A DNA stretch of 64,000 bases, from assembly GCF_023499255.1 (NCBI RefSeq), contig NZ_CP092183.1, positions 2,425,501 through 2,489,500 of the forward strand, read 5' to 3'. Positions 1-64,000 of the stretch are shown here, in pieces. The notes beneath the pieces were generated by a model. It searched no databases. It had not been told where the DNA came from and worked only from the letters and a program-made list of their open reading frames with translations. Made by a program: the position numbers and the translations under genes. The first letter of the stretch is position 1; every line of letters starts with the position of its first letter. The DNA is from Couchioplanes caeruleus. Lineage in GTDB: Bacteria; Actinomycetota; Actinomycetes; Mycobacteriales; Micromonosporaceae.

Positions 1-255
1 CTCGCCAAACTCATCGTGTCCACCGCCATGACCTTCGGACACCTGCCAGCCGAACGGCTCCACGCCGTGCGGGGCGCATATACCCGCAGCGTCGCACACG
101 CCGGTGGGCCGCCCGCGTCGTGTTCGCCCTCCCAACTAGCCGGCTACGCCGAGGTCCACCACCTACTCACCGCCCGCTACCTGCACCGCAACGACTACCA
201 GCACCTCTGGCCGAGCGTACGGCCCTGGCCCGCACCGGCACCCCGAACCGCTTGA
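1..255 (+). CDS. C-terminal end of an unidentified protein (5' end outside the window)
   Basis: The frame is open from the first base of the window and stops at 253-255, so this is the last 84 codons of a gene that begins upstream. An internal GTG at 16 is the first possible start inside the window but there is no reason to prefer it. The tail carries a Tyr/His-rich stretch (YLHRNDYQHLWP) and then a proline-rich end. I do not recognise the family. It lies 11 bases before the histidine phosphatase gene on the same strand, so the two may be cotranscribed. Confidence 0.5.
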   Translation, partial: LAKLIVSTAMTFGHLPAERLHAVRGAYTRSVAHAGGPPASCSPSQLAGYAEVHHLLTARYLHRNDYQHLWPSVRPWPAPAPRTA

Positions 256-266
256 AGGAGCACGCC

Positions 267-920
267 GTGACCGTCACCACCGAACTCGTCCTCGTCCGAC
301 ACGGCGAAGCCAACAACAACGCCACCGGCATCGTCGGCGGAGAACGCGGCTGCACCGGACTCAGCGCCCAAGGCCACCGCCAGGTGGAAAGGCTCGCCGA
401 ACGCCTTGCCCGCGAGCACTCCCTCCGACCGTTCGATGCGGTCTACGGCACACCACGCCGCCGCGTACGCGACACAATCGACATCATCACCAAGGTACTG
501 CCGCTCCAGGTCACGATCGTGCCGGAGCTACGCGGTCCCGACCACGGCGACGCCGACGGCCGCTCCTGGAACGACATCAAGACAGCATTCGGCGGACCAC
601 CCCAACACAATCCCGACCAGCCCTACGCCCCAGGGTCCGAAACGTGGAACCAATACCTGCAACGCGCGACAACCGCACTTCGAGAAATCCTCAACCGGCA
701 CGTCGGACACCGCATCCTCATCGCCGCCCACGGCGAAACCATCGAAGCCGCCCACGTCCTAATGCTCGAACTACCACCCACGGTCCGCCTCGGCATCGGA
801 TTCGTCACCGACCACACCGGCATCACACGATGGCAGCATCACGTCAACCGCTTCGACCGGCACGTCTGGATGCTCGCCGCTCACAACGACACCCGCCACC
901 TCAGTGAACCGCGCTCGTGA
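267..920 (+). CDS. histidine phosphatase family protein
   Basis: A 217-residue cytosolic protein of the histidine phosphatase (phosphoglycerate mutase-like) superfamily, which hydrolyses phosphomonoesters through a phospho-histidine intermediate. The RHG motif with the nucleophilic His is at residues 11-13 (LVRHGEANNN), and the second catalytic His lies in AAHGETIEAAH in the last third. The conserved Arg-rich GTPRRRVRDT segment follows the fold. I chose GTG 267 because an AAGGAG box precedes it by 6 bases; an upstream in-frame extension has no such box. The stop TGA overlaps the start of the kinase gene that follows (TGATG), so the two are translationally coupled. The substrate cannot be told from sequence; a phosphatase coupled to a kinase suggests a small phosphorylated metabolite. 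Confidence 0.85.
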   Translation: MTVTTELVLVRHGEANNNATGIVGGERGCTGLSAQGHRQVERLAERLAREHSLRPFDAVYGTPRRRVRDTIDIITKVLPLQVTIVPELRGPDHGDADGRSWNDIKTAFGGPPQHNPDQPYAPGSETWNQYLQRATTALREILNRHVGHRILIAAHGETIEAAHVLMLELPPTVRLGIGFVTDHTGITRWQHHVNRFDRHVWMLAAHNDTRHLSEPRS

Positions 921-1807
921 TGGAAGCCGAAACGCTCCTGCTCAGCCTGTGCCGCCGACTCATCGACCCTCACGCCCGACCCATCACCACGCACGCCGGC
1001 CACAACGGAACCATCGCGCTGCGGGCCGCGACCACCGCCGGAGAGGTAATCGCCAAACTGCACCGTGGTCTCGACCGTCATCAGCAGGAGATCCACGCTT
1101 ACACCCACTGGACTGCAGTCCTACACGGACGAGCGCCGCAGCTGCTCGCCGTCAGCGACGACCCACCCGCCATCGTTATCAGCGCACTGCCTGGACGGCC
1201 ACTTGCCGACACACCGCTCCCGGCCTCCTTGGAAACCGAGGCACACCGGCAAGCCGGAGCCATCCTGCACGCCCTACACCATGCGGCCCCTGCGACCACC
1301 GAACCCGACATGACCGGCTGGCTCGCCGAACGCGGCGAATACTGGCTCGCACAGGCGCAGCATCTCTTACCCGCCGACCGGTGCGCAGAAATCCGCGGTC
1401 ACATGCACGCCTTACGCGACCTCGGGCCCATCCCGGCCGTTCCCTGCCACCTCGACTACACACCTCGGAACCTGCTGTGCTCAATCACCGATGCGGCACA
1501 ACCAGTACGGAACGGCGATGACGGCTCCGACCCCCATACGTCGGCAGAGGTAAACGTCGCCACATTCGACTTCGAGCACGCCCGCTACGACCTCGCCGCC
1601 CGCGACCTCGTACGAGTAGCCACCCGAGTATGGAAAAACCGCCCGGACCTCGAGGAAGCCTTTCTCCAGGGATATGGGCCACTCTCGCCACTAGATCGAC
1701 GAGTAATTCAACACTGCTCACACCTTGACGCGTTGACGGGCATCGTCCGCGCAGCTCACACCTCTGCCGCGGCGCTCACCGCACGCTCCGGCTCAGAAAG
1801 CGCGTAA
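920..1807 (+). CDS. phosphotransferase of the aminoglycoside phosphotransferase (APH) fold
   Basis: A 295-residue soluble kinase-like protein of the APH/choline kinase family. The Brenner motif HLDYTPRN (His177, Asp179, Asn184) supplies the catalytic Asp and metal-binding Asn, and FDFEHA about 35 residues later is the counterpart of the DFG/DxE metal site, so it looks catalytically competent. ATG 920 overlaps the TGA of the phosphatase gene; a GTG three bases earlier is also possible. Families with this fold phosphorylate aminoglycosides, macrolides, choline, homoserine and sugars; the sequence does not discriminate. About 160 bases separate it from the first RiPP-like precursor, so membership in that locus is uncertain. 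Nothing in it looks truncated. Confidence 0.8.
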   Translation: MEAETLLLSLCRRLIDPHARPITTHAGHNGTIALRAATTAGEVIAKLHRGLDRHQQEIHAYTHWTAVLHGRAPQLLAVSDDPPAIVISALPGRPLADTPLPASLETEAHRQAGAILHALHHAAPATTEPDMTGWLAERGEYWLAQAQHLLPADRCAEIRGHMHALRDLGPIPAVPCHLDYTPRNLLCSITDAAQPVRNGDDGSDPHTSAEVNVATFDFEHARYDLAARDLVRVATRVWKNRPDLEEAFLQGYGPLSPLDRRVIQHCSHLDALTGIVRAAHTSAAALTARSGSESA

Positions 1808-1969
1808 CGGTGCGGTTGAGTAGGCCGCACTTACCGACCGAGTCCGCCGCCAGCAGCGCTCGCCTCGTAGGCCGACACAAACAGGATCCTTGACGCCCGA
1901 TAGCATGTGACCTCCAGGCGGCGAATGCTCGTGGTAGGAGTGCAGCGCACGGAAGGACTGGTCAGCCGG

Positions 1970-2149
1970 ATGAATCTCTACCGACTGCTGGCACAGCAGC
2001 AGCACCAGCCACAAGCTCAACAATGTGACGCAGCGGCCGACACGCCAGGCCCTCACCCGCGGCCCCGTCCGTCAACGGGAGTGACTGCAACGATCGAAAC
2101 CACCGACGAAGGACGCTCCGGAGCGCTGTTGGGCTCCATCGCACCATGA
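1970..2149 (+). CDS. candidate ATP-grasp-modified RiPP precursor peptide 1
   Basis: A 59-residue peptide whose stop TGA overlaps the ATG of the ATP-grasp ligase (ATGA), so precursor and ligase are coupled. An AAGGA box lies 12 bases before ATG 1970. The N-terminus MNLYRLLAQ is followed by a Gln-rich and Pro-rich linker, then a C-terminal core: Thr36, Thr39, Thr41, I42-E43-T44, Asp46, Arg49 and L53-L54-G55-x-I57-A58. A second small gene at 3716 shares both ends (LYxxLAQ; 12 of the last 24 positions identical when aligned without gaps). Short leader, linker and a hydroxyl/carboxyl-rich core next to an ATP-grasp enzyme is the organisation of graspetides, where side-chain esters or amides join Thr/Ser/Lys to Asp/Glu. 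I see the homology and context directly; the modification is inference. A longer in-frame start (1907) exists but would not align with the second peptide. Confidence 0.75.
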   Translation: MNLYRLLAQQQHQPQAQQCDAAADTPGPHPRPRPSTGVTATIETTDEGRSGALLGSIAP

Positions 2150-3084
2150 CATCTACATCGCCGGTCATCCTCGTCGGGGACCGAACGGATCCACACATCC
2201 AGGCCGTCGCCGATCTGCTGCCCGCGCGAGGCACCGTGATCGTCGACGCCGCAACGTTGAGCGACGGTCTGGAAAGTGTCGAACCCAGCCGTACGGTGCT
2301 GGTCGACCAGACCGGCGGCACCGTCGACGTCGGTCCCGGCTGTCCTGCTCGTGGCTGGCTTCGCCGATTAGCGCCTGCCGGGTGGGACCATGGCACGGTT
2401 CTCGGCGGACATGACGCCGCGGTGTTGTCCGCGCGGCTGGTATTACTCGCTGCCCTGCTGCGCGATTCCGCATTGACCCTGGTGACGCCGGTGGATGAAT
2501 TGTTCGCCGCGGAGAACAAGCTGGTGCAATATCGCGCCGCCCGCGAGATTGGCGTTCGCTACCCGACCACTTTAGTCAGTGGCGACGTAGCCGACCTAGT
2601 GGAACGCCTCGATGAGCTGTTCGTCCTCAAGCCTCTAGGGCCCGGCAACTTCGAGGACGATCGCCGGCAGAACGTCGTCTACGTACGCCCGGTTTATGCC
2701 TCCGACGTGGCCGGGGCGGATTTGCTCGATGCGCCTTTCCTCGCTCAGCAGCTCATCCATGCGGAGGCGCACCTACGGGTCGTGACCGTCCATGACCGGG
2801 TGTGGGTGACGGAACTGGACGGTACCGGTGTGCCGGTCGACTGGCGTGAGCACGCACCCGCCCACCACAGCTTCCAGGTCTCCACCGCCTGGCCGGAGGT
2901 GGCGAACGCCGCCGGGCGATTGGCAGCTCACCTGCGCGTCGGGTTTAGCAGTCAGGACTGGGTGGTCGACGACGACGGCCCGGCATTCCTCGATCTGAAC
3001 CCCGGCGGTCAGTGGCTGTTCCTCCCCGACACCGTGACCACATCCGTTGCTCAAGCCCTCGCCGACTGGCTGGCAGACCGTTAG
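2146..3084 (+). CDS. ATP-grasp peptide ligase (MvdC/MvdD-like), candidate graspetide maturase
   Basis: A 312-residue ATP-grasp enzyme. Visible family features are the ENKLVQYRAAREIGVRYPTT segment near residues 123-142 (the conserved N-K-x-A-x-G-x-P-T pattern), the ATP-binding lysine in VLKPLGPGNF (Lys162), and the metal-binding end of the fold in FLDLNPGGQW (Asp283, Asn285), all present. The NPGGQWLF ending is typical of RimK-like enzymes that modify ribosomal peptides such as microviridin ligases; these form omega-ester or omega-amide bonds using ATP. The length matches single-domain MvdC/MvdD enzymes. It overlaps precursor 1 upstream (ATGA) and a membrane protein downstream (TAGTG), so it is part of a tight operon. 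The assignment as ligase is strong; the graspetide substrate is inferred from the two flanking homologous small peptides. Confidence 0.85.
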   Translation: MTSTSPVILVGDRTDPHIQAVADLLPARGTVIVDAATLSDGLESVEPSRTVLVDQTGGTVDVGPGCPARGWLRRLAPAGWDHGTVLGGHDAAVLSARLVLLAALLRDSALTLVTPVDELFAAENKLVQYRAAREIGVRYPTTLVSGDVADLVERLDELFVLKPLGPGNFEDDRRQNVVYVRPVYASDVAGADLLDAPFLAQQLIHAEAHLRVVTVHDRVWVTELDGTGVPVDWREHAPAHHSFQVSTAWPEVANAAGRLAAHLRVGFSSQDWVVDDDGPAFLDLNPGGQWLFLPDTVTTSVAQALADWLADR

Positions 3085-3818
3085 TGCACGTCGTCAGAGG
3101 CAGGTACGCCGAAGCACGCGTCTACGGCTGGTATGTGCTGGCGCTACTACGACCCGGCGTCGAAGTCCCCACGTTCGGTCAACCCGAGCCGTTCACCGCA
3201 GACATCGAACGGTTCACCCCCGACGACCTCAAGATCATCGTTGAAGAAGGCCGCCGACAGACCGATCGGCAGCTGGCCGACCTAGAAAAGAACCGGGCAC
3301 GGGCCGCCACGCTGCTGACCATCGGTCTCGCCGAACTCGCGGTCCTGGCAGCCAGCGCCGGCCGTGTCTTTCCCCTCGGTGTTCCCGTCCGGGTCGTCTG
3401 GGCCATCAGCGCTGTGCTCGTGGTGCTCACCATCGGCGGCGCCGCGTCGCTGCTCACCTCCCGCGCCGACTTCGGCCGCCTGGAAACACGACACCTCGCA
3501 GCAGGGCCGATGCCCGTGCTGCGGGAGGCAGCCCTCGGCTACGCGCACGCGGTGGGGCTGGGTGAGGAAACCGTCCGCACCCGTATTACCGTGCTTCGTG
3601 ACGGTGTGCTGCTCGCCGTCATGGCGGCGTTGTTGTACGCGGTAATCTGGCCGGTCGTCACGACAGCAAAGACACCAGGCACGGCCCCTCGTCCTTCACC
3701 GACCGGAGAAAACATATGTCGCGCGACCTGTATACCGTCCTCGCCCAGCCGGCCGAGCCCGACGACGACCGCAACCGGCGACCTCGCCCCGACAAGCGCG
3801 ACCCCCATACCGTCCTGA
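3084..3818 (+). CDS. membrane protein of the candidate graspetide operon
   Basis: GTG 3084 overlaps the stop of the ligase gene (TAGTG). The first ~70 residues are soluble and charged, ending in a helix rich in Glu/Arg/Gln; two membrane segments follow at about residues 74-94 and 100-120, and a third at about 175-195 (VLLAVMAALLYAVIWPVV). I do not recognise the family; a role in export, immunity or anchoring is only suggested by position. Odd point: after residue ~200 the reading frame continues as a Ser/Pro/Thr-rich tail that overlaps the second precursor gene by 103 bases in another frame. The tail looks like non-selected sequence, so the original stop may have been lost, or the overlap is genuine. 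Confidence 0.65.
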   Translation: MHVVRGRYAEARVYGWYVLALLRPGVEVPTFGQPEPFTADIERFTPDDLKIIVEEGRRQTDRQLADLEKNRARAATLLTIGLAELAVLAASAGRVFPLGVPVRVVWAISAVLVVLTIGGAASLLTSRADFGRLETRHLAAGPMPVLREAALGYAHAVGLGEETVRTRITVLRDGVLLAVMAALLYAVIWPVVTTAKTPGTAPRPSPTGENICRATCIPSSPSRPSPTTTATGDLAPTSATPIPS

Positions 3819-3883
3819 CCCATTCGATAGAGACGATCGACAACGACCGGGCGAGTTACCTGCTGGGCAACATCGCCATCTGA
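3716..3883 (+). CDS. candidate ATP-grasp-modified RiPP precursor peptide 2
   Basis: A 55-residue peptide with a clear GGAG box 7 bases before ATG 3716, lying at the end of the ATP-grasp operon. It begins MSRDLYTVLAQ and ends in a core with Thr32, Thr35, Ser37, I38-E39-T40, Asp42, Arg45 and L49-L50-G51-x-I53-A54; every one of these is matched at the same spacing in precursor 1 at 1970-2149 (Thr41 there replaces Ser37). The linker between is Asp/Arg/Pro-rich and not conserved, as expected of a RiPP spacer. It overlaps the 3' end of the membrane protein gene in a different frame, which explains why it is easily missed. The conserved LYxxLAQ block is a plausible ligase recognition leader. Chemistry and product are inferred. 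Confidence 0.72.
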   Translation: MSRDLYTVLAQPAEPDDDRNRRPRPDKRDPHTVLTHSIETIDNDRASYLLGNIAI

Positions 3884-3974
3884 CCAACCCCGGCCCGGCG
3901 GCACACCGAAATAGGCTGGCGGGGAATCGGCGTTCGACTGGCGAAGGAGTAAGGCGTCCGTTCCGGAAAGCCCC

Positions 3975-4994
3975 TCATCTTCGGCGCGGTGGCCGCGGTG
4001 TCCTGATGGTGTCGGCGTCGGGCCATACACCGCCGGACACCCAGCCAGCGGCGACGGGAGCGACCTCGTCCACGAAGGGATTGGTCTTGCCGGTTGCTCG
4101 GGCGTCGGCCACGTGGCGCGAGCCACCGGCCACCCAGTCGGCGACCTGAAGCTGCGGAGTGCTCGCGCTGTCGGCGAAGGTGATTTCAGTAGCGGGAAGC
4201 GGTGGAAGCTTCAGCACCGGTGTGACCGCCGGCAGCGCTTCGATGGACAGCAGTGTCAGCGCGTGGCGGGCGATGGTGTTGGACTGATCGTGCACAAGGC
4301 GAAACGGACCGACCCGCTCGCCCACGTCGTAGCACAACTCCACAAGGCAGGGGATGGCCGGGTCGAGAACATCGGTGATCTTGGCTTCCGCGATGAGCTC
4401 AAAGACTTCATCGGCCTGCACCCGCGCGGCCTGCAGGATGCCGAGCTGGCCGCGAAGCTCCTCTACCGCCGTGCCACGGTAGGCCGCAATAGCGGCGAAA
4501 AGGTCATCGACGGTCGTCGGCTTGCTGGGGCGTAGTGCATCGACGAACGTCTGGAGCATCTGATCGAACGCTGCCGCGTCTCCCGCGACGGGTCCGACGT
4601 GAAAGAGAAGATTGGCCAGTCCTAGAGCGGAGCCGTCGGCGTACATGTCGTAGCCGTCGTCGTAGGCGAGCTCGACGGCGAGATAGTCCACCATCTTCGC
4701 GACGATCATGAATCGCTTGTGGGCAAGGTAGGTGCGGACGGATCCGTCCGGCAGCTGCGCGAAAGCTTCCAGGAGCGCCTGGCGTCCCGCCCCAGATTTA
4801 ACCAAAGCGCTGTACTTTGCCTCGCCGAAGTTGGCAGGCATGTGCGCGCGGACCGATGCCACGAGGGAAGCGGCCGCGGCAGAGTCCATGAGTACCGCGG
4901 CGGCTGCGAAGACCGGCTGGTCGAGATCGGTCAGATTTTCCCCTGAGTTGTTCGACTCATCGGCGTAGACGGTAGGAGGCACAGAGGAAGTCAC
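3975..4994 (-). CDS. DUF3800 domain-containing protein
   Basis: About 339 residues if translation starts at GTG 4994; the frame stays open to 5111 but the conserved domain begins just after 4994. The N-terminal YADESNNSGENL is the hallmark D-E-S motif of DUF3800, and near the C-terminus ITFADS followed by LQVADWVAGG gives the second acidic site; DUF3800 proteins are predicted to have an RNase H-like nuclease fold and are common in mobile and defence-type regions. It is convergent with the candidate RiPP operon, with 91 bases between the stops and no obvious terminator. Biochemical role unknown. Confidence 0.75.
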   Translation of the reverse strand: MTSSVPPTVYADESNNSGENLTDLDQPVFAAAAVLMDSAAAASLVASVRAHMPANFGEAKYSALVKSGAGRQALLEAFAQLPDGSVRTYLAHKRFMIVAKMVDYLAVELAYDDGYDMYADGSALGLANLLFHVGPVAGDAAAFDQMLQTFVDALRPSKPTTVDDLFAAIAAYRGTAVEELRGQLGILQAARVQADEVFELIAEAKITDVLDPAIPCLVELCYDVGERVGPFRLVHDQSNTIARHALTLLSIEALPAVTPVLKLPPLPATEITFADSASTPQLQVADWVAGGSRHVADARATGKTNPFVDEVAPVAAGWVSGGVWPDADTIRTPRPPRRR

Positions 4995-5274
4995 GGTGAC
5001 AGCCTGCCCGTGGTCTCGCTCGTTCGCACGTCGATCACCATGTTCGAGAACAGCGTCGCCGAAACTCGTCAGGAACCGGCACCGGCGAGTACGCCACTCG
5101 CCGCCGACCATTTGGACCCGACCGACGAGCTGGCTAGCACCTCCGACAGCTCAACCTGAACGCTTTACCGCAAGATTAGGTGTGCTGTTCACCTGCGCAA
5201 GGTCCTCGCCGATCCGGGTGAATTCGCTGTCCGGTATTTGACTTCGTGTTTCTCGCCGTTAAGGGTAGGGCGGG

Positions 5275-6181
5275 CCTTAAAAGCCCCTAACACGATCTGC
5301 TGAATCGAAGTTGATCAGCGTGACGAGGTGAAGATCAGTCTCGTTCGCCCGGTCGTGAGCAGGCGTGGGTCATCGATGACGAGTTGTGGGAGCTGATCGA
5401 GCCGCTGTTGCCGCCGTGGCCGGCGAAGGCGCCGGGGCCTCGGCCGGTGCCGGATCGGCAGTGCCTGCAGGGCATCTTGTTCGTGCTGCACACCGGGATC
5501 GGCTGGGAGGACCTGCCCCAGGAACTCGGGTTCGGTTCCGGGATGACCTGCTGGCGCCGGTTGCAGCGCTGGACCGAGGCCGGCGTGTTCGATCAGGTGC
5601 ACCAACTGCTGCTGGCGAGGCTGAACGCGGCCAACCGGATCGACTGGTCGAGAACGGCGATGGACGGTAGTCATATCGACGCGAAAAGGGGGTGCCGGGA
5701 CAGGTCCGTCGCCGGTCAACCGCGGCAAACCCGGCTCCAAGCACCACCTGATCTGCGACGGCAACGGCACCGCGATCTATGTGCTTACCAGCGGCGCAAA
5801 CGTGCCGGACATCAGCCGCGCCCTCGACCTGCTCGACGGCTACCCGCCGATCGCCGGCCGGCCGGGACGGGCCCGGCGCCGCTTCGCCACGCTGCTGGCC
5901 GACAAGGCCTACAGCAGCCGAGCGTTCCGGCAGGCCTGCCGCGAGCGCGGCACTCAACCGATCATTCCTACGCCCAAGACCACCGGCGTCAAGGGCCTCG
6001 GCGAGCTGCGCTACGTGGTCGAGCAGACCTTCGCCCTGCTCCATCAGTTCCGCCGCCTGGCCGTGCGCTGGGAACGCCGACTCGACATCCACGACGGCCT
6101 CGTCAGCCTGGCATGCGTTCTGATCTGCTGGCGCAGACTGATCAACTGGACCAAGCCGAGATCGTGTTAGGAGCTCTAAGG
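5275..6181 (+). mobile_element. IS5-family insertion sequence, ~907 bp
   Basis: The ends are imperfect inverted repeats: the left starts CCTTAAAAGCCCCTAACACG at 5275, and the right end read in reverse complement starts CCTTAGAGCTCCTAACACG, both followed by ATC. Between them lies one transposase in two frames. A short target duplication cannot be set with confidence. The right end lies only 34 bases before the first gene of module A and its outer edge falls about where a -35 element for the TATAAT at 6202 would be. Confidence 0.75.
5384..6170 (+). CDS. IS5-family transposase split between two frames
   Basis: The first part (from about 5384) gives ELIEPLLPPWPAKAPGP and runs to DGSHIDAKRG; the rest continues in the +1 frame from about 5692 (TGPSPVNRGKPGSKHHLIC, then LADKAYSSRAFR) to the stop at 6168-6170, which lies inside the right terminal repeat. 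The switch is at AAAAGGGGG (5684-5692), a slippery run of the kind used for programmed frameshifting in several IS5 subgroups, so the element could still be active; loss of two G residues is the alternative. The catalytic DDE-type acidic residues are spread over both parts. No convincing ATG/GTG start was found before 5384; the frame is open back to 5324. Confidence 0.75.
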
Positions 6182-6201
6182 GGCCGAACACCAAATACCA
6201 C

Positions 6202-6207
6202 TATAAT
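6202..6207 (+). promoter_or_regulatory. TATAAT -10 hexamer for a likely leaderless transcript of module A
   Basis: A perfect TATAAT with 7 bases to ATG 6215 and no Shine-Dalgarno. Initiation about 7 bases downstream would put the start codon at or next to +1. The position 17 bases upstream falls at the junction with the IS5 element, so any -35 would be IS-derived. Confidence 0.5.
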
Positions 6208-6214
6208 GTCTGTT

Positions 6215-6895
6215 ATGACCTTCTGGCTCGACCCGTACACGCGGTTCAAGTCGCTGACTGGGGTCGACCCTGTGCTCTATGAGCGGATGAGGTTCGTCTC
6301 CACGGAGGTAACGGAGCGCGTCACCCGCTGCTTCGCCGGCCAAGCCTGGCTCAGACGCCGGTTCCCCGCGCGCAGCTACGTGAATATGCGCCTGCTGCCG
6401 CATGGCGACGCGACGGTCGGCGTCGAGCTCGTGAAGACCGAGACCAGAGGCGGCGGAGGACCCAGCGGACCCAAGACGATCCGCTGCGACCTACGCATCC
6501 CTACGTCCTGGCTGGCCGAACCCGGCGACGGGCTGCTCAGCCTGCGCCTGTTCCAGGCAATGCTGCATGCCCTGCACGTAATCGGCGAACACTACGACAT
6601 TGGCACCCCTGCCGTCGTCGGGTCGGGCGGCAACCGCGGCGACTCCGAAGTTTGGGATCCGTTCGGCCCACCACCGCCACCGCCTTCCTACGCCCACATC
6701 AACGCGCACCTGGAACGCCTCGCTGCATCGCTGAGCCCCGATCAGCTCCTGCTCGTTGTCAAGGAACCCACCTCGGCAACCATCGCCCGGCAGTGCCACA
6801 ACGTCCGCCAGGCGCTCGGCGCAGTCGTCGACCAGCACACCCTCACCGCCCCCGACGCGAAGGCGACGGCATGGACGATCCAGACCCCATCGTGA
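6215..6895 (+). CDS. module A gene 1, conserved protein of unknown function
   Basis: A 226-residue soluble protein with no family I recognise. It is clearly homologous to the gene at 30505-31212: shared blocks include MTFW at the start, CFAGxAWLRRRFPAR, the PT(S/A)WLAEPGDGLL segment, VIGEHY.IG, a WDPFGPPP block followed by SY, and a final WTIQT. Its last 25 bases overlap the next gene, and the paralogous pair shows exactly the same 25-base overlap, so the two genes are an inherited unit. I chose ATG 6215 because of the TATAAT 7 bases upstream; ATG 6206 is an alternative three codons earlier. It sits directly behind an IS5 element. Charged middle region and Pro-rich loop around residue 155 are the only other visible features. 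Confidence 0.7.
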   Translation: MTFWLDPYTRFKSLTGVDPVLYERMRFVSTEVTERVTRCFAGQAWLRRRFPARSYVNMRLLPHGDATVGVELVKTETRGGGGPSGPKTIRCDLRIPTSWLAEPGDGLLSLRLFQAMLHALHVIGEHYDIGTPAVVGSGGNRGDSEVWDPFGPPPPPPSYAHINAHLERLAASLSPDQLLLVVKEPTSATIARQCHNVRQALGAVVDQHTLTAPDAKATAWTIQTPS

Positions 6896-7494
6896 CCCTG
6901 AAGGTGGATCCCGTCGGCCTCACCGCCGCCAAGTCACGGAAGCTGCAGACCGCCGTTACCGCTGTCGAGCACTGCCTGGGCCTGTGGCAGCCGTTCGTCG
7001 CCGCCGCAACGACTCATTCGCTGCGCATCACCGTTGGCGCCGTCGACAACCTCGAAGGTGACACCACACCGACGGTGAGCGCTCACCCCGACGCCGAACA
7101 GGGACACCTGCGCCTGCGGGTGCCGCACAGCCTTGTCGATGACCCGCCGAGCAGGCTCGCCGCCTGGATTCTCGACATCGTCGTCCCAGCGCTCGTAACC
7201 CATGCGGAGAACTACCCGCACGAGCAGCCGTCCGCGTTCTGGGCAAACGCAAGCTTAGGGCAGACACCCACTGAAGATCCGGGAAGCGGCATCCAGCTCG
7301 ACGACCTACTCGAGGGTGACGTCCTGCTGATCGCCCGCCACGACGGCACACTCGCCGACGCGAACGTCCGCCAACGCGTCCTCGACGATTACCTCTGCGA
7401 TCGACTGGAGACCCGCGGCTTCGCCGGACGGGATGGCGCCTTCACCACTGAGTCCGCGGTCTGCTTCACCCTGGAACTGCTCTACAGCGATTAG
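6871..7494 (+). CDS. module A gene 2, conserved protein of unknown function
   Basis: A 207-residue protein beginning inside the end of module A gene 1 (25-base overlap, different frame). It is homologous to the gene at 29915-30529: shared elements include GLTA near residue 17, TAV.TVEH.L.LW, AATTH, DAEQG, EPPSR/DPPSR followed by PALVTHAE, GDVLLIARHDGT and DYLC.RLE. The AEQGxLxxxVPxS and IVPALVTHAE segments give a mixed alpha/beta appearance; no catalytic motif or membrane segment is visible. No Shine-Dalgarno stands out, consistent with coupled translation from gene 1. The function is unknown; conservation of both genes and of their overlap implies they act together. Confidence 0.7.
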   Translation: MDDPDPIVTLKVDPVGLTAAKSRKLQTAVTAVEHCLGLWQPFVAAATTHSLRITVGAVDNLEGDTTPTVSAHPDAEQGHLRLRVPHSLVDDPPSRLAAWILDIVVPALVTHAENYPHEQPSAFWANASLGQTPTEDPGSGIQLDDLLEGDVLLIARHDGTLADANVRQRVLDDYLCDRLETRGFAGRDGAFTTESAVCFTLELLYSD

Positions 7495-8326
7495 CCCTCC
7501 GCCTAGCGGGTCGCATCGGCCGTCGAACGTCAACCACGGGTAGTGCTCACGGGCTTCCGCAACCGGCGTCAGCCCGGTCGGCGCACGGGCCAGGCCAATG
7601 CGCTCGGGAGGTTGTACGCGCACAGGTCGTGCCCCGCGGCTGCGTCTCCGCTCGACCGACAAATGCGGCGCGGCGTGGGCGATTCGGTCGACGGTGCCCA
7701 CCTGATGACACCGTCGATAGGCCGTACCGTTGTGCCTTACGGTCGAATGTCACAAGTCGTCAAGTTGCCGGCTCGGATCGCCGCCGTCGCGGGCACAGCC
7801 GCCGCCGCACGGAAATACCGGGGCTGTGCACTCACCTGTTCAACCGCAAGCGCCCGCTCAGAATGCTCCGGGTTTAGCGGTGATCGTCCCCGCAACGCTG
7901 TTTTCCGGCATACTCGGGCTGCCCCCCTCGTCGTCAACCGTGCCGGAACCGCGCGCCGCATGGGCCTGCCGACCCGACGGTACTGGCTGGCCTGGCCATC
8001 CCGCTAAGCGTGTGGTTACCTTTGGTCATCTACATCAACGTCTTTGCCCGTGATCCGAGCTGCTCCTGCTGAAGCCCGGACCACCCGCGGACGCCAGCCA
8101 GCCAGCCGCACTCTCATCAGCGTAAGACGTTCTGGTCAAGCGGTTGGCCGGGTGCCTCGTCCGTCGTTGGTCCCTGCATAGTCGTAATGGGGTTGGTCCC
8201 TGCAGCGCGTAACCGGGTTGATAGACGACGGGCGGGGCTGCCCTTGATGAGAGACGAGGTAACCGTGGGGTTCCTCAATGCCGTGTGGGGCTCGCCCCGA
8301 CCCTGCTTGACGGGCCGCCTGGGAGG
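7495..8326. other. stretch without a supported gene
   Basis: Short frames on both strands lack ribosome sites and plausible composition. A 13-base direct repeat GTTGGTCCCTGCA occurs twice at about 8167 and 8192, close to the 3' side of the IS110 remnant and perhaps part of its end. Nothing else is seen. Confidence 0.4.
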
Positions 8327-9040
8327 TCAGGCGGCCAGGGGCAGTGTCTCGGTTCGTGTGCCGTGGGTGGCGATGGCGGGATCCCATGCTCGGCCGGTCG
8401 TGATGATGGCGTGCAGCTGCCTCAAGATCGCCGCCGCGATGACGGCTTGGGCTTGGGTGACGGTGAGCTTGTTCTGCTCCCGGGTGGTGAGGTGGGTGAA
8501 CCGGGCGGCATAGACGGGATTTGCGCGTTGTGCGCCCCAGACGGTGCGCCATGCGGCCAGCCGCAGCCCGGGCCGGCCTTGACCGGTGAGTTTCGTGCGG
8601 CCGATGAAGGTGCCGGACATCTTCTCTCGTGGCGCCAGGCCGGCGTGTTTGACCAGTGCCCGAGCGCTGGCGAACCGGTGTGGGTCACCGGTCTCGGCCA
8701 GGATCGCTGCCGCGCCGATCGCCGACAGGCCGGGGATCGACGTGACGAGGTCGGTCAGCTGCAGCCGGTCCAGGATCGCCGTCATCCGCGCCTCGGTGCC
8801 GGTCATCCGGTGATGGGTGTCCAGCCAGTCGGTCAGCACCAAGCCGACACGTTCCAGGGCGCCGGGGCGGTGCGCGGTCACACCCGCCGGATCACTGAGC
8901 GCGGCGAACAGGGCTTGGACGATGCGCATGCAGGGCTTCTTGCGGCCGCGACGGATGATCTCCTTGCGCACCGCGGACTCCCACCGGGCTGGGCCCAGTC
9001 GTCGGGTCCGGGCAAGATCGCCGCCGTCGCGGTCGACCAC
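8327..9040 (-). pseudogene. IS110-family transposase remnant (C-terminal part)
   Basis: The reading frame encodes the C-terminal Transposase_20 region of IS110/IS116/IS902 transposases: SIPGLSAIGAAAILAETGDP, then FASARALVKHAGLAPRE and the conserved SGTFIGRTKLTGQGRPGLR, with the catalytic serine region retained. The N-terminal DEDD RuvC-like domain is missing; upstream sequence is out of frame and the left end of an IS21 element begins at about 9225, only 185 bases further on. It is therefore a dead remnant, probably interrupted by the IS21 insertion. No matching N-terminal half could be found on the far side of IS21. Confidence 0.75.
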
Positions 9041-9342
9041 GACAGAGAGCGCCGCGATCCAGGTCGAAGACCGAAACGGTTGCCGCGCAGTCTGCTATAC
9101 CGCCGGCCAGACGCACTCCAGCAAGGCTCGTATCTGCTGGACCTGACGGCCCGACTCCACGATCAGCTGCGCCCGGCGGGCACCGAGGTGCCGCAGTCGG
9201 CCCCAGGTGTCGGCGTACGGCTATGAGTGCAGAGCTGCGTACGGGTGAGCGTGCAGAGGTGGGCACGGTTTGTCCGTCGTACGCGAGTCGCTGGCGGTGA
9301 GGCTGCTCGAGACGTTGTCGGGCAGGCTTGGGGTGGCTGGCG

Positions 9343-10767
9343 ATGGGGGCGTTGGATGAGCAGCGGTGGCTGGACGTGCGCCGGTTTCGTGCGTTGCATG
9401 AGGCGGGCGCGAGCGTGTCGGAGATCGCTCGTGAGACGGGGCTGAACTGGCGGACGGTCAAGAAGTACCTGGGCGCCGACAGCGCTGAGGTGACTCCTCG
9501 GCGCAGCAGGCCGGCGCGTGGGCAGGTGATCGACGCGTTCGCGCACGTGGTCGATGCGTGGTTGAGGGCGGAGTTGCTGCTCAAGGGCACGGTGATTCAT
9601 GAGCGGCTGGTCGAGCAGTACGGGTTCACCGGTGACTACCAGCGGGTGAAGCTGTATTTGCAGCAGGCCCGGCCGCGGATTGCCGCCGAGTTGGGGGTCA
9701 GCCCGGATCAGCTGGCCGGGCTGCACCGGCGGTTCGAGGTCGTCCCGGGTGCCCAGGCTCAGGTGGACTGGGGTGACGAGGGCGCCATCCTGGCCCACGT
9801 CGGGATCCCGAAGGTTTATTCGTTCCACATGGTGCTGTCGTATTCGCGAGATCCGTTCTGCTGCTTCACCACCAGCCAGTATTTGGCGGCGTTCTGGGGC
9901 GCGCATCGGCGGGCGTTCGCCCACTTCGGTGGGGTGCCGGGCTCGATCGTCTACGACCGGACCAAGACTGTGGTCCGCCGGCACGTCGCCCCGGGCCAGG
10001 CGGTGCCCGCGCATCCGGAGGCGGTTGCGTTCGCCGGGCACTACGACTTCGCCATCGACGTGCTGGCCGCCTACCGGCCGACCGGCAAAGGACGGGTGGA
10101 GCGGCAGGTCACCATCGTGCGGGATCATGTCCTGGCCGGTCGGGCGTTCTCGTCGCTGGCCGAAATCGACGCTGCGTTCGCGGCCTGGGTGCCGCAGCGA
10201 CGCGCTCTGCGACACCGCACCCACGGCGAGATCATCGGGGTTCGCGCCGCCCGCGACCACGCCGCGCTGCGACCGATCCCGGCCAAGCCGTATGCGGTGG
10301 CCGACCGGCATCTGCGACACGTCGGCAAGGACTACCTGGTCGCCTTCGCCGGCAACCTCTACTCCGTGCCGGCCCGCCGGGTTCGCCACCGCCAGCTCGT
10401 GGAGATCCGCGCGACCGCCGCCACCGTCTCCATCCATGCCACCGTCGCCGGCCCGGACGGCATCACCCTGCTGGCCACTCACCCGCGGGCCGTCGGCCGC
10501 GGCGCCCGCATCGTCGACGAAACGCACTGGGACGGCCTGCCCGACGGCCATACCCGCGCCGTCACCACCGGCGATCCCGCCGGCCCACAGCCGCCGGCGC
10601 GCCGAAAGCCCAGCCATGACAGCAGCCGAGGGCCGCTGCAAGCCCTGCTGACGCGCGCCGCGGCCGCCCAGGTCACCGTTGAGGCCCGGCCGTTGTCGGT
10701 CTATGACCAGATCGCTCAGGCCAGTCCCTTCACCAACCGCCCCCACCTGAAGGACGTCTCGAAGTGA
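9343..10767 (+). CDS. istA: IS21-family transposase IstA
   Basis: A 474-residue transposase. The N-terminal helix-turn-helix reads VSEIARETGLNWRTVKKYL (about residues 26-44) and the rve integrase core follows with AQVDWGDEGAIL (first Asp of the DDE triad), the SIVYDRTKTV segment (second Asp region) and the GKGRVERQV segment with the catalytic Glu. The C-terminal part has the typical NLYSVPARRV box used by IstA proteins. ATG 9343 fits the usual start just before the HTH. Its end overlaps istB by 4 bases (GTGA). All catalytic regions are intact, so the element may be mobile. Confidence 0.92.
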   Translation: MGALDEQRWLDVRRFRALHEAGASVSEIARETGLNWRTVKKYLGADSAEVTPRRSRPARGQVIDAFAHVVDAWLRAELLLKGTVIHERLVEQYGFTGDYQRVKLYLQQARPRIAAELGVSPDQLAGLHRRFEVVPGAQAQVDWGDEGAILAHVGIPKVYSFHMVLSYSRDPFCCFTTSQYLAAFWGAHRRAFAHFGGVPGSIVYDRTKTVVRRHVAPGQAVPAHPEAVAFAGHYDFAIDVLAAYRPTGKGRVERQVTIVRDHVLAGRAFSSLAEIDAAFAAWVPQRRALRHRTHGEIIGVRAARDHAALRPIPAKPYAVADRHLRHVGKDYLVAFAGNLYSVPARRVRHRQLVEIRATAATVSIHATVAGPDGITLLATHPRAVGRGARIVDETHWDGLPDGHTRAVTTGDPAGPQPPARRKPSHDSSRGPLQALLTRAAAAQVTVEARPLSVYDQIAQASPFTNRPHLKDVSK

Positions 10768-11525
10768 CTGAGCTGGTCACCACCCGCATCCAAGCCAGCG
10801 TCACCAAGCTCGGCCTGCCGCACCTGGCCAAGACGCTGCAGGAGTTCACCAGCCGCGCTGACGCCGAGTCCATGGGCTACCTCGATTTCCTCGATCTGGT
10901 CCTGCAAGAGGAACTTGCCGTCCGCGACGAACGCCGCTTCCGCGCCGGGCTGCGCCTGTCGAAGTTGCCGCACCACAAGACCCTCGACGACTACGACTTC
11001 GCCTTCCAGCCCGACCTGGACCCCCGCAAGGTTCGTGACCTCGCCACCCTCGCGTTCGTGCAGGCCAAAGCCAACGTCGCCCTACTCGGGCCACCCGGAG
11101 TCGGCAAGACCCACATCGCCGTCGCTCTCGCCGTCGCCGCCTGCCGCGCCGGGTTCACCGTCTACTTCACCACCCTCGACGACCTGGTCCGACAGCTCAA
11201 AGCCGCCGACGCGATCGGCCGGCTCGCCCGCAAGCTACGCACCTACCTACGCCCAGCCGTGCTGGTCATCGACGAAGTGGGGTATCAACCCCTCGAACGC
11301 ACCGAGGCGAACCTGGTCTTCCAGGTGATCTCGAAGCGGTATGAGAAAGGCTCGACCCTGTTGACCTCGAACAAGGGCTTCGGGGAATGGGGCCAAGTTT
11401 TCGGCGACGAGGTCCTGGCCACCGCAATCCTCGACCGGCTTCTGCACCACTGCGACGTCGTCCCGATCAACGGACCCAGCTACCGGCTGAAGAACCGCCT
11501 CACCGCCATCGAGAACGTCGCTTAG
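10764..11525 (+). CDS. istB: IS21-family helper ATPase IstB
   Basis: A 253-residue DnaC-like AAA+ ATPase that assembles on target DNA and stimulates IstA. Walker A is GPPGVGKTH (about residues 109-117) and Walker B is AVLVIDEVGYQPL (about residues 165-177), followed by a sensor region with LLTSNKGFGEWGQVFGD. The GTG start overlaps the istA stop. Length is normal for the family and no frameshift is seen. Confidence 0.92.
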   Translation: MTELVTTRIQASVTKLGLPHLAKTLQEFTSRADAESMGYLDFLDLVLQEELAVRDERRFRAGLRLSKLPHHKTLDDYDFAFQPDLDPRKVRDLATLAFVQAKANVALLGPPGVGKTHIAVALAVAACRAGFTVYFTTLDDLVRQLKAADAIGRLARKLRTYLRPAVLVIDEVGYQPLERTEANLVFQVISKRYEKGSTLLTSNKGFGEWGQVFGDEVLATAILDRLLHHCDVVPINGPSYRLKNRLTAIENVA

Positions 11526-11559
11526 CCAGCGACGTCCACGACTCACACGCCGACCAGCA

Positions 11560-11661
11560 TCAACGCCCGTCACGGCCCCGGCGATAAGAGGCGACGAGCC
11601 ACCCGACAAAACCGACCAGCAGCAAGACCATCACGACGACGCTGATATGCCAGGGTTTCAT
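11560..11661 (-). CDS. possible 33-residue single-pass membrane peptide inside the IS21 element
   Basis: ATG 11661 is preceded by GGGAGA at a good distance (6 bases). The peptide starts MKPWHISVVVMVLLLVGF, has one strongly hydrophobic segment and ends in a basic tail (SYRRGRDGR), a positive-inside topology. It lies between istB and the right end of the IS, antisense to it. It could be a passenger small protein or a chance frame; nothing else supports it. Confidence 0.35.
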   Translation of the reverse strand: MKPWHISVVVMVLLLVGFVGWLVASYRRGRDGR

Positions 11662-11898
11662 GACGTCTCCCGCATGGTGAGTCGCTAACGAACAGGTCCG
11701 GAGCGCGACGACGGCGCCGGGCATCGAGCCTACCGAACCACCACCAAACAGCAGGAACTCCTCGCCCGCGCCACCCACCGCTCTGCAAGATCAGCCGTAC
11801 TCACCTCTGCACTCGAACGAGTACGCCGACAGTCAGATGCCAGACCTGCGGATTGGCGGCTACCCAACGCGCCGTTCGACGGCAGGAACTACTAAAGC

Positions 11899-11977
11899 TG
11901 GCCCCTGAGCTGCGCGGTATGCGGTTCCGGGTTGTGCCACCTCCGATCCACATAGTTTGCGGTGCGCGAAAGCGCGT
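11899..11977 (+). repeat. dispersed repeat, copy 1
   Basis: Shares TGGCCCCTGAGCT and GGTATGCGGTTC with copy 2 at 25722, and a following GTGCGCGAA..GCGCG hairpin-like block with copy 3 at 25936. Relative to copies 2-4 the reading frame after ATGCGGTTC is disturbed. Confidence 0.5.
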
Positions 11978-12013
11978 GCCGGAGGTCGCTGGGACAGCAT
12001 CGACAACCCTTAG

Positions 12014-12901
12014 TTAGTGCCGCGATTGCAGAGCGGCGGCGACGTCGTACAACTCCGTCCAGGCAACCGGGTCGCCATCATCACGACGAAGATCGTCGAG
12101 AGCGACGTGCAAACGCGTCAACAGCAACGTTTCTGTACTGCGAGTGGCAGCATGGGCGGCAGCGACGAGTACATCACTGATCCGCTCACTCGTAGACCGG
12201 CCGGGAATCGGCTGCGTGATAGCGCAGGACAACTCACCCTCAGCGGCACCCGGCAACAACAGGTTGCTTGACGGCCGCACCGCATACGCCTCCTCGGCGA
12301 GGGTCACCGCATGAGCGAGTGTCGCGTCACGGCTGTCGTGCACCACCGCATCGACATCAAGCTGGCGCAGCACGCCATACAACTGCCCCCGTAGCTGCCA
12401 CTGCGGCGCGGCGCCAAGAGCCAGCGGTGGGGTGTAGTCCCAGGCAGCGGCGGATTCCAGTAGCGACGCCGTGTCATGAGCATCGGCCTCGAACCAGAAC
12501 ACCGCTGCATCCGCGAGCAGTAGATGCCGCTCGCGCCACTTCGCCTCCGCGTCCGGCTCGCCCTGACGGGTTGAAGAAGCTCCGCCGCGAGAGTGCGCAA
12601 TGACGACGGGTATCGACCGCAGCGAGGCGATCGCTGCGGTCTGCCAATCGGTCGAGGTGCCAGCGCCGCCATCGAGATACACCACCGGCAGGGCCGCGGG
12701 ATTATCGAGGAAGTATGGCGGGTGAACCACCTGCATCGAGAAGTCGAGCCGCGGCTCCTCGGTCACCGATAGCCGGCCACCCGCGCGCGGGACCTCGGCG
12801 GCAAGTCCCCTCACCAACATCTGGGCACCTTCAACAGCATCGGCCACGGCCACCAATCGGTCCACTCCAAGTGCATCGCGGTAGCTGATACGAAAGGACA
12901 T
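12014..12901 (-). CDS. nucleoside 2-deoxyribosyltransferase-like protein
   Basis: 295 residues from ATG 12901, chosen because GGAGG lies 9 bases upstream; the frame is open further but that extension has no ribosome site. The first ~95 residues are a separate N-terminal region of unknown role. The middle reads VVYLDGGAGTSTDWQTAAIA, then PVVIAHSRG, WRERHLLLADAAVFWFEADA and a region ending DAVVHDSRD, which follows the layout of the nucleoside 2-deoxyribosyltransferase-like superfamily (a GG-x-WQ strand-turn, a W-E/R-x-x-x-L-x-x-AD-x-x-x-FWF block). That superfamily cleaves or transfers N-glycosidic bonds of nucleosides and includes NAD- and nucleotide-acting conflict proteins. I base this on motif layout only, so the activity is tentative. 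Confidence 0.55.
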   Translation of the reverse strand: MSFRISYRDALGVDRLVAVADAVEGAQMLVRGLAAEVPRAGGRLSVTEEPRLDFSMQVVHPPYFLDNPAALPVVYLDGGAGTSTDWQTAAIASLRSIPVVIAHSRGGASSTRQGEPDAEAKWRERHLLLADAAVFWFEADAHDTASLLESAAAWDYTPPLALGAAPQWQLRGQLYGVLRQLDVDAVVHDSRDATLAHAVTLAEEAYAVRPSSNLLLPGAAEGELSCAITQPIPGRSTSERISDVLVAAAHAATRSTETLLLTRLHVALDDLRRDDGDPVAWTELYDVAAALQSRH

Positions 12902-13335
12902 CCCGGCCGCCTCCTCCATATTCGTCCGCCACGTATACACCGCCACCACAACGCCCCATCTCGCCCGCTCGATGTGCTCGCCGAGTGTGGCTGATCTGAG
13001 CGGTCGCGGTACGCAACCCGGAGGCACGTAGACCGTGAACGCGAACGGCTAACCCACGGGGGGGGGTCGCTCAGCGGGATGGTTATGTCAGTAGAGGCGA
13101 TAGAGGGCATACCCTCACGGGATGATTGTGGCTTTCGAGGCAGCGCGTGGCCTTCGGCTCCTGACGCTTCCCGCCGGCGTTTGGGTCGGCATCACAGTGG
13201 TGCCGATCCGAACGCCGCCGACACACGCGAACGAGTCAACAATCGTGCTACCTGCGGAAACGGGGTCGAAGACAGCAGAAAATTGAGCCTCAGCCATCGA
13301 CGCGAAGCTCACCCCGCGCGGGTGGCCTGTCGATG
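12902..13335. other. intergenic stretch without a supported gene
   Basis: Contains a G8 run at 13060-13067 and scattered short frames with no ribosome site. No hairpin followed by T residues was seen. Confidence 0.3.
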
Positions 13336-13536
13336 TCAGTCTTGTGACCGCTGGCTGCCCTGCGCTTGATTAACAGGGCTGCCGGCATCGCCACTAGTAC
13401 GCCGAGTCCGCCAATGGAAGACAGCGCGGGCGAACATCTGCCATGCAATCGCGAGAAGTAGGAGAGGAATCGCCACGCGTCCGAATATCGGACCAAGGCC
13501 CCATCCCGACTCGGCGAAGATGAACTCGAGGTTCAT
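13336..13536 (-). CDS. small membrane protein, paralogue of the one at 37109-37264
   Basis: 66 residues from ATG 13536 with GGGGAGAGG about 9 bases upstream. It starts MNLEFIFAESGWGLGPIF and has one membrane segment at about residues 20-40, then a basic, Ser-rich tail. The protein at 37109-37264 begins MSLEFVFAEDGWGLGPILE and matches through the membrane helix (PLLLLAI), so the two are clear paralogues. I do not know the family. The conserved aromatic/acidic N-terminus before the helix may face a partner. No obvious operon partner on the same strand. Confidence 0.65.
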   Translation of the reverse strand: MNLEFIFAESGWGLGPIFGRVAIPLLLLAIAWQMFARAVFHWRTRRTSGDAGSPVNQAQGSQRSQD

Positions 13537-14036
13537 GTGACTGCGCCTCTCCCCAATTCACCGCTGCCGATAATCCGCCAAAGGCTCGACGGAACTGAAG
13601 AAGTACGCCGGGTCCGAGGGCTCGCGGCGGGAACCTTACCTACGCAGCGCTCGGATGGTAGTCGGCCGAACAGGTCGTTACGTGCCCAGCATCACGCCCC
13701 CAGCTACTGTAGCGGCCTGTGACTGCGAGCACCCGGTCACGCCCCGGCATGGGGGCTGCAACCGACGCGCAGCACCGTTTCTGGACGCTTGCCCAGAGGC
13801 GCGAAGACATCTTCTGCCTTCGCTTCGCCCCCGGCGGGGCCGACGGCGCCCCGCGACACGGGCGGGCACCATGAAGCCCTGGACCTCCGGTCGGTAGCCC
13901 TTGGCCGCGAGAACCGTGGTGTCGGAAAGCGCCGACCGGCGCAGTAGTCGACGCGGTGGGCCGCCGGGCGCACTGGACGCCATGATCGACCGAAAGCGGG
14001 AGGGAGCAGCGCCGTCGACTTGCCTAGACTGCCGTG
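13537..14036. other. intergenic stretch without a supported gene
   Basis: Several overlapping frames exist on both strands but all are Arg/Pro-rich with no ribosome site. Only a TAGACT hexamer at 14025-14030, 6 bases before GTG 14037, looks functional. Confidence 0.3.
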
Positions 14037-14791
14037 GTGTCCGCTCGTGTTGCCATGCTGCTCGCTGCGCCGTTTGTGCTGGTGGCGTTCGCTATGCGCC
14101 TCGGCGTGGCGCTCTGGTTGCAGCCCTTCACGTGGCGCGTCGACTCGTTCATCCTTGGCTTGCTGGCCTTCCTCGGTCTGCTGGCGATCAGCGTCGGTAT
14201 CCCGTTGGCGGGCTACCTGCAGCTGACCAGAGCGGCTCGCCAAAGTCCGCGTGGCTGGCGCTGCGACGTACAACACCGTCGTTTCGCCGCGGGACCTTCC
14301 CCCGTCAGTACGGGGCCTTGGGCCATCGTGCTCGGATGGATGGCTGGCGGCGTCTTTCCCACCGAGCGGGTGCCGAACGAGGAGCATATGCGGATCGCCC
14401 AGTTGGGCTTTATGACCCCAGTCTGGATCGGTTTGGCCGTCGGTCTGCTGCTTCTGGCCGAACTCGGGCTGCTGATGGGCAGACCCCGTCTCAGCTTGGA
14501 TGCCGAAGGCATCACCGTGCAGCGGCTTCGCAACGTGCGCATACGGTGGGACGAGTTGTTGCCTGGAGGGCCACCGCCACCCGCCGAACGCAATCCCCGC
14601 ACGCTTGTTGTCTATACGTTCAGTCCCATTCCGGGGGATCGCCGCAGCCGCGATCGTTGCCTGCACGCCAGCTCCATGTCGACACGGCGTTCCTAGCCAA
14701 TACCATCCGTTGCTACGTCGAAAATCCTAACCGTCGTGCCGACATCGGCACCGCCGAAGAACTAGCGAGATTGCAGATGTCGCATACGTGA
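14037..14791 (+). pseudogene. membrane protein with C-terminal PH-like region, broken by a single-base frameshift
   Basis: GTG 14037 has TAGACT 6 bases upstream, suggesting a leaderless start. Four hydrophobic segments are visible (about residues 3-22, 38-60, 100-115 and 122-145), followed by RPRLSLDAEGITVQRLRNV, a strand pattern like bacterial PH-type domains. In this frame translation continues into a nonsense basic tail and stops at 14696. If one G is added to the G5 run near 14632-14640 the frame reads on as HVDTAFLANTIRCYVENP and ends at 14791 with a natural C-terminus (GTAEELARLQ). So the gene has lost one base, or the run was mis-sequenced. Function unknown. Confidence 0.6.
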
Positions 14792-15182
14792 TGAATGAAT
14801 CTGAGCTGCGAGTCCCTTCCTTCTGTGATGAAGCGGTGGTGCTGTCGCTGCGCGGTCTGCTGGAGCGCTCACTACGCGGTAGCCTCACGTGTGAATTGTC
14901 CGCCGGCCACGGAGACCGGCATGCCGCATTCATAGCGGCCACTTAAGTCGGTGATCGTTGGGGTCCATGCCCCCATCGTGAGCTGCTCCCGTGGGAACCC
15001 TGCGACTGTAGCGACGAGGACACCGCCGACGACTGTGTGCTCGCCACAGCGCCTCCCGGTCGGCACAGGTATTAGCCCGAGAGATCGGTGCATATGGTGT
15101 CGCTGCGGTCCGAGCCGGACGGTGGCGCTGACCTGGCCCTTCGTATATTTGATGTTGGTAGTGAGGGTGCTCTACTGGCCGC
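14792..15182. other. intergenic stretch without a supported gene
   Basis: About 390 bases before the membrane-protein operon. TCTACT at 15171-15176, 6 bases before ATG 15183, is a weak candidate -10. Short frames here carry no convincing features. Confidence 0.3.
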
Positions 15183-15488
15183 ATGAGGCTGGAGCCTGCC
15201 GGGCGTACGCGCCCGGCTGCGGTGATCGGGTACGTCGCGGTCGGCGTGTACCTGCTCACGGTTGCAGCTTCGAGCCTCTCCGGTTCTGAGGGCATCACCG
15301 GTGCGCTGATCGTCATGGTGGGGCTGCTGCCGCTGTCGATGGTGCTCGCGCTGGTGCTGATAGTGCGGCTGGTACGCCGCCGTCGCACGCTGGCGTTCGG
15401 CCGGCGTGAGCGGCGGGCGATGCTCGTCGGGCTGGGCGTCGTCCTTGCGGTCGCGCTGGCAGGCTTCCTGGTCGGGATGCTGTCGTGA
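15183..15488 (+). CDS. small membrane protein, first gene of a three-gene unit
   Basis: 101 residues from ATG 15183. Three hydrophobic segments are visible: about residues 12-30, 38-60 (ALIVMVGLLPLSMVLALVL) and 78-98. Between the second and third there is a strongly basic loop (RRRRTLAFGRRERR), giving a positive-inside topology. The stop overlaps the GTG of the next gene by 4 bases (GTGA), so the two are coupled. I do not recognise the family. A role alongside the MGFFD protein downstream is suggested only by position. Confidence 0.6.
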   Translation: MRLEPAGRTRPAAVIGYVAVGVYLLTVAASSLSGSEGITGALIVMVGLLPLSMVLALVLIVRLVRRRRTLAFGRRERRAMLVGLGVVLAVALAGFLVGMLS

Positions 15489-15895
15489 GCCGCCCTACGA
15501 AAATCTCATCTAGGGCGCAGGATGCCGGTGGTGTCAAGGCCTGGGCTCTTTCGCGTGGGAACCGTCGTTTCGCGGCGGGGACCGCCGGTTACGCCGGTGT
15601 CGTGGCAGTCCTGGTCATTGCGTCGTCGATCGTGCCGGACCGGACCGCCGCGGTGGTGCTGTATGCCGTGGCCGTGGTGCTGACCATGCCAGTCGGTACA
15701 GGCGTCGTTCCCGCGTTGTGGGTCAACACGTTCGCGGCGGTGGCGCTCGGCAACGTTCTGGGCATCTTCGGTGCGTCGCTGGACCAGCTCACGCAGGTGG
15801 GTGTCGTCGTGACGTTCGTGCTGATGACGGTCGCTAACGCCTGGATTGTTCGGCAGCTGTGGCAGGCGCTTCGTCGACGGCCGGGCAAGGGCTGA
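15485..15895 (+). CDS. membrane protein, second gene of the unit
   Basis: 136 residues starting at GTG 15485 inside the previous stop. About 30 soluble N-terminal residues are followed by four hydrophobic segments (VVAVLVIASSIVP, AVVLYAVAVVLTMPVG, VPALWVNTFAAVALGNVLGI, VGVVVTFVLMTVANAW) and a basic tail. Its stop is 6 bases before the ATG of the MGFFD protein. The family is unknown to me; the coupling implies a membrane complex with its upstream neighbour. Confidence 0.6.
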   Translation: MSRPTKISSRAQDAGGVKAWALSRGNRRFAAGTAGYAGVVAVLVIASSIVPDRTAAVVLYAVAVVLTMPVGTGVVPALWVNTFAAVALGNVLGIFGASLDQLTQVGVVVTFVLMTVANAWIVRQLWQALRRRPGKG

Positions 15896-15901
15896 ACCGG
15901 C

Positions 15902-16468
15902 ATGGGGTTCTTCGATGCTCCTGCGCCCCGCGACCCGAACCATCAGCAAGGTCGGTGGGATACGGACGAAGGCCCATGGCAACGGTGGCAAACGGTACTG
16001 CCGGAAACGGTGGGGTTGCGTCTGGTCATCGCGCGTACCGCTGCTGCCGTCGTTGCGGTCACGGGCCTCCAGGTCTTCCCCGACGGCTTCGTGATGACCT
16101 TTACCGCGGTATGGCGCCCTGCTGTCGGGCGGCGCATCCACCGAGCGGCGGACGCAGCGTGGCTAGGGGCGGCTGCCCTGCCCGAAGAGGTCCTGCGCCT
16201 GGGCGTGCAGTTCGCCGACGACTCCAAAGCCACGAACCTCGACGACGAACGACAGACGCCGGCCAGCTCGGCAGGACCGGTCATGATCGGCGATGGTGCC
16301 ACCGGTGATTCGCACCGGCTGGAGAGCCGCTACTGCGTGCTCCCGTTGCCCCCGGCCGGTGCGCTGACCTTCGTCTGTCAGTGGCCGGTCTTCGGCATCC
16401 CCGAAACCCACGCGAGCCTGGACGCGACGCTGATCCGCGATGCCGCCACCCGAGCGATCGGACTGTAA
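15902..16468 (+). CDS. MGxFD-family protein of unknown function, copy 1
   Basis: 188 residues from ATG 15902, 6 bases after the preceding stop. It starts MGFFDAPAP and is homologous to the protein at 17649-18230, which starts MGLFDNVPP. Shared segments include the PxGFxxTxT pattern (VFPDGFVMTFTA / AYPNGFEFTLTV), RLGVQFADDSKATNL / RFGIQFSDGQSATNL, LPLPPAGALTFVCQWP / WPLPPAGPLAFVCEWP and IPETxxxxDAxLI. The regular strand pattern suggests an all-beta fold. No signal peptide, membrane helix or catalytic motif is visible. Each copy follows one or two membrane-protein genes, so a membrane-associated role is a fair guess. Confidence 0.65.
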   Translation: MGFFDAPAPRDPNHQQGRWDTDEGPWQRWQTVLPETVGLRLVIARTAAAVVAVTGLQVFPDGFVMTFTAVWRPAVGRRIHRAADAAWLGAAALPEEVLRLGVQFADDSKATNLDDERQTPASSAGPVMIGDGATGDSHRLESRYCVLPLPPAGALTFVCQWPVFGIPETHASLDATLIRDAATRAIGL

Positions 16469-16605
16469 CCGATGACCGACCGACGGTGGGGTGCGCGGCA
16501 CGGTTGTGCAGGCGCTTGCGTGGTGGGAGCGCGCCGGGACTGGTCCGGTGCCCGACGCCGGTGTGCGCCGCGGGCGGTCGCTGAGCTGAACGGAGTTCCG
16601 CCATC

Positions 16606-17631
16606 GTGGGGATCCTCGGGTTGTTGACGCCGCGTTACGACTACGCCAGTGCGGCAGCGGCCGAGCACGCGTATGCCGCCACAGCATCGCGCCGTCGGGA
16701 TACGCGCATGGCGTTGTTGGGCATGATCCCTCAACTGGTATTTCTGCCACTGTCGACGATCTTCTTGTTTGACGATGCCGGCGATCCTGACGCGCGACCC
16801 TTGGCACGATTCTTCGGCCCGCTCAACGGGGCACTGCTCCTTCTGCTGCTGGCGCTGATCTCGGTGCACGTGGCCCGGGTCTGGCATTCACGGACCATGG
16901 CGGGCGCTGCTGCGGGCAGTGGCGCTGACAGGTGGTACGAGGCGACCGTGACCAATGTCGCCCGGGAAGGGCGCCTGTTGTGGCGCGCCGCCCTTGCCAG
17001 CCTGGCCGTTACCGCCGTCGCGGGCACCGGCGGGCTGGTGCTACTGGGTCATTTCATGCAGGGCAGCATCGGGTGGGACGCCGTGGTCACCCTTCTGCTG
17101 CCCGCCCTCGCGCTGTCGCTGACCGCCGCGGCCCTCGGTCGGCGTCGCATGCGCCAGCCGCAGCGCCAGCTCCACCTGCCAAGGGCGACCTTGCGAACGC
17201 CCGTCGGCTGGCAGGGCGCGGCCGGGATTGCAGCCGTGGTCGTGGGTGCGCTGCTGGGGGTGTTCGGCGACACGGTGCTCGGTTATCGGACCTACACCGA
17301 GGTCGTAGATGGTGTCGGTCAGCCAGGGGTGGAGTTTCCGGTGGTGGTGGCCCGGGTGTGGGTCCTGCCCTATCTGGGCGGCCTCCTGACCATCCTCGGC
17401 TGGTCGCTGATCATCGATCGACTCGATGGCACTCGAGCGCGTGTAGCGGTCGCCGTGACCGCCGCCCTGGGCACCGTATGGGTCGCCGCAGCCACCAACC
17501 CGGCCAACCACGACGCAGCCGCCTTCCTATGGTCCGGTATCCAGCCGGTCGCGCTTCTGGCCTTGGCGGGTCGGCGGTCAAGGCAGCAAACCAGCACGCC
17601 GGGCAACCCGAACACCGACCACCATCCTTGA
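16606..17631 (+). CDS. multi-pass membrane protein of unknown function
   Basis: 341 residues from GTG 16606, with GGAG about 10 bases upstream. Some 40 soluble residues are followed by seven to eight hydrophobic segments, at about 40-58, 75-92, 128-148, 155-175, 205-225, 250-270, 280-298 and 305-320. There is no transporter motif I recognise. The stop is 17 bases before the second MGxFD gene, mirroring the membrane-protein plus MGxFD arrangement at 15183-16468. The C-terminal tail is polar (Gln/Ser/Asn/His). Confidence 0.6.
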   Translation: MGILGLLTPRYDYASAAAAEHAYAATASRRRDTRMALLGMIPQLVFLPLSTIFLFDDAGDPDARPLARFFGPLNGALLLLLLALISVHVARVWHSRTMAGAAAGSGADRWYEATVTNVAREGRLLWRAALASLAVTAVAGTGGLVLLGHFMQGSIGWDAVVTLLLPALALSLTAAALGRRRMRQPQRQLHLPRATLRTPVGWQGAAGIAAVVVGALLGVFGDTVLGYRTYTEVVDGVGQPGVEFPVVVARVWVLPYLGGLLTILGWSLIIDRLDGTRARVAVAVTAALGTVWVAAATNPANHDAAAFLWSGIQPVALLALAGRRSRQQTSTPGNPNTDHHP

Positions 17632-17648
17632 GAAACGGGAAGACAAGG

Positions 17649-18230
17649 ATGGGACTTTTCGACAACGTACCGCCGCCGCCCCCTCCGCTCGAGCTCGATC
17701 CGTCGCCGCGCGCAGCTTGGGAAAAGCCTCTGTACTCGTTCGGCGGGGCACTGGATGTCGCACTTGTTGTGGCCCGCAGCGACGACGCGGCGGTCTGCGT
17801 CAGCGAACTCACCGCCTACCCCAACGGTTTCGAGTTCACGCTCACCGTCATGCTCCGCGAGCCGGAGCTGGGCGCCGTGATGCGACCCATACACCGCGCC
17901 GAGCTGCAAGGACTGCCGATCCCCGATGACTTCGTGCGGTTCGGTATTCAGTTCTCCGACGGCCAGAGCGCAACCAACCTCGACATGACGTCACATCACT
18001 GGGACGAGACGCCGTCCGGGCTGCTGTTGATGCCTGCCGGCGGCGGGGGAAGTGACATGCGCTACGACGTCAAGCAGTGGGTGTGGCCGCTGCCGCCCGC
18101 AGGACCACTGGCATTCGTGTGCGAGTGGCCCGCGCAGCACATCCCGGAGACACGGGTTGAGATCGACGCCGAGCTGATTCATCGAGCATCCGCTCGGGCA
18201 GTCCGATTGTGGCCAGAGACTGGTAACTGA
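17649..18230 (+). CDS. MGxFD-family protein of unknown function, copy 2
   Basis: 193 residues from ATG 17649, with GACAAGG just upstream. A proline run (PPPPPP at residues 9-14) follows the MGLFDNV start. The rest aligns with the protein at 15902-16468 over its length: FPNGF/YPNGF strand, IHRAE versus IHRAAD, RFGIQFSDGQSATNL, PLPPAGPLAFVCEWP and HIPETRVEIDAELI. An insertion with GGGG near residue 135 distinguishes it. It follows a membrane-protein gene by 17 bases. Function unknown; conservation of the QF(A/S)D...ATNLD block marks the family. Confidence 0.65.
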   Translation: MGLFDNVPPPPPPLELDPSPRAAWEKPLYSFGGALDVALVVARSDDAAVCVSELTAYPNGFEFTLTVMLREPELGAVMRPIHRAELQGLPIPDDFVRFGIQFSDGQSATNLDMTSHHWDETPSGLLLMPAGGGGSDMRYDVKQWVWPLPPAGPLAFVCEWPAQHIPETRVEIDAELIHRASARAVRLWPETGN

Positions 18231-18259
18231 CCACGGTGGATTTGTCGGGAAGACGAAAC

Positions 18260-18281
18260 GCGCGTCGATCTGATGACGCGC
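18260..18281 (+). terminator. weak hairpin after the MGxFD operon
   Basis: GCGCGTC pairs with GACGCGC around an 8-base loop. There is no T tract, so termination is only possible. Confidence 0.25.
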
Positions 18282-18600
18282 TCCACTGTCCTGCCGTGGC
18301 TGTGTGCGCTGCGCCCGACTGCATCTCGTACGGCGGCACGTGAGGCGCCTGATGCGGTATGTGGCGTTCAGGACAGCTCGGATAGGAAAGGGCGCGGCGT
18401 CGTCCGGACCTGGAGGATTACCTGAGACGGCCCGGACGAGCCGCATCCGACCATCTTGGCGCAACGAGCTCCGCGGCGCGAACCTTGTACGTCCCTGTCT
18501 GGCCGAGGGTGCATCTCACTCGAAGGTGACCGGCGCCGTCGCCGATGATCGCCCGAACCGCTGAGCCGACCGGCTCTTGGCCGCGGCTATGGTGGCCGCC

Positions 18601-19172
18601 ATGGCGAAGGTAGCGAGCCCTGCGACGCTGGAGCGTGGCGCTGGGTTGCTATGTGTGGTGGCGGTCGCTGCCGCAGCCACCTTCGTGGTTGTTCCGATCA
18701 TCGCGGCTCGGTGGAAGAGGCGCCGTCGGCTGCGGACGGCTGCGGTAATGAACGTGACCGGCAGCGTGCGCAGGTCCTCGATCGTCTTTCGTTTCTGGCG
18801 GCGCATCCGGATCAGGCGGAAGTCGTCGAGCATGGCGCCGGCTGCGATCCCGCCAGTGGGCAGGTCTTTGCCAGCCGTGAGTATCGCTGGGCCAGCCTGG
18901 ATGCCCGGCGTGTGATCACCTTCTACCAGGGTCTTGCGGCGCACGACGGATGGCAGCCATGGCCGGTGTCGAGCGGGCCGGGCACGACCGGGGACAAGGT
19001 GGATCCGGCTGCCCAAGGCCTAGGTGCTTTCTTGTGCTTCACCAAGCAGGTGGGCGCAAGCCCGGCGTTCATGGAGCTCTATTTTCAGGATTCTTCGGTG
19101 CACGGGCCGTTAGGCGACGTGTATGACGTAGTAGCGTGGTGGCCCAGACCACGCGAACCGTCCGGCTGCTGA
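18601..19172 (+). pseudogene. membrane-anchored protein with a single-base frameshift, paralogue of 37997-38563
   Basis: The first ~32 codons from ATG 18601 give an N-terminal membrane anchor (MAKVASPATLERGAGLLCVV...TFVV); after about 18693 the homology continues in the -1 frame as SDHRGSVEEAPSAADGCGNE and runs to VVAWWPRPREPSGC at 19172. The intact paralogue at 37997-38563 reads straight through the same point, so one base is missing here. TATGGT lies 7 bases before the ATG, in the same place as in the paralogue. The mature part keeps the cysteines, the ADDGW/AHDGW block and the VITFYQ helix. It is either a fresh pseudogene or a sequencing error. Confidence 0.7.
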
Positions 19173-19562
19173 CCCGGGGACCTTCGCGACGACGCGGGGA
19201 GAAGCATGCGGCCGGCTCGAGCCTGATGGCGTTTCCGTCGCCGGTCAGGCGTGATGTGGAGCTGATGCCGTGACTACCGGCCTGGGCGAGTGAGCGGGCG
19301 AGCAGGGGCAGACCGTAGGCCGCTAGAAGCCACACGGTGATGATGATGCGGTTCTGCTGACTGGGGTTCCGGTGACCGATCGGGTCGGCGACACCGGCGA
19401 GAGCGGCGGCGAACCCGATCACGTTTCTGACCGGATAGCTTCCCATGCGGCAACGCACCGCGTGAAAACCATGAGCGGTGATCAAATTGCTCGTCGGCCC
19501 AAGAGATCCAGAAGTGGGGAAGCCTCAACCGCGGAATGGCCCAACGCGGTGGGCCGCCGGGC
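19173..19562. other. stretch with no firm gene
   Basis: A minus-strand frame (19069-19485) contains one hydrophobic stretch (NVIGFAAALAGVADPIG) and IIITVWLLAAYGLPLLA, but its end overlaps the pseudogene and its tail is Arg-rich; it could be a relic of a membrane protein. No ribosome site supports it. Confidence 0.25.
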
Positions 19563-20813
19563 TCAAGTTTGCCGTGAGGCCAGTTCTATGACGGTGATGT
19601 CGGATGGGGCGCCTACCCGCACCGGGGGTCCCCAAGCTCCGGCGCCGCGGCTGACGTACAGCTGAGTGCCGCCGTAGCGGTGCAACCCTGCCACGGTGGG
19701 CATGACGAGCTTGGCGACATACGGGCCGGGCCAGAGCTGACCGCCGTGAGTGTGGCCGGACAGTTGCAGGTTCACGCCGTACTCGACGGCTTCGTCGATC
19801 ACCACAGGTTGGTGCGCCAGTAGAACGGCGGTGCGGGCGCGGTCCCGGTCGCCCAGCGCGTGGGCGAAGTCCGGACCTTGCTCGTGCCGTGCGCCTTGCA
19901 CGTCGTTTACACCGGCCAGGTCGAAGCCGGGCAACTCCACGCGGGTGTTCTCCAGCGGGTGCACACCGAGGTCACGGACCGCGGTGATCCAGCGTTGGGC
20001 GTCGTAGAGGTATTCGTGGTTGCCGGTCACGAAGAAGCTGCCGTGCCGGGCACGGAGTTGAGCCAGCGGCGCCACGGCCGGGCTGAGATCCTTGACGCTA
20101 CCGTCGACCAGGTCACCCACGATCGCGATCAGATCGGGCTGGGTGCTGTTGATGGTGTCGACGACGCGTTGGGCGAAGTCGCGGCCGAGCAGCGGGCCGA
20201 GGTGCATGTCGCTGACCACCGCGATGCGGAACCCGTGCGCGGTGCGCGGCAGCTTCGCCAACGGCACGGTGATCCGCTTGACCCGAGGGCCGCGCAGCAC
20301 GCCGTACGTGCCGTAGCCCACGGTTGCCACTGCCACGGCGGTGGCAGCACTACCGACCACGCGGGAGACGAACACACGGCGCGACAGCAGCGCCAGCCCC
20401 GGCGTGACGCTTCCACTGGATTCAGTCGCCTCGACAGGTTCGCCGCCTTCGGCAGAAGGCGGTGCCGGTACCAGTTCGTTCTGTGCGCCTCGACGTCGGC
20501 CTGGTATCCGGTGTAGTAACGGGCGCAGCACCTCTCCCACGAACAGTGCTGGGAGCAGGTAGAGGAACAGAGCAAGCCACATGAAGCCCGGCCAGTCCAC
20601 CACTGCTTCGCCGCGGAATGGAACACCGGGCAGGTCGTGCGGCAGCGCGAGCAGCAACAGCAACGGCCCGGTCACGAACACGACGGTGCCGGCACGGCGC
20701 ATCACCGAGCCGGGCGTGGTCGTGTCGTGCACGAGACGCCGCCATGCGTACCAGTGCAGGGCGAAAAAGAGCGTCGGCAGTACTACGACCAGGACGAGGC
20801 CAACAACAATCAT
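19563..20813 (-). CDS. membrane-anchored metallophosphoesterase (YkuE/YaeI-like)
   Basis: 416 residues from ATG 20813 with a GGGGG box about 9 bases upstream. The N-terminal third holds four to five membrane segments (VGLVLVVVLPTLFFAL, VVFVTGPLLLLLALP, FMWLALFLYLLPALFVG and one near residue 160). The calcineurin-like catalytic domain follows with all metal motifs: SDMHLG (D-x-H), VGDLVDG (GD), GNHEYLYD (GNHE), LLAHQPV and SGHTHGGQLWPG (GHxH). It fits the bacterial metallophosphoesterases of the YkuE/LpxH-like group; the substrate, perhaps a lipid or cyclic nucleotide, is unknown. The catalytic domain is expected to face outward or the cytosol depending on the helix count. Confidence 0.85.
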   Translation of the reverse strand: MIVVGLVLVVVLPTLFFALHWYAWRRLVHDTTTPGSVMRRAGTVVFVTGPLLLLLALPHDLPGVPFRGEAVVDWPGFMWLALFLYLLPALFVGEVLRPLLHRIPGRRRGAQNELVPAPPSAEGGEPVEATESSGSVTPGLALLSRRVFVSRVVGSAATAVAVATVGYGTYGVLRGPRVKRITVPLAKLPRTAHGFRIAVVSDMHLGPLLGRDFAQRVVDTINSTQPDLIAIVGDLVDGSVKDLSPAVAPLAQLRARHGSFFVTGNHEYLYDAQRWITAVRDLGVHPLENTRVELPGFDLAGVNDVQGARHEQGPDFAHALGDRDRARTAVLLAHQPVVIDEAVEYGVNLQLSGHTHGGQLWPGPYVAKLVMPTVAGLHRYGGTQLYVSRGAGAWGPPVRVGAPSDITVIELASRQT

Positions 20814-21330
20814 GTAGTCCGACCCCCTGGGCGGTGTGAACAGCCTGGGACGGGCCGACATCAGGTAACCAACTGCGACCCCGTGCTCGGGGCCAGTGAT
20901 TTCCTCACCGCGTATGGCCGGACTGCAGAGCTTCAGCACGATTAACGCAACAGGCGGTGTCGAGGAAGCGCTCGCCGTACCGAGTGTTCTGAAAGGCCGA
21001 CTCCTGCTCCCGCGACCACGACTGAGCGACCAGCTGCATGTCGCCGTGGTGGTCCGCGTTCGCCGGGGTTGTCTAGCGGTGATCGCCGTCGTGCTGCTGT
21101 GTGTTCTCGCCGTACCGATCGGCGTGCTCATGCTTGGGAGCGGATGACGCGGCGGGCTCGCCGTGCTGCTCGCTCTTTGGTATCTGCGCCGTCATTCTGG
21201 CCGATCGACGTCAACGGGGAGCGCTGTGCGGTACTCCGGCGTGTCCACCGTTAAGGTCGATGACGGCCTTCCGATGCTCGTCAGTCCACGTAATGCCGTA
21301 CGGATCCATGGTGACCCAAGTCGTCCCATC
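20814..21330. other. intergenic stretch with one possible tiny membrane peptide
   Basis: A plus-strand frame ending at 21147 could encode a 33-residue peptide from GTG 21046 with one strong hydrophobic helix (CLAVIAVVLLCVLAVPIGVL). No clear ribosome site precedes it. The remainder shows no supported gene. Confidence 0.25.
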
Positions 21331-21750
21331 TCAGCGCAGCTTCTTGCACGCCCGTACCAGGCCATCACCGTCGTAGGCGGCATCAAAGTCCTCGCTGCGA
21401 ATAACCAGCCCGCTGGTAGCGGTGACAACCTCAACGTGGACGTGGCCGAGCCCGTCGTCAGAGATGCTGGCCACCGCGCGCGCCCGGTGTCGTCGATCCG
21501 GCGCCGACTTCCACGGGCCTTCCGACCAGTAGCGGAGTCCCCTCGCCTCGACGTGGTGCAACGCGCCGGTGAGCACGACCGGATCCCAGCCAAGCGCCTG
21601 GGCCAACTCCAAGACCCCGTGGTGCACGATGCGCAAGCTCAGCAAGCGCGCTTGGTGGGTCTTCGGAGTTGTTGCTAGCCGATAGCGTAGGCAGCACGTC
21701 ATTGAAAAAAGCAGCGATAGTGGTCGATCTCTGCCCACCTCGCCCGACAT
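21331..21750 (-). CDS. short relative of the 26154-27350 protein, possibly truncated
   Basis: 139 residues from ATG 21750, which is 5 bases after the stop of the XRE gene on the same strand, so the two may form an operon. Residues ~42-120 match the central part of the protein at 26154-27350: VHHGVLELAQALGWDP versus VHGAALRLGRERGWDP, then GLRYWSEGPWKSAPDRRH versus GLRYRWQSPPKASPDRRH. The large C-terminal part of that relative is absent, so this is either a single-domain version or a decayed gene. Function unknown. Confidence 0.5.
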   Translation of the reverse strand: MSGEVGRDRPLSLLFSMTCCLRYRLATTPKTHQARLLSLRIVHHGVLELAQALGWDPVVLTGALHHVEARGLRYWSEGPWKSAPDRRHRARAVASISDDGLGHVHVEVVTATSGLVIRSEDFDAAYDGDGLVRACKKLR

Positions 21751-21755
21751 GTAAG

Positions 21756-22499
21756 TCAGAAGTCGGTGTGGCGTTCGTGTAGAGGTCCACTCAACTCGGT
21801 TTCTATATCTGCCGGCAGCTCGGGAGGCACGAGACCAATTTCTTCGATCCGTCGGCGAAGCGTGCGTAGATGTTCAAGGTATGTGGCCAACTGGCTGAGC
21901 AGCGCACTGCGAAAAGCTGTTCGCTGGGATAATGATTCTTCTGGCCACTGCCTCCCCGGGAAGACATCCATTTTGTCGTCATCAAGCTCTTTTAGGCGGC
22001 GAGCGGTTTCTTGAAAGCTCCGGGACAGTAGGCGGTGGGAGTCGTAGAGCTTGATTGCTGTAGTCGAGTCGTTCCAGTCGGCTAAGTCAAAGTCTGTTGA
22101 CCTTAGCGGCAGCGCACCCATCAGCCATCCACGAGCCCGCCAAGGCGAGATGCTGATGGACGGCAGGATGTCGATCTCTTCGACTTGTCCAATAGGTGCT
22201 ATGAGGAGGACCGGAGGAATATTTAGAGCCGCAGAAACCAACATGATTTCCGCAATGCTGATGTAGTCGCGCCGCCGGTGTTCGAGATTTGTCAGAACCG
22301 TTGGGGGCACTCGCTGGCCGAGGGCGGCGGTCAGGTCCGAAAGTTTCTGAGTAGTCAACTTTCTCCGGCGACGCCAGATCCGAATCTGACTACCGACGCC
22401 CGCCGTCACGTGGGCTGACCACCTGTCGCTGCCTCCGCCGACGCGTTGGGGGCGTGACGCTGCCGCATCACCCTCATTACTGTCTGCATTGGAAACCAT
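21756..22499 (-). CDS. XRE-family transcriptional regulator
   Basis: 247 residues from ATG 22499. A helix-turn-helix lies at about residues 35-95 (SQIRIWRRRRKLTTQKLSDL, then TVLTNLEHRRRDYISIAEIM), followed by a C-terminal part with a conserved-looking LPSISISPWRARGW strand and a long helix near the end (FRSALLSQLATYLEHLRTL). It is divergent from the PHP-AAA gene at 22921 and 5 bases upstream of the short gene at 21331-21750. TATGAT 6 bases before the ATG suggests a leaderless mRNA. It may control the divergent PHP-AAA gene. Confidence 0.8.
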   Translation of the reverse strand: MVSNADSNEGDAAASRPQRVGGGSDRWSAHVTAGVGSQIRIWRRRRKLTTQKLSDLTAALGQRVPPTVLTNLEHRRRDYISIAEIMLVSAALNIPPVLLIAPIGQVEEIDILPSISISPWRARGWLMGALPLRSTDFDLADWNDSTTAIKLYDSHRLLSRSFQETARRLKELDDDKMDVFPGRQWPEESLSQRTAFRSALLSQLATYLEHLRTLRRRIEEIGLVPPELPADIETELSGPLHERHTDF

Positions 22500-22505
22500 G
22501 ATCAC

Positions 22506-22511
22506 ATCATA
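22506..22511 (-). promoter_or_regulatory. TATGAT -10 hexamer, leaderless start of the XRE gene
   Basis: TATGAT ends 6 bases before ATG 22499 on the minus strand and no Shine-Dalgarno is present, the pattern seen for several genes in this region. Confidence 0.45.
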
Positions 22512-22692
22512 GACGTAGCTGGACGCGTTTGTCCGTCCGGACGATGATCCCGACTTCCAGCAGTGGATTTGTCCCCCAGACAAATTTTGACTCAGTCTTC
22601 CTCCGGAGGAGATCGAAGCTCGGTTGCATAGCGTGAGGGCCGGGGTTAAGGTGATCAGCGGAGCGAGGGGGCTCCGCTTCGGCACGCACAGA

Positions 22693-22725
22693 ACGGCGCG
22701 GCAGGAGCAGGTCCCGCCGCGCCGT
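22693..22725 (+). terminator. strong GC hairpin between the XRE and PHP-AAA genes
   Basis: ACGGCGCGGC pairs perfectly with GCCGCGCCGT (10 bp) across a 13-base loop, followed by CTTAT. It lies in the 421-base divergent gap (22500-22920), where no gene is seen; it may be a terminator or a leader structure for the downstream gene. Confidence 0.45.
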
Positions 22726-22920
22726 CTTATGTGTTGACCAACATGGCCTTCGTCATGAACGCCACGGTCCGGGTGGAGTTGCAGCTCCGCCCGGGCATGT
22801 CAGCCTGAACATTAACGGTACGCGTGGGCGGGTGCCAAGAGAACCCCCGCGACGGTCCGGAGATGGCAGCCTGTCGATGCCGTGGTGTTGACGTCGGCCG
22901 TCCATCGAAGGGCGGCTTCA

Positions 22921-25563
22921 GTGCCGGAAAGCAGCAGTTCAACCTTGGTCGGCAACGGTCCTGCCTCATTCTGGGCTGTCGATCTTCACGTTCACACGCC
23001 GGCGTCGTTGGACGTGCAGGAGCAGCTAGACAAGTACGGGGCGACGACGCCGGAAGAGGTCGTCACGGCCGCGATCGCGGCAGGCCTCGATGCGATCGCC
23101 ATCACGGATCACAACACCACGGCTTGGTGTGAGCAGGTCCAGCGCGCCGCCGAAGGCCGCAGACTTGTCGTCCTGCCGGGTGTCGAGATCAGCACCAAGG
23201 ACGGACATCTCCTTGGCATCTGGGAGCGCGGCACGCCTGCAGTACGGATTGATGAGGTCCTAACCCGGCTCGACATCGGCTACGAGCAGCGCGGCCGCCT
23301 CGACATCTGCGCTTCCAAGGGCTTCGCCGAAACGGCTCAGATCATCGCCGCCTCTGGCGGAATTGCGATCGCGGCTCACGTCGACCGGGAGAAGGGGCTG
23401 CTGCGCCATGCAGTGCGCGCGCACGTGAAGACCGTCCTGCTTGAGCCTGCTTTGGCGGCCGTCGAGATCGCCGATCTACCGACCGCCGCGAGCATACGGA
23501 ACATGATTGATGGCGAGCGTGAACTCGCTTGCGTGCGCAGTTCCGACACCACGCTGTCCGGGCACAGTTGCCACGTCCTGGGAGGAATCGGTTCGCGGCG
23601 TACCTGGATCAAGGCGTCCCGGCCCGACCTCACCGGACTACGCCACGCACTGGAGGATCCTCAGCTGCGTGTCCGGCTTGAGTCTCCTGCTGTCCCGATC
23701 CACCCGACGATCCAGTCAGTGAAGATTACCGGCGGCTTCCTGGACGGGCACACCTTCCCCTTCTCCGCCGACCTGAACTGCTTGCTCGGTGGGACCGGTG
23801 CCGGCAAGTCATTGCTGCTGGAGATCATTCGATTCGCTCTTGATCAGCAGGCCGTCGGTACGGACTTCCCGCACATCAGGGAGGAAGTCGATTCCCGGCT
23901 TGCCAAGGCCCTCGGCGTCAACGCGACCGTCGAGCTCATCATCCAACGCGGCGAAGCCCGCTACACCATCCGCCGAGCGTTCGGCGGAACGCGCTCACCC
24001 GCGCCCGAAGTTGTCGATGCCACCGAAGGTGCCGTCGCCCTGGAGGACGGCCTGATCGGCATACGAGCCTTTTCGCAGGGAGAGGTCATCGAATATGCCC
24101 GCAAGCCCGTCAGCCGGATGGCGCTGATCGACGCCTCGCTCGACCTCACCGAGTTCACCGCGGAGGAGAACCGGATCCTCGGCCAACTCAAGAAGAACGG
24201 TGAGTCGATCAACGGCCTGCGCGCTGAAGTTGCGTCCATCGACGGCCAGCTGGCCACCCTGCCCCAGACCGCAGCACGGCTGACGGAACTGGCCGGATTC
24301 TTTAGCGACGACATCATTCAGCAACAGGAACGATGGAGCAAAGAGAAGACTCGGCTCGGCAAGGTCGACCAAGCGGCCGCAATGGCCGAGACACCGACCG
24401 TAGAGAAGCCAGCGGCGTTCAAGCACTCGGCCGACAACCCGTCGAACCAAGACTTGTACGCCCGTGCGACTGCGGTGTACGAGGTGCTGCATTCAGAGGT
24501 TGACCGGGCCAACGCGATCCTCCAAGCGGCCTACGAGAAGGCCCGCACCAGCTTGTCTACCGTCGCTACCGAGTGGAGGGAACGAAACGCCCAATTCGAT
24601 GCCCGGTTCGCCGAGCATCTCGCGAAGATCGACACAGAAGGCCGCGGGCTGCCAGCCTTGAAAAAGAGCCTGAGCGACCTGCAAAGCGTCAAGGCGGCCC
24701 TCGACGATGCAGCCATCCGCAAAGATCAGGTCGTCCTCCCGACGCTTGTGCAAGCGCTCACCATTCGCGACGAACTGCTCACCGAGCTTGTCCGCGTCCG
24801 ACGCGAACGTCGGGACCGGCGCAAGGCGCGCATCAAGGAACTCAACCGGCACATGGCCGGCGTCGTCCGCATCAAGCTCGAACAGGAGAAGGACCGCGCC
24901 GACTACCATAAGAAGCTGGTGGCTGTCGCGCGCGGATCACACCTACGTGCAGAGACGCTACAACTTCTCAGCGAGGCGTCGATGCCGATCAAACTCACCA
25001 GGTCCTTCCTCGACGCCACCCCGGACTTGGTCGCCAAGGCGACCGGTATCGAGGAGAAGCACATAGAGAAGTTGTTCGACTGCGTCACTGACAAAAACCT
25101 CGTCAGTGACATGCTTGCATTGCAGACGATCGACCTGCACGACACACTCTCGGTAGAATTTCGCAAAAAGGGCACCGCCTACGAGCCGATCGAACAGCTG
25201 GCTCACGGCGAGAAGTGCACCGCGATCCTCATCATCGCAATGGCCGACGGTGCCGAACCGCTGATCATCGACCAGCCCGAGGACGCCCTGCACGCGCCCT
25301 GGATCGAAGAACACCTCGTCGACCGCCTCCGCTCCCTTCGCGGCAGTCGTCAATACATCTTCGCAACCCGCAGCCCCGGACTCGTCGTCTCGGCCGACGC
25401 CGAAATGATCATTACGCTCACCTCGGACGCCAACCGCGGCAAGGTGGAAGCCAGCGGATCGCTGGAACGCCACGACATGAACAAGCTGGCCCTCTACCAT
25501 CTCGAAGGCGGCGTCGCGCCCTTCAAACGGCGGACCAGGAAACTTGCACCCTCGGTGATCTGA
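22921..25563 (+). CDS. PHP-domain/AAA ATPase (TrlF-like, Rad50/SMC-type)
   Basis: About 880 residues from GTG 22921 (GAAGGGCGG upstream; GTG 22882 would add 13 residues without a ribosome site). The N-terminal PHP phosphoesterase domain shows VDLHVHTPASLD (His-x-His, residues ~21-26), AITDHNTTAW, VLPGVEIST and IAAHVDREKG, all metal-ligand motifs. A split SMC/Rad50-like ATPase follows: Walker A GGTGAGKS near residue 290, coiled-coil about residues 400-670 rich in Glu/Lys/Arg, then signature EQLAHGEK and Walker B EPLIIDQPEDAL near residue 780, with FATRSPGL. This is the TrlF layout of a nuclease-like domain fused to a DNA-sensing ATPase; relatives occur in defence islands. An anti-phage or anti-plasmid role is inference. 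Confidence 0.8.
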   Translation: MPESSSSTLVGNGPASFWAVDLHVHTPASLDVQEQLDKYGATTPEEVVTAAIAAGLDAIAITDHNTTAWCEQVQRAAEGRRLVVLPGVEISTKDGHLLGIWERGTPAVRIDEVLTRLDIGYEQRGRLDICASKGFAETAQIIAASGGIAIAAHVDREKGLLRHAVRAHVKTVLLEPALAAVEIADLPTAASIRNMIDGERELACVRSSDTTLSGHSCHVLGGIGSRRTWIKASRPDLTGLRHALEDPQLRVRLESPAVPIHPTIQSVKITGGFLDGHTFPFSADLNCLLGGTGAGKSLLLEIIRFALDQQAVGTDFPHIREEVDSRLAKALGVNATVELIIQRGEARYTIRRAFGGTRSPAPEVVDATEGAVALEDGLIGIRAFSQGEVIEYARKPVSRMALIDASLDLTEFTAEENRILGQLKKNGESINGLRAEVASIDGQLATLPQTAARLTELAGFFSDDIIQQQERWSKEKTRLGKVDQAAAMAETPTVEKPAAFKHSADNPSNQDLYARATAVYEVLHSEVDRANAILQAAYEKARTSLSTVATEWRERNAQFDARFAEHLAKIDTEGRGLPALKKSLSDLQSVKAALDDAAIRKDQVVLPTLVQALTIRDELLTELVRVRRERRDRRKARIKELNRHMAGVVRIKLEQEKDRADYHKKLVAVARGSHLRAETLQLLSEASMPIKLTRSFLDATPDLVAKATGIEEKHIEKLFDCVTDKNLVSDMLALQTIDLHDTLSVEFRKKGTAYEPIEQLAHGEKCTAILIIAMADGAEPLIIDQPEDALHAPWIEEHLVDRLRSLRGSRQYIFATRSPGLVVSADAEMIITLTSDANRGKVEASGSLERHDMNKLALYHLEGGVAPFKRRTRKLAPSVI

Positions 25564-25577
25564 ACGATTCACCTTGC

Positions 25578-25620
25578 GTGCCTGGTCATCGCCTAGCGAG
25601 AGAGGCGATGACCAGGGCAC
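25578..25620 (+). terminator. hairpin downstream of the PHP-AAA gene
   Basis: GTGCCTGGTCATCGCC pairs with GGCGATGACCAGGGCAC with one bulged base and a 10-base loop, 14 bases after the stop. There is no T tract, as often in high-GC actinomycetes. Confidence 0.55.
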
Positions 25621-25720
25621 GTCCCTGACCACAAGTCGCGCGGCGCGACCGGAGCCTTGGCGTGACGTTTCCCGCCGTTGGGCTAGGCCAGCCGCCGACC
25701 TACCGGTGAAACCACGACGA

Positions 25721-25774
25721 TTGGCCCCTGAGCTACAGGTATGCGGTTCGGGTTGTGCCACATCCGGTCCAGCC
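25721..25774 (+). repeat. dispersed repeat, copy 2
   Basis: Shares TTGGCCCCTGAGCT and GGTATGCGGTTC with copy 1 (11899) and the pattern ATGCGGTTC...TGCCAC...GGTCC with copies 3 and 4. Read from ATG 25741 it encodes MRFGLCHIRSS, a variant of MRFLFCHVWST in the other copies. Confidence 0.5.
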
Positions 25775-25780
25775 TGGTTC

Positions 25781-25816
25781 GAGTCCCGGCCGGGATCTTC
25801 GATCCGGGCGGGACTC
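25781..25816 (+). terminator. strong inverted repeat after repeat copy 2
   Basis: GAGTCCCGGCCGGGATC folds on GATCCGGGCGGGACTC with a TTC loop and one bulge. A T-loop-like GGTTCGAGTCCC at its left edge is coincidental; no tRNA cloverleaf can be built. May be a bidirectional terminator. Confidence 0.4.
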
Positions 25817-25935
25817 CCCAGAGTCAATCGGGGGGCGCTGAGAGGCGACGTCACGTTGCGTGCTCGGTTCAGTCCGGAGGCTCAATCTGTCGCCGACGCG
25901 ACGCGCTGACGCACGGCTGCGACCACCACGGACGG

Positions 25936-26010
25936 GCCGTGAACAGGGAAGATGCGGTTCTTATTCTGCCACGTATGGTCCACACAGTTGGCAGTGCGCG
26001 AAGGCGCGAA
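25936..26010 (+). repeat. dispersed repeat, copy 3
   Basis: The 34 bases from ATG 25952 are identical to those from ATG 38957 (copy 4). Upstream both read CCGTGAACAGG. Translation from the ATG gives MRFLFCHVWST. Downstream GTGCGCGAAGGCGCG matches the block after copy 1. Confidence 0.6.
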
Positions 26011-26153
26011 CCGGGCTGCTTGTGAAGCACTCCGCCGGTTGGTTGCGCAGTATCCGTCGCGCAGCGTGATCCTCTGGTCCGTAGCCGCCGTGTTGCGCGG
26101 GAGATTGGTCGCCGCTCTCGGTGTAGCCCGAACGCGCGGCGGCGACTTCGTCG

Positions 26154-27350
26154 TCATGGCGGTGGCTTCAGGGGTGGGGGTAGGGGCAATCCAGTCCGGC
26201 GGCGGACGGCGCTCAGCATGGCGTCGATATCCTGGCGGGCCAGGACAGCGGGATGGGCCGGCGCGGTGGAGAAGGTGGATGCGGGGCGGCGGATCTTCAC
26301 CCGCAGCCCTTCGGTGAAGCGGCGGACGCTCACTGTTGACGTGGTGACGACGGTGTCGTACCAGATTTCGAGCACGCGTTCCGGTGCGCTCGACCACCAC
26401 TGCTGCCAGGCTGGCGATGTCAGCTGCTCCAAGTAGTGGTGCAGCGTAGTCCAGTAGGCATCCGGCACCCCGGCATCGATACTGCCGCCGACCACGTCGA
26501 TGCGGGAGCCGGTCTCGTTGTCTGCGATGACGCTGACGCGGGGCGTGGCTTGGAGGACGGCTGCCTCGTCCACGTCGTCCGCCCCGCAGCGGTTGGCAGG
26601 GCTTCTGTCGGCATCGCCGTCGCCGATCGCCACGGTAATTGCGTCTCGCGCGTCGGCCACCAGCATGGTTCGGGCCGTACCGATCGGCAGGGCGGCCGAG
26701 GCGATCATTTCGACGCGTTCATTGCTCACCCAGCGCAGTGTCTGCGCGCTACGGGTAAAGCTACTCGAGGTGTTGTACGCCGGCGCAGGCTCGGATACCG
26801 CGACGATGACTCCGTCGGCGCGGCGGCGCAGCTTCACTACCGCCAGGCCGTTCCCGTCGTCACCCAACCAGAAGGTTCCCTGCGCGCTGTGCCGCCGGTC
26901 AGGGCTTGCCTTCGGTGGACTCTGCCACCGGTACCGCAAACCCGCGGCGACGGTGTGCTCGTACGCGGACTGCAGCGCGGCGGGGTCCCATCCCCGCTCG
27001 CGGCCCAGCCGCAGGGCAGCGCCATGGACCACCTCGAGCACCAGCCGCGCCCGCACCGCGGCCGGCAGCTTTGCCACACCCAATGGCATCAGGGCGACCG
27101 CCACTTCGGACTCGCCCATGCCATCGCTATACACCGTCACGAGCACATCGCGGCACTGATCATCGACGCGGCACAACAGCTGCAGCTCGCTGTACCGAGA
27201 CGACAGGTCGGCCTGACGTAGGGCCTCGCTGTACCGTTCGCAGACACCTCGAGCGCTGCGGCCGACGGCGTCTTCGTCCAGGTCGTCGGCCCAGGGACGG
27301 TCACGTGGCCCCGTCTGCGGCGACACCGTGACCCACCGCAGCCTGCGCAT
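26154..27350 (-). CDS. protein of unknown function, full-length relative of 21331-21750
   Basis: 398 residues from ATG 27350. The central region (residues ~85-200) shares VHGAALRLGRERGWDPAALQ and GLRYRWQSPPKASPDRRH with the short protein at 21331-21750. After it come a segment with SFTRSAQTLRWVSNERVEMI, then a region with IDVVGGSIDAGVPDAYWTTL and a C-terminal part ending LPLPPPLKPPP. No membrane helix, signal peptide or known catalytic motif is visible. It ends beside repeat copy 3 and is convergent with the PHP-AAA gene. I cannot assign a function; composition and length fit a real gene. Confidence 0.6.
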   Translation of the reverse strand: MRRLRWVTVSPQTGPRDRPWADDLDEDAVGRSARGVCERYSEALRQADLSSRYSELQLLCRVDDQCRDVLVTVYSDGMGESEVAVALMPLGVAKLPAAVRARLVLEVVHGAALRLGRERGWDPAALQSAYEHTVAAGLRYRWQSPPKASPDRRHSAQGTFWLGDDGNGLAVVKLRRRADGVIVAVSEPAPAYNTSSSFTRSAQTLRWVSNERVEMIASAALPIGTARTMLVADARDAITVAIGDGDADRSPANRCGADDVDEAAVLQATPRVSVIADNETGSRIDVVGGSIDAGVPDAYWTTLHHYLEQLTSPAWQQWWSSAPERVLEIWYDTVVTTSTVSVRRFTEGLRVKIRRPASTFSTAPAHPAVLARQDIDAMLSAVRRRTGLPLPPPLKPPP

Positions 27351-27921
27351 CAGCCAGCCTCGCTCAGGGCTGGGTCGAGGACGGCAGGCAAGCACTCCGA
27401 GCTTGCACCACGCCGCGCCTGAGCACGAGCGGGTACGTGATGACTGGGCCGTCCGGCTACGGCTCGGGCCCGGCAGACCATCCGTCCATGCATGCTCGGA
27501 CGGTACGGCGTTACCCGACGTGCCGAGTCGCGCCGCTCCGTGGCAACGTGCAGCCGAAATGTTTGTCGGCTGCACGGCTGAGGACCAAGCTAGGCGGTTG
27601 TCGCACCGCCGTGGCCAAACGGCCACGTCTCACGCTCCGGACGGCTCGTTCCTTCTCGCGATCTTGGCAGGCGAGGCGGGACCCGAGCAGTCTCCTGTCG
27701 ACGACGAGTTTGAGAGGTGCGCGACAGATGCGACTCAGTGGCTGTCTCTCAACCTGTTTCCGCAGCTAGCGCCAATACGAGCCCGTGAGAGTGTGTACCC
27801 GGCGTTCGGATCGCCGTCACGGTGACGCCTTTCCGCACGCCGGCAAGCCATGACCCGGGCGTGAGCGCGGCGCCGTCATGTCCATCTGGTTGGCCGGTTG
27901 GCCGTCCGCCAAAGGCATGGT
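27351..27921. other. intergenic stretch without a firm gene
   Basis: A plus-strand frame (27328-27825) has some plausible composition near its end (DEFERCATDATQWLSLNL) but no ribosome site and an Arg-rich start; I do not call it. Region separates two divergent orphan genes. Confidence 0.3.
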
Positions 27922-28668
27922 GTGCGCGCTGTCGGCGACTGGGATAGTTCGAAGATCATTGGGTTAACAGGACGGGGACCGGCGATTATCAAGCGAACCG
28001 ATCTTGTCATCCCCGCGGACCTGGTAGCCGGTCTTGACATTCCACCGTTGGCTGTCACCGATGGCGCGGCCGACCTCGAGTGGGTCGAGGTGCCGGTGGG
28101 CCGGTGGGCCTTCCAGCGACGGCCCTCCCAGCGGCTTCCGCTGGATCCGCGAACTGCGAAGAGAACCCGACGCTACGTCCAGCTCGCGCCGTGGTCCCTG
28201 CTGACGGGCCTTGTCACGCTGGTCGCGTGGCTAGCCGCCGTTCTCGTTGACGTGACACCGTCCATTCGGCTCACCGCGGTCGTGGTAGCCGGGGCAGACC
28301 AGCTCGTGTGGTTGTTGGTGCGCCGTGGGCTGCCCCGACAGATCCCTTACCGAACTCGATTCGGTGATCTGCGCATCCCCGAGGTCCCGGCGGAGGTAGC
28401 ACAGCAATGGATCTCGCAGAACCCCGGTGTGACCGCCACCGATGAGCCCCCGCCTCGTCCGCACTCCCGGCGCTTCTACGCCGGCTGGTCGGTCGGTCTT
28501 GTCGCGGCGGCAATCGGGCTGACAGTGGTGTTGGCCAACGACGGGCGAGAGGACTTCATCCTGTTTTGGGTCTTGGTGCCGGTGTTGTTCGTCGCCGGTG
28601 TCTCCATGGCCTTGAAGGCTCAGCCGCAGTCGAAGGCGGATCCGCGGTGGACTTGGCCTCCGACCTGA
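27922..28668 (+). CDS. membrane protein of unknown function
   Basis: 248 residues from GTG 27922, with AAAGG 5 bases upstream; a TTG at 27898 is an alternative. The first ~85 residues are soluble (DWDSSKIIGLTGRGPAIIK). Two membrane segments lie at about 93-113 and 120-140 and two more at about 197-217 and 225-243. Between them is a cytosolic loop with RIPEVPAEVAQQWISQNP. No family is recognised. A truncated transposase on the other strand begins 42 bases after its stop. Confidence 0.6.
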   Translation: MRAVGDWDSSKIIGLTGRGPAIIKRTDLVIPADLVAGLDIPPLAVTDGAADLEWVEVPVGRWAFQRRPSQRLPLDPRTAKRTRRYVQLAPWSLLTGLVTLVAWLAAVLVDVTPSIRLTAVVVAGADQLVWLLVRRGLPRQIPYRTRFGDLRIPEVPAEVAQQWISQNPGVTATDEPPPRPHSRRFYAGWSVGLVAAAIGLTVVLANDGREDFILFWVLVPVLFVAGVSMALKAQPQSKADPRWTWPPT

Positions 28669-28710
28669 TCGTCTCGGCGAAAGCGTTCGAGATGCGGCAT
28701 CGGCCGATGA

Positions 28711-29106
28711 TCAGGCAACCAGGAAATCCGGCAGCACGGCTTGCCGCTTCTTGGTGCGTGCGAGTCGCCGCGTCATGAGGGTGATGTTGGCCCAGGTGAT
28801 GTGCGCTTCCGAGTGCTCGGGCAGGCGTTCGTAGTCGCGGGAGCTGCGGCGGGCGCGTATCTGCCAGGACAGCGAGCGTTCCACGATCCACCTGCGCGGC
28901 AGCACCTTGAACCCGACCTGGTTCGATGGCTTCTTCACGACCTTGAGGGTGAGATCGAGTTCGTTGCGGGCCCATTCGGCCAGGCCGGTGTAGCCGTTGT
29001 CGGCCCACATCAGCGTCAGCTCTGGGTTGCTGTTGTGCAGGCATGGCAGCAGGCTACGGGCGGCGTCGCGGTCGGTGACATCAGCCGCGGTGACCTGTTT
29101 GGTCAT
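28711..29106 (-). pseudogene. transposase fragment (IS5/IS4-type DDE, C-terminal third)
   Basis: 131 residues matching the end of an IS5-group transposase: VTAADVTDRDAARSLL, then WADNGYTGLAEWA (an acidic catalytic position) and LPRRWIVERSLSWQ with the catalytic Glu, followed by SRDYERLPEHSEAHI. The first two thirds of a transposase are missing. Its apparent ATG at 29106 overlaps the stop of the next gene (ATGA), so the insertion has landed on the 3' end of that gene and is now read as if part of its operon. It is non-functional as a transposase. Confidence 0.75.
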
Positions 29107-29750
29107 TCGCGATCAACTCGTTCCAGGTCGAGGAGGTAGCCGTCGGTGGTCCAAGCGTCGTCGTAGCGGAGGTCGGGGTACTGGATGACCGCAACGTCCT
29201 GAGCCCGCACCTGCTTGAGGTGGCCTTTGCCGAGTTTGCTGTCCAGGCGGATGACCCGGCGGACATGCCATGTTCGTACGGCGCGGCGAAGCAGATCCGC
29301 CTGAGATTCGAAGGCCTCGGTCTCGTACGGTTCGGCGACGCTCAGCTGGCCACGCACGCGCGTCCACGTACCCGGCTCGGGAATCGGTGCAGCGGGATCC
29401 GAGCCGGGTTCCCGGTACACCCTGAACGTCGGGAGGCCGGGTGACGGCCCGGCGTCCGCCTCGAAGACATAGATTCCGAGCCCGTTGACGTCGAGCATCC
29501 ATCCGGTGTCCCAGAGGGTGCTTTTCATTGCCGCAGCCTGACCGACGAGGTCGTAGACGCTGAGGTCATCAGTGTGCAGGTAATCACCGGGCGTTGAGGT
29601 AACCGATGGCCGACGGTCGTCATCGTTGCTGACTCGGGTGCGGAACCGGCAGAACAACGATAGGGGCATTTCGACCGTGCCGCCGACCTCGGCAGTGAAT
29701 CCGTCGCTGGCTACCACGTGGTCTGGGACGAAGACATCGCGCCACAGCAT
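29103..29750 (-). CDS. protein of unknown function next to module B
   Basis: 215 residues from ATG 29750 (the frame extends to a TTG at 29819 without support). It contains VGGTVEMPLSLFCRFRTRV, an acidic DDLSVYDLVGQ segment, MLDVNGLGIYVFEADAG and RVIRLDSKLGKGHLKQVRA. The C-terminus ends at the transposase fragment and may have been replaced or truncated by it. It lies on the same strand as module B, about 165 bases downstream of it, so it could belong to the same transcript. No family is recognised. Confidence 0.55.
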   Translation of the reverse strand: MLWRDVFVPDHVVASDGFTAEVGGTVEMPLSLFCRFRTRVSNDDDRRPSVTSTPGDYLHTDDLSVYDLVGQAAAMKSTLWDTGWMLDVNGLGIYVFEADAGPSPGLPTFRVYREPGSDPAAPIPEPGTWTRVRGQLSVAEPYETEAFESQADLLRRAVRTWHVRRVIRLDSKLGKGHLKQVRAQDVAVIQYPDLRYDDAWTTDGYLLDLERVDRE

Positions 29751-29914
29751 GTTCACTCTGTGATCTTCCCCCAGGTTCGTTTCGGTACCGGTTGGCCCCA
29801 CCAGACGGAGTGCGGTCAATACTCGCGGAAATTGATCGACGATCGAACCCGGTCAGCGGAGTCAAACCACGAGCCGCTGGTGTCACTTCTCCTGGACACA
29901 GCCCAGACGTCCGG

Positions 29915-30529
29915 CTACAGCATTTCCATGGTCCATGCGACTGCGGTTTCGGTCGTGAAGGTGCTGTCGATCGCGGCGATTCCTGGGTTTTCCAGTCGTT
30001 CGCAGAGGTAGTCGCCGAGGGTGCGTTCGCGGGCCTCGGCGTCGGTCTTGGTGCCGTCGTGACGGGCGATCAGCAGGACATCACCGTCCATGACGTCCTC
30101 GAGGTTGATGCCTGGATCCGGGTCGACAGTTGGTGGCCGCCACTCTTTGCTGTGGACCCACAAGACGGGCCGCTCTGGGTGGGGTTGATGTTCTGCATGG
30201 GTCACGAGCGCCGGGACGATGATGCTGATGATGTGAGCGGCGACCCGGCTGGGCGGTTCGTGCAGCACGCTGAGCGGTACCTGCACATGCAGGGTTCCCT
30301 GTTCGGCGTCGAGGTGCGAGCTGAGCGTTGGCTCGGTCTCGGAGCCCGGGCTGTCTGTTGTGGTGACGGCGATGTGCAGCGGGTGCGTCGTCGCCGCGGT
30401 GAGGTAAGGCCGCCACAGCGTCAAGCGGTGCTCGACGGTGCTCACCGCGGTTCGCAGCTTCTTCGCCCCTGTGGCGGTCAGGCCGGCGGTGTCCGTTCCG
30501 AACCTCAGGATGTGGTTTGGATGGTCCAT
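29915..30529 (-). CDS. module B gene 2, paralogue of 6871-7494
   Basis: 204 residues from ATG 30529, inside the end of module B gene 1 by 25 bases. It starts MDHPNHILRFGTD and matches the module A protein through GLTA, TAVSTVEHRLTLW, AATTHPLHI, HLDAEQGTLHVQVP, EPPSR, PALVTHAE, GDVLLIARHDGT, LGDYLCERLE and FTTETAV. No motif of known function is visible. The match covers the whole length, so the copies are full paralogues that have drifted apart, with the overlap between the two genes kept. Confidence 0.7.
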   Translation of the reverse strand: MDHPNHILRFGTDTAGLTATGAKKLRTAVSTVEHRLTLWRPYLTAATTHPLHIAVTTTDSPGSETEPTLSSHLDAEQGTLHVQVPLSVLHEPPSRVAAHIISIIVPALVTHAEHQPHPERPVLWVHSKEWRPPTVDPDPGINLEDVMDGDVLLIARHDGTKTDAEARERTLGDYLCERLENPGIAAIDSTFTTETAVAWTMEML

Positions 30530-31212
30530 GCCGTTCCCTTGGTGTTCGGTCCGGTAAGGGTGAGCTCGTTGATGACCGTGCCGAGCGCTTCGCGCACGAT
30601 GCGGCACTGCCGGGCGACAGTCGCCGTGACGGGTTCCTTCGCCACGAGCAGGAGCTGCTCCGGGGGAAGGGACGCGGTGAGACGCTCCAAGGCGGTGTTG
30701 ATGTCGGCGTAGGACGGCCGCGGCGGCGGGCCGAATGGATCCCATACGTCGCCGCGGTCGGCGCCGGACCCGGCAGCGGCCGGCATGCCGATGCCGTAGT
30801 GCTCACCGATCACACGCAGGGCGTCCAGCACTGCTTCGAACAGTCGCAGCCCGAGGAGCCCGTCGCCGGGTTCGGCCAACCACGCCGTCGGCAGATTCAG
30901 GACCCAGTAGATGCCCTGGGGGCTGTCATCGTCATCTGGTGTGCTGATGGTCGTCAGGTACGTCACGCTGACCGACGTGTCGTCGGACAGGACGAAGAAC
31001 AGCGTCACATGGCTGCGGGCGGGAAACCGGCGTCTGAGCCACGCCGAGCCGGCGAAACAGCGACTGACGCGCGGCGATACATGATTAGAGGCCTCGATCA
31101 TGCGCCCGTAGCTGGCCCAGTCCACTTTCGCCTGCCGCCTAAAGAGCTGCTGGTCGACGCCTGTCAGCATGGTTGGCGACGACACGTCGAACCAGAAGGT
31201 CATGTCGGGCAT
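30505..31212 (-). CDS. module B gene 1, paralogue of 6215-6895
   Basis: 235 residues from ATG 31212; a TAAAAT hexamer lies 8 bases upstream and there is no Shine-Dalgarno, so the mRNA may be leaderless, as proposed for module A. It shares with module A gene 1 MTFW near the start, CFAGSAWLRRRFPAR, TAWLAEPGDGLLGLRLFE, VIGEHYGIGMPA, DVWDPFGPPPRPSY, LPPEQLLLVAKEP and the C-terminal WTIQT. It carries a ~10-residue insertion after the N-terminus. The gene ends in the 25-base overlap with gene 2. Two fused IS copies begin about 100 bases upstream. Function unknown. Confidence 0.7.
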   Translation of the reverse strand: MPDMTFWFDVSSPTMLTGVDQQLFRRQAKVDWASYGRMIEASNHVSPRVSRCFAGSAWLRRRFPARSHVTLFFVLSDDTSVSVTYLTTISTPDDDDSPQGIYWVLNLPTAWLAEPGDGLLGLRLFEAVLDALRVIGEHYGIGMPAAAGSGADRGDVWDPFGPPPRPSYADINTALERLTASLPPEQLLLVAKEPVTATVARQCRIVREALGTVINELTLTGPNTKGTAWTIQTTS

Positions 31213-31310
31213 TGTACGAACATTTTAGGTGTCGGCTGCGTATCCGCCGCCCACAAATTCGACTGGTGGGCTGTCGGATTCCGCTGGGCTCGAGCACAGC
31301 CTCTAAGTGA

Positions 31311-32238
31311 GTGAGTGTTTGAGAAGTTCTCATGTAGACGGTGTGGCGGCGTGATCATGATGGCTGGCTCGGGCAGGGTGTCGCGGTGTCATCGCGCCGT
31401 GGGTACCCGTCCGACCTGACCGACGCCCAGTGGGACCTCGTCAAAGGCCTCCTTCCTGAGCCCAGCGGCGACGGACGGCCCGAGAAACATCCACGCCGCG
31501 AGATCGTCAACGCGATCCTCTACCTGGTGCGGTCGGGCTGTCCGTGGCGGTATCTGCCAGCGGACCTGCCGCCTTGGCAGACGGTGTACTGGTATTTCGT
31601 CCGGTGGGAGGAGGCCGGGGTGACGGAGAGCCTGCTGACCGTGTTGCGGGTCAAGGCCCGGGTGGCGCAGGGCCGCGCTGCGGAGCCCTCGGCCGGGGTG
31701 CTGGACTCGCAGAGCGTCAAGGGCGCCGACACCGTCGGACGCGACTCGCGTGGCTACGACGCCGGCAAGAAGATCAACGGCAGGAAACGGTTCATCGTCA
31801 CCGACACCGCCGGGCTGCTGATCACCGCCTGCGTCCTGGCCGCCTCGTGGCAGGACCGCGACGGCGGCAAGACCGCCCTGCTCGGTCTCTATCTGACCAG
31901 CCCGGTCCGGCACGTCTTCGCCGATTCCGGGTTCGCCGGCCGGTTCGTCGACTGGGCCGCCGACCGGCTGCGAACCACCGTGGAGATCGTGCGAAAACCC
32001 GCTGACCAGCGCGGCTTCGCGGTGCAACCGCGCCGCTGGGTCGTCGAACGAACTCTGGCCTGGCTCACCGCCCACCGCCGCCTGGCCCGTGACTACGAAC
32101 GCGACCCCGCCGTCTCCGAAGCCCTCATCCGCTGGGCAGCCATCAACGGCATGCTCCGCCGGATCACCCGCGGACACCCATCACGACGCCAATCCCGCCG
32201 CGCCCTGACCCGCATCTGACCCCATCTCAAACACTCAC
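31311..32238 (+). mobile_element. IS5-family insertion sequence, copy 1 (left unit of a tandem dimer)
   Basis: 928 bp with perfect 14-bp terminal repeats (GTGAGTGTTTGAGA and its complement). Period to copy 2 is 927 bases, so the right end base 32238 is shared with the left end of copy 2. The left flank reads CTAAGTGA. Confidence 0.9.
31341..32219 (+). CDS. IS5-family transposase, copy 1
   Basis: 292 residues from GTG 31341 (GTG 31386, giving MSSRRGYPSDLTDAQW, is an equally likely start because the usual family begins there). It has the DUF4096-type N-terminus (LTDAQWDLVKGLLPEP) and DDE catalytic domain with DSQSVKGAD (first Asp), FADSGFAGRFVDWA (second Asp) and PRRWVVERTLAWLTAHRRL (Glu). No frameshift. 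The amino acid sequence is identical to the copies at 32268 and 35989, consistent with very recent movement. Confidence 0.92.
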   Translation: MWRRDHDGWLGQGVAVSSRRGYPSDLTDAQWDLVKGLLPEPSGDGRPEKHPRREIVNAILYLVRSGCPWRYLPADLPPWQTVYWYFVRWEEAGVTESLLTVLRVKARVAQGRAAEPSAGVLDSQSVKGADTVGRDSRGYDAGKKINGRKRFIVTDTAGLLITACVLAASWQDRDGGKTALLGLYLTSPVRHVFADSGFAGRFVDWAADRLRTTVEIVRKPADQRGFAVQPRRWVVERTLAWLTAHRRLARDYERDPAVSEALIRWAAINGMLRRITRGHPSRRQSRRALTRI

Positions 32239-33165
32239 TGAGTGTTTGAGAAGTTCTCATGTAGACGGTGTGGCGGCGTGATCATGATGGCTGGCTCGGG
32301 CAGGGTGTCGCGGTGTCATCGCGCCGTGGGTACCCGTCCGACCTGACCGACGCCCAGTGGGACCTCGTCAAAGGCCTCCTTCCTGAGCCCAGCGGCGACG
32401 GACGGCCCGAGAAACATCCACGCCGCGAGATCGTCAACGCGATCCTCTACCTGGTGCGGTCGGGCTGTCCGTGGCGGTATCTGCCAGCGGACCTGCCGCC
32501 TTGGCAGACGGTGTACTGGTATTTCGTCCGGTGGGAGGAGGCCGGGGTGACGGAGAGCCTGCTGACCGTGTTGCGGGTCAAGGCCCGGGTGGCGCAGGGC
32601 CGCGCTGCGGAGCCCTCGGCCGGGGTGCTGGACTCGCAGAGCGTCAAGGGCGCCGACACCGTCGGACGCGACTCGCGTGGCTACGACGCCGGCAAGAAGA
32701 TCAACGGCAGGAAACGGTTCATCGTCACCGACACCGCCGGGCTGCTGATCACCGCCTGCGTCCTGGCCGCCTCGTGGCAGGACCGCGACGGCGGCAAGAC
32801 CGCCCTGCTCGGTCTCTATCTGACCAGCCCGGTCCGGCACGTCTTCGCCGATTCCGGGTTCGCCGGCCGGTTCGTCGACTGGGCCGCCGACCGGCTGCGA
32901 ACCACCGTGGAGATCGTGCGAAAACCCGCTGACCAGCGCGGCTTCGCGGTGCAACCGCGCCGCTGGGTCGTCGAACGAACTCTGGCCTGGCTCACCGCCC
33001 ACCGCCGCCTGGCCCGTGACTACGAACGCGACCCCGCCGTCTCCGAAGCCCTCATCCGCTGGGCAGCCATCAACGGCATGCTCCGCCGGATCACCCGCGG
33101 ACACCCATCACGACGCCAATCCCGCCGCGCCCTGACCCGCATCTGACCCCATCTCAAACACTCAC
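32238..33165 (+). mobile_element. IS5-family insertion sequence, copy 2 (right unit of the tandem dimer)
   Basis: Abuts copy 1 through a junction TCTCAAACACTCA-C-TGAGTGTTTGAGA, a 13-bp inverted repeat around one C. The right flank reads TAAG, matching the TAA at 31304-31306 left of copy 1, though four extra bases (GTGA) lie between that TAA and copy 1. Confidence 0.9.
32268..33146 (+). CDS. IS5-family transposase, copy 2
   Basis: Same 292-residue product as copy 1, with the same catalytic motifs (DSQSVKGAD, FADSGFAG, RRWVVERTL). In the dimer its promoter region is formed by the joined inverted repeats of the two units. Intact and presumably functional. Confidence 0.92.
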   Translation: MWRRDHDGWLGQGVAVSSRRGYPSDLTDAQWDLVKGLLPEPSGDGRPEKHPRREIVNAILYLVRSGCPWRYLPADLPPWQTVYWYFVRWEEAGVTESLLTVLRVKARVAQGRAAEPSAGVLDSQSVKGADTVGRDSRGYDAGKKINGRKRFIVTDTAGLLITACVLAASWQDRDGGKTALLGLYLTSPVRHVFADSGFAGRFVDWAADRLRTTVEIVRKPADQRGFAVQPRRWVVERTLAWLTAHRRLARDYERDPAVSEALIRWAAINGMLRRITRGHPSRRQSRRALTRI

Positions 33166-33413
33166 TAAGCAAGTTCGGGTCGCACCATCAGCCACTCGTT
33201 TGAGTGACGGTGTGACCGAGCCGAACAGATGGGCCGAGTGGAAGGATCAACCGACCCGTTGGGGGCGAAAGGCGCTGTCGTATGGCAGCTGGGGTCGGGT
33301 CAAGCCGCCGAGCGACGTGATTCGGCAGCATCGAAGACCACCTTTCTGGTCAACACGACTCGAAGGTCGGCAAGCGTCACGACGCAACAGCAATCATCGC
33401 GGGGAGTGCGACA

Positions 33414-33941
33414 GTGACTTACGTTCGGCTTCGATGGGCTGTCGGGCTCGCCGTCGTAGGAGGCGTGCTGGCTTGTTGCGGGTGGTACGAGCGTGCCGGT
33501 CTTCTCACGCCGCTCATCGGCTGCTCCAACCGCGATGAACGGTTGGCGACGGTCCTGGCTGGTCTGCCGATCATGTCGGCGCATCCCGACGCTGCGACCC
33601 CGAAGGATCGGTACTCGGGCTGCGACACAGACGACGGCTTCGCCTACGCCGGCCAGCGATACCAAACCGGGTTGAGCCGGGAGGACGTCATGTCGTTCTA
33701 CCGTGCCGCTGCCGCGGCTGACGGGTGGCACCCGGAGGGAGGGAACCCGACCCCGGTGCCCTCGGCTGGCCTGGTCGTCTCAGCGGCCGCAGCCTGCTTC
33801 GTCAAGGAGGTCGACGGCACCACGGCCTACCTGATCGTGAACTTTCCCAGCGACCTCAACATACCGGGCGTGATCGAGGAAGCTGAGGACCTCTACGGCA
33901 TCGACCTGACCGGCTCCCACGACGGCGACGCCTGGTGCTGA
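33414..33941 (+). CDS. membrane-anchored secreted protein, distant member of the 37997/18601 family
   Basis: 175 residues from GTG 33414, with GGGGAG 6 bases upstream. An N-terminal hydrophobic segment (AVGLAVVGGVLACCGW) is a signal anchor or lipoprotein signal. The mature part shares the layout of the proteins at 37997 and 18601: a Cys after the anchor, LAGLPIMSAHP, GCD..., AYAGQRYQTG, DVMSFYRAAAAADGWHPEG, a Cys-x-x-Lys (CFVKEVDGTTAYL) and a C-terminal Cys. The family is unknown to me. It lies about 250 bases after the tandem IS dimer. Confidence 0.6.
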   Translation: MTYVRLRWAVGLAVVGGVLACCGWYERAGLLTPLIGCSNRDERLATVLAGLPIMSAHPDAATPKDRYSGCDTDDGFAYAGQRYQTGLSREDVMSFYRAAAAADGWHPEGGNPTPVPSAGLVVSAAAACFVKEVDGTTAYLIVNFPSDLNIPGVIEEAEDLYGIDLTGSHDGDAWC

Positions 33942-34007
33942 CAGGCCTGATCCAGGGAAGCCCTGGCGCCTGCGGCCGACTCCTTGCGGACGCGCCGCGC
34001 CATATGA

Positions 34008-34961
34008 CTAGTGGTCCTTCGGATCGTTCAGTAGCGCCATCAGAGCCGCGGTGCCTTGCTGCAGCGACGGCGCGGCGTTGACCGTGTTGATGGATACGCG
34101 GCGGCAGCCGTCGAGTTCGACGAATACGGCTTCCTTACCCCTGGCGTACAGCACCGCGAATCGGCTGACCGGTTCGGCGCAGTCCGGATCAGCTCGGGGA
34201 GCATCACGTACGGCGGCGTCAATGGCGGCACTACGGTTGGCGGCCACCGAACCGCCGTATTGGAAATCCCCGACCGGCTCGTCGGTTCCACGCTGATCGA
34301 CGGGTACCCGGTAGACACATAGCCGCAGCAGGGCGCCATCGTCGACAAGCGGTCGGACAGACTCGGCCCAACCTCCCACTCGTGCGTACGTCTGCACTGG
34401 GTTGCCGGCGCGCTGCCCACATCGGGCTCCCGCCGCCTGCGCGGACAGGGTCTGCTGAATCGGCCACGACGCCGTCCGGGTCAAGGTCAGGGCGGCGAGC
34501 GCCGTGCGGACCTCATGCCGGTACTTGCCACAGTCATCGAGCGGAATGCCCGGCCGTACCCAGCGACCGGACGCATCGAGTAAGACGAACCACGGAACGC
34601 CGGGATTATCGAGCTGACAAAAGCCCTGACGACGCGGCACATCGGGCAGGTGCAGTGCGGCCACGAGTGCCGTGATGTCACCTGCCTTGTCCTCGGTCGC
34701 CACCTCCCACTGGCTGCCATCGGGCCGTTTCTGTACCTCGGCGCTGCAAACGACAGCGGCGGCCGCAGCGAACTCGACATCCAGTCGCGGCAGAAGGTCT
34801 GCTTCGACATCGGTCCCGGGCTGCCGGGGACCCGACCATGGATTCGCCTGATGGCAGGACTCCCAGCGCGGCAGATCCCGTCCGGCATCGCGCTCGGCGC
34901 AGGCCACGGTCGCGTACGCGAGCAACGCGGCGACTGTCAGCCAGCTTCGTGACCACCGCAC
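34008..34961 (-). CDS. putative lipoprotein
   Basis: 317 residues from GTG 34961. The N-terminus has two Arg, a hydrophobic stretch (LTVAALLAYATVA) and TVAC, an acceptable lipobox with the lipidated Cys at residue 21. The rest is soluble with several cysteines (SCHQANPW, VVCSAEVQK, FCQLDNPG, RCGQRAG, LRLCVYRV, DPDCAEPV, ELDGCRRV), probably disulfide-bonded outside the cell. The ending ALMALLNDPKDH looks complete. No family is recognised. It is convergent with the gene at 33414 and stands alone. Confidence 0.6.
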   Translation of the reverse strand: MRWSRSWLTVAALLAYATVACAERDAGRDLPRWESCHQANPWSGPRQPGTDVEADLLPRLDVEFAAAAAVVCSAEVQKRPDGSQWEVATEDKAGDITALVAALHLPDVPRRQGFCQLDNPGVPWFVLLDASGRWVRPGIPLDDCGKYRHEVRTALAALTLTRTASWPIQQTLSAQAAGARCGQRAGNPVQTYARVGGWAESVRPLVDDGALLRLCVYRVPVDQRGTDEPVGDFQYGGSVAANRSAAIDAAVRDAPRADPDCAEPVSRFAVLYARGKEAVFVELDGCRRVSINTVNAAPSLQQGTAALMALLNDPKDH

Positions 34962-35333
34962 TCGAGTTCCCTCCAGCCCCGATACTCCCGGTGCTCTTCC
35001 AGTACGAGATCAGTCACGTGGCTGCGCTTCGAGCTCCCCACCGTCGCGGGACTGCACGAACTCAGCAGAGCAACCACTGGCCGGCGACTCGGGCCGGCGT
35101 GTCACCCATGCTAGGGATTCGCAGATCGCTCTGACCGGCGAATCGCTCACATCGACCCTTGCACAACGCAATACCTTTTGACGCTTCGGGAGATCCGCTG
35201 CCGGGACGTTCGCATAGACGACGTCGACCGGGGGAAGCAGACCCTTATCGGCTTACCCGAGTCGGACCAGCGAGGGCTCGCACAGGCCGCCCGCCTCACT
35301 GAAGGGTGCTGCTACTTCGAGAACGCTGAGCGA
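34962..35333. other. intergenic stretch without a supported gene
   Basis: 372 bases; no ribosome site or hairpin followed by T residues was seen. Probable promoter region of the lipoprotein gene at its left edge. Confidence 0.3.
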
Positions 35334-35771
35334 TCAGCTGGGTGGGCACAGGCGCGCACTCGGGGTGTAGTCGATCTTCCAGTCGGTGTAGACGCCGAGC
35401 GCGCCGTCATTCAGGCAGCGAAGTCCCACGCTGATCCACCGCACCTCGTTGTCTGAGGTCACGGCGTAGCCGACGCTGACCGTGAAGGTCTCTCCACCGC
35501 AGGGGCAGGCGCATCCTTCCAGTTGGGCGTCATCGAGGTGCTCAGCACTGTCGGCTACCAGAGTTCTGGCGCCGCACTCGAGGCAATCTACTGCGGCCAC
35601 ACCTTGATCGTCGTCAACGAGCGAGAGGAACGTCGCGTTGCCGCACAGTGTGCAGCTAAGGCGCCGGACGCGTGTGACGGGGTAGCCACCAGCCCGGAAT
35701 TGCTGAAGGTAGGTCGCAAGGTCTTCGTCATTGTCGCCGTACCACGATGTCGCATTCTTGCTGATGGCCAC
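35334..35771 (-). CDS. zinc-ribbon-like protein of unknown function
   Basis: 145 residues from GTG 35771. Cys pairs suggest two zinc ribbons: CTLCGN with CLECGAR, and CACPCGG with a later RCLNDG, in which the second Cys of the last pair is missing. The end, GALGVYTDWKIDYTPSARL, and the RWISVGLRC segment are distinctive and, from memory, typical of a conserved actinobacterial family without known function. It is probably cytosolic. The third copy of the IS element is inserted about 190 bases upstream of its start. Confidence 0.65.
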   Translation of the reverse strand: MAISKNATSWYGDNDEDLATYLQQFRAGGYPVTRVRRLSCTLCGNATFLSLVDDDQGVAAVDCLECGARTLVADSAEHLDDAQLEGCACPCGGETFTVSVGYAVTSDNEVRWISVGLRCLNDGALGVYTDWKIDYTPSARLCPPS

Positions 35772-35958
35772 GGCGGACTCCTAAGTCGGGAAGCAGGACG
35801 AGGGTACGCCTGCAGATGTAGCGCTTGAAGCGACGCATACTCTTAGTCTTGGTTCGCCCTCCGCGCAACGGCGGGGCGAAATTGCCCTCCCTGCGCCGGT
35901 CGAATCGTATCCGAGCGGGCGCACCCCATACAGGTCATCCAGAAACGGTCGCGCCTGA

Positions 35959-36886
35959 GTGAGTGTTTGAGAAGTTCTCATGTAGACGGTGTGGCGGCGT
36001 GATCATGATGGCTGGCTCGGGCAGGGTGTCGCGGTGTCATCGCGCCGTGGGTACCCGTCCGACCTGACCGACGCCCAGTGGGACCTCGTCAAAGGCCTCC
36101 TTCCTGAGCCCAGCGGCGACGGACGGCCCGAGAAACATCCACGCCGCGAGATCGTCAACGCGATCCTCTACCTGGTGCGGTCGGGCTGTCCGTGGCGGTA
36201 TCTGCCAGCGGACCTGCCGCCTTGGCAGACGGTGTACTGGTATTTCGTCCGGTGGGAGGAGGCCGGGGTGACGGAGAGCCTGCTGACCGTGTTGCGGGTC
36301 AAGGCCCGGGTGGCGCAGGGCCGCGCTGCGGAGCCCTCGGCCGGGGTGCTGGACTCGCAGAGCGTCAAGGGCGCCGACACCGTCGGACGCGACTCGCGTG
36401 GCTACGACGCCGGCAAGAAGATCAACGGCAGGAAACGGTTCATCGTCACCGACACCGCCGGGCTGCTGATCACCGCCTGCGTCCTGGCCGCCTCGTGGCA
36501 GGACCGCGACGGCGGCAAGACCGCCCTGCTCGGTCTCTATCTGACCAGCCCGGTCCGGCACGTCTTCGCCGATTCCGGGTTCGCCGGCCGGTTCGTCGAC
36601 TGGGCCGCCGACCGGCTGCGAACCACCGTGGAGATCGTGCGAAAACCCGCTGACCAGCGCGGCTTCGCGGTGCAACCGCGCCGCTGGGTCGTCGAACGAA
36701 CTCTGGCCTGGCTCACCGCCCACCGCCGCCTGGCCCGTGACTACGAACGCGACCCCGCCGTCTCCGAAGCCCTCATCCGCTGGGCAGCCATCAACGGCAT
36801 GCTCCGCCGGATCACCCGCGGACACCCATCACGACGCCAATCCCGCCGCGCCCTGACCCGCATCTGACCCCATCTCAAACACTCAC
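35959..36886 (+). mobile_element. IS5-family insertion sequence, copy 3
   Basis: 928 bp, same 14-bp ends and same internal sequence as copies 1 and 2. A 3-bp target duplication TGA flanks it (35956-35958 and 36887-36889), consistent with TNA targets used by some IS5 subgroups. Confidence 0.92.
35989..36867 (+). CDS. IS5-family transposase, copy 3
   Basis: 292 residues, identical to copies 1 and 2, with intact DDE motifs. It is a single, normally inserted copy, which serves as the reference for reading the fused pair at 31311-33165. Confidence 0.92.
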   Translation: MWRRDHDGWLGQGVAVSSRRGYPSDLTDAQWDLVKGLLPEPSGDGRPEKHPRREIVNAILYLVRSGCPWRYLPADLPPWQTVYWYFVRWEEAGVTESLLTVLRVKARVAQGRAAEPSAGVLDSQSVKGADTVGRDSRGYDAGKKINGRKRFIVTDTAGLLITACVLAASWQDRDGGKTALLGLYLTSPVRHVFADSGFAGRFVDWAADRLRTTVEIVRKPADQRGFAVQPRRWVVERTLAWLTAHRRLARDYERDPAVSEALIRWAAINGMLRRITRGHPSRRQSRRALTRI

Positions 36887-37108
36887 TGAGCCGAGCAATG
36901 CCCTCGTCGCGGACAGCGCTCGGCACGGCCTGCGCAAGACCAGATGTCCGGTTCGTCACCCCGGAGTTTCCGTGGCCGCAGCAGTTGGCAGGCTCGCCAA
37001 CCCTCCTCCGCCTAGTTGCGTCCGCGTCGCTGCCAGACGTACGCGGAACCATCGCGCGCATTGAACGGAAGAAGCACCTTCGATTATTGCGTTACGTCAC
37101 GCTGACTG

Positions 37109-37264
37109 CTATCGACGGCCGCGCGTACGCCAAATCCTCCACCGGTAGACGACGCGGCGAAGTGCATACCACACAATTGCAAGCAGAAGAAGCGGGCAAA
37201 ATACGCGCTCCAAAATTGGTCCGAGTCCCCAACCGTCTTCGGCGAAGACGAACTCTAGACTCAT
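37109..37264 (-). CDS. small membrane protein, paralogue of the one at 13336-13536
   Basis: 51 residues from ATG 37264 with GGAAGGA about 8 bases upstream. It begins MSLEFVFAEDGWGLGPILE, then has one membrane helix (VFCPLLLLAIVWYALRRVV) and a basic tail. The N-terminal 20 residues and helix match the 66-residue protein at 13336-13536. The gene follows the 3-helix membrane protein at 37313-37627 by 48 bases on the same strand, so the two may be cotranscribed. Function unknown. Confidence 0.65.
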   Translation of the reverse strand: MSLEFVFAEDGWGLGPILERVFCPLLLLAIVWYALRRVVYRWRIWRTRGRR

Positions 37265-37312
37265 TAACGCAATCCTTCCACACCGACTGCGGCTGAAGTT
37301 GCCGACCTCCAT

Positions 37313-37627
37313 CTATCGTCCGCGTAAATCCGGGCCTTTGTGGGGCCTGAACCGCGTGATAGCGATGACGGCGAGCGGAACCGGAGCGCACAGAACCCAA
37401 AAGCTGGCATCAGACCCCATCCAGCCAGCAGCATTCCCGACCCAGGCGAAGGGGGTGGCCAAGCAAGCCAGCCCTAGCAGAAACCAGAATACAGCGGCGT
37501 CGAATACGCTGCGCCAGCCTCGACCGGTGGCCTTGATCGTAGGCGCGTCACCAGTCACGAGCACGCGGGCACCCCAGCCGACAAGGGCTATACCGGCCAC
37601 CGCTGCGACCAGTGCTTGCACCTCCAT
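37313..37627 (-). CDS. small membrane protein of unknown function
   Basis: 104 residues from ATG 37627; TAGGCT lies 6 bases upstream with no Shine-Dalgarno, so the start is likely leaderless (a start two codons earlier is possible). Three hydrophobic segments are visible: VQALVAAVAGIALVGWGA, FDAAVFWFLLGLACLATPF and SFWVLCAPVPLAVIAI. A short basic tail follows. It is upstream of the 51-residue membrane protein on the same strand. The family is unknown to me. Confidence 0.6.
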   Translation of the reverse strand: MEVQALVAAVAGIALVGWGARVLVTGDAPTIKATGRGWRSVFDAAVFWFLLGLACLATPFAWVGNAAGWMGSDASFWVLCAPVPLAVIAITRFRPHKGPDLRGR

Positions 37628-37996
37628 GGTCACAGCCTAGGAACCGCCGCCCACTGAACGGATCATGCCTGGGGCGCTCTGATCTGACCGAACGGCTATG
37701 GTGGAGGCGACTGCCCATGCCGCTGATCTCGCCCAGGTTCGAGATGGGTGCTGTCAACGCCACCACCTTCGAAGCCGCGTTCGGCCTGCCACCTAATTGT
37801 GGATAGCTGATGCCGACGAGGGGCACTCGACTTCCGCCGAGCGGGCGTGCAGCCACACAGGGCCGCCAAGCCACGGCGCCCTGGGCAGGATAGCGGAATC
37901 ACATCCTGTCGAATGAGCTCGATACGTCGACGACGCAGATCACTGTCAGACGGGGGAGAACGCTGGAGTGCGAATAGTCGGAAATCCGTTTGCGGT
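37628..37996. other. intergenic stretch without a supported gene
   Basis: 369 bases between two leftward genes. It contains the likely leaderless promoter of 37313-37627 at its left edge; otherwise nothing is seen. Confidence 0.3.
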
Positions 37997-38563
37997 TCAA
38001 CAGCCGGACGGTTCATGAGGTCCGGGCCACCACGCTACTACGTCATAGATGTCGCCTTCAGGACCGTTCACCGACGAATCCTGGAGGTAGAACTCCATAA
38101 ACGCTCGGTTTCCGTCAACCTGCTTGCTGAGACACAAGACAGTATTCAAGCTCTGCTTGGCCGCATCCACCTCAAGCTCGGCCGGCCCGCCCGACACCGA
38201 CCACGGTCGCCAACCATCGTCTGCTGCCAATTTCTGGTAAAAGGTCATCACATACCGGGTATCCATCTGCGCCCAGCGGTATTCGCGGCTTGCGAAAACT
38301 TGCCCGCTGACGCGGTTGCATCCCGCACCCTGCTCGACGACCTTCGCGGGAGCCGGATGCACCGTCATGAAGGACAGATCAGCCAGGATCTGCGCACGAT
38401 GCCGGTCACGTTCACTGACACAGCCATCATCAGCCGCCGCAGCATGATGGGCCGATCCCCGATGGTTCGACCGCACGACGAAGGTGACGCCGGCAGCGAC
38501 CGCAACTAGACATAGCAGCGCCGCGCTGCATACCAGCGTCGTCGGGCTCGCTACCTTCGGCAT
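37997..38563 (-). CDS. membrane-anchored secreted protein, intact paralogue of 18601-19172
   Basis: 188 residues from ATG 38563, with TATGGT 6 bases upstream and no ribosome site (leaderless). An N-terminal anchor (LVCSAALLCLVAVAAGVTFVV) is followed by a mature region with Cys at about 48, DLSFMTVHPAPAKVVEQGAG, CNRVSGQVFASREYRWAQM, VMTFYQKLAADDGWRPW, a Cys in TVLCLSKQVDG, FMEFYLQDSSVNGPEGD and a C-terminal EPSGC. It aligns over its length with the frameshifted gene at 18601-19172 and more distantly with 33414-33941. The family is unknown to me; it is presumably outside the membrane. Confidence 0.7.
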   Translation of the reverse strand: MPKVASPTTLVCSAALLCLVAVAAGVTFVVRSNHRGSAHHAAAADDGCVSERDRHRAQILADLSFMTVHPAPAKVVEQGAGCNRVSGQVFASREYRWAQMDTRYVMTFYQKLAADDGWRPWSVSGGPAELEVDAAKQSLNTVLCLSKQVDGNRAFMEFYLQDSSVNGPEGDIYDVVAWWPGPHEPSGC

Positions 38564-38938
38564 GGGCGCACCATAGCGACGGCCGAGCGATCACAGACTC
38601 AGCGGTTCGGACGATCACTCCAACCCGCCTGTAGTGGTGACCGATTCCGGCGGTAGACCACTGCTCGCCGCAAGCCCAGCCCTAACTGGCACATGCGTGC
38701 TCAGAGGTCGACAAATTATCTGCAGCCGGAGACCCGTCAGTCCCCTGTCAGGCGATCTGGGCTCCGGCGTGCAGAGACAGGCGCGGGGTCGGCCGATGCC
38801 GCTGTATGGGGCCGTCGACTAGACTGGGGTGCTCGAGCCCGGCGCGCGCACGTGTCACGGAGGGTCATCCGCAGCGGATGGGGTTCTCAGGAGCGCACCG
38901 TTGCGACGCGGCGGCGAACCGCAAATACGGTGACAGAT

Positions 38939-38990
38939 GGCCCGTGAACAGGAATTATGCGGTTCTTATTCTGCCACGTATGGTCCACAC
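38939..38990 (+). repeat. dispersed repeat, copy 4
   Basis: GCCCGTGAACAGGAATT precedes ATG 38957; the 34 bases from the ATG are identical to copy 3 at 25952 and encode MRFLFCHVWST. An intrinsic terminator starts 20 bases after the repeat. Confidence 0.6.
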
Positions 38991-39009
38991 GTAGATCGTC
39001 CTGCGAAAC

Positions 39010-39043
39010 ACGCGCCGTCATGATCCATGACGGCGCGTTTTTT
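39010..39043 (+). terminator. intrinsic terminator
   Basis: ACGCGCCGTCATG pairs with CATGACGGCGCGT (13 bp, perfect) over the loop ATC, followed by a T6 run ending at 39043. It is the only classical rho-independent terminator seen in the window. Confidence 0.85.
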
Positions 39044-39303
39044 CGTCACGGTACTGGCAGCAGGCCCGGTCGGCCAGGCTGACCTCTCCCGTGACTGATT
39101 CCCGCCTCCCTGGGTGAGCACAACCATGTCTGCACCTTGGTCGTCGTTCGACGTGCGCTGCGTCAGGCGCCGCTCCACCGCAGGCGCGGGCCCCCGCAGG
39201 AGCGGCTGCCCGCCCAGCGCCGGGCGTGACGAGTGGTTGGCGCGTGTCACTGCGGCGCGCTCACCTCTTGACCCGGGCTGTACAAGTGTTTAGCGTTTTG
39301 AAC

Positions 39304-39942
39304 ATGAGTTCAGTCGCTGACGACGGTGACCTGACGGCCAAGGCAAACATTCGCAACGCCGCTCTGCGCCTGTTCGCTGAGCGTGGGCCCGATGCCGTCA
39401 CGATGCGGGAGATCGCCGCGGCGGCCGGTGTTTCGCCGGCGCTCCTGGTGCATCACTTCGGCAGCAAGGACGGGTTGCGGGCGGCGGTGGACGGCTATGC
39501 CTCGCGGGCCTTCGACTCATTGTTCGAGATGGACGAGCGAGCCCTGGCCGGCGCGCTGACCGGGGACAACTGGGTGTCGGTTGCCGACTTGTTCGCGCGT
39601 GCCTTCCCGCACGGCTCGCCGCTGCCCGCGTACCTGCGCCGGCTGTTGCTCGTCAACGACCCGGCGGGCGCGGCGCTGTTCGGTCGTTGGTACGCGCTCA
39701 CCCGCCGGCTGCTCGACTCCATGACCGAGATGGGCGCCGTCCGGCCGGGTGAAGACCCGGCGGTCCGTGCCGCGTTCTTCCTGGCCAACGACCTCGCACT
39801 GATCCTGTTGCGCAACCAGATCGCCGCCGCGATCGGAATCGACCCGCTCACGCCGGAGGGCATCACCCGCTGGGCCAGAGAGGTCGCCACCGTCTACACG
39901 CAGGGCGCGTTCATGACAGCGCCCGGGGAGGAGCCATCGTGA
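39304..39942 (+). CDS. TetR-family transcriptional regulator of the ABC exporter
   Basis: 212 residues from ATG 39304. The N-terminal TetR helix-turn-helix is clear: IRNAALRLFAERGPDAVTMR, then EIAAAAGVSPALLVHHFGSK. The C-terminal ligand domain has no specific motif. Its stop is overlapped by the GTG of the ABC ATPase gene (GTGA), so regulator, ATPase and permease are one operon, and it most likely represses the exporter until a drug or lipid ligand binds. The C-terminus is slightly longer than the minimal TetR but normal. Confidence 0.88.
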   Translation: MSSVADDGDLTAKANIRNAALRLFAERGPDAVTMREIAAAAGVSPALLVHHFGSKDGLRAAVDGYASRAFDSLFEMDERALAGALTGDNWVSVADLFARAFPHGSPLPAYLRRLLLVNDPAGAALFGRWYALTRRLLDSMTEMGAVRPGEDPAVRAAFFLANDLALILLRNQIAAAIGIDPLTPEGITRWAREVATVYTQGAFMTAPGEEPS

Positions 39943-40889
39943 GTGCGCCCACCGATGTCATCCAGATCCACGAGCTCACCAAGGCGTTCGGCACAGTGCG
40001 CGCCCTGGATGGGCTGGAACTCACGGTCCGTCCGGGCGAGGTCCACGGTTTTCTCGGCCCCAACGGGGCGGGCAAGTCCACCACCATCCGCATCCTGCTC
40101 GGCCTGACCCGGGCCACCGGCGGCCACGTCGAACTGTTCGGTGCCGACCCCTGGCGGGACGCCGCCCGGCTGCACCGGCGTCTCGCCTACGTCGCCGGGG
40201 ACGTCGCGTTGTGGCCCGGTCTGACCGGCGGCCAATGCCTCGACGTGATCGGCGCGACGCACGGCGGAGTCGACGAAAAGCGCCGGGACCGGCTGATCGA
40301 GCGCTTCGAACTCGATCCGACCAAGCGGATCCGGGACTACTCCAAAGGCAACCGCCAGAAGGTCGCCCTGGTGGCCGCATTGTCCGCGGAGGCGGAGCTG
40401 CTCGTCCTCGACGAGCCCACGTCCGGGCTCGACCCCCTGATGGAGCAGGCGTTCCAGCAGTGCGTACGCGAACGGAAGCAGGATGGCGTCACGGTGCTGC
40501 TCTCCAGTCACCTCCTCGACGAGGTCGAGGCGCTGGCCGACCGGGTCAGCATCGTTCGCCGGGGCCGGACCGTCACCACCGGCACCCTCGCCGACCTGCG
40601 CCGCCACACCCGGACCGCGGTGCACGCCGTCACCGCCCGCAAGCCCGAAGACCTCGCCGGCGCCGAGGGCGTGGCCGACTGCGTCTGTGAACGGTTGGAC
40701 GGGCATGTCGACACCCGGTTCACGATCGACGCCGACCACCTGGACGCCATGATCGGCAGGCTGCACGCCGCCCGGATCCACACCCTGACCGTCACCCCGC
40801 CGAGCCTCGACGCGCTGTTCCTGCGCAGCTACGGCGAAGCCCTCGACGCGGAAGAGGCCGGCGAAACGCTCACCCAGGGTGCGCGATGA
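39939..40889 (+). CDS. ABC transporter ATP-binding protein
   Basis: 316 residues. Walker A is GPNGAGKST (about residues 41-49), the Q-loop region follows, the signature is YSKGNRQKV (a variant of LSGGQ), and Walker B is LLVLDEPTSGLDP, with the switch His in LLSSHLLDEVEALADR. The C-terminal ~90 residues resemble the accessory domain of drug/antibiotic exporters of the DrrA type. It overlaps the regulator upstream and the permease downstream by 4 bases each. It should energise export by the neighbouring 530-residue permease. Confidence 0.92.
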   Translation: MSAPTDVIQIHELTKAFGTVRALDGLELTVRPGEVHGFLGPNGAGKSTTIRILLGLTRATGGHVELFGADPWRDAARLHRRLAYVAGDVALWPGLTGGQCLDVIGATHGGVDEKRRDRLIERFELDPTKRIRDYSKGNRQKVALVAALSAEAELLVLDEPTSGLDPLMEQAFQQCVRERKQDGVTVLLSSHLLDEVEALADRVSIVRRGRTVTTGTLADLRRHTRTAVHAVTARKPEDLAGAEGVADCVCERLDGHVDTRFTIDADHLDAMIGRLHAARIHTLTVTPPSLDALFLRSYGEALDAEEAGETLTQGAR

Positions 40890-42478
40890 ATGCCGCCGCT
40901 TCCTCTCCGCACGAACTGGGCACGATGGTCCGGATCGTCTGGCGCACGCGCCGCCGCGGCATCCTCGTCTGGATCATCGCCCTCGCGGCGAGCATGACGG
41001 GCACGGCCGCCGCGGTCGCCGGCCTCTACGACACCCCGGCCAAGATCCGTACCTATGCCGAGGCGGTCACCGCAGGCAGCGCGCTGGCCGCCATCAACGG
41101 CCACGTCGAGGGTATCGACAGTCTCGGCGGAGTCATCCAGGACGAGTTCGGGTTCCTCGCCTCGTTTCTGCTCCCGCTGTTGGGCATCGGGGTGGTCGCC
41201 GGCTCGACGCGCCGCGAGGAGGAGTCGGGCCGGCTCGAGACGATCCTCGGCGGCCGGATCGCCCGGCATCAGCCGACTCTTGCCGCCCTCATGGTGGCGG
41301 CCTCGGCGGTCCTCGTCACGTCGATCCTCTTTGCCGCCGGGCTGGTGCTCCTGGAGGTCCCGGTGTCCGGGGCGATCCTCTACAGCGCGGCGCTCGGCGC
41401 GCTGGCGTTCGTCTTCGCCGGGCTCGCGGCGCTGCTGGCGCAACTCGTGCTGCACACCCGAGGGATATATACGTGGAGCCTGATCGTGCTGGCTGCGGCC
41501 TACGTCCTGCGTGGGGTCGGCGACACGACCCTCGGCTGGTTGACGTGGCTGTCCCCGCTGGGCTGGGCGGAGAAGACAGCACCGTTCGATGACCAGCGGT
41601 GGTGGGTGCTCGTCGTCCCGGCCGTCGCGGGCCTCGCCTCGGGCGGCGCGGCCGTGCGGCTGGCCGCGCGCCGCGACGTCGGCAGCGCGCTGCTGCGTGG
41701 CGGCTCCGGCCCGGCGCGGGCGGCCCGGCGAGGGCCGGTCGGTTTCGCGGCCTGGATCCACCGCCCGGCAATCGCCGGCTGGCTGGCGGGCGGGATCCTG
41801 CTCACTGCGATGATGGGCTCGCTGTCCCAACAGTTCCTCGACGCGATGGCCGGCAACCCCGCGCTGGCCGAGGCCATCGGCATCCGAGGTGGTCGGCCGT
41901 TGGACGGCTTCATCGCCGTGACCCAGCTCTATCTGGCGATCATCGGGACCGGGTACGTCATCCAGGCGATCGGCACGCTCCGCACCGAGGAGGCCGAGGG
42001 CCGCCTGGAGACCCGACTCGCCGGCACTCTCTCCCGCCTCCGTTGGCTGGCAGCCCACAGCGTCATCATCGCGGCCGGGCTGATACTCATCGTCGTCGGC
42101 TCGTCCGCGGTCCTTGCACTGTCGACCGCCTGGTCCCTCGGCAACACGGACGAATTCACCACCACCATGGCAGCCGGCCTGGCTTATCTGCCGTCCGAAC
42201 TCGTACCCGCCGGTCTCGCCCTCGTACTGTTCGGCCTGTGGCCCCGCGGCATCGGATTGGCCTGGGCCGGATACGCCCTCGCGACCTTCATCTCCATTCT
42301 CGGCCCCGGCCTTGAACTCGCGCAGTGGGTACTCGACCTTGCCCCTGCAACGCATGTCGGCAACCCTCCACTGGGAACGGTCGATGCCGGTGGCCTCGCA
42401 GCGCTCATGGTCGCCGCCGTCGCGCTCGCGCTGGCCGGGTTCAGCGCCTTCCACCGCCGCGACATACCACGTGCTTGA
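40886..42478 (+). CDS. ABC transporter permease, polyketide antibiotic exporter type
   Basis: 530 residues from ATG 40886, overlapping the ATPase stop (ATGA). Twelve hydrophobic segments in two sets of six are visible, starting at VWIIALAASMTGTAAAVAGL, so this is a fused two-half ABC-2-like permease of the kind annotated as exporter of polyketide antibiotics. Repeated elements EESGRLETILGGRIAR and EEAEGRLETRLAGTLSR in the two halves show the internal duplication. It belongs to the TetR-ABC operon. The substrate is unknown. Confidence 0.88.
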   Translation: MNAAASSPHELGTMVRIVWRTRRRGILVWIIALAASMTGTAAAVAGLYDTPAKIRTYAEAVTAGSALAAINGHVEGIDSLGGVIQDEFGFLASFLLPLLGIGVVAGSTRREEESGRLETILGGRIARHQPTLAALMVAASAVLVTSILFAAGLVLLEVPVSGAILYSAALGALAFVFAGLAALLAQLVLHTRGIYTWSLIVLAAAYVLRGVGDTTLGWLTWLSPLGWAEKTAPFDDQRWWVLVVPAVAGLASGGAAVRLAARRDVGSALLRGGSGPARAARRGPVGFAAWIHRPAIAGWLAGGILLTAMMGSLSQQFLDAMAGNPALAEAIGIRGGRPLDGFIAVTQLYLAIIGTGYVIQAIGTLRTEEAEGRLETRLAGTLSRLRWLAAHSVIIAAGLILIVVGSSAVLALSTAWSLGNTDEFTTTMAAGLAYLPSELVPAGLALVLFGLWPRGIGLAWAGYALATFISILGPGLELAQWVLDLAPATHVGNPPLGTVDAGGLAALMVAAVALALAGFSAFHRRDIPRA

Positions 42479-42684
42479 CCCGGTAATGCGCAGCTGAAGC
42501 CTCCACGGCCGACGGCGCCGGGCAGGAGCGGGAGCGGGAGCGGCGCGAAGTGTGCGTTGCCGATATGCGAGCGCAACGCCGGGTATGTGCGCGTCCGTGA
42601 GCCGACCTCCGGGAGTCGTGCGGAGTGGGCCCGAGCTCACTCGCACGCCCTCGGTTCACGTCGGTGCGGGTTCGCGTCGTGGTC

Positions 42685-43323
42685 TCACTGCACGCCCAGG
42701 CCGTAGCGCTGCGCGAGCAGTCCCGCCTGGGTCCGGTTGGCGCAGCAGAGCTTGGTGAGCACCCGGGACACGTATCCCTTGACGGTCTGCTCGGTCAGAT
42801 GAAGCCGGGCGCCGATCTGTGCGTTGGACAGGCCCTCGCCGAGACAGGTCAGTACCTCGATGTCCCGCTCCGTCAGCCCGTCGGGCAGGGCCGACCGTGC
42901 CACTCCGGCCAGAAGTCCCTTGGTCGTGCCGGGCGGGAGGACCGTGTGTCCGGCCGCGGCCACCCGGACCAGCGCGATGAGGTCCCGGGGTGGTGTCGAC
43001 TTCAGCACGTAGCCCGCCGCGCCCGCGCGGAGAGCGGCGAGGACGTGCCGGTCCGCGTCGAATGTGGTCAGCGCGACGACCACCGGCGGCTTCGGCAATG
43101 CGACGATCCGGGTGGTGGCGACCAGCCCGTCCACACCCGGCATCCGCAGGTCCATGAGCACGAGATCGGGCCGATGCCGGATCACGGCGTCCAGTCCGGC
43201 CGCGCCGTCGTGTGCGACCTCGACGATCCGGATGTCTGCGGCGGACTCCAGGATGGTGCGCAGGTGGGCGCAGACCATCGGATCGTCGTCGACGACGACC
43301 ACGCGCACCGGATGCAGGTTCAT
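42685..43323 (-). CDS. NarL/FixJ-family response regulator
   Basis: 212 residues from ATG 43323. The receiver domain has VVVVDDDPMV (acidic pocket) and the phosphoacceptor Asp58 in VLMDLRMPGVDG, with Thr and Lys of the active site in ALTTFDAD and YVLKSTPP. The C-terminal LuxR-type HTH reads LTERDIEVLTCLGEGLSNAQ, then IGARLHLTEQTVKGYVSRVL. Its start overlaps the stop of the histidine kinase gene (ATGA), so the two form a two-component operon. It lies tail-to-tail with the ABC exporter operon. Confidence 0.92.
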   Translation of the reverse strand: MNLHPVRVVVVDDDPMVCAHLRTILESAADIRIVEVAHDGAAGLDAVIRHRPDLVLMDLRMPGVDGLVATTRIVALPKPPVVVALTTFDADRHVLAALRAGAAGYVLKSTPPRDLIALVRVAAAGHTVLPPGTTKGLLAGVARSALPDGLTERDIEVLTCLGEGLSNAQIGARLHLTEQTVKGYVSRVLTKLCCANRTQAGLLAQRYGLGVQ

Positions 43324-44480
43324 CGGTCCGGCAGTCCCGGAAACTCGGCGCGCACTTCGAAGCCGCCGTCCGCGCACGGGCCGGCGGTGAACGAGCCGCC
43401 GACCAGCTCGATGCGTTGGCGCAGGCCCAGCAGTCCCGTACCCGAGCCGCTCGCGGCAAGCGCCGGGTCGGGTGGCACGGTCGCGGCGAGGTTTCGGATC
43501 GACAGGTCCAGCCCTTTCTCGCCGTGCGCGAGTCGTAGCTGTGCGGGCGCGCCCGCCGCGTGTTTACGCACGTTCGTCAGCCCTTCCTGGACGAGCCGGT
43601 ACACGGTCCGCCCGACGATCGGCGCAACCGGGACCGGTATGCCCAGCTCGACGACCTCGACCTGCGTACCGGCGGTCTGCGCGGCGGCCACCAGCGGTGC
43701 GAGGTCAGGCAGCGGCTGCGGCGCGTCCTCGTGGTCGTCCGGTTCCGGCAGCACGCGGACAAGTTCGCGAAGCTCGTCCAGCGCGCTGCAGCCCGCCGCC
43801 CTGATCCGTTCGGCCGCCGCCAGCGTGGTGGCATCGGCCGAGGTGAGGCCGAGCGCCCCGGCCTCGAGGACGATCAGGCTGACGCGGTGCGAGACGACGT
43901 CATGCATCTCGGCGGTCAGCCGCGCGCGTTCCCGCGTGACGGCCTCGGCGGCGCGCAGGTCCCGCTCGCGCTCGGCCCGTTCGGCCCGATCCCGCAGTGC
44001 CTCGAGAAGGCGGCGGCGGGCTCCCGCGTAGAGGCCGAGGAGGACGGGGATCCCGATCAGCAGCAAGCCGCTCCGGAAGCGCCCGGGTGATGCCAGCCAG
44101 GGAGCGGTGGCGACAGCGGTGAGGACAGCGACGGCGAGCCAGGCCGCGCGGCTGCGGCCCGCATACAACGCCACGGCGTACGCGGCGAATGGAGCCGCCG
44201 GAGCGACCAGCACGGTCAACTGCCCCGCGGAGGGGCGCAGCACCGAGCCCGGCACCAGCGCCTCCACGAGCACGAGGGCGATGCTGAGGCCCGCCACGAT
44301 CCAGGCCACCGCGCCCGGGGCCGAACGGCGCCACCACAGCGCGACGGCGAACGCGGCCAGAACCGCCACTCCGCCTGGGCCGTACGGGCGAAATGCCGCA
44401 GCGGGCCCGTACATGAGCAGCAGACCGACCATCGCGGCCAGACCAACCGTGACCGCGTCGACCATCGCGTGCCGGCGCAT
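43320..44480 (-). CDS. two-component sensor histidine kinase (HisKA_3 type)
   Basis: 386 residues from ATG 44480 (TAGGGT 6 bases upstream suggests leaderless initiation; ATG 44465 is an alternative). Five to six membrane segments occupy the first ~150 residues, then the dimerisation helix with ARLTAEMHDVVSHRVSLIVL (phospho-His in MHDVVSH) and the HATPase domain with VRKHA and GTGLLGLRQRIELVGGSF (G2 box). It pairs with the NarL-type regulator downstream. There is no large extracellular sensor, so the signal is probably read in the membrane, as in cell-envelope stress kinases. Confidence 0.9.
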   Translation of the reverse strand: MRRHAMVDAVTVGLAAMVGLLLMYGPAAAFRPYGPGGVAVLAAFAVALWWRRSAPGAVAWIVAGLSIALVLVEALVPGSVLRPSAGQLTVLVAPAAPFAAYAVALYAGRSRAAWLAVAVLTAVATAPWLASPGRFRSGLLLIGIPVLLGLYAGARRRLLEALRDRAERAERERDLRAAEAVTRERARLTAEMHDVVSHRVSLIVLEAGALGLTSADATTLAAAERIRAAGCSALDELRELVRVLPEPDDHEDAPQPLPDLAPLVAAAQTAGTQVEVVELGIPVPVAPIVGRTVYRLVQEGLTNVRKHAAGAPAQLRLAHGEKGLDLSIRNLAATVPPDPALAASGSGTGLLGLRQRIELVGGSFTAGPCADGGFEVRAEFPGLPDR

Positions 44481-44578
44481 GGCGCAACCCTATGCGCAGC
44501 GCGCGCGGTCGAGTACTGACGAAAGTAGGTCGGTCCGCCGACGTTCCGGGCTGTCGGAGCGAGGCCGCGGAGCCGTCA

Positions 44579-45253
44579 ATGAGGTGTATGACCGCACTCG
44601 ATCCGACCACCCGCCGACTGCTGACTTGTGGCGTGGTCGGCCCGCCTCTGTTCATCATCGCGTTTCTCGTCGAGGAGTCGCTGAGACCGGGCTACGACCT
44701 GCTGCGCCAGACCGTCAGCGAACTCGCGATCGGCCGGTACGGCTGGCAGCAGATCGCCAACTTCCTCGTGTACGGCGTCCTGCTGCTCCTCTTTGCCGCG
44801 GGGCTGCGCCGCGCAACGAGAAGTGTGGTGTTGCCGGCCCTCGTCGTGCTGGTCGCCGTCGCGCTGATCGTGTCCGGCCTCTTCGTGACAGACCCGGTCC
44901 ACACTGACCCCACCTCGTGGCACGGCACTGTGCACAACATCGCCGCCATACCGGTGTTCCTCGGCGTCCCGTTGCTGTGCCTCGTCGTGGCCGTGTCGTC
45001 GTTACGCCGAAGGAACTGGGGCTGGACGGTCTACAGCACCGTGACCGCGGTGGCGATGCTCGCCACCATCCAGGGCCTGGCAAGCGAGGCATACGCCGGG
45101 CTGTTCCAACGCATCACCATCGTTCTCGGCTGGGCCTGGCTCAACCTTCTCGCGCTCCGGGTGCGCGCCGGTCATCTGGCGCCCTCTGTGCCGAGAGGCG
45201 GTGAGGAGGGGTGTTCCGGATCCGGACGAGTTCTTACGGACGAACGCGGATGA
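44579..45253 (+). CDS. DUF998 membrane protein
   Basis: 224 residues from ATG 44579 (GGAG 8 bases upstream; ATG 44588 is the alternative). Six hydrophobic segments and the characteristic ISELAIG-like block (QTVSELAIGRYGWQQIANF) and HGTVHNIAA motif identify DUF998, a small integral membrane family of unknown role. It is divergent from the sensor kinase. The last 20 bases overlap the 3' end of the oppositely oriented oxidoreductase gene. Confidence 0.8.
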   Translation: MRCMTALDPTTRRLLTCGVVGPPLFIIAFLVEESLRPGYDLLRQTVSELAIGRYGWQQIANFLVYGVLLLLFAAGLRRATRSVVLPALVVLVAVALIVSGLFVTDPVHTDPTSWHGTVHNIAAIPVFLGVPLLCLVVAVSSLRRRNWGWTVYSTVTAVAMLATIQGLASEAYAGLFQRITIVLGWAWLNLLALRVRAGHLAPSVPRGGEEGCSGSGRVLTDERG

Positions 45254-46151
45254 TCGTCTTCCCCTCGAGGCGCTCGGTCGGGTTGAGGGCGGCGACGGCA
45301 TCGTCGAGCGTCGCGACCTTGCCGATGTTCGTCCGCAGCCGCCCGTCCCGCACGCGCCGGACGATCTCGCCCAATTGAGCGCGATCGGCCTCGACGACGA
45401 AGTCGACCGCCAGGCCGTTCGCGGGCCGGGCCTCGGGCGGCCCGACGATGGTCACCAGCATTCCTCCGGCGCGGACCAGGCCGGCGGATCGCTTCTGGAT
45501 GTCTCCGCCGATGACATCGAAAACCAGGTCGACGCCGCCCACGTCCTCCAGAGCGTCGTTCTCGAGGTCGACGAACTCCTGCGCGCCGAAGTCGAGCGTC
45601 TTCTGACGGTCGCCAGCGCGTCCGGTGCCGATCACGTACGCACCGAACTCACGAGCGAGCTGCGTCACCATCGTCCCGACTGCGCCGGCCGCGCCGTGCA
45701 CGAGCACACTCTGCCCCGCCCGAAGGCGGCCGTGCTCGACCAGTCCCTGCCACGCGGTCAGGCCCGAGATCGGCAGGCTCGCGCCCACCGTGAAATCGAC
45801 GTCGCCCGGCAGCGGCGCAAGGTTGCGCGCTTCGACCGCCACGAACTCGGCCAGGGTGCCGTCGCGGTGCCAGTCCGTGAGGCCGAACACCCGCTGTCCC
45901 ACCGACAGCCCCGTCGTGCCATAACCGAGGGCGGTGACCACTCCGGCCAGCTCATGCCCCGGGATCGACGGTGTCCGGTCACGGTCCGCTCGATCGGTCC
46001 AGGTGGACGGCCACGCGATCTCCGTCGGTACGAACCCCGACGCGTGAACCTCGACGACGACGTCGTTGATCGCTGCCGGCGGCTCCGGCCGTTCCGCCAG
46101 CGTCATCCCGGCCGTTCCCGCAGCCCGGTCCGTCACCACGATCGCTTTCAT
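45234..46151 (-). CDS. NADP-dependent zinc-type oxidoreductase (quinone reductase-like MDR)
   Basis: 305 residues from ATG 46151 (GAGG upstream). The GroES-like N-terminal fold has IPGHELAGVVTALG and RVFGLTDW, and the nucleotide-binding site reads VLVHGAAGAVGTMVTQLA (the A-x-x-G-x-V-G motif), typical of the quinone oxidoreductase branch of medium-chain dehydrogenases/reductases, which lacks the catalytic zinc. It uses NADPH to reduce enones or quinones, often for detoxification. It is divergent from a TetR gene at 46272 that probably controls it (120-base shared promoter region). Confidence 0.88.
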   Translation of the reverse strand: MKAIVVTDRAAGTAGMTLAERPEPPAAINDVVVEVHASGFVPTEIAWPSTWTDRADRDRTPSIPGHELAGVVTALGYGTTGLSVGQRVFGLTDWHRDGTLAEFVAVEARNLAPLPGDVDFTVGASLPISGLTAWQGLVEHGRLRAGQSVLVHGAAGAVGTMVTQLAREFGAYVIGTGRAGDRQKTLDFGAQEFVDLENDALEDVGGVDLVFDVIGGDIQKRSAGLVRAGGMLVTIVGPPEARPANGLAVDFVVEADRAQLGEIVRRVRDGRLRTNIGKVATLDDAVAALNPTERLEGKTIIRVRP

Positions 46152-46271
46152 GGAAATCCTCTTCTCGGTCTTTGTCTCGTTGGCGGAGTGCGGCTTGCCG
46201 TGGCCGGCGTACCGGCAGTTCACCGACCGGGCCGGCGGTTCTCGCCCTGGCGGTCGGGTAACCTGGCGGCC

Positions 46272-46913
46272 GTGGTCGACCCGCCGGTCAGGAGCGAGGG
46301 CACCCGGCTGACCGCACGCGGGGCGGCCACCCGGGAGCGCATCGTGCTGGCGGCCGCGGAGCTGATGGCCGTCAAGGGCGTCGCCGCCACCACCCTCGAC
46401 GAGGTCCGGGTCGCGAGTGGCACCAGTAAGTCCCAGCTCTACCACCACTTCGCGGCCAAGGAGGAACTGGTCCGCGAGGTCGTGAACCATCAGGCCGGCG
46501 TGGTGCTGGAGCGTCAGTACCGGTTGCTGCAGGGCGTCAGCTCGTTCGCCGGCCTGCGCCGATGGCGCGACGCCGTGCTGCAGCGCAACGAGCTGCGCAG
46601 CGGAGCGTACGGATGTGAGATCGGCGCCCTCGCTGCCGAGCTGTCCGATACCGACGAGGCCGCCCGGCAGGCACTGGCCGGACACTTCGCCACCTGGGAA
46701 CGAATGCTCGCAGATGGCTTCCGGCGGATGCGCGACAACGGCACGCTGCGCGCCGACGCCGATCCCGCGACGCTGTCCGTCGCGGTGATGGCCGCCGTCC
46801 AGGGCGGCTACCTGCTGGCTCAGACAGCGCACGACGCCGAGCCCATGCGGGTCGCCCTGGACATGGCGCTGGCGCACGTCGAGTCCTTCGAAGCGAACAC
46901 AACTGGACTATAG
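46272..46913 (+). CDS. TetR-family transcriptional regulator
   Basis: 213 residues from GTG 46272; TAACCT 7 bases upstream with no Shine-Dalgarno suggests a leaderless start. TetR HTH: TRERIVLAAAELMAVKGVAA, then TTLDEVRVASGTSKSQLYHH, FAAKEELVREV. The C-terminal helical region has a Cys (YGCEIGAL) and a glycine-rich end consistent with the TetR_C_6 (LfrR/AcrR) type. It probably regulates the divergent oxidoreductase and the small operon downstream, since a palindromic site overlaps its own stop codon. Confidence 0.88.
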   Translation: MVDPPVRSEGTRLTARGAATRERIVLAAAELMAVKGVAATTLDEVRVASGTSKSQLYHHFAAKEELVREVVNHQAGVVLERQYRLLQGVSSFAGLRRWRDAVLQRNELRSGAYGCEIGALAAELSDTDEAARQALAGHFATWERMLADGFRRMRDNGTLRADADPATLSVAVMAAVQGGYLLAQTAHDAEPMRVALDMALAHVESFEANTTGL

Positions 46914-46919
46914 AGTCCA
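46904..46919 (+). promoter_or_regulatory. palindromic operator TGGACT-ATAG-AGTCCA
   Basis: Perfect 6+6 palindrome with a 4-base spacer; the TetR stop codon lies inside it. The same half-sites recur at 47003, just upstream of the next small genes. Confidence 0.6.
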
Positions 46920-47002
46920 ATAGTTGAGGTGTCCAGCGAGCGTGCAGGCGTCGACTTCTGATGCGCACCGCCGTTTGCCAACGCCGTCCGTTCGGCGCAG
47001 GA

Positions 47003-47018
47003 TGGACTCCAGAGTCCA
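47003..47018 (+). promoter_or_regulatory. palindromic operator TGGACT-CCAG-AGTCCA
   Basis: Second copy of the palindrome, 99 bases after the first; both right halves extend to AGTCCAAT. Probable TetR-type operator controlling the genes from 47068. Confidence 0.6.
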
Positions 47019-47067
47019 ATGGTGCGCAGATGTGAAGCAGGCGTGCCCATCACCGTCAGGGGGCGTC

Positions 47068-47196
47068 ATGCACGGGAACACTGTCATTGGTGCGGGCCGG
47101 CCGGCCGAGGAGCTTGTGGACGACGTTCATGGTGATGCCGGACCCGGCGCGTGGGCGCGCTGCGCCGCGCTGCCCGTCCCGGACGGCGCGTCATGA
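47068..47196 (+). CDS. possible 42-residue leader or small protein
   Basis: ATG 47068 has AGGGGG about 6 bases upstream and the stop TGA overlaps the next ATG (ATGA at 47193). The peptide is Gly/Ala/Asp-rich (MHGNTVIGAGRPAEELV start) with one Cys. It may be a genuine small gene or a translational leader for the protein that follows; composition is not decisive. Confidence 0.4.
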   Translation: MHGNTVIGAGRPAEELVDDVHGDAGPGAWARCAALPVPDGAS

Positions 47197-47600
47197 CCGC
47201 CCCGCAGGAGAACGTCAAGACTTTCGGGCCTCGCCCGGTGGAGGCGGTCGCGGGACTCGTCCCAGGCGGCCGGCACTGCGTACCGATCATGGCGGCCCTG
47301 CCCGGGCTGGGCATCGAGACGGACCTCGTCGGCATCCTGCACGGCGCCGACGGTCTCCGCATTCTCGATCCCGAGCCGCACGGAATCGGGCAACGGGTCC
47401 TCAAGTTCTTCGAGAGCTGGGGCTACCACACCGAGATCATCAAGCTGTACGAGGAAGGCCTGCGCAAGGGCGAGTCGATGGTCGTCGTGCCGGCGTCGTA
47501 CCCGGACCGGGCCGCTGTCAGCCGGCTGATGGCCGGGAACGGCGGCCATGCTGTCTTCTACTTCGGCATCGGGCACGTGGAGTCGCTGACCGGCCCCTGA
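47193..47600 (+). CDS. conserved-looking protein of unknown function
   Basis: 135 residues from ATG 47193, coupled to the 42-residue reading frame upstream. Features are AGLVPGGRHCVPIMAALPGL, GADGLRILDPEPHGIGQRVL, YHTEIIKLYEEGLRKGESM and GHAVFYFGIGHVE. The mixed alpha/beta look and central lysines suggest a small soluble enzyme or stress protein; I do not recognise the family. Two TGGACT-N4-AGTCCA palindromes upstream suggest control by the adjacent TetR protein. Confidence 0.55.
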   Translation: MTAPQENVKTFGPRPVEAVAGLVPGGRHCVPIMAALPGLGIETDLVGILHGADGLRILDPEPHGIGQRVLKFFESWGYHTEIIKLYEEGLRKGESMVVVPASYPDRAAVSRLMAGNGGHAVFYFGIGHVESLTGP

Positions 47601-47689
47601 CCCTGAACGGCTTGCCAGGCCCAGGGACCTCCGCACCGCGAAGAACCGGCCGTACACACCTGGTACAGCTCCGTCGCCGGAGCGTGGAC

Positions 47690-49348
47690 TCAGTCCTGCC
47701 CCAGGGTCACCTCGAAGATCTTCGCGTTGCTGTTGTTCGGCACGCTGTCCTTGTCGCCGCCGGGACTGATGGTCAGCCACAGGTTCCCGTCGATCGTCGG
47801 CTCGACGGTCCGCAGCCGGCCGTACGTACCCACGAAGTACTGCTGGACGTCGGTGAGCGTGTCGCCGCTGATCACCGCCCGGTACATGCGGGCGCCGCGC
47901 AGGCAGGCGATGTAGAGCACGTCGCGGACGATGGCGATGCCGCTGCAGGATGCCGATGCGACCGGGTACGTGCGTACCGGTGCCATCAGGCCGGGATCGG
48001 CGCAGTCGCCGGTCGTGCCCTCGCAGGCCGGCCAGCCGTAGTTGCCGCCCTTCACGATGATGTTGGTCTCGTCCATGACGTTGTTGCCGAACTCCTGTTC
48101 CCACAGCCGGCCACGCGAGTCGAAGGCGAGCCCCTGGGGGTTGCGGTGTCCGTAGCTCCACACGTAGCTGCCGGGGAACGGGTTGTCGGCCGGTACGCCG
48201 CCGTCCGGCCGGAGCCGCAGCACCTTGCCGCCGAGGTTCGCGAGGTCCTGGGCCTGGTCGGGGTCCTGGCCGTCGCCGGCCGCGGCGTACAGCATGCCGT
48301 CCGGGCCGAACCGGAGCCGCCCGCCGTTGTGGTACTTGTTGCGCGGGATGCCGGTCAGCAGCACCTCGAGCGTGTCCGTCCGCAGGGTCCCGTCGTAGCG
48401 GATGCGGACGATCCGGTTGTCCGTGGCCGTGGTGTGGTAGATGTACAGCCACCGGTCGGTCGTGAAGTCCGGTCCGATCGCCAGGCCGAGCAGGCCGCCT
48501 TCACCGTTGGTGCCCTCCACTCCGGGTACGGTGCCGATGCTGTGCTTGCCGCTGCCGTCGGGGTTCATCGCGATGATGTCGAAGACGTCGCGGCGTCCGT
48601 AGAGGACCGTTTCGCCGGGGGTCTGGACCAGTCCCCAGGGCAGGTCCGGCTCGGTGGTCACCGCGGTGGCGCCGCACACCGGGTTGGTGCAGCTCGCGCC
48701 GGTGGAGACGGTCACCCCGGCACTCTGGGCCGAGGCGTTGCCCTGGGCGTCGCGCGCCAGTACGGCGTACCGGTATTCGGTGTCCGGGCGCAGCCCGCTG
48801 TCGGTGTACGAGGTGGCCGGCGGGTTCGCGGCCGAGCCGGGCACCGTGCCGATCGCGACCCCGTCGCGGTACACGACGTAGGCGGTCACCGCCACGTTGT
48901 CGGTGGCGGCCGTCCAGGTGAGGACGACCGTGGTGCCGGTCGCGCTGCCCGTCAGCCCGGCGGGGACCGAGGGCGCCTGATCGTCCACGTCGCAGTACGG
49001 CGGCGTGACGGTCACCGTGGGACCGGCCTGCGAGACGTTGCCGGCCGCGTCGCGGGCGTTCACGTACCAGCCCCAGGCGACGCCGCCGACCACGGGCAGC
49101 GACGCCGACGTCGTGGACCCCGGGACCGACCTCACGAGCTGGCCGTCGTGGTAGACGTCGTACGCGTCGACCCCGACGTCGTCGGTGGCGGCGGACCAGC
49201 TGAGGGTGACCGAGTCGCAGGTGAGCGCGTCGGCGTGCAGCTCGGCCGGGGCGGTCGGCGGGGTGGTGTCGGCCGGGGCGTCCGGCAGCGGGGAACCACC
49301 GGCCGCCAGGAGCGCCGGGAGCAGCACGGCCAGCGTGACAGCACGCAT
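47690..49348 (-). CDS. secreted PQQ-dependent sugar dehydrogenase-like protein with two FN3 domains
   Basis: 552 residues from ATG 49348. A signal peptide (MRAVTLAVLLPALLAAGGS) is followed by two fibronectin type III domains (residues ~32-115 and ~120-210; each with T-x-x-V-x-L-x-W and TEYRYAV-type strands), then a six-bladed beta-propeller of the glucose/sorbosone dehydrogenase family: LPWGLVQTPGE, GEGGLLGLAIGPDF, HNGGRLRFGPDGMLYAAAGD, YGHRNPQGLAFD, GGNYGWPACEG. The HRNPQG and NYGWP motifs mark PQQ/Ca-dependent aldose dehydrogenases. It is secreted and probably oxidises sugars released by the glycosidases on the other arm. It is downstream of, and codirectional with, an SMP-30-like gene. Confidence 0.85.
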   Translation of the reverse strand: MRAVTLAVLLPALLAAGGSPLPDAPADTTPPTAPAELHADALTCDSVTLSWSAATDDVGVDAYDVYHDGQLVRSVPGSTTSASLPVVGGVAWGWYVNARDAAGNVSQAGPTVTVTPPYCDVDDQAPSVPAGLTGSATGTTVVLTWTAATDNVAVTAYVVYRDGVAIGTVPGSAANPPATSYTDSGLRPDTEYRYAVLARDAQGNASAQSAGVTVSTGASCTNPVCGATAVTTEPDLPWGLVQTPGETVLYGRRDVFDIIAMNPDGSGKHSIGTVPGVEGTNGEGGLLGLAIGPDFTTDRWLYIYHTTATDNRIVRIRYDGTLRTDTLEVLLTGIPRNKYHNGGRLRFGPDGMLYAAAGDGQDPDQAQDLANLGGKVLRLRPDGGVPADNPFPGSYVWSYGHRNPQGLAFDSRGRLWEQEFGNNVMDETNIIVKGGNYGWPACEGTTGDCADPGLMAPVRTYPVASASCSGIAIVRDVLYIACLRGARMYRAVISGDTLTDVQQYFVGTYGRLRTVEPTIDGNLWLTISPGGDKDSVPNNSNAKIFEVTLGQD

Positions 49349-49359
49349 GGGAGGACCTT

Positions 49360-50400
49360 TCAGTACGGGTAACCGGGTACGCCGAGCCGGATACTGGAGA
49401 TCCCGTAGTCGCCGGTCCGGCCGGACGTGATGTACAGGGTGCGCCGGTCGGGACCGCCGAACGCCGCGTTGGTGGCCTCCGGGCCGGACGTGATCGTGCC
49501 GAGCGGGGCGCCCGCCGGCGAGAACACGTACACCCGGCCCTCGTTGTGCGAGACCCAGTAGACGTTGCCCGCGCAGTCCACGGTGACCCCGTCCGGGCTG
49601 CCGATGGTGGCGAAGACCGTCCGGGTGCCGGTGCCGCCGTCCGGCTGTACGGCGTACGCGTAGATGCGGTTCTCTCCGTACGCGCCGACGTACAGCGTGC
49701 GGCCGTCGGGGGACAGCGCGATGCCGTTGGGCTGCCGTACGGTGTCGTCGACGAGCGAGACCTGCCCGTTCACGACGCGGAAGACCCCGGTCCGGCCGTT
49801 CATCTCGTCGGCGCGGCGACCCCGCTGAAAATTGGGATCGGTGAAGTAGACGACGCCGTCGGCGCGGACCGTGACGTCGTTGGGGGAGTTGAACTTGCGG
49901 CCCTGGTAGTCCGCCGCGATCACCGTTCGGGTGGCGTCGGACAGCCGGTACGCGGAGACGCCGCGGTTGTCGTGGGTGGCGGCGATGATCTGCTGCCCGT
50001 CCGGGCTCAGCGCCAGGCCGTTGCTGCCGGAGGCGGCGACGAACGTCTGGGCCGGCGCCGGTGGGGCGAGCCGGCGGATCGCCGACGGCTGGACCTGTTC
50101 GGGGCCGGTGGCCGTGCCGAGGTCGGAGGTGAGCAGGTAGCCCTGGTCGGCGATCCAGACGGGGCCCTCGAGGAACGAGAACCCGCCCTGCATGCGCGTG
50201 GCGGACAGCGCGGTGCCGGGCAGGGGTGGCTCGGCGGGGATGCCGGCCGCGCAGACGCCGGGTGGCACCCCCGGCGGCGTGTCCGGATCGGCGATGGCGG
50301 AGCCGGCCGCGGCGGCGGGGACGGCCGCGGCGGCGGGGACGGCCGCGGCGCCGGCGAGGAGCAGACCCGCCGCGGCGGCGCGACAGAGATCGACGAACAT
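49360..50400 (-). CDS. secreted SMP-30/gluconolactonase/LRE-like protein
   Basis: 346 residues from ATG 50400, 11 bases before the sugar dehydrogenase gene. A signal peptide (AAAAGLLLAGAAAVPAAAAV) precedes a six-bladed propeller with LEGPVWI (metal Glu), SNGLALSPDGQQ, FNSPNDVTVRADGVVYFTD, QPNGIALSPDGRTLYV and GSPDGVTVDCAGNVY. The NSPND and GPVW motifs fit the SMP-30 lactonase family. Gluconolactonases hydrolyse the lactone product of sugar dehydrogenases, which suits the adjacent gene. It diverges from the GH62 gene across a CebR-like operator. Confidence 0.85.
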   Translation of the reverse strand: MFVDLCRAAAAGLLLAGAAAVPAAAAVPAAAAGSAIADPDTPPGVPPGVCAAGIPAEPPLPGTALSATRMQGGFSFLEGPVWIADQGYLLTSDLGTATGPEQVQPSAIRRLAPPAPAQTFVAASGSNGLALSPDGQQIIAATHDNRGVSAYRLSDATRTVIAADYQGRKFNSPNDVTVRADGVVYFTDPNFQRGRRADEMNGRTGVFRVVNGQVSLVDDTVRQPNGIALSPDGRTLYVGAYGENRIYAYAVQPDGGTGTRTVFATIGSPDGVTVDCAGNVYWVSHNEGRVYVFSPAGAPLGTITSGPEATNAAFGGPDRRTLYITSGRTGDYGISSIRLGVPGYPY

Positions 50401-50432
50401 GATTGTGAACGTAGCACTTTCCGTTGAGGAAT

Positions 50433-50446
50433 TGGGAGCGCTCCCA
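50433..50446 (+). promoter_or_regulatory. CebR-like LacI-family operator
   Basis: Perfect palindrome TGGGAGCGCTCCCA, the known CebR box of actinomycete cellulose/xylan-utilisation genes. It sits in the 98-base gap between divergent secreted-enzyme operons (starts at 50400 and 50499), so one repressor could control both. No CebR gene is in the window. Confidence 0.85.
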
Positions 50447-50498
50447 TACTATGACGGGCATCAATGTTACCGTTCACCTCACGGGCAAGAGAGAAGCC

Positions 50499-51898
50499 AT
50501 GACCAGATCAAGATTGGCCACCGTCGTCCTGGCGTCCGCCGGTGCCGTCGTGCTCGCGGCATCGGCGGCGATCGCCGTGTCGCCGGCGGGCGCCGCGGCC
50601 GCGGGGTGCTCGGTCAAGTACGCCGTGTCGTCGCAGTGGCAGGGCGGGTTCAACGCCGACGTGTCCATCACCAACCTCGGTGATCCGCTGTCCGGCTGGG
50701 CGCTGACGTGGTCCTACGGCGCGGGACAGACCGTGACGCAGACCTGGAACGCCACGGTGACCCAGAGCGGCTCGGCCGTGACCGCGAAGAACGTCAGCTA
50801 CAACGGCTCGGTCCCGGCCAACGGCACGGTGTCGTTCGGGTTCAACGGCTCCTGGACCGGCAGCAACCCGGTGCCGGCCGCGTTCACGCTCAACGGCGTG
50901 GCCTGCACCGGAGGCACGGTCCCGTCCTCACCGTCCGTACCGTCCGACCCGCCGCCGAGTTCGCCGTCCACCCCGCCGTCGACCCCGCCGGGCGGCACCT
51001 GCACGCTCCCGGCGAGCTACCGCTGGACGTCGTCGGGTCCGCTGGCCGAGCCCAAGAACGGATGGGTGTCGCTGAAGGACTTCACCAACGTCGTCTACAA
51101 CGGCAAACACCTGGTGTACGCGTCGAACGTCGCCAACGGGTCGTACGGCTCGATGAACTTCGGCCTGTTCACCAACTGGTCGGACATGGCCTCGGCCAGT
51201 CAGAACGGGATGAGCCAGGGCACGGTGGCGCCGACGTTGTTCTACTTCGCGCCGAAGAACATCTGGGTGCTGGCGTACCAGTGGGGTCCCACGTCGTTCA
51301 GTTACAAGACCTCCACCGATCCGACGAACGCCAACGGCTGGTCCAGCGCCCAGACGCTGTTCACCGGGACGATCGCCGACGCCCCGTACGGCGTCATCGA
51401 CCAGACGCTCATCGGCGACGGGCAGAACATGTACCTGTTCTTCGCCGGGGACAACGGCAAGATCTACCGGGCCAGCATGCCGATCGGGAACTTCCCGGGC
51501 AGCTTCGGGTCGTCCTACACGACGATCATGAGCGACTCGACCAACAACCTGTTCGAGGCGGTCGAGGTCTACAAGGTCGCGGGCCAGAACCAGTACCTGA
51601 TGATCGTCGAGGCGATCGGCAGCCAGGGCCGCTACTTCCGCTCGTTCACCTCGTCCAGCCTGAGCGGCACCTGGACCCCGCAGGCAGCCACCGAGAGCAA
51701 CCCGTTCGCCGGCAAGGCCAACAGTGGAGCCACCTGGACCAACGACATCAGCCACGGTGACCTGGTGCGCACCAACCCGGACCAGACCAAGACCGTCGAC
51801 CCGTGCAACCTGCAACTGCTCTACCAGGGTAAGAACCCCAGCGCCGGCGGCGACTACAACAACCTGCCGTGGCGGCCCGGACTGCTCACCCTGCAGCG

Positions 51899-51902
<4 letters not shown>
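50499..51902 (+). CDS. alpha-L-arabinofuranosidase, GH62 with N-terminal CBM2
   Basis: 467 residues from ATG 50499, with GAGAGAAG upstream. The signal peptide ends near AAAAG (residue ~35). A CBM2 cellulose-binding domain follows ([21 protein letters not shown] to VACTGG, with conserved W in WALTWSY and the Cys pair), then a Pro/Ser/Thr linker (residues ~140-170) and the GH62 catalytic domain ([43 protein letters not shown]-like [23 protein letters not shown]). GH62 removes arabinose from arabinoxylan. It is secreted and is the first gene of a three-gene operon downstream of the CebR-like box. Confidence 0.92.
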
Positions 51903-58809
<6,907 letters not shown>

Positions 58810-59117
58810 CTCGAGGCCCCCCGTCGCGAGTTCGCGCCAGATTGTGCCGCAGCACTGTGGGGTACGTCGATGGCAGCCGACCACGGGCCGCTCCGGTGCC
58901 CGGCCGAGGGCTTGTTGCAGGACAGGTTGCCCGTCGCTCTCCGTGTCGCTGTGGCGTCCCGATTCCCCCGTACGCTTGCGTAATCGGGCGAGGGCCACCT
59001 GCCCCTGCAACGACGTCAATGCTCGCCGACGGATCTTGTACGAAGCATGGGAGACTGGCACCGGTCCTTGTAGATTTCTTGAATTCCCTGGTCGGGTGGC
59101 AGGCAGGCGGAGGTAGG
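58810..59117. other. divergent promoter region between TIR-WD40 and SARP genes
   Basis: 308 bases with no gene. Ribosome sites for both flanking genes lie at its ends. AT-richer patch TTGTAGATTTCTTGAATT around 59063 may hold a promoter for the SARP gene; no palindrome longer than 6 bp was noticed. Confidence 0.35.
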
Positions 59118-62100
59118 TTGGCGGCCCAGTTCGGTGTGCTCGGCGTGGTGGAGGCCCGGATCGACGGCCGGTCCGTCGAGTTGGGGCACGCCCGCCAGCG
59201 GTGCGTGCTGGGCGTGCTGCTCGTCGAGGCCGGCCGTCCGGTCACGGTGGACCAGCTGATCGACCGGGTGTGGGGCGACCATGCGCCGCAGCGGGCGGCC
59301 GGCGCGCTCTACAGCTACCTGTCCCGGCTGCGGCGTGCCGTCGCGGGCGCCGGCGGGGTCGAGATCCTGCGGGAGGCGGGCGGATACCTGCTCGCCGTGG
59401 ATCCGCAGACGGTGGACCTGCACCGGTTCCGCGGCCTGATGACGCTCGCCCGCGCGGCGGAGTCGGACCGGCCGGCCGCCGACCTGATGGCGCAGGCGCT
59501 GGAGCTGTGGCGGGGCGACCCGTTCGCCGGGCTGGACACGCCGTGGCTGGACGCGACGCGTCGCACGCTGCTCGACGAGCGGTTCGCCGCCGAGCTGGAC
59601 CGCAACGACGTGCTGCTGCGGCTGGGCCGGCACGGCGAGCTGCTGCCGGCGCTGTCCGCCGCCGTCGCCGAGCACCCGCTGGACGAGCGGCTGGCCGGGC
59701 AGGCGATGCTCACGCTGTACCGGTGCGGCCGCCAGGCCGACGCCGACGAGCAGTACCGGCGCATCCGCCGCTGCCTGGCCGACGAGCTGGGCAGCGACCC
59801 GGGCGCCGCGCTGCGCCGGTTGCACGAGCAGATCCTCGCCGCCGATCCCGCCCTCGCCGGGCCGGCGGCCGAGCCCCGCAGGACCGCGGCGCCGCCCGCC
59901 ACCGCGGCGACCATGCCGACGCAGCTGCCGGCCGACGTCCGCGCGTTCACCGGGCGTACCGATGAACTGGCCGCGCTGGACCGCCTGCTCGCCCCGCCCG
60001 GCGGTGAGGAACCGCCGCTCACGGTCGCGTTGCTGTCCGGCACGGCCGGGGTGGGCAAGTCGGCGCTGGCCGTGCGGTGGGCGCACCGGGTCCGCGACGC
60101 GTTCCCCGACGGCCAGCTCTACGTGAACCTGCGCGGCTACGACGCCGAACAGCCGGTGGCGGTGGCGGACGCGCTGGCCGGGTTCCTCACCGCGCTCGGC
60201 GTACGCGGGTCGGAGATCCCGCCGGGCACCGACGAGCGCGCCGGCCGCTACCGGTCCGAGCTGACCGGCCGCCGGATGCTCGTGCTGCTGGACAACGCCT
60301 CCTCGGTGGAGCAGGTCCGGCCACTGCTGCCGGGGACGGGGTCGTGCCTCGTGCTGGTGACCAGCCGCGACTCGCTGCCGGGCATGGTGGCCGTGCACGG
60401 CGCCGAGCGGGTCAACCTGGACCTGTTGCCGCTGCCGGACGCGGTCGGGCTGCTGGCCAAGCTGATCGGCGCCCGGGTGGACCGGGAGCCGGCCCCGGCC
60501 GCCGAGCTGGCCGCGGCCTGCGCCCGGCTGCCGCTGGCCCTGCGGATCGCCGCCGAGCTGGCCGCGGACCGCACCGACGTGCCGCTGGCCGACCTGGTCG
60601 CCGAGCTCGCCGACCATCAGGTACGGCTCGACCTGCTGGACGCGGGCGGCGACCCGCGCGCCGAGATCCGGGCGGTGTTCTCCTGGTCGTACCAGAACCT
60701 GCCCGACGGTGCGGCCCGGGTGTTCCGGCTGCTCGGGCTGCACCCCGGCGAGACCGCGCACGTCGACGCGGTGGCGGCGCTGACCGGCACCGGTGCCGGC
60801 GAGGCGCGGCGTCTGCTCGGCGTGCTGACCCGCGCCAGCCTCGTCCAGGCCGGCCCCGGCGGCCGGTACGGCATGCACGACCTGCTGCGGGCGTACGCGG
60901 CGGAGCTCGCCGCCGGGCACGACGCCGAGCCGGACCGGCGCGCCGCCCTCACCCGCCTGTTCGACCACTACCTCGCCGGGGCGAGCGCGGCGATGGCCAC
61001 GCTGTACCCGGACGGCACCACCCGGGCCGGCGACCCGGACGCGGCCCGCGGCTGGATCGAGGCGGAACGGCCCAACCTCGCCGCACTCTGCACGTTCGGC
61101 GCGATGCACGGCTGGTACCAGCACACCGTCGCCCTCGCCGAGACCCTGTTCCGCCATCTCGACGCGGGCGGGCCGGTGGCCGAGGCGGCGACCGTCACCG
61201 CGTCGGCGGTGTCCGCCGCGGAGGCGCTCGGCGACCGCGACGCGCAGGCCCGGGCGCTGTCCGATCTGGGCCGGCTGCACCGGCGGCAGGGCCGGCTGCA
61301 CGAGTCCGCCGCGACCTACCGGCAGGCACTGCTGCTGTACGCGGACCTCGGCGACCGTGCGGCGGAGGCGCTGGTGCTGCGCAACCTCGGCAGCGTCCAC
61401 TGGAGACTGGGCGACTACCGGCAGGCCGCGGACCACTACCGGAGCGCCTGGACGCTGTACCGGGAGCGCGGTGAGGACGCCGGTCAGGCCGACGCGCTGG
61501 TCCGCCTCGGGCTGATCGACGCGCGGCTGGGCGACCACACGCAGGCGGCGCAGCGGTTCGGCTCCGCCCTCGAGCTGTACGCCGCGCTCGGTGACCGGTT
61601 CAGTGAGGCGTACGTGTTGTCCCTGCTGGCCCGGCGCCCGCACCGCCCGGCCCCGCTGGAGCGCGCCGCCGCCCACCTCGAGCGCAGCCTCGACACCGTG
61701 CGGCGCACCGGCGACCGGACCGCGGAGGCGTACGTGCTGACCGACCTGTCAGCGGTGCGGGCCCGGCAGGGGCACCTCACCGAGGCGGCCGGCCATCTGC
61801 GCCGTGCGCTCATGCTGCACCGGCGGATCGGGGACCGGGCCAGCGAGGCGGAGGCGCTCAACGACCTCGGCCAGGTGCTGCTCGCCGCCGGGGACGCGGC
61901 CGGAGCCCAGGCCCAGCACGGTCAGGCGCGGGTCCTGGCCGAGGACATAGGGGATCGGTACGAGCAGGCCCGGGCCCACGACGGCATCGCCGCGGCGTTG
62001 CGGGACACCGGCGAGCCCGGTCCCGCCGAGCCGTACCGCGACCGGGCCCGGCAGATCTTCGCCGACCTGCGCGTGCCGGCCGCGCCCGTCGCCGACCTCC

Positions 62101-62123
62101 CGACGACCGTGCCGGACAGGTAG
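59118..62123 (+). CDS. AfsR/SARP-family regulator with BTAD, NB-ARC and TPR domains
   Basis: 1001 residues from TTG 59118 (GGAGG 4-9 bases upstream; longer in-frame extensions lack a site). Residues ~1-95 form an OmpR-like DNA-binding domain (FGVLGVVEARIDGRSVEL, QRCVLGVLLVEAGRPVTV), followed by the bacterial transcriptional activation domain (to ~250), an NB-ARC ATPase with Walker A GTAGVGKSAL (~307) and GLPL-like RLPLALRIAAEL, and about eight TPR-like units to the C-terminus. AfsR-type regulators activate secondary-metabolite or development genes. It is divergent from the TIR-WD40 gene; a regulatory link is possible but not shown. Confidence 0.88.
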   Translation: MAAQFGVLGVVEARIDGRSVELGHARQRCVLGVLLVEAGRPVTVDQLIDRVWGDHAPQRAAGALYSYLSRLRRAVAGAGGVEILREAGGYLLAVDPQTVDLHRFRGLMTLARAAESDRPAADLMAQALELWRGDPFAGLDTPWLDATRRTLLDERFAAELDRNDVLLRLGRHGELLPALSAAVAEHPLDERLAGQAMLTLYRCGRQADADEQYRRIRRCLADELGSDPGAALRRLHEQILAADPALAGPAAEPRRTAAPPATAATMPTQLPADVRAFTGRTDELAALDRLLAPPGGEEPPLTVALLSGTAGVGKSALAVRWAHRVRDAFPDGQLYVNLRGYDAEQPVAVADALAGFLTALGVRGSEIPPGTDERAGRYRSELTGRRMLVLLDNASSVEQVRPLLPGTGSCLVLVTSRDSLPGMVAVHGAERVNLDLLPLPDAVGLLAKLIGARVDREPAPAAELAAACARLPLALRIAAELAADRTDVPLADLVAELADHQVRLDLLDAGGDPRAEIRAVFSWSYQNLPDGAARVFRLLGLHPGETAHVDAVAALTGTGAGEARRLLGVLTRASLVQAGPGGRYGMHDLLRAYAAELAAGHDAEPDRRAALTRLFDHYLAGASAAMATLYPDGTTRAGDPDAARGWIEAERPNLAALCTFGAMHGWYQHTVALAETLFRHLDAGGPVAEAATVTASAVSAAEALGDRDAQARALSDLGRLHRRQGRLHESAATYRQALLLYADLGDRAAEALVLRNLGSVHWRLGDYRQAADHYRSAWTLYRERGEDAGQADALVRLGLIDARLGDHTQAAQRFGSALELYAALGDRFSEAYVLSLLARRPHRPAPLERAAAHLERSLDTVRRTGDRTAEAYVLTDLSAVRARQGHLTEAAGHLRRALMLHRRIGDRASEAEALNDLGQVLLAAGDAAGAQAQHGQARVLAEDIGDRYEQARAHDGIAAALRDTGEPGPAEPYRDRARQIFADLRVPAAPVADLPTTVPDR

Positions 62124-62609
62124 TCAGGCCCGGCGGGCGCCGTCGATCCACAGCACGGTGACCGGGCGGCCGCGGGCCCGGGCGTACGCAACGACGTCGG
62201 CCGTGCCGCCCGGTCCGCGGGCCGGGAGGCCGTCCCACACCGCGAACAGGTGGTCGCAGCGGTCCACGAGGGCGTGGCCGGCGGCCAGATATCCCTGCTC
62301 GCACGGCTCGGGGTACGGCATCGTGATCACGGTGGCCGCCGCCCGCGCGAGGTTCTCGAACCGGTCCCGGGCGCCGTCCGCGGGCAGCGAGCCGGCGTAG
62401 TTCCCGCACGGCAGCACCGCTTCCAGGGTGCCGCCGACGGACAGCGCATGGGCGGCGAACAACTGATCGGCTCCGTCGGCGAGGCTCGACACCGCGAGCA
62501 GGCCGGCTCCGGTGGGCAGCGCCCGGCGCCAGTAGTTGACCGCCAGTTCGGCGATGCCCGGCGGGAGCACCCGGTGACCGGTCACACCAAACCGCACATC
62601 GACCCCCAT
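62124..62609 (-). CDS. SLOG-superfamily protein of unknown function
   Basis: 161 residues from ATG 62609 (GTG starts a few codons inside are also possible). It begins VRFGVTGHRVLPPGIAELAV, then AVSSLADGADQLFAAHAL, LEAVLPCGNYAG, and a second Rossmann-like strand with RCDHLFAVWDGLPARGPGG. The GVTGHR, SSLADGADQ and VLP motifs fit SLOG (Smf/DprA/LOG) Rossmann proteins that bind nucleotides or nucleotide-derived signals. Its stop is immediately after the SARP stop on the other strand (convergent, adjacent). Confidence 0.65.
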   Translation of the reverse strand: MGVDVRFGVTGHRVLPPGIAELAVNYWRRALPTGAGLLAVSSLADGADQLFAAHALSVGGTLEAVLPCGNYAGSLPADGARDRFENLARAAATVITMPYPEPCEQGYLAAGHALVDRCDHLFAVWDGLPARGPGGTADVVAYARARGRPVTVLWIDGARRA

Positions 62610-62768
62610 ACGACGGCGCGTCAAGCCGCCAAGAGACGATACGGCTTGCGTGCTTCGTCCGGAAGAGCGCAACCGTACGCCGGGAGCGTGACGGTGCGCG
62701 GCGTGGCCACCGGCCGCAACCGGGCCGTGGGACCGTGCGGGGAGCGATCCTACGAGCGGGGAGATTCG

Positions 62769-63359
62769 ATGGTCACGGTCCCGGCGGGCAGCACACTCGT
62801 GCTGCGGTGCCCCGGTGAGCAGCCGCTCGCGCTGATCGCGCTGGCCGAGGTCAGCGCGGCGTTCGTCGCCGAGCTGCCGCCGATCCCGGTGCTCGGCCCG
62901 GACGGCCCGGGCAGCCGCCGCTTCGGCATCCTGGAGCTGGTCAGCAGCGCCGGCGTCACCTGGGTCGAGGCCGAGCTGCGCGACGGCACCCTCACGGCGA
63001 CCGGCGCCCCGCCCACCGACGTGGTGCAGCGCCGTGGCGCCGTCCGCCGTCCCGGCATGTACGCCGCCACGGGCACCGCGGAGCTCGACACCGAGCCGGG
63101 CCGACGGCTGGTGGCGGTGTCCGGGCACGTCGAGGACGTGTCCACCACCGGCCTGCTGCTGCGCGCCGCGCCCGCCGACAGCCTGCACCTGCCGCCCGGC
63201 ATCGTGCGGACGCTGCTGCACATCAGCATGCCGTGGGGCGACATGGCCGCCACGGTCGCAACCGTGGACCAGCGTGCGGACCAGTTGCGGGGCACGTACG
63301 AATGGATGGATCCGGCCGACGAGGCGTCCCTGCGGGCCTTCTGCGCCAACAGCGGGTGA
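62769..63359 (+). CDS. PilZ-like domain protein, probable c-di-GMP receptor
   Basis: 196 residues from ATG 62769 with GGGGAG 5 bases upstream. The first ~90 residues are a beta-rich YcgR-N-like part (GSTLVLRCPGEQPL, WVEAELRDGTL). The PilZ signature follows: RRGAVRR (RxxxR) near residue 88 and VEDVSTTGLLLR (D-x-S-x-x-G) near 124, the residues that bind cyclic di-GMP. It may control motility or matrix output. The stop is 10 bases before the hydrolase start, suggesting cotranscription. Confidence 0.7.
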   Translation: MVTVPAGSTLVLRCPGEQPLALIALAEVSAAFVAELPPIPVLGPDGPGSRRFGILELVSSAGVTWVEAELRDGTLTATGAPPTDVVQRRGAVRRPGMYAATGTAELDTEPGRRLVAVSGHVEDVSTTGLLLRAAPADSLHLPPGIVRTLLHISMPWGDMAATVATVDQRADQLRGTYEWMDPADEASLRAFCANSG

Positions 63360-63369
63360 CAATGGCGTG

Positions 63370-64000
63370 ATGCGGCAGCGGCTCGGACGGGTGGTGTCGG
63401 CAGACGGCACCGTCCTGGCGTACGCCTCCGCCGGCACGGGCCGCCCGCTGGTGTACGTGATGGGCTGGCTCACGCATCTCGAGCTGGGCTGGGAGCTGCC
63501 GGCCGAGCGGGCGCTCTACGAGGCGCTGGCGCAGGGGTGCCGGCTGGTGCGCTACGACCGCGCCGGCTGTGGCCTGTCGCCCGCCGTGGACCGCCCCGCC
63601 TCCCTGGCGTTCGAGCTCGAGCAACTGGCCGCGGTCACCGCGTCGCTGGACGAGCCGTTCGACCTGATGGGTACGTCGATGGGCGCTCCCGTCGCGGCGG
63701 CGTGGGCGGCGGCGCACCCGGACACCGTACGGCGGCTGGTGCTGTACGGCGGCTGGGTGCGCGGTGCCGAGCTGTCCCCCCCCCGGCGTCCGTGACCACG
63801 TGCTGGGGCTGGTCGGCTCGCACTGGGGGCTCGGCTCCGACGTGCTGACCGACATCTTCGCGCCGGACGCGGACCGCGCGACGCGGGCCGAGCTGGCCCG
63901 CTACCAGCGCGCCTGTTCCAGCGCGGAGACCGCCCGCGCGCTGCTGGCGCTGAGTTACGAGCTCGACGTCAGCGGCTGCCTCGGCCGGGTACGGGCGCCC
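63370..64000 (+). pseudogene. alpha/beta hydrolase, frameshifted at a C9 tract and cut by the window end
   Basis: From ATG 63370 (GTG 63367 is an alternative) the frame encodes an alpha/beta hydrolase: VYVMGWLTHLELGWELP, RLVRYDRAGCGLSP, the nucleophile Ser in LMGTSMGAPVAAAWA and LVLYGGW. At 63776-63784 there is a run of nine C, and the frame ends 11 bases later at 63795. Dropping one C (or adding two) continues the protein as DHVLGLVGSHWGLGSD and on to the end of the window (DADRATRAELARYQRA). The gene is probably intact in life and broken by a homopolymer miscall, but a true pseudogene cannot be excluded. The C-terminus lies outside. Confidence 0.6.

Follow-up and report, generated by a model that had tools for sequence, protein, structure and literature searches.

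In the genome of Couchioplanes caeruleus, two small genes stand at an ATP-grasp ligase gene, and the question raised by this locus is whether they encode the substrates of the ligase and, if so, what the ligase makes of them. The locus lies in a stretch of 64,000 nucleotides, which was analysed as a whole (hereafter, the window), and the small genes are called preA and preB. It is explained best, and with good confidence, as a cassette of the graspetide type (omega-ester), that is, a RiPP cassette in which one ATP-grasp ligase acts on two substrates, preA and preB. The ligase very probably stitches the small peptides into rings. Because the same compact gene set, in most cases together with one membrane protein, recurs in scattered actinobacteria, the cassette appears to belong, as a branch without a name so far, to a known family of peptides closed into rings. 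The gene set, its conservation, and the kinship and fold of the ligase are computed results, and they are described here before the chemistry that may follow.

The cassette consists of four overlapping plus-strand genes forming one operon (Table 1): preA, the ligase gene, a membrane protein gene and preB. Both small reading frames exist with the positions and sizes given in an earlier note on this DNA, and the overlap of preA with the ligase start, also claimed there, is borne out by an ATGA common to the preA stop and the ligase start. Furthermore, the ligase stop shares one base with the GTG of the membrane gene, and the final 103 nt of the membrane gene are shared with preB, which is read in a different frame (the shared stretch is 103-127 nt in the four relatives measured). 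Against a single relative, genome G165, dN/dS is 0.29 for preA, 0.23 for preB, 0.17 for the ligase and 0.20 for the membrane protein; purifying selection is acting on preA and preB, and the range of 0.17-0.29, from this one relative, supports coding by all four genes. The neighbouring histidine-phosphatase, APH-type and DUF3800 genes gave no match at the six other ligase-family loci searched.

Table 1. Genes and peptide motifs of the cassette and its immediate surroundings (window coordinates)
Feature	Position	Strand	Remarks
Histidine-phosphatase-superfamily gene	270-917	+	directly upstream of cassette
APH-type phosphotransferase gene	917-1807	+	overlaps histidine-phosphatase gene; directly upstream of cassette
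preA, precursor peptide 1	1970-2149	+	59 aa
preA leader motif LYRLLAQ	1976-1996	+	putative role
preA core TGVTATIETTDE	2075-2110	+	putative chemistry; candidate donors T36, T39 (T41); candidate acceptors E43, D46, E47
ATP-grasp ligase, graspetide-synthetase type	2146-3084	+	312 aa
Membrane protein	3084-3818	+	244 aa; GTG start; conserved partner of ligase; no significant Pfam match
preB, precursor peptide 2	3716-3883	+	55 aa
preB leader motif LYTVLAQ	3728-3748	+	putative role
preB core TVLTHSIETIDND	3809-3847	+	putative chemistry; exact TxxTxxxExxDxD; candidate donors T32, T35; candidate acceptors E39, D42, D44
DUF3800 gene	3975-5111	-	just downstream of preB

The two peptides resemble each other at both ends. 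The motif LYxxLAQ was found in both, and their final 24 residues align without gaps at 12 identities, in agreement with what had been noted before. When the residues of both peptides were shuffled and the best 24-mer match anywhere between them was taken as the statistic, 0 of 3000 shuffles reached 12 identities, the maximum being 10. The shared tail Rx3LLGxIA, to which the earlier note had drawn attention, belongs to this identity count in preA and preB, but it is not general in the family. The preA core terminates in DE, not in DxD.

The ligase is of the graspetide-synthetase type, as had been proposed, by both profile and predicted fold: a sequence-profile search of the PDB at E 0.01 gave graspetide synthetases only, and solved graspetide synthetases are also the nearest structures to the predicted fold, with a residue identity of only 18-23%. 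It stayed far below the curated NCBIfam cut-offs for named subfamilies; its best match, TIGR04187, scored 97.6 bits where 350 are required. When 8000 candidates from a set of 5.8 billion proteins were scored, 319 homologs of the ligase passed E 1e-3, and the window's own genome has one match at E 0.001. Among 200 genomes of the host's taxonomic family, 12 matched at 1e-15: seven, counting the window's own, are close (57-100% identity), and five are partial (31-33%). At class level, 5 of 394 genomes matched at 1e-30, G370 (109.6 bits) not being counted as a member of the ligase family; at 1e-50, there were matches in 2 of 392 Streptomyces genomes and in 2 of 396 genomes of the phylum, own genome included.

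A scan of named genomes kept 78 ligase loci, which comprise 18 at >=37% identity (L020-L037) and 60 at <=35%. A family profile run on 87 ligases separated 23 family rows (at least 260 bits) from 64 others (112 bits or less), and in a quick tree of these 23 and 26 other ligases, calculated without bootstrap, the family lies on one side of a branch with an SH-aLRT of 100; in such sequence comparisons, the ligase forms its own clade. Members come from the host's taxonomic family, Actinomadura, Streptomyces, Nocardioidaceae, Frankia, Microbacteriaceae, Acidimicrobiaceae, Solirubrobacteraceae and other actinobacterial MAGs. Horizontal transfer is suggested, since Actinomadura nests among the genomes of the host's family and the occurrence is patchy.

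Do small genes of this kind accompany the ligase elsewhere? Co-occurrence of the kind predicted was seen throughout, because homologous reading frames with leader and core adjoin 25 of the 25 related ligases examined. Each locus has one to three precursors, in which an LY-type leader precedes a core [T/S]x(3,4)E[T/S]xD; without near-copies (the pairs L032/L036, L033/L035 and L028/L105), the loci number 22. A precursor profile that used no core pattern picked up 44 ORFs (E 0.01) spread over 24 of the 25 loci, all on the ligase strand and near the ligase, and nothing elsewhere within these loci; it was built partly from the loci then searched, its 17 rows being the two window precursors and 15 from those loci. 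The pattern [TS]x(3,4)E[TS]xD fits all 44 and L[YF] is found in 43. The single locus missed was L105, whose precursor is a near-copy of that of L028 (E 0.007). At 69 non-family loci, the best match of the profile had an E value of 0.35. The earlier picture of precursors flanking the ligase was seen in the window's clade only; in the other clades, the precursors lie upstream of the ligase, often in tandem.

When the E of ET is taken as position 0, the 43 distinct cores have T at -4 in 41 cases and at -5 in the remaining two, T, S or K at -6 to -8 in every case, and an acid at +4 or +5 in 40, while E(0), T/S(+1) and D(+3) were imposed by the search pattern; the set excludes L025, with Ser at -4, and one extra-core match in L027. 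The exact spacing TxxTxxxExxDxD occurs in 20 of the 43, preB among them. The search pattern was broadened after the loci had been inspected; a narrower one derived from preA and preB already caught the precursors of Frankia, Microbacterium and Agromyces, and those of L024, L031, L032/L036 and L037 were missed by the broadened pattern and recovered by ORF reading.

When the protein set was searched by profile, 93 precursor homologs were found, unnamed or labelled hypothetical or uncharacterized, with the consensus PGTxxTA[ST][IV]ETIDNDRA. L[YF] stands upstream of the core in 87 of them. About half of precursors are reported to have the leader motif Phhx(1,2)h; here it was found in nine of the 93. 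Single cores are present in 85, and the other eight (P0150, P0151, P0152, P0153, P0158, P0177, P0187 and P0202) have two or three cores per ORF; therefore, cores in this family occur both on separate precursors in tandem and fused within one ORF. Of the two substrates, preB is kept more steadily in the window's clade, being present at nine of nine loci; in G113 it lies, together with most of the membrane gene, on another contig. preA is present at seven loci of this nine-locus clade. It was not seen at the Streptomyces ferrugineus locus (L106), and in Asanoa siamensis (L015:1-1071), where preB is intact, there is upstream of the ligase only a stretch like the preA C-terminal tail, without the T and ET core, which we read as a probable decayed preA tail. 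No copies beyond preA and preB were found in the window's 8.4-Mb genome by the precursor profile at E 0.01.

Co-occurrence was also seen at the genome level. Among 200 genomes of the host's taxonomic family, apparently the same sample as in the ligase scan, 10 matched the precursor profile at E 0.01, including all seven with a close ligase. The three further matches were in G062 and, weakly and in long ORFs, in G066 (7.8e-4) and G048 (0.008); the two weak ones are read as chance. In G062 (L125, about 6959-7661), a preB-like ORF adjoins fragments of the membrane gene in two frames, and this genome has no family ligase, the best ligase match being one of 94.6 bits elsewhere; the locus is apparently a decaying copy of the cassette. 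With G062 counted as positive and G066 and G048 as negative, a precursor was present in 7/7 genomes with a close ligase versus 1/193 without one (Fisher p 3.5e-12, uncorrected for relatedness).

The conserved unit had been taken as precursors and ligase, which is right as far as it goes and incomplete, since the membrane protein belongs to it too: its gene follows the ligase in 22 of 25 loci, of which one is truncated by a contig end, and was not found at the Frankia locus and two near-copy Streptomyces loci. Among the 22 clusters listed in a neighbour comparison (ORFs >=90 aa within 6 kb, 23 loci), only the ligase, the membrane protein and preB formed same-strand clusters common to more than three loci, and two large opposite-strand clusters overlying the ligase and membrane genes look like mirror frames. 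The membrane protein model has three long helices (pLDDT 85.5), and by reading, the protein would have three TM segments; there was no family match, PDB sequence match or clear fold match. Most of the Pro/Ser/Thr-rich tail of the window's protein is encoded in the stretch that overlaps preB. Membrane proteins at L024, L026, L027, L029, L030, L037 and L107 have neither a downstream preB nor such a tail, and those at L031 and L033-L035 have a shorter tail without preB. As a separate observation, the Streptomyces plasmid locus L105:4171-8493, one without a membrane gene, has an EcsC-family gene upstream and, downstream on the other strand, a NACHT-like protein just under Pfam's cut-off.

How does this cassette compare with known systems? 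It appears to work like the graspetide class by its ligase type, its adjoining precursor with leader and core, and its donors placed before acceptors. One likeness is to thuringinin. The spacing TxxTxxxExxDxD of the 20 cores mentioned above, preB's included, is like the presumed thuringinin core motif. Thuringinin is trivalent, in contrast to the single core in 85 of 93 homologs here. It comes from Bacillus, whereas the cassette members sampled are Actinomycetota only, and the two are likened by the presumed motif. A membrane protein adjoins the locus in both; Makarova 2022 mentions uncharacterised membrane proteins in thuringinin loci and suggests transport (PMC8939145). Two esters per unit and repeated units are described for thuringinin in another paper (PMC12291112).

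With microviridin, the cassette ligase has the fold and family of MdnB-MdnC (MvdC-MvdD) in common, but there is a single ligase here instead of a pair. It falls outside the MvdC/MvdD rows in the tree and below the MvdC/MvdD cut-offs. The microviridin core motif TxKxPSD (PMC7823629) occurs in none of the 43 cores. Because of its core and the number of ligases, the cassette is not a microviridin. As for further relatives, TgmA/TgmB (TIGR04187) and the graspimiditides are of the same phylum; membership in TgmB was rejected by the score given above, and a TgmB row lies across the tree branch from the family. Graspimiditides have a methyltransferase partner, and none turned up among the conserved neighbours of the cassette. 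Plesiocin (PsnB) has the pattern TTxxxxEE, which is not the invariant pattern of the 43 distinct cores. The earlier remark that the core matches neither the microviridin nor the plesiocin pattern calls for care, since preB fits TxxTxxxExxDxD, and the statement that the motif fits nothing known is to be dropped because the core spacing agrees with the presumed thuringinin motif.

The core motif strings had no match in the literature searched, which lay outside Lee 2020, Ramesh 2021 and the supplement of Carter 2026. The Carter 2026 survey of 43 graspetide groups may already contain the cassette clade, and there is a real chance that the clade has a published group number. In that survey (PMC13097080), groups 25, 31, 34, 38, 42 and 43 have DUF or unmatched partners, and groups 29 and 37, restricted to Actinomycetota, often include a phosphotransferase. 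The latter two are not favoured because the APH-type neighbour was matched at none of the six other family loci searched.

If the cassette is of the graspetide type, the LYxxLA leader would dock on the ligase, for which the short recognition tetrapeptide described for graspimiditides is a precedent (PMC13003496). The ligase would then activate by phosphorylation the carboxylate side chains of E(0), D(+3) and, if present, the acid at +4/+5, and the upstream Thr at -7 and -4 would attack the activated carboxylates as in the graspetide class. About two macrolactones (side-chain ester rings) per core would be the outcome, with an expected change of -36 Da. Trimming, if any, would be done by host enzymes, since no conserved protease or transporter gene was found among the cassette neighbours. 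The membrane protein would be the dedicated partner, most likely for export or self-protection, a role that is favoured over that of an effector. Some results count against the graspetide-type reading: the curated NCBIfam cut-offs are far out of reach, residue identity to the solved synthetases is low, and Phhx(1,2)h is rare among the precursor homologs.

Other explanations differ in how much of this they deny. With the same ligase chemistry, the modified peptides could be ligands of the membrane protein in or at the producer membrane, that is, an effector or signalling system with no secreted product. This is unlikely, though it draws on the membrane gene being the sole other conserved partner, on the missing protease and transporter, and on weak PADLOC matches of the membrane proteins to "2TM effector" (10 of 37 members, best 5e-4) and PycTM (3 of 37, best 0.009). 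However, the window's own protein has no PADLOC match, only two of ten members scanned singly have any (E 0.03 and 0.2), fold comparison yields long-helix matches only, three loci are without the membrane gene, and the membrane proteins adjoining thuringinin loci were interpreted as transporters in Makarova 2022. A little less probable still is a proposal that the ring-closed peptides open or close the membrane protein or are guarded by it, acting as the internal switch of a mobile conflict or signalling system and not as secreted protease inhibitors.

RimK- or PGM1-like conjugation, in which the ligase would close no rings and would instead attach an amino acid or another amine to the peptide, is quite improbable, because the C-terminal residues differ between family members whereas T, E and D inside the peptide are conserved, repeated cores within one chain suit ring units, and the PDB search pointed to graspetide synthetases only. 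Short ORFs are common in this high-GC DNA (86 of >=40 aa overlap the first 9 kb), so that preA and preB might have arisen by chance or be unrelated to the ligase; the chance of this is negligible, as it is contradicted by the shuffle test, dN/dS, the 25 ligase loci, the 93 homologs and the genome-level co-occurrence.

If the graspetide-type reading is right, the cassette represents a well-delimited actinobacterial graspetide clade, unnamed at cut-off by the curated models scanned and characterized by a leader of the short LY kind, a core that is fixed and a membrane partner that is nearly constant. It would offer a clean set for asking how one ligase handles two paralogous substrates, which ring pattern TxxTxxxE[TS]xDxD gives, and what a graspetide cassette does when neither a protease nor a transporter is conserved in it. 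With the precursor profile, more copies can be found easily.

Downstream of the cassette, the window carries IS4/5-type transposase pieces spanning 5384-6170 (PF13340 at 5384-5767 and PF01609 at 5781-6167) and, on the minus strand, an IS110-type transposase piece spanning 8327-9040 (PF02371 at 8327-9037).
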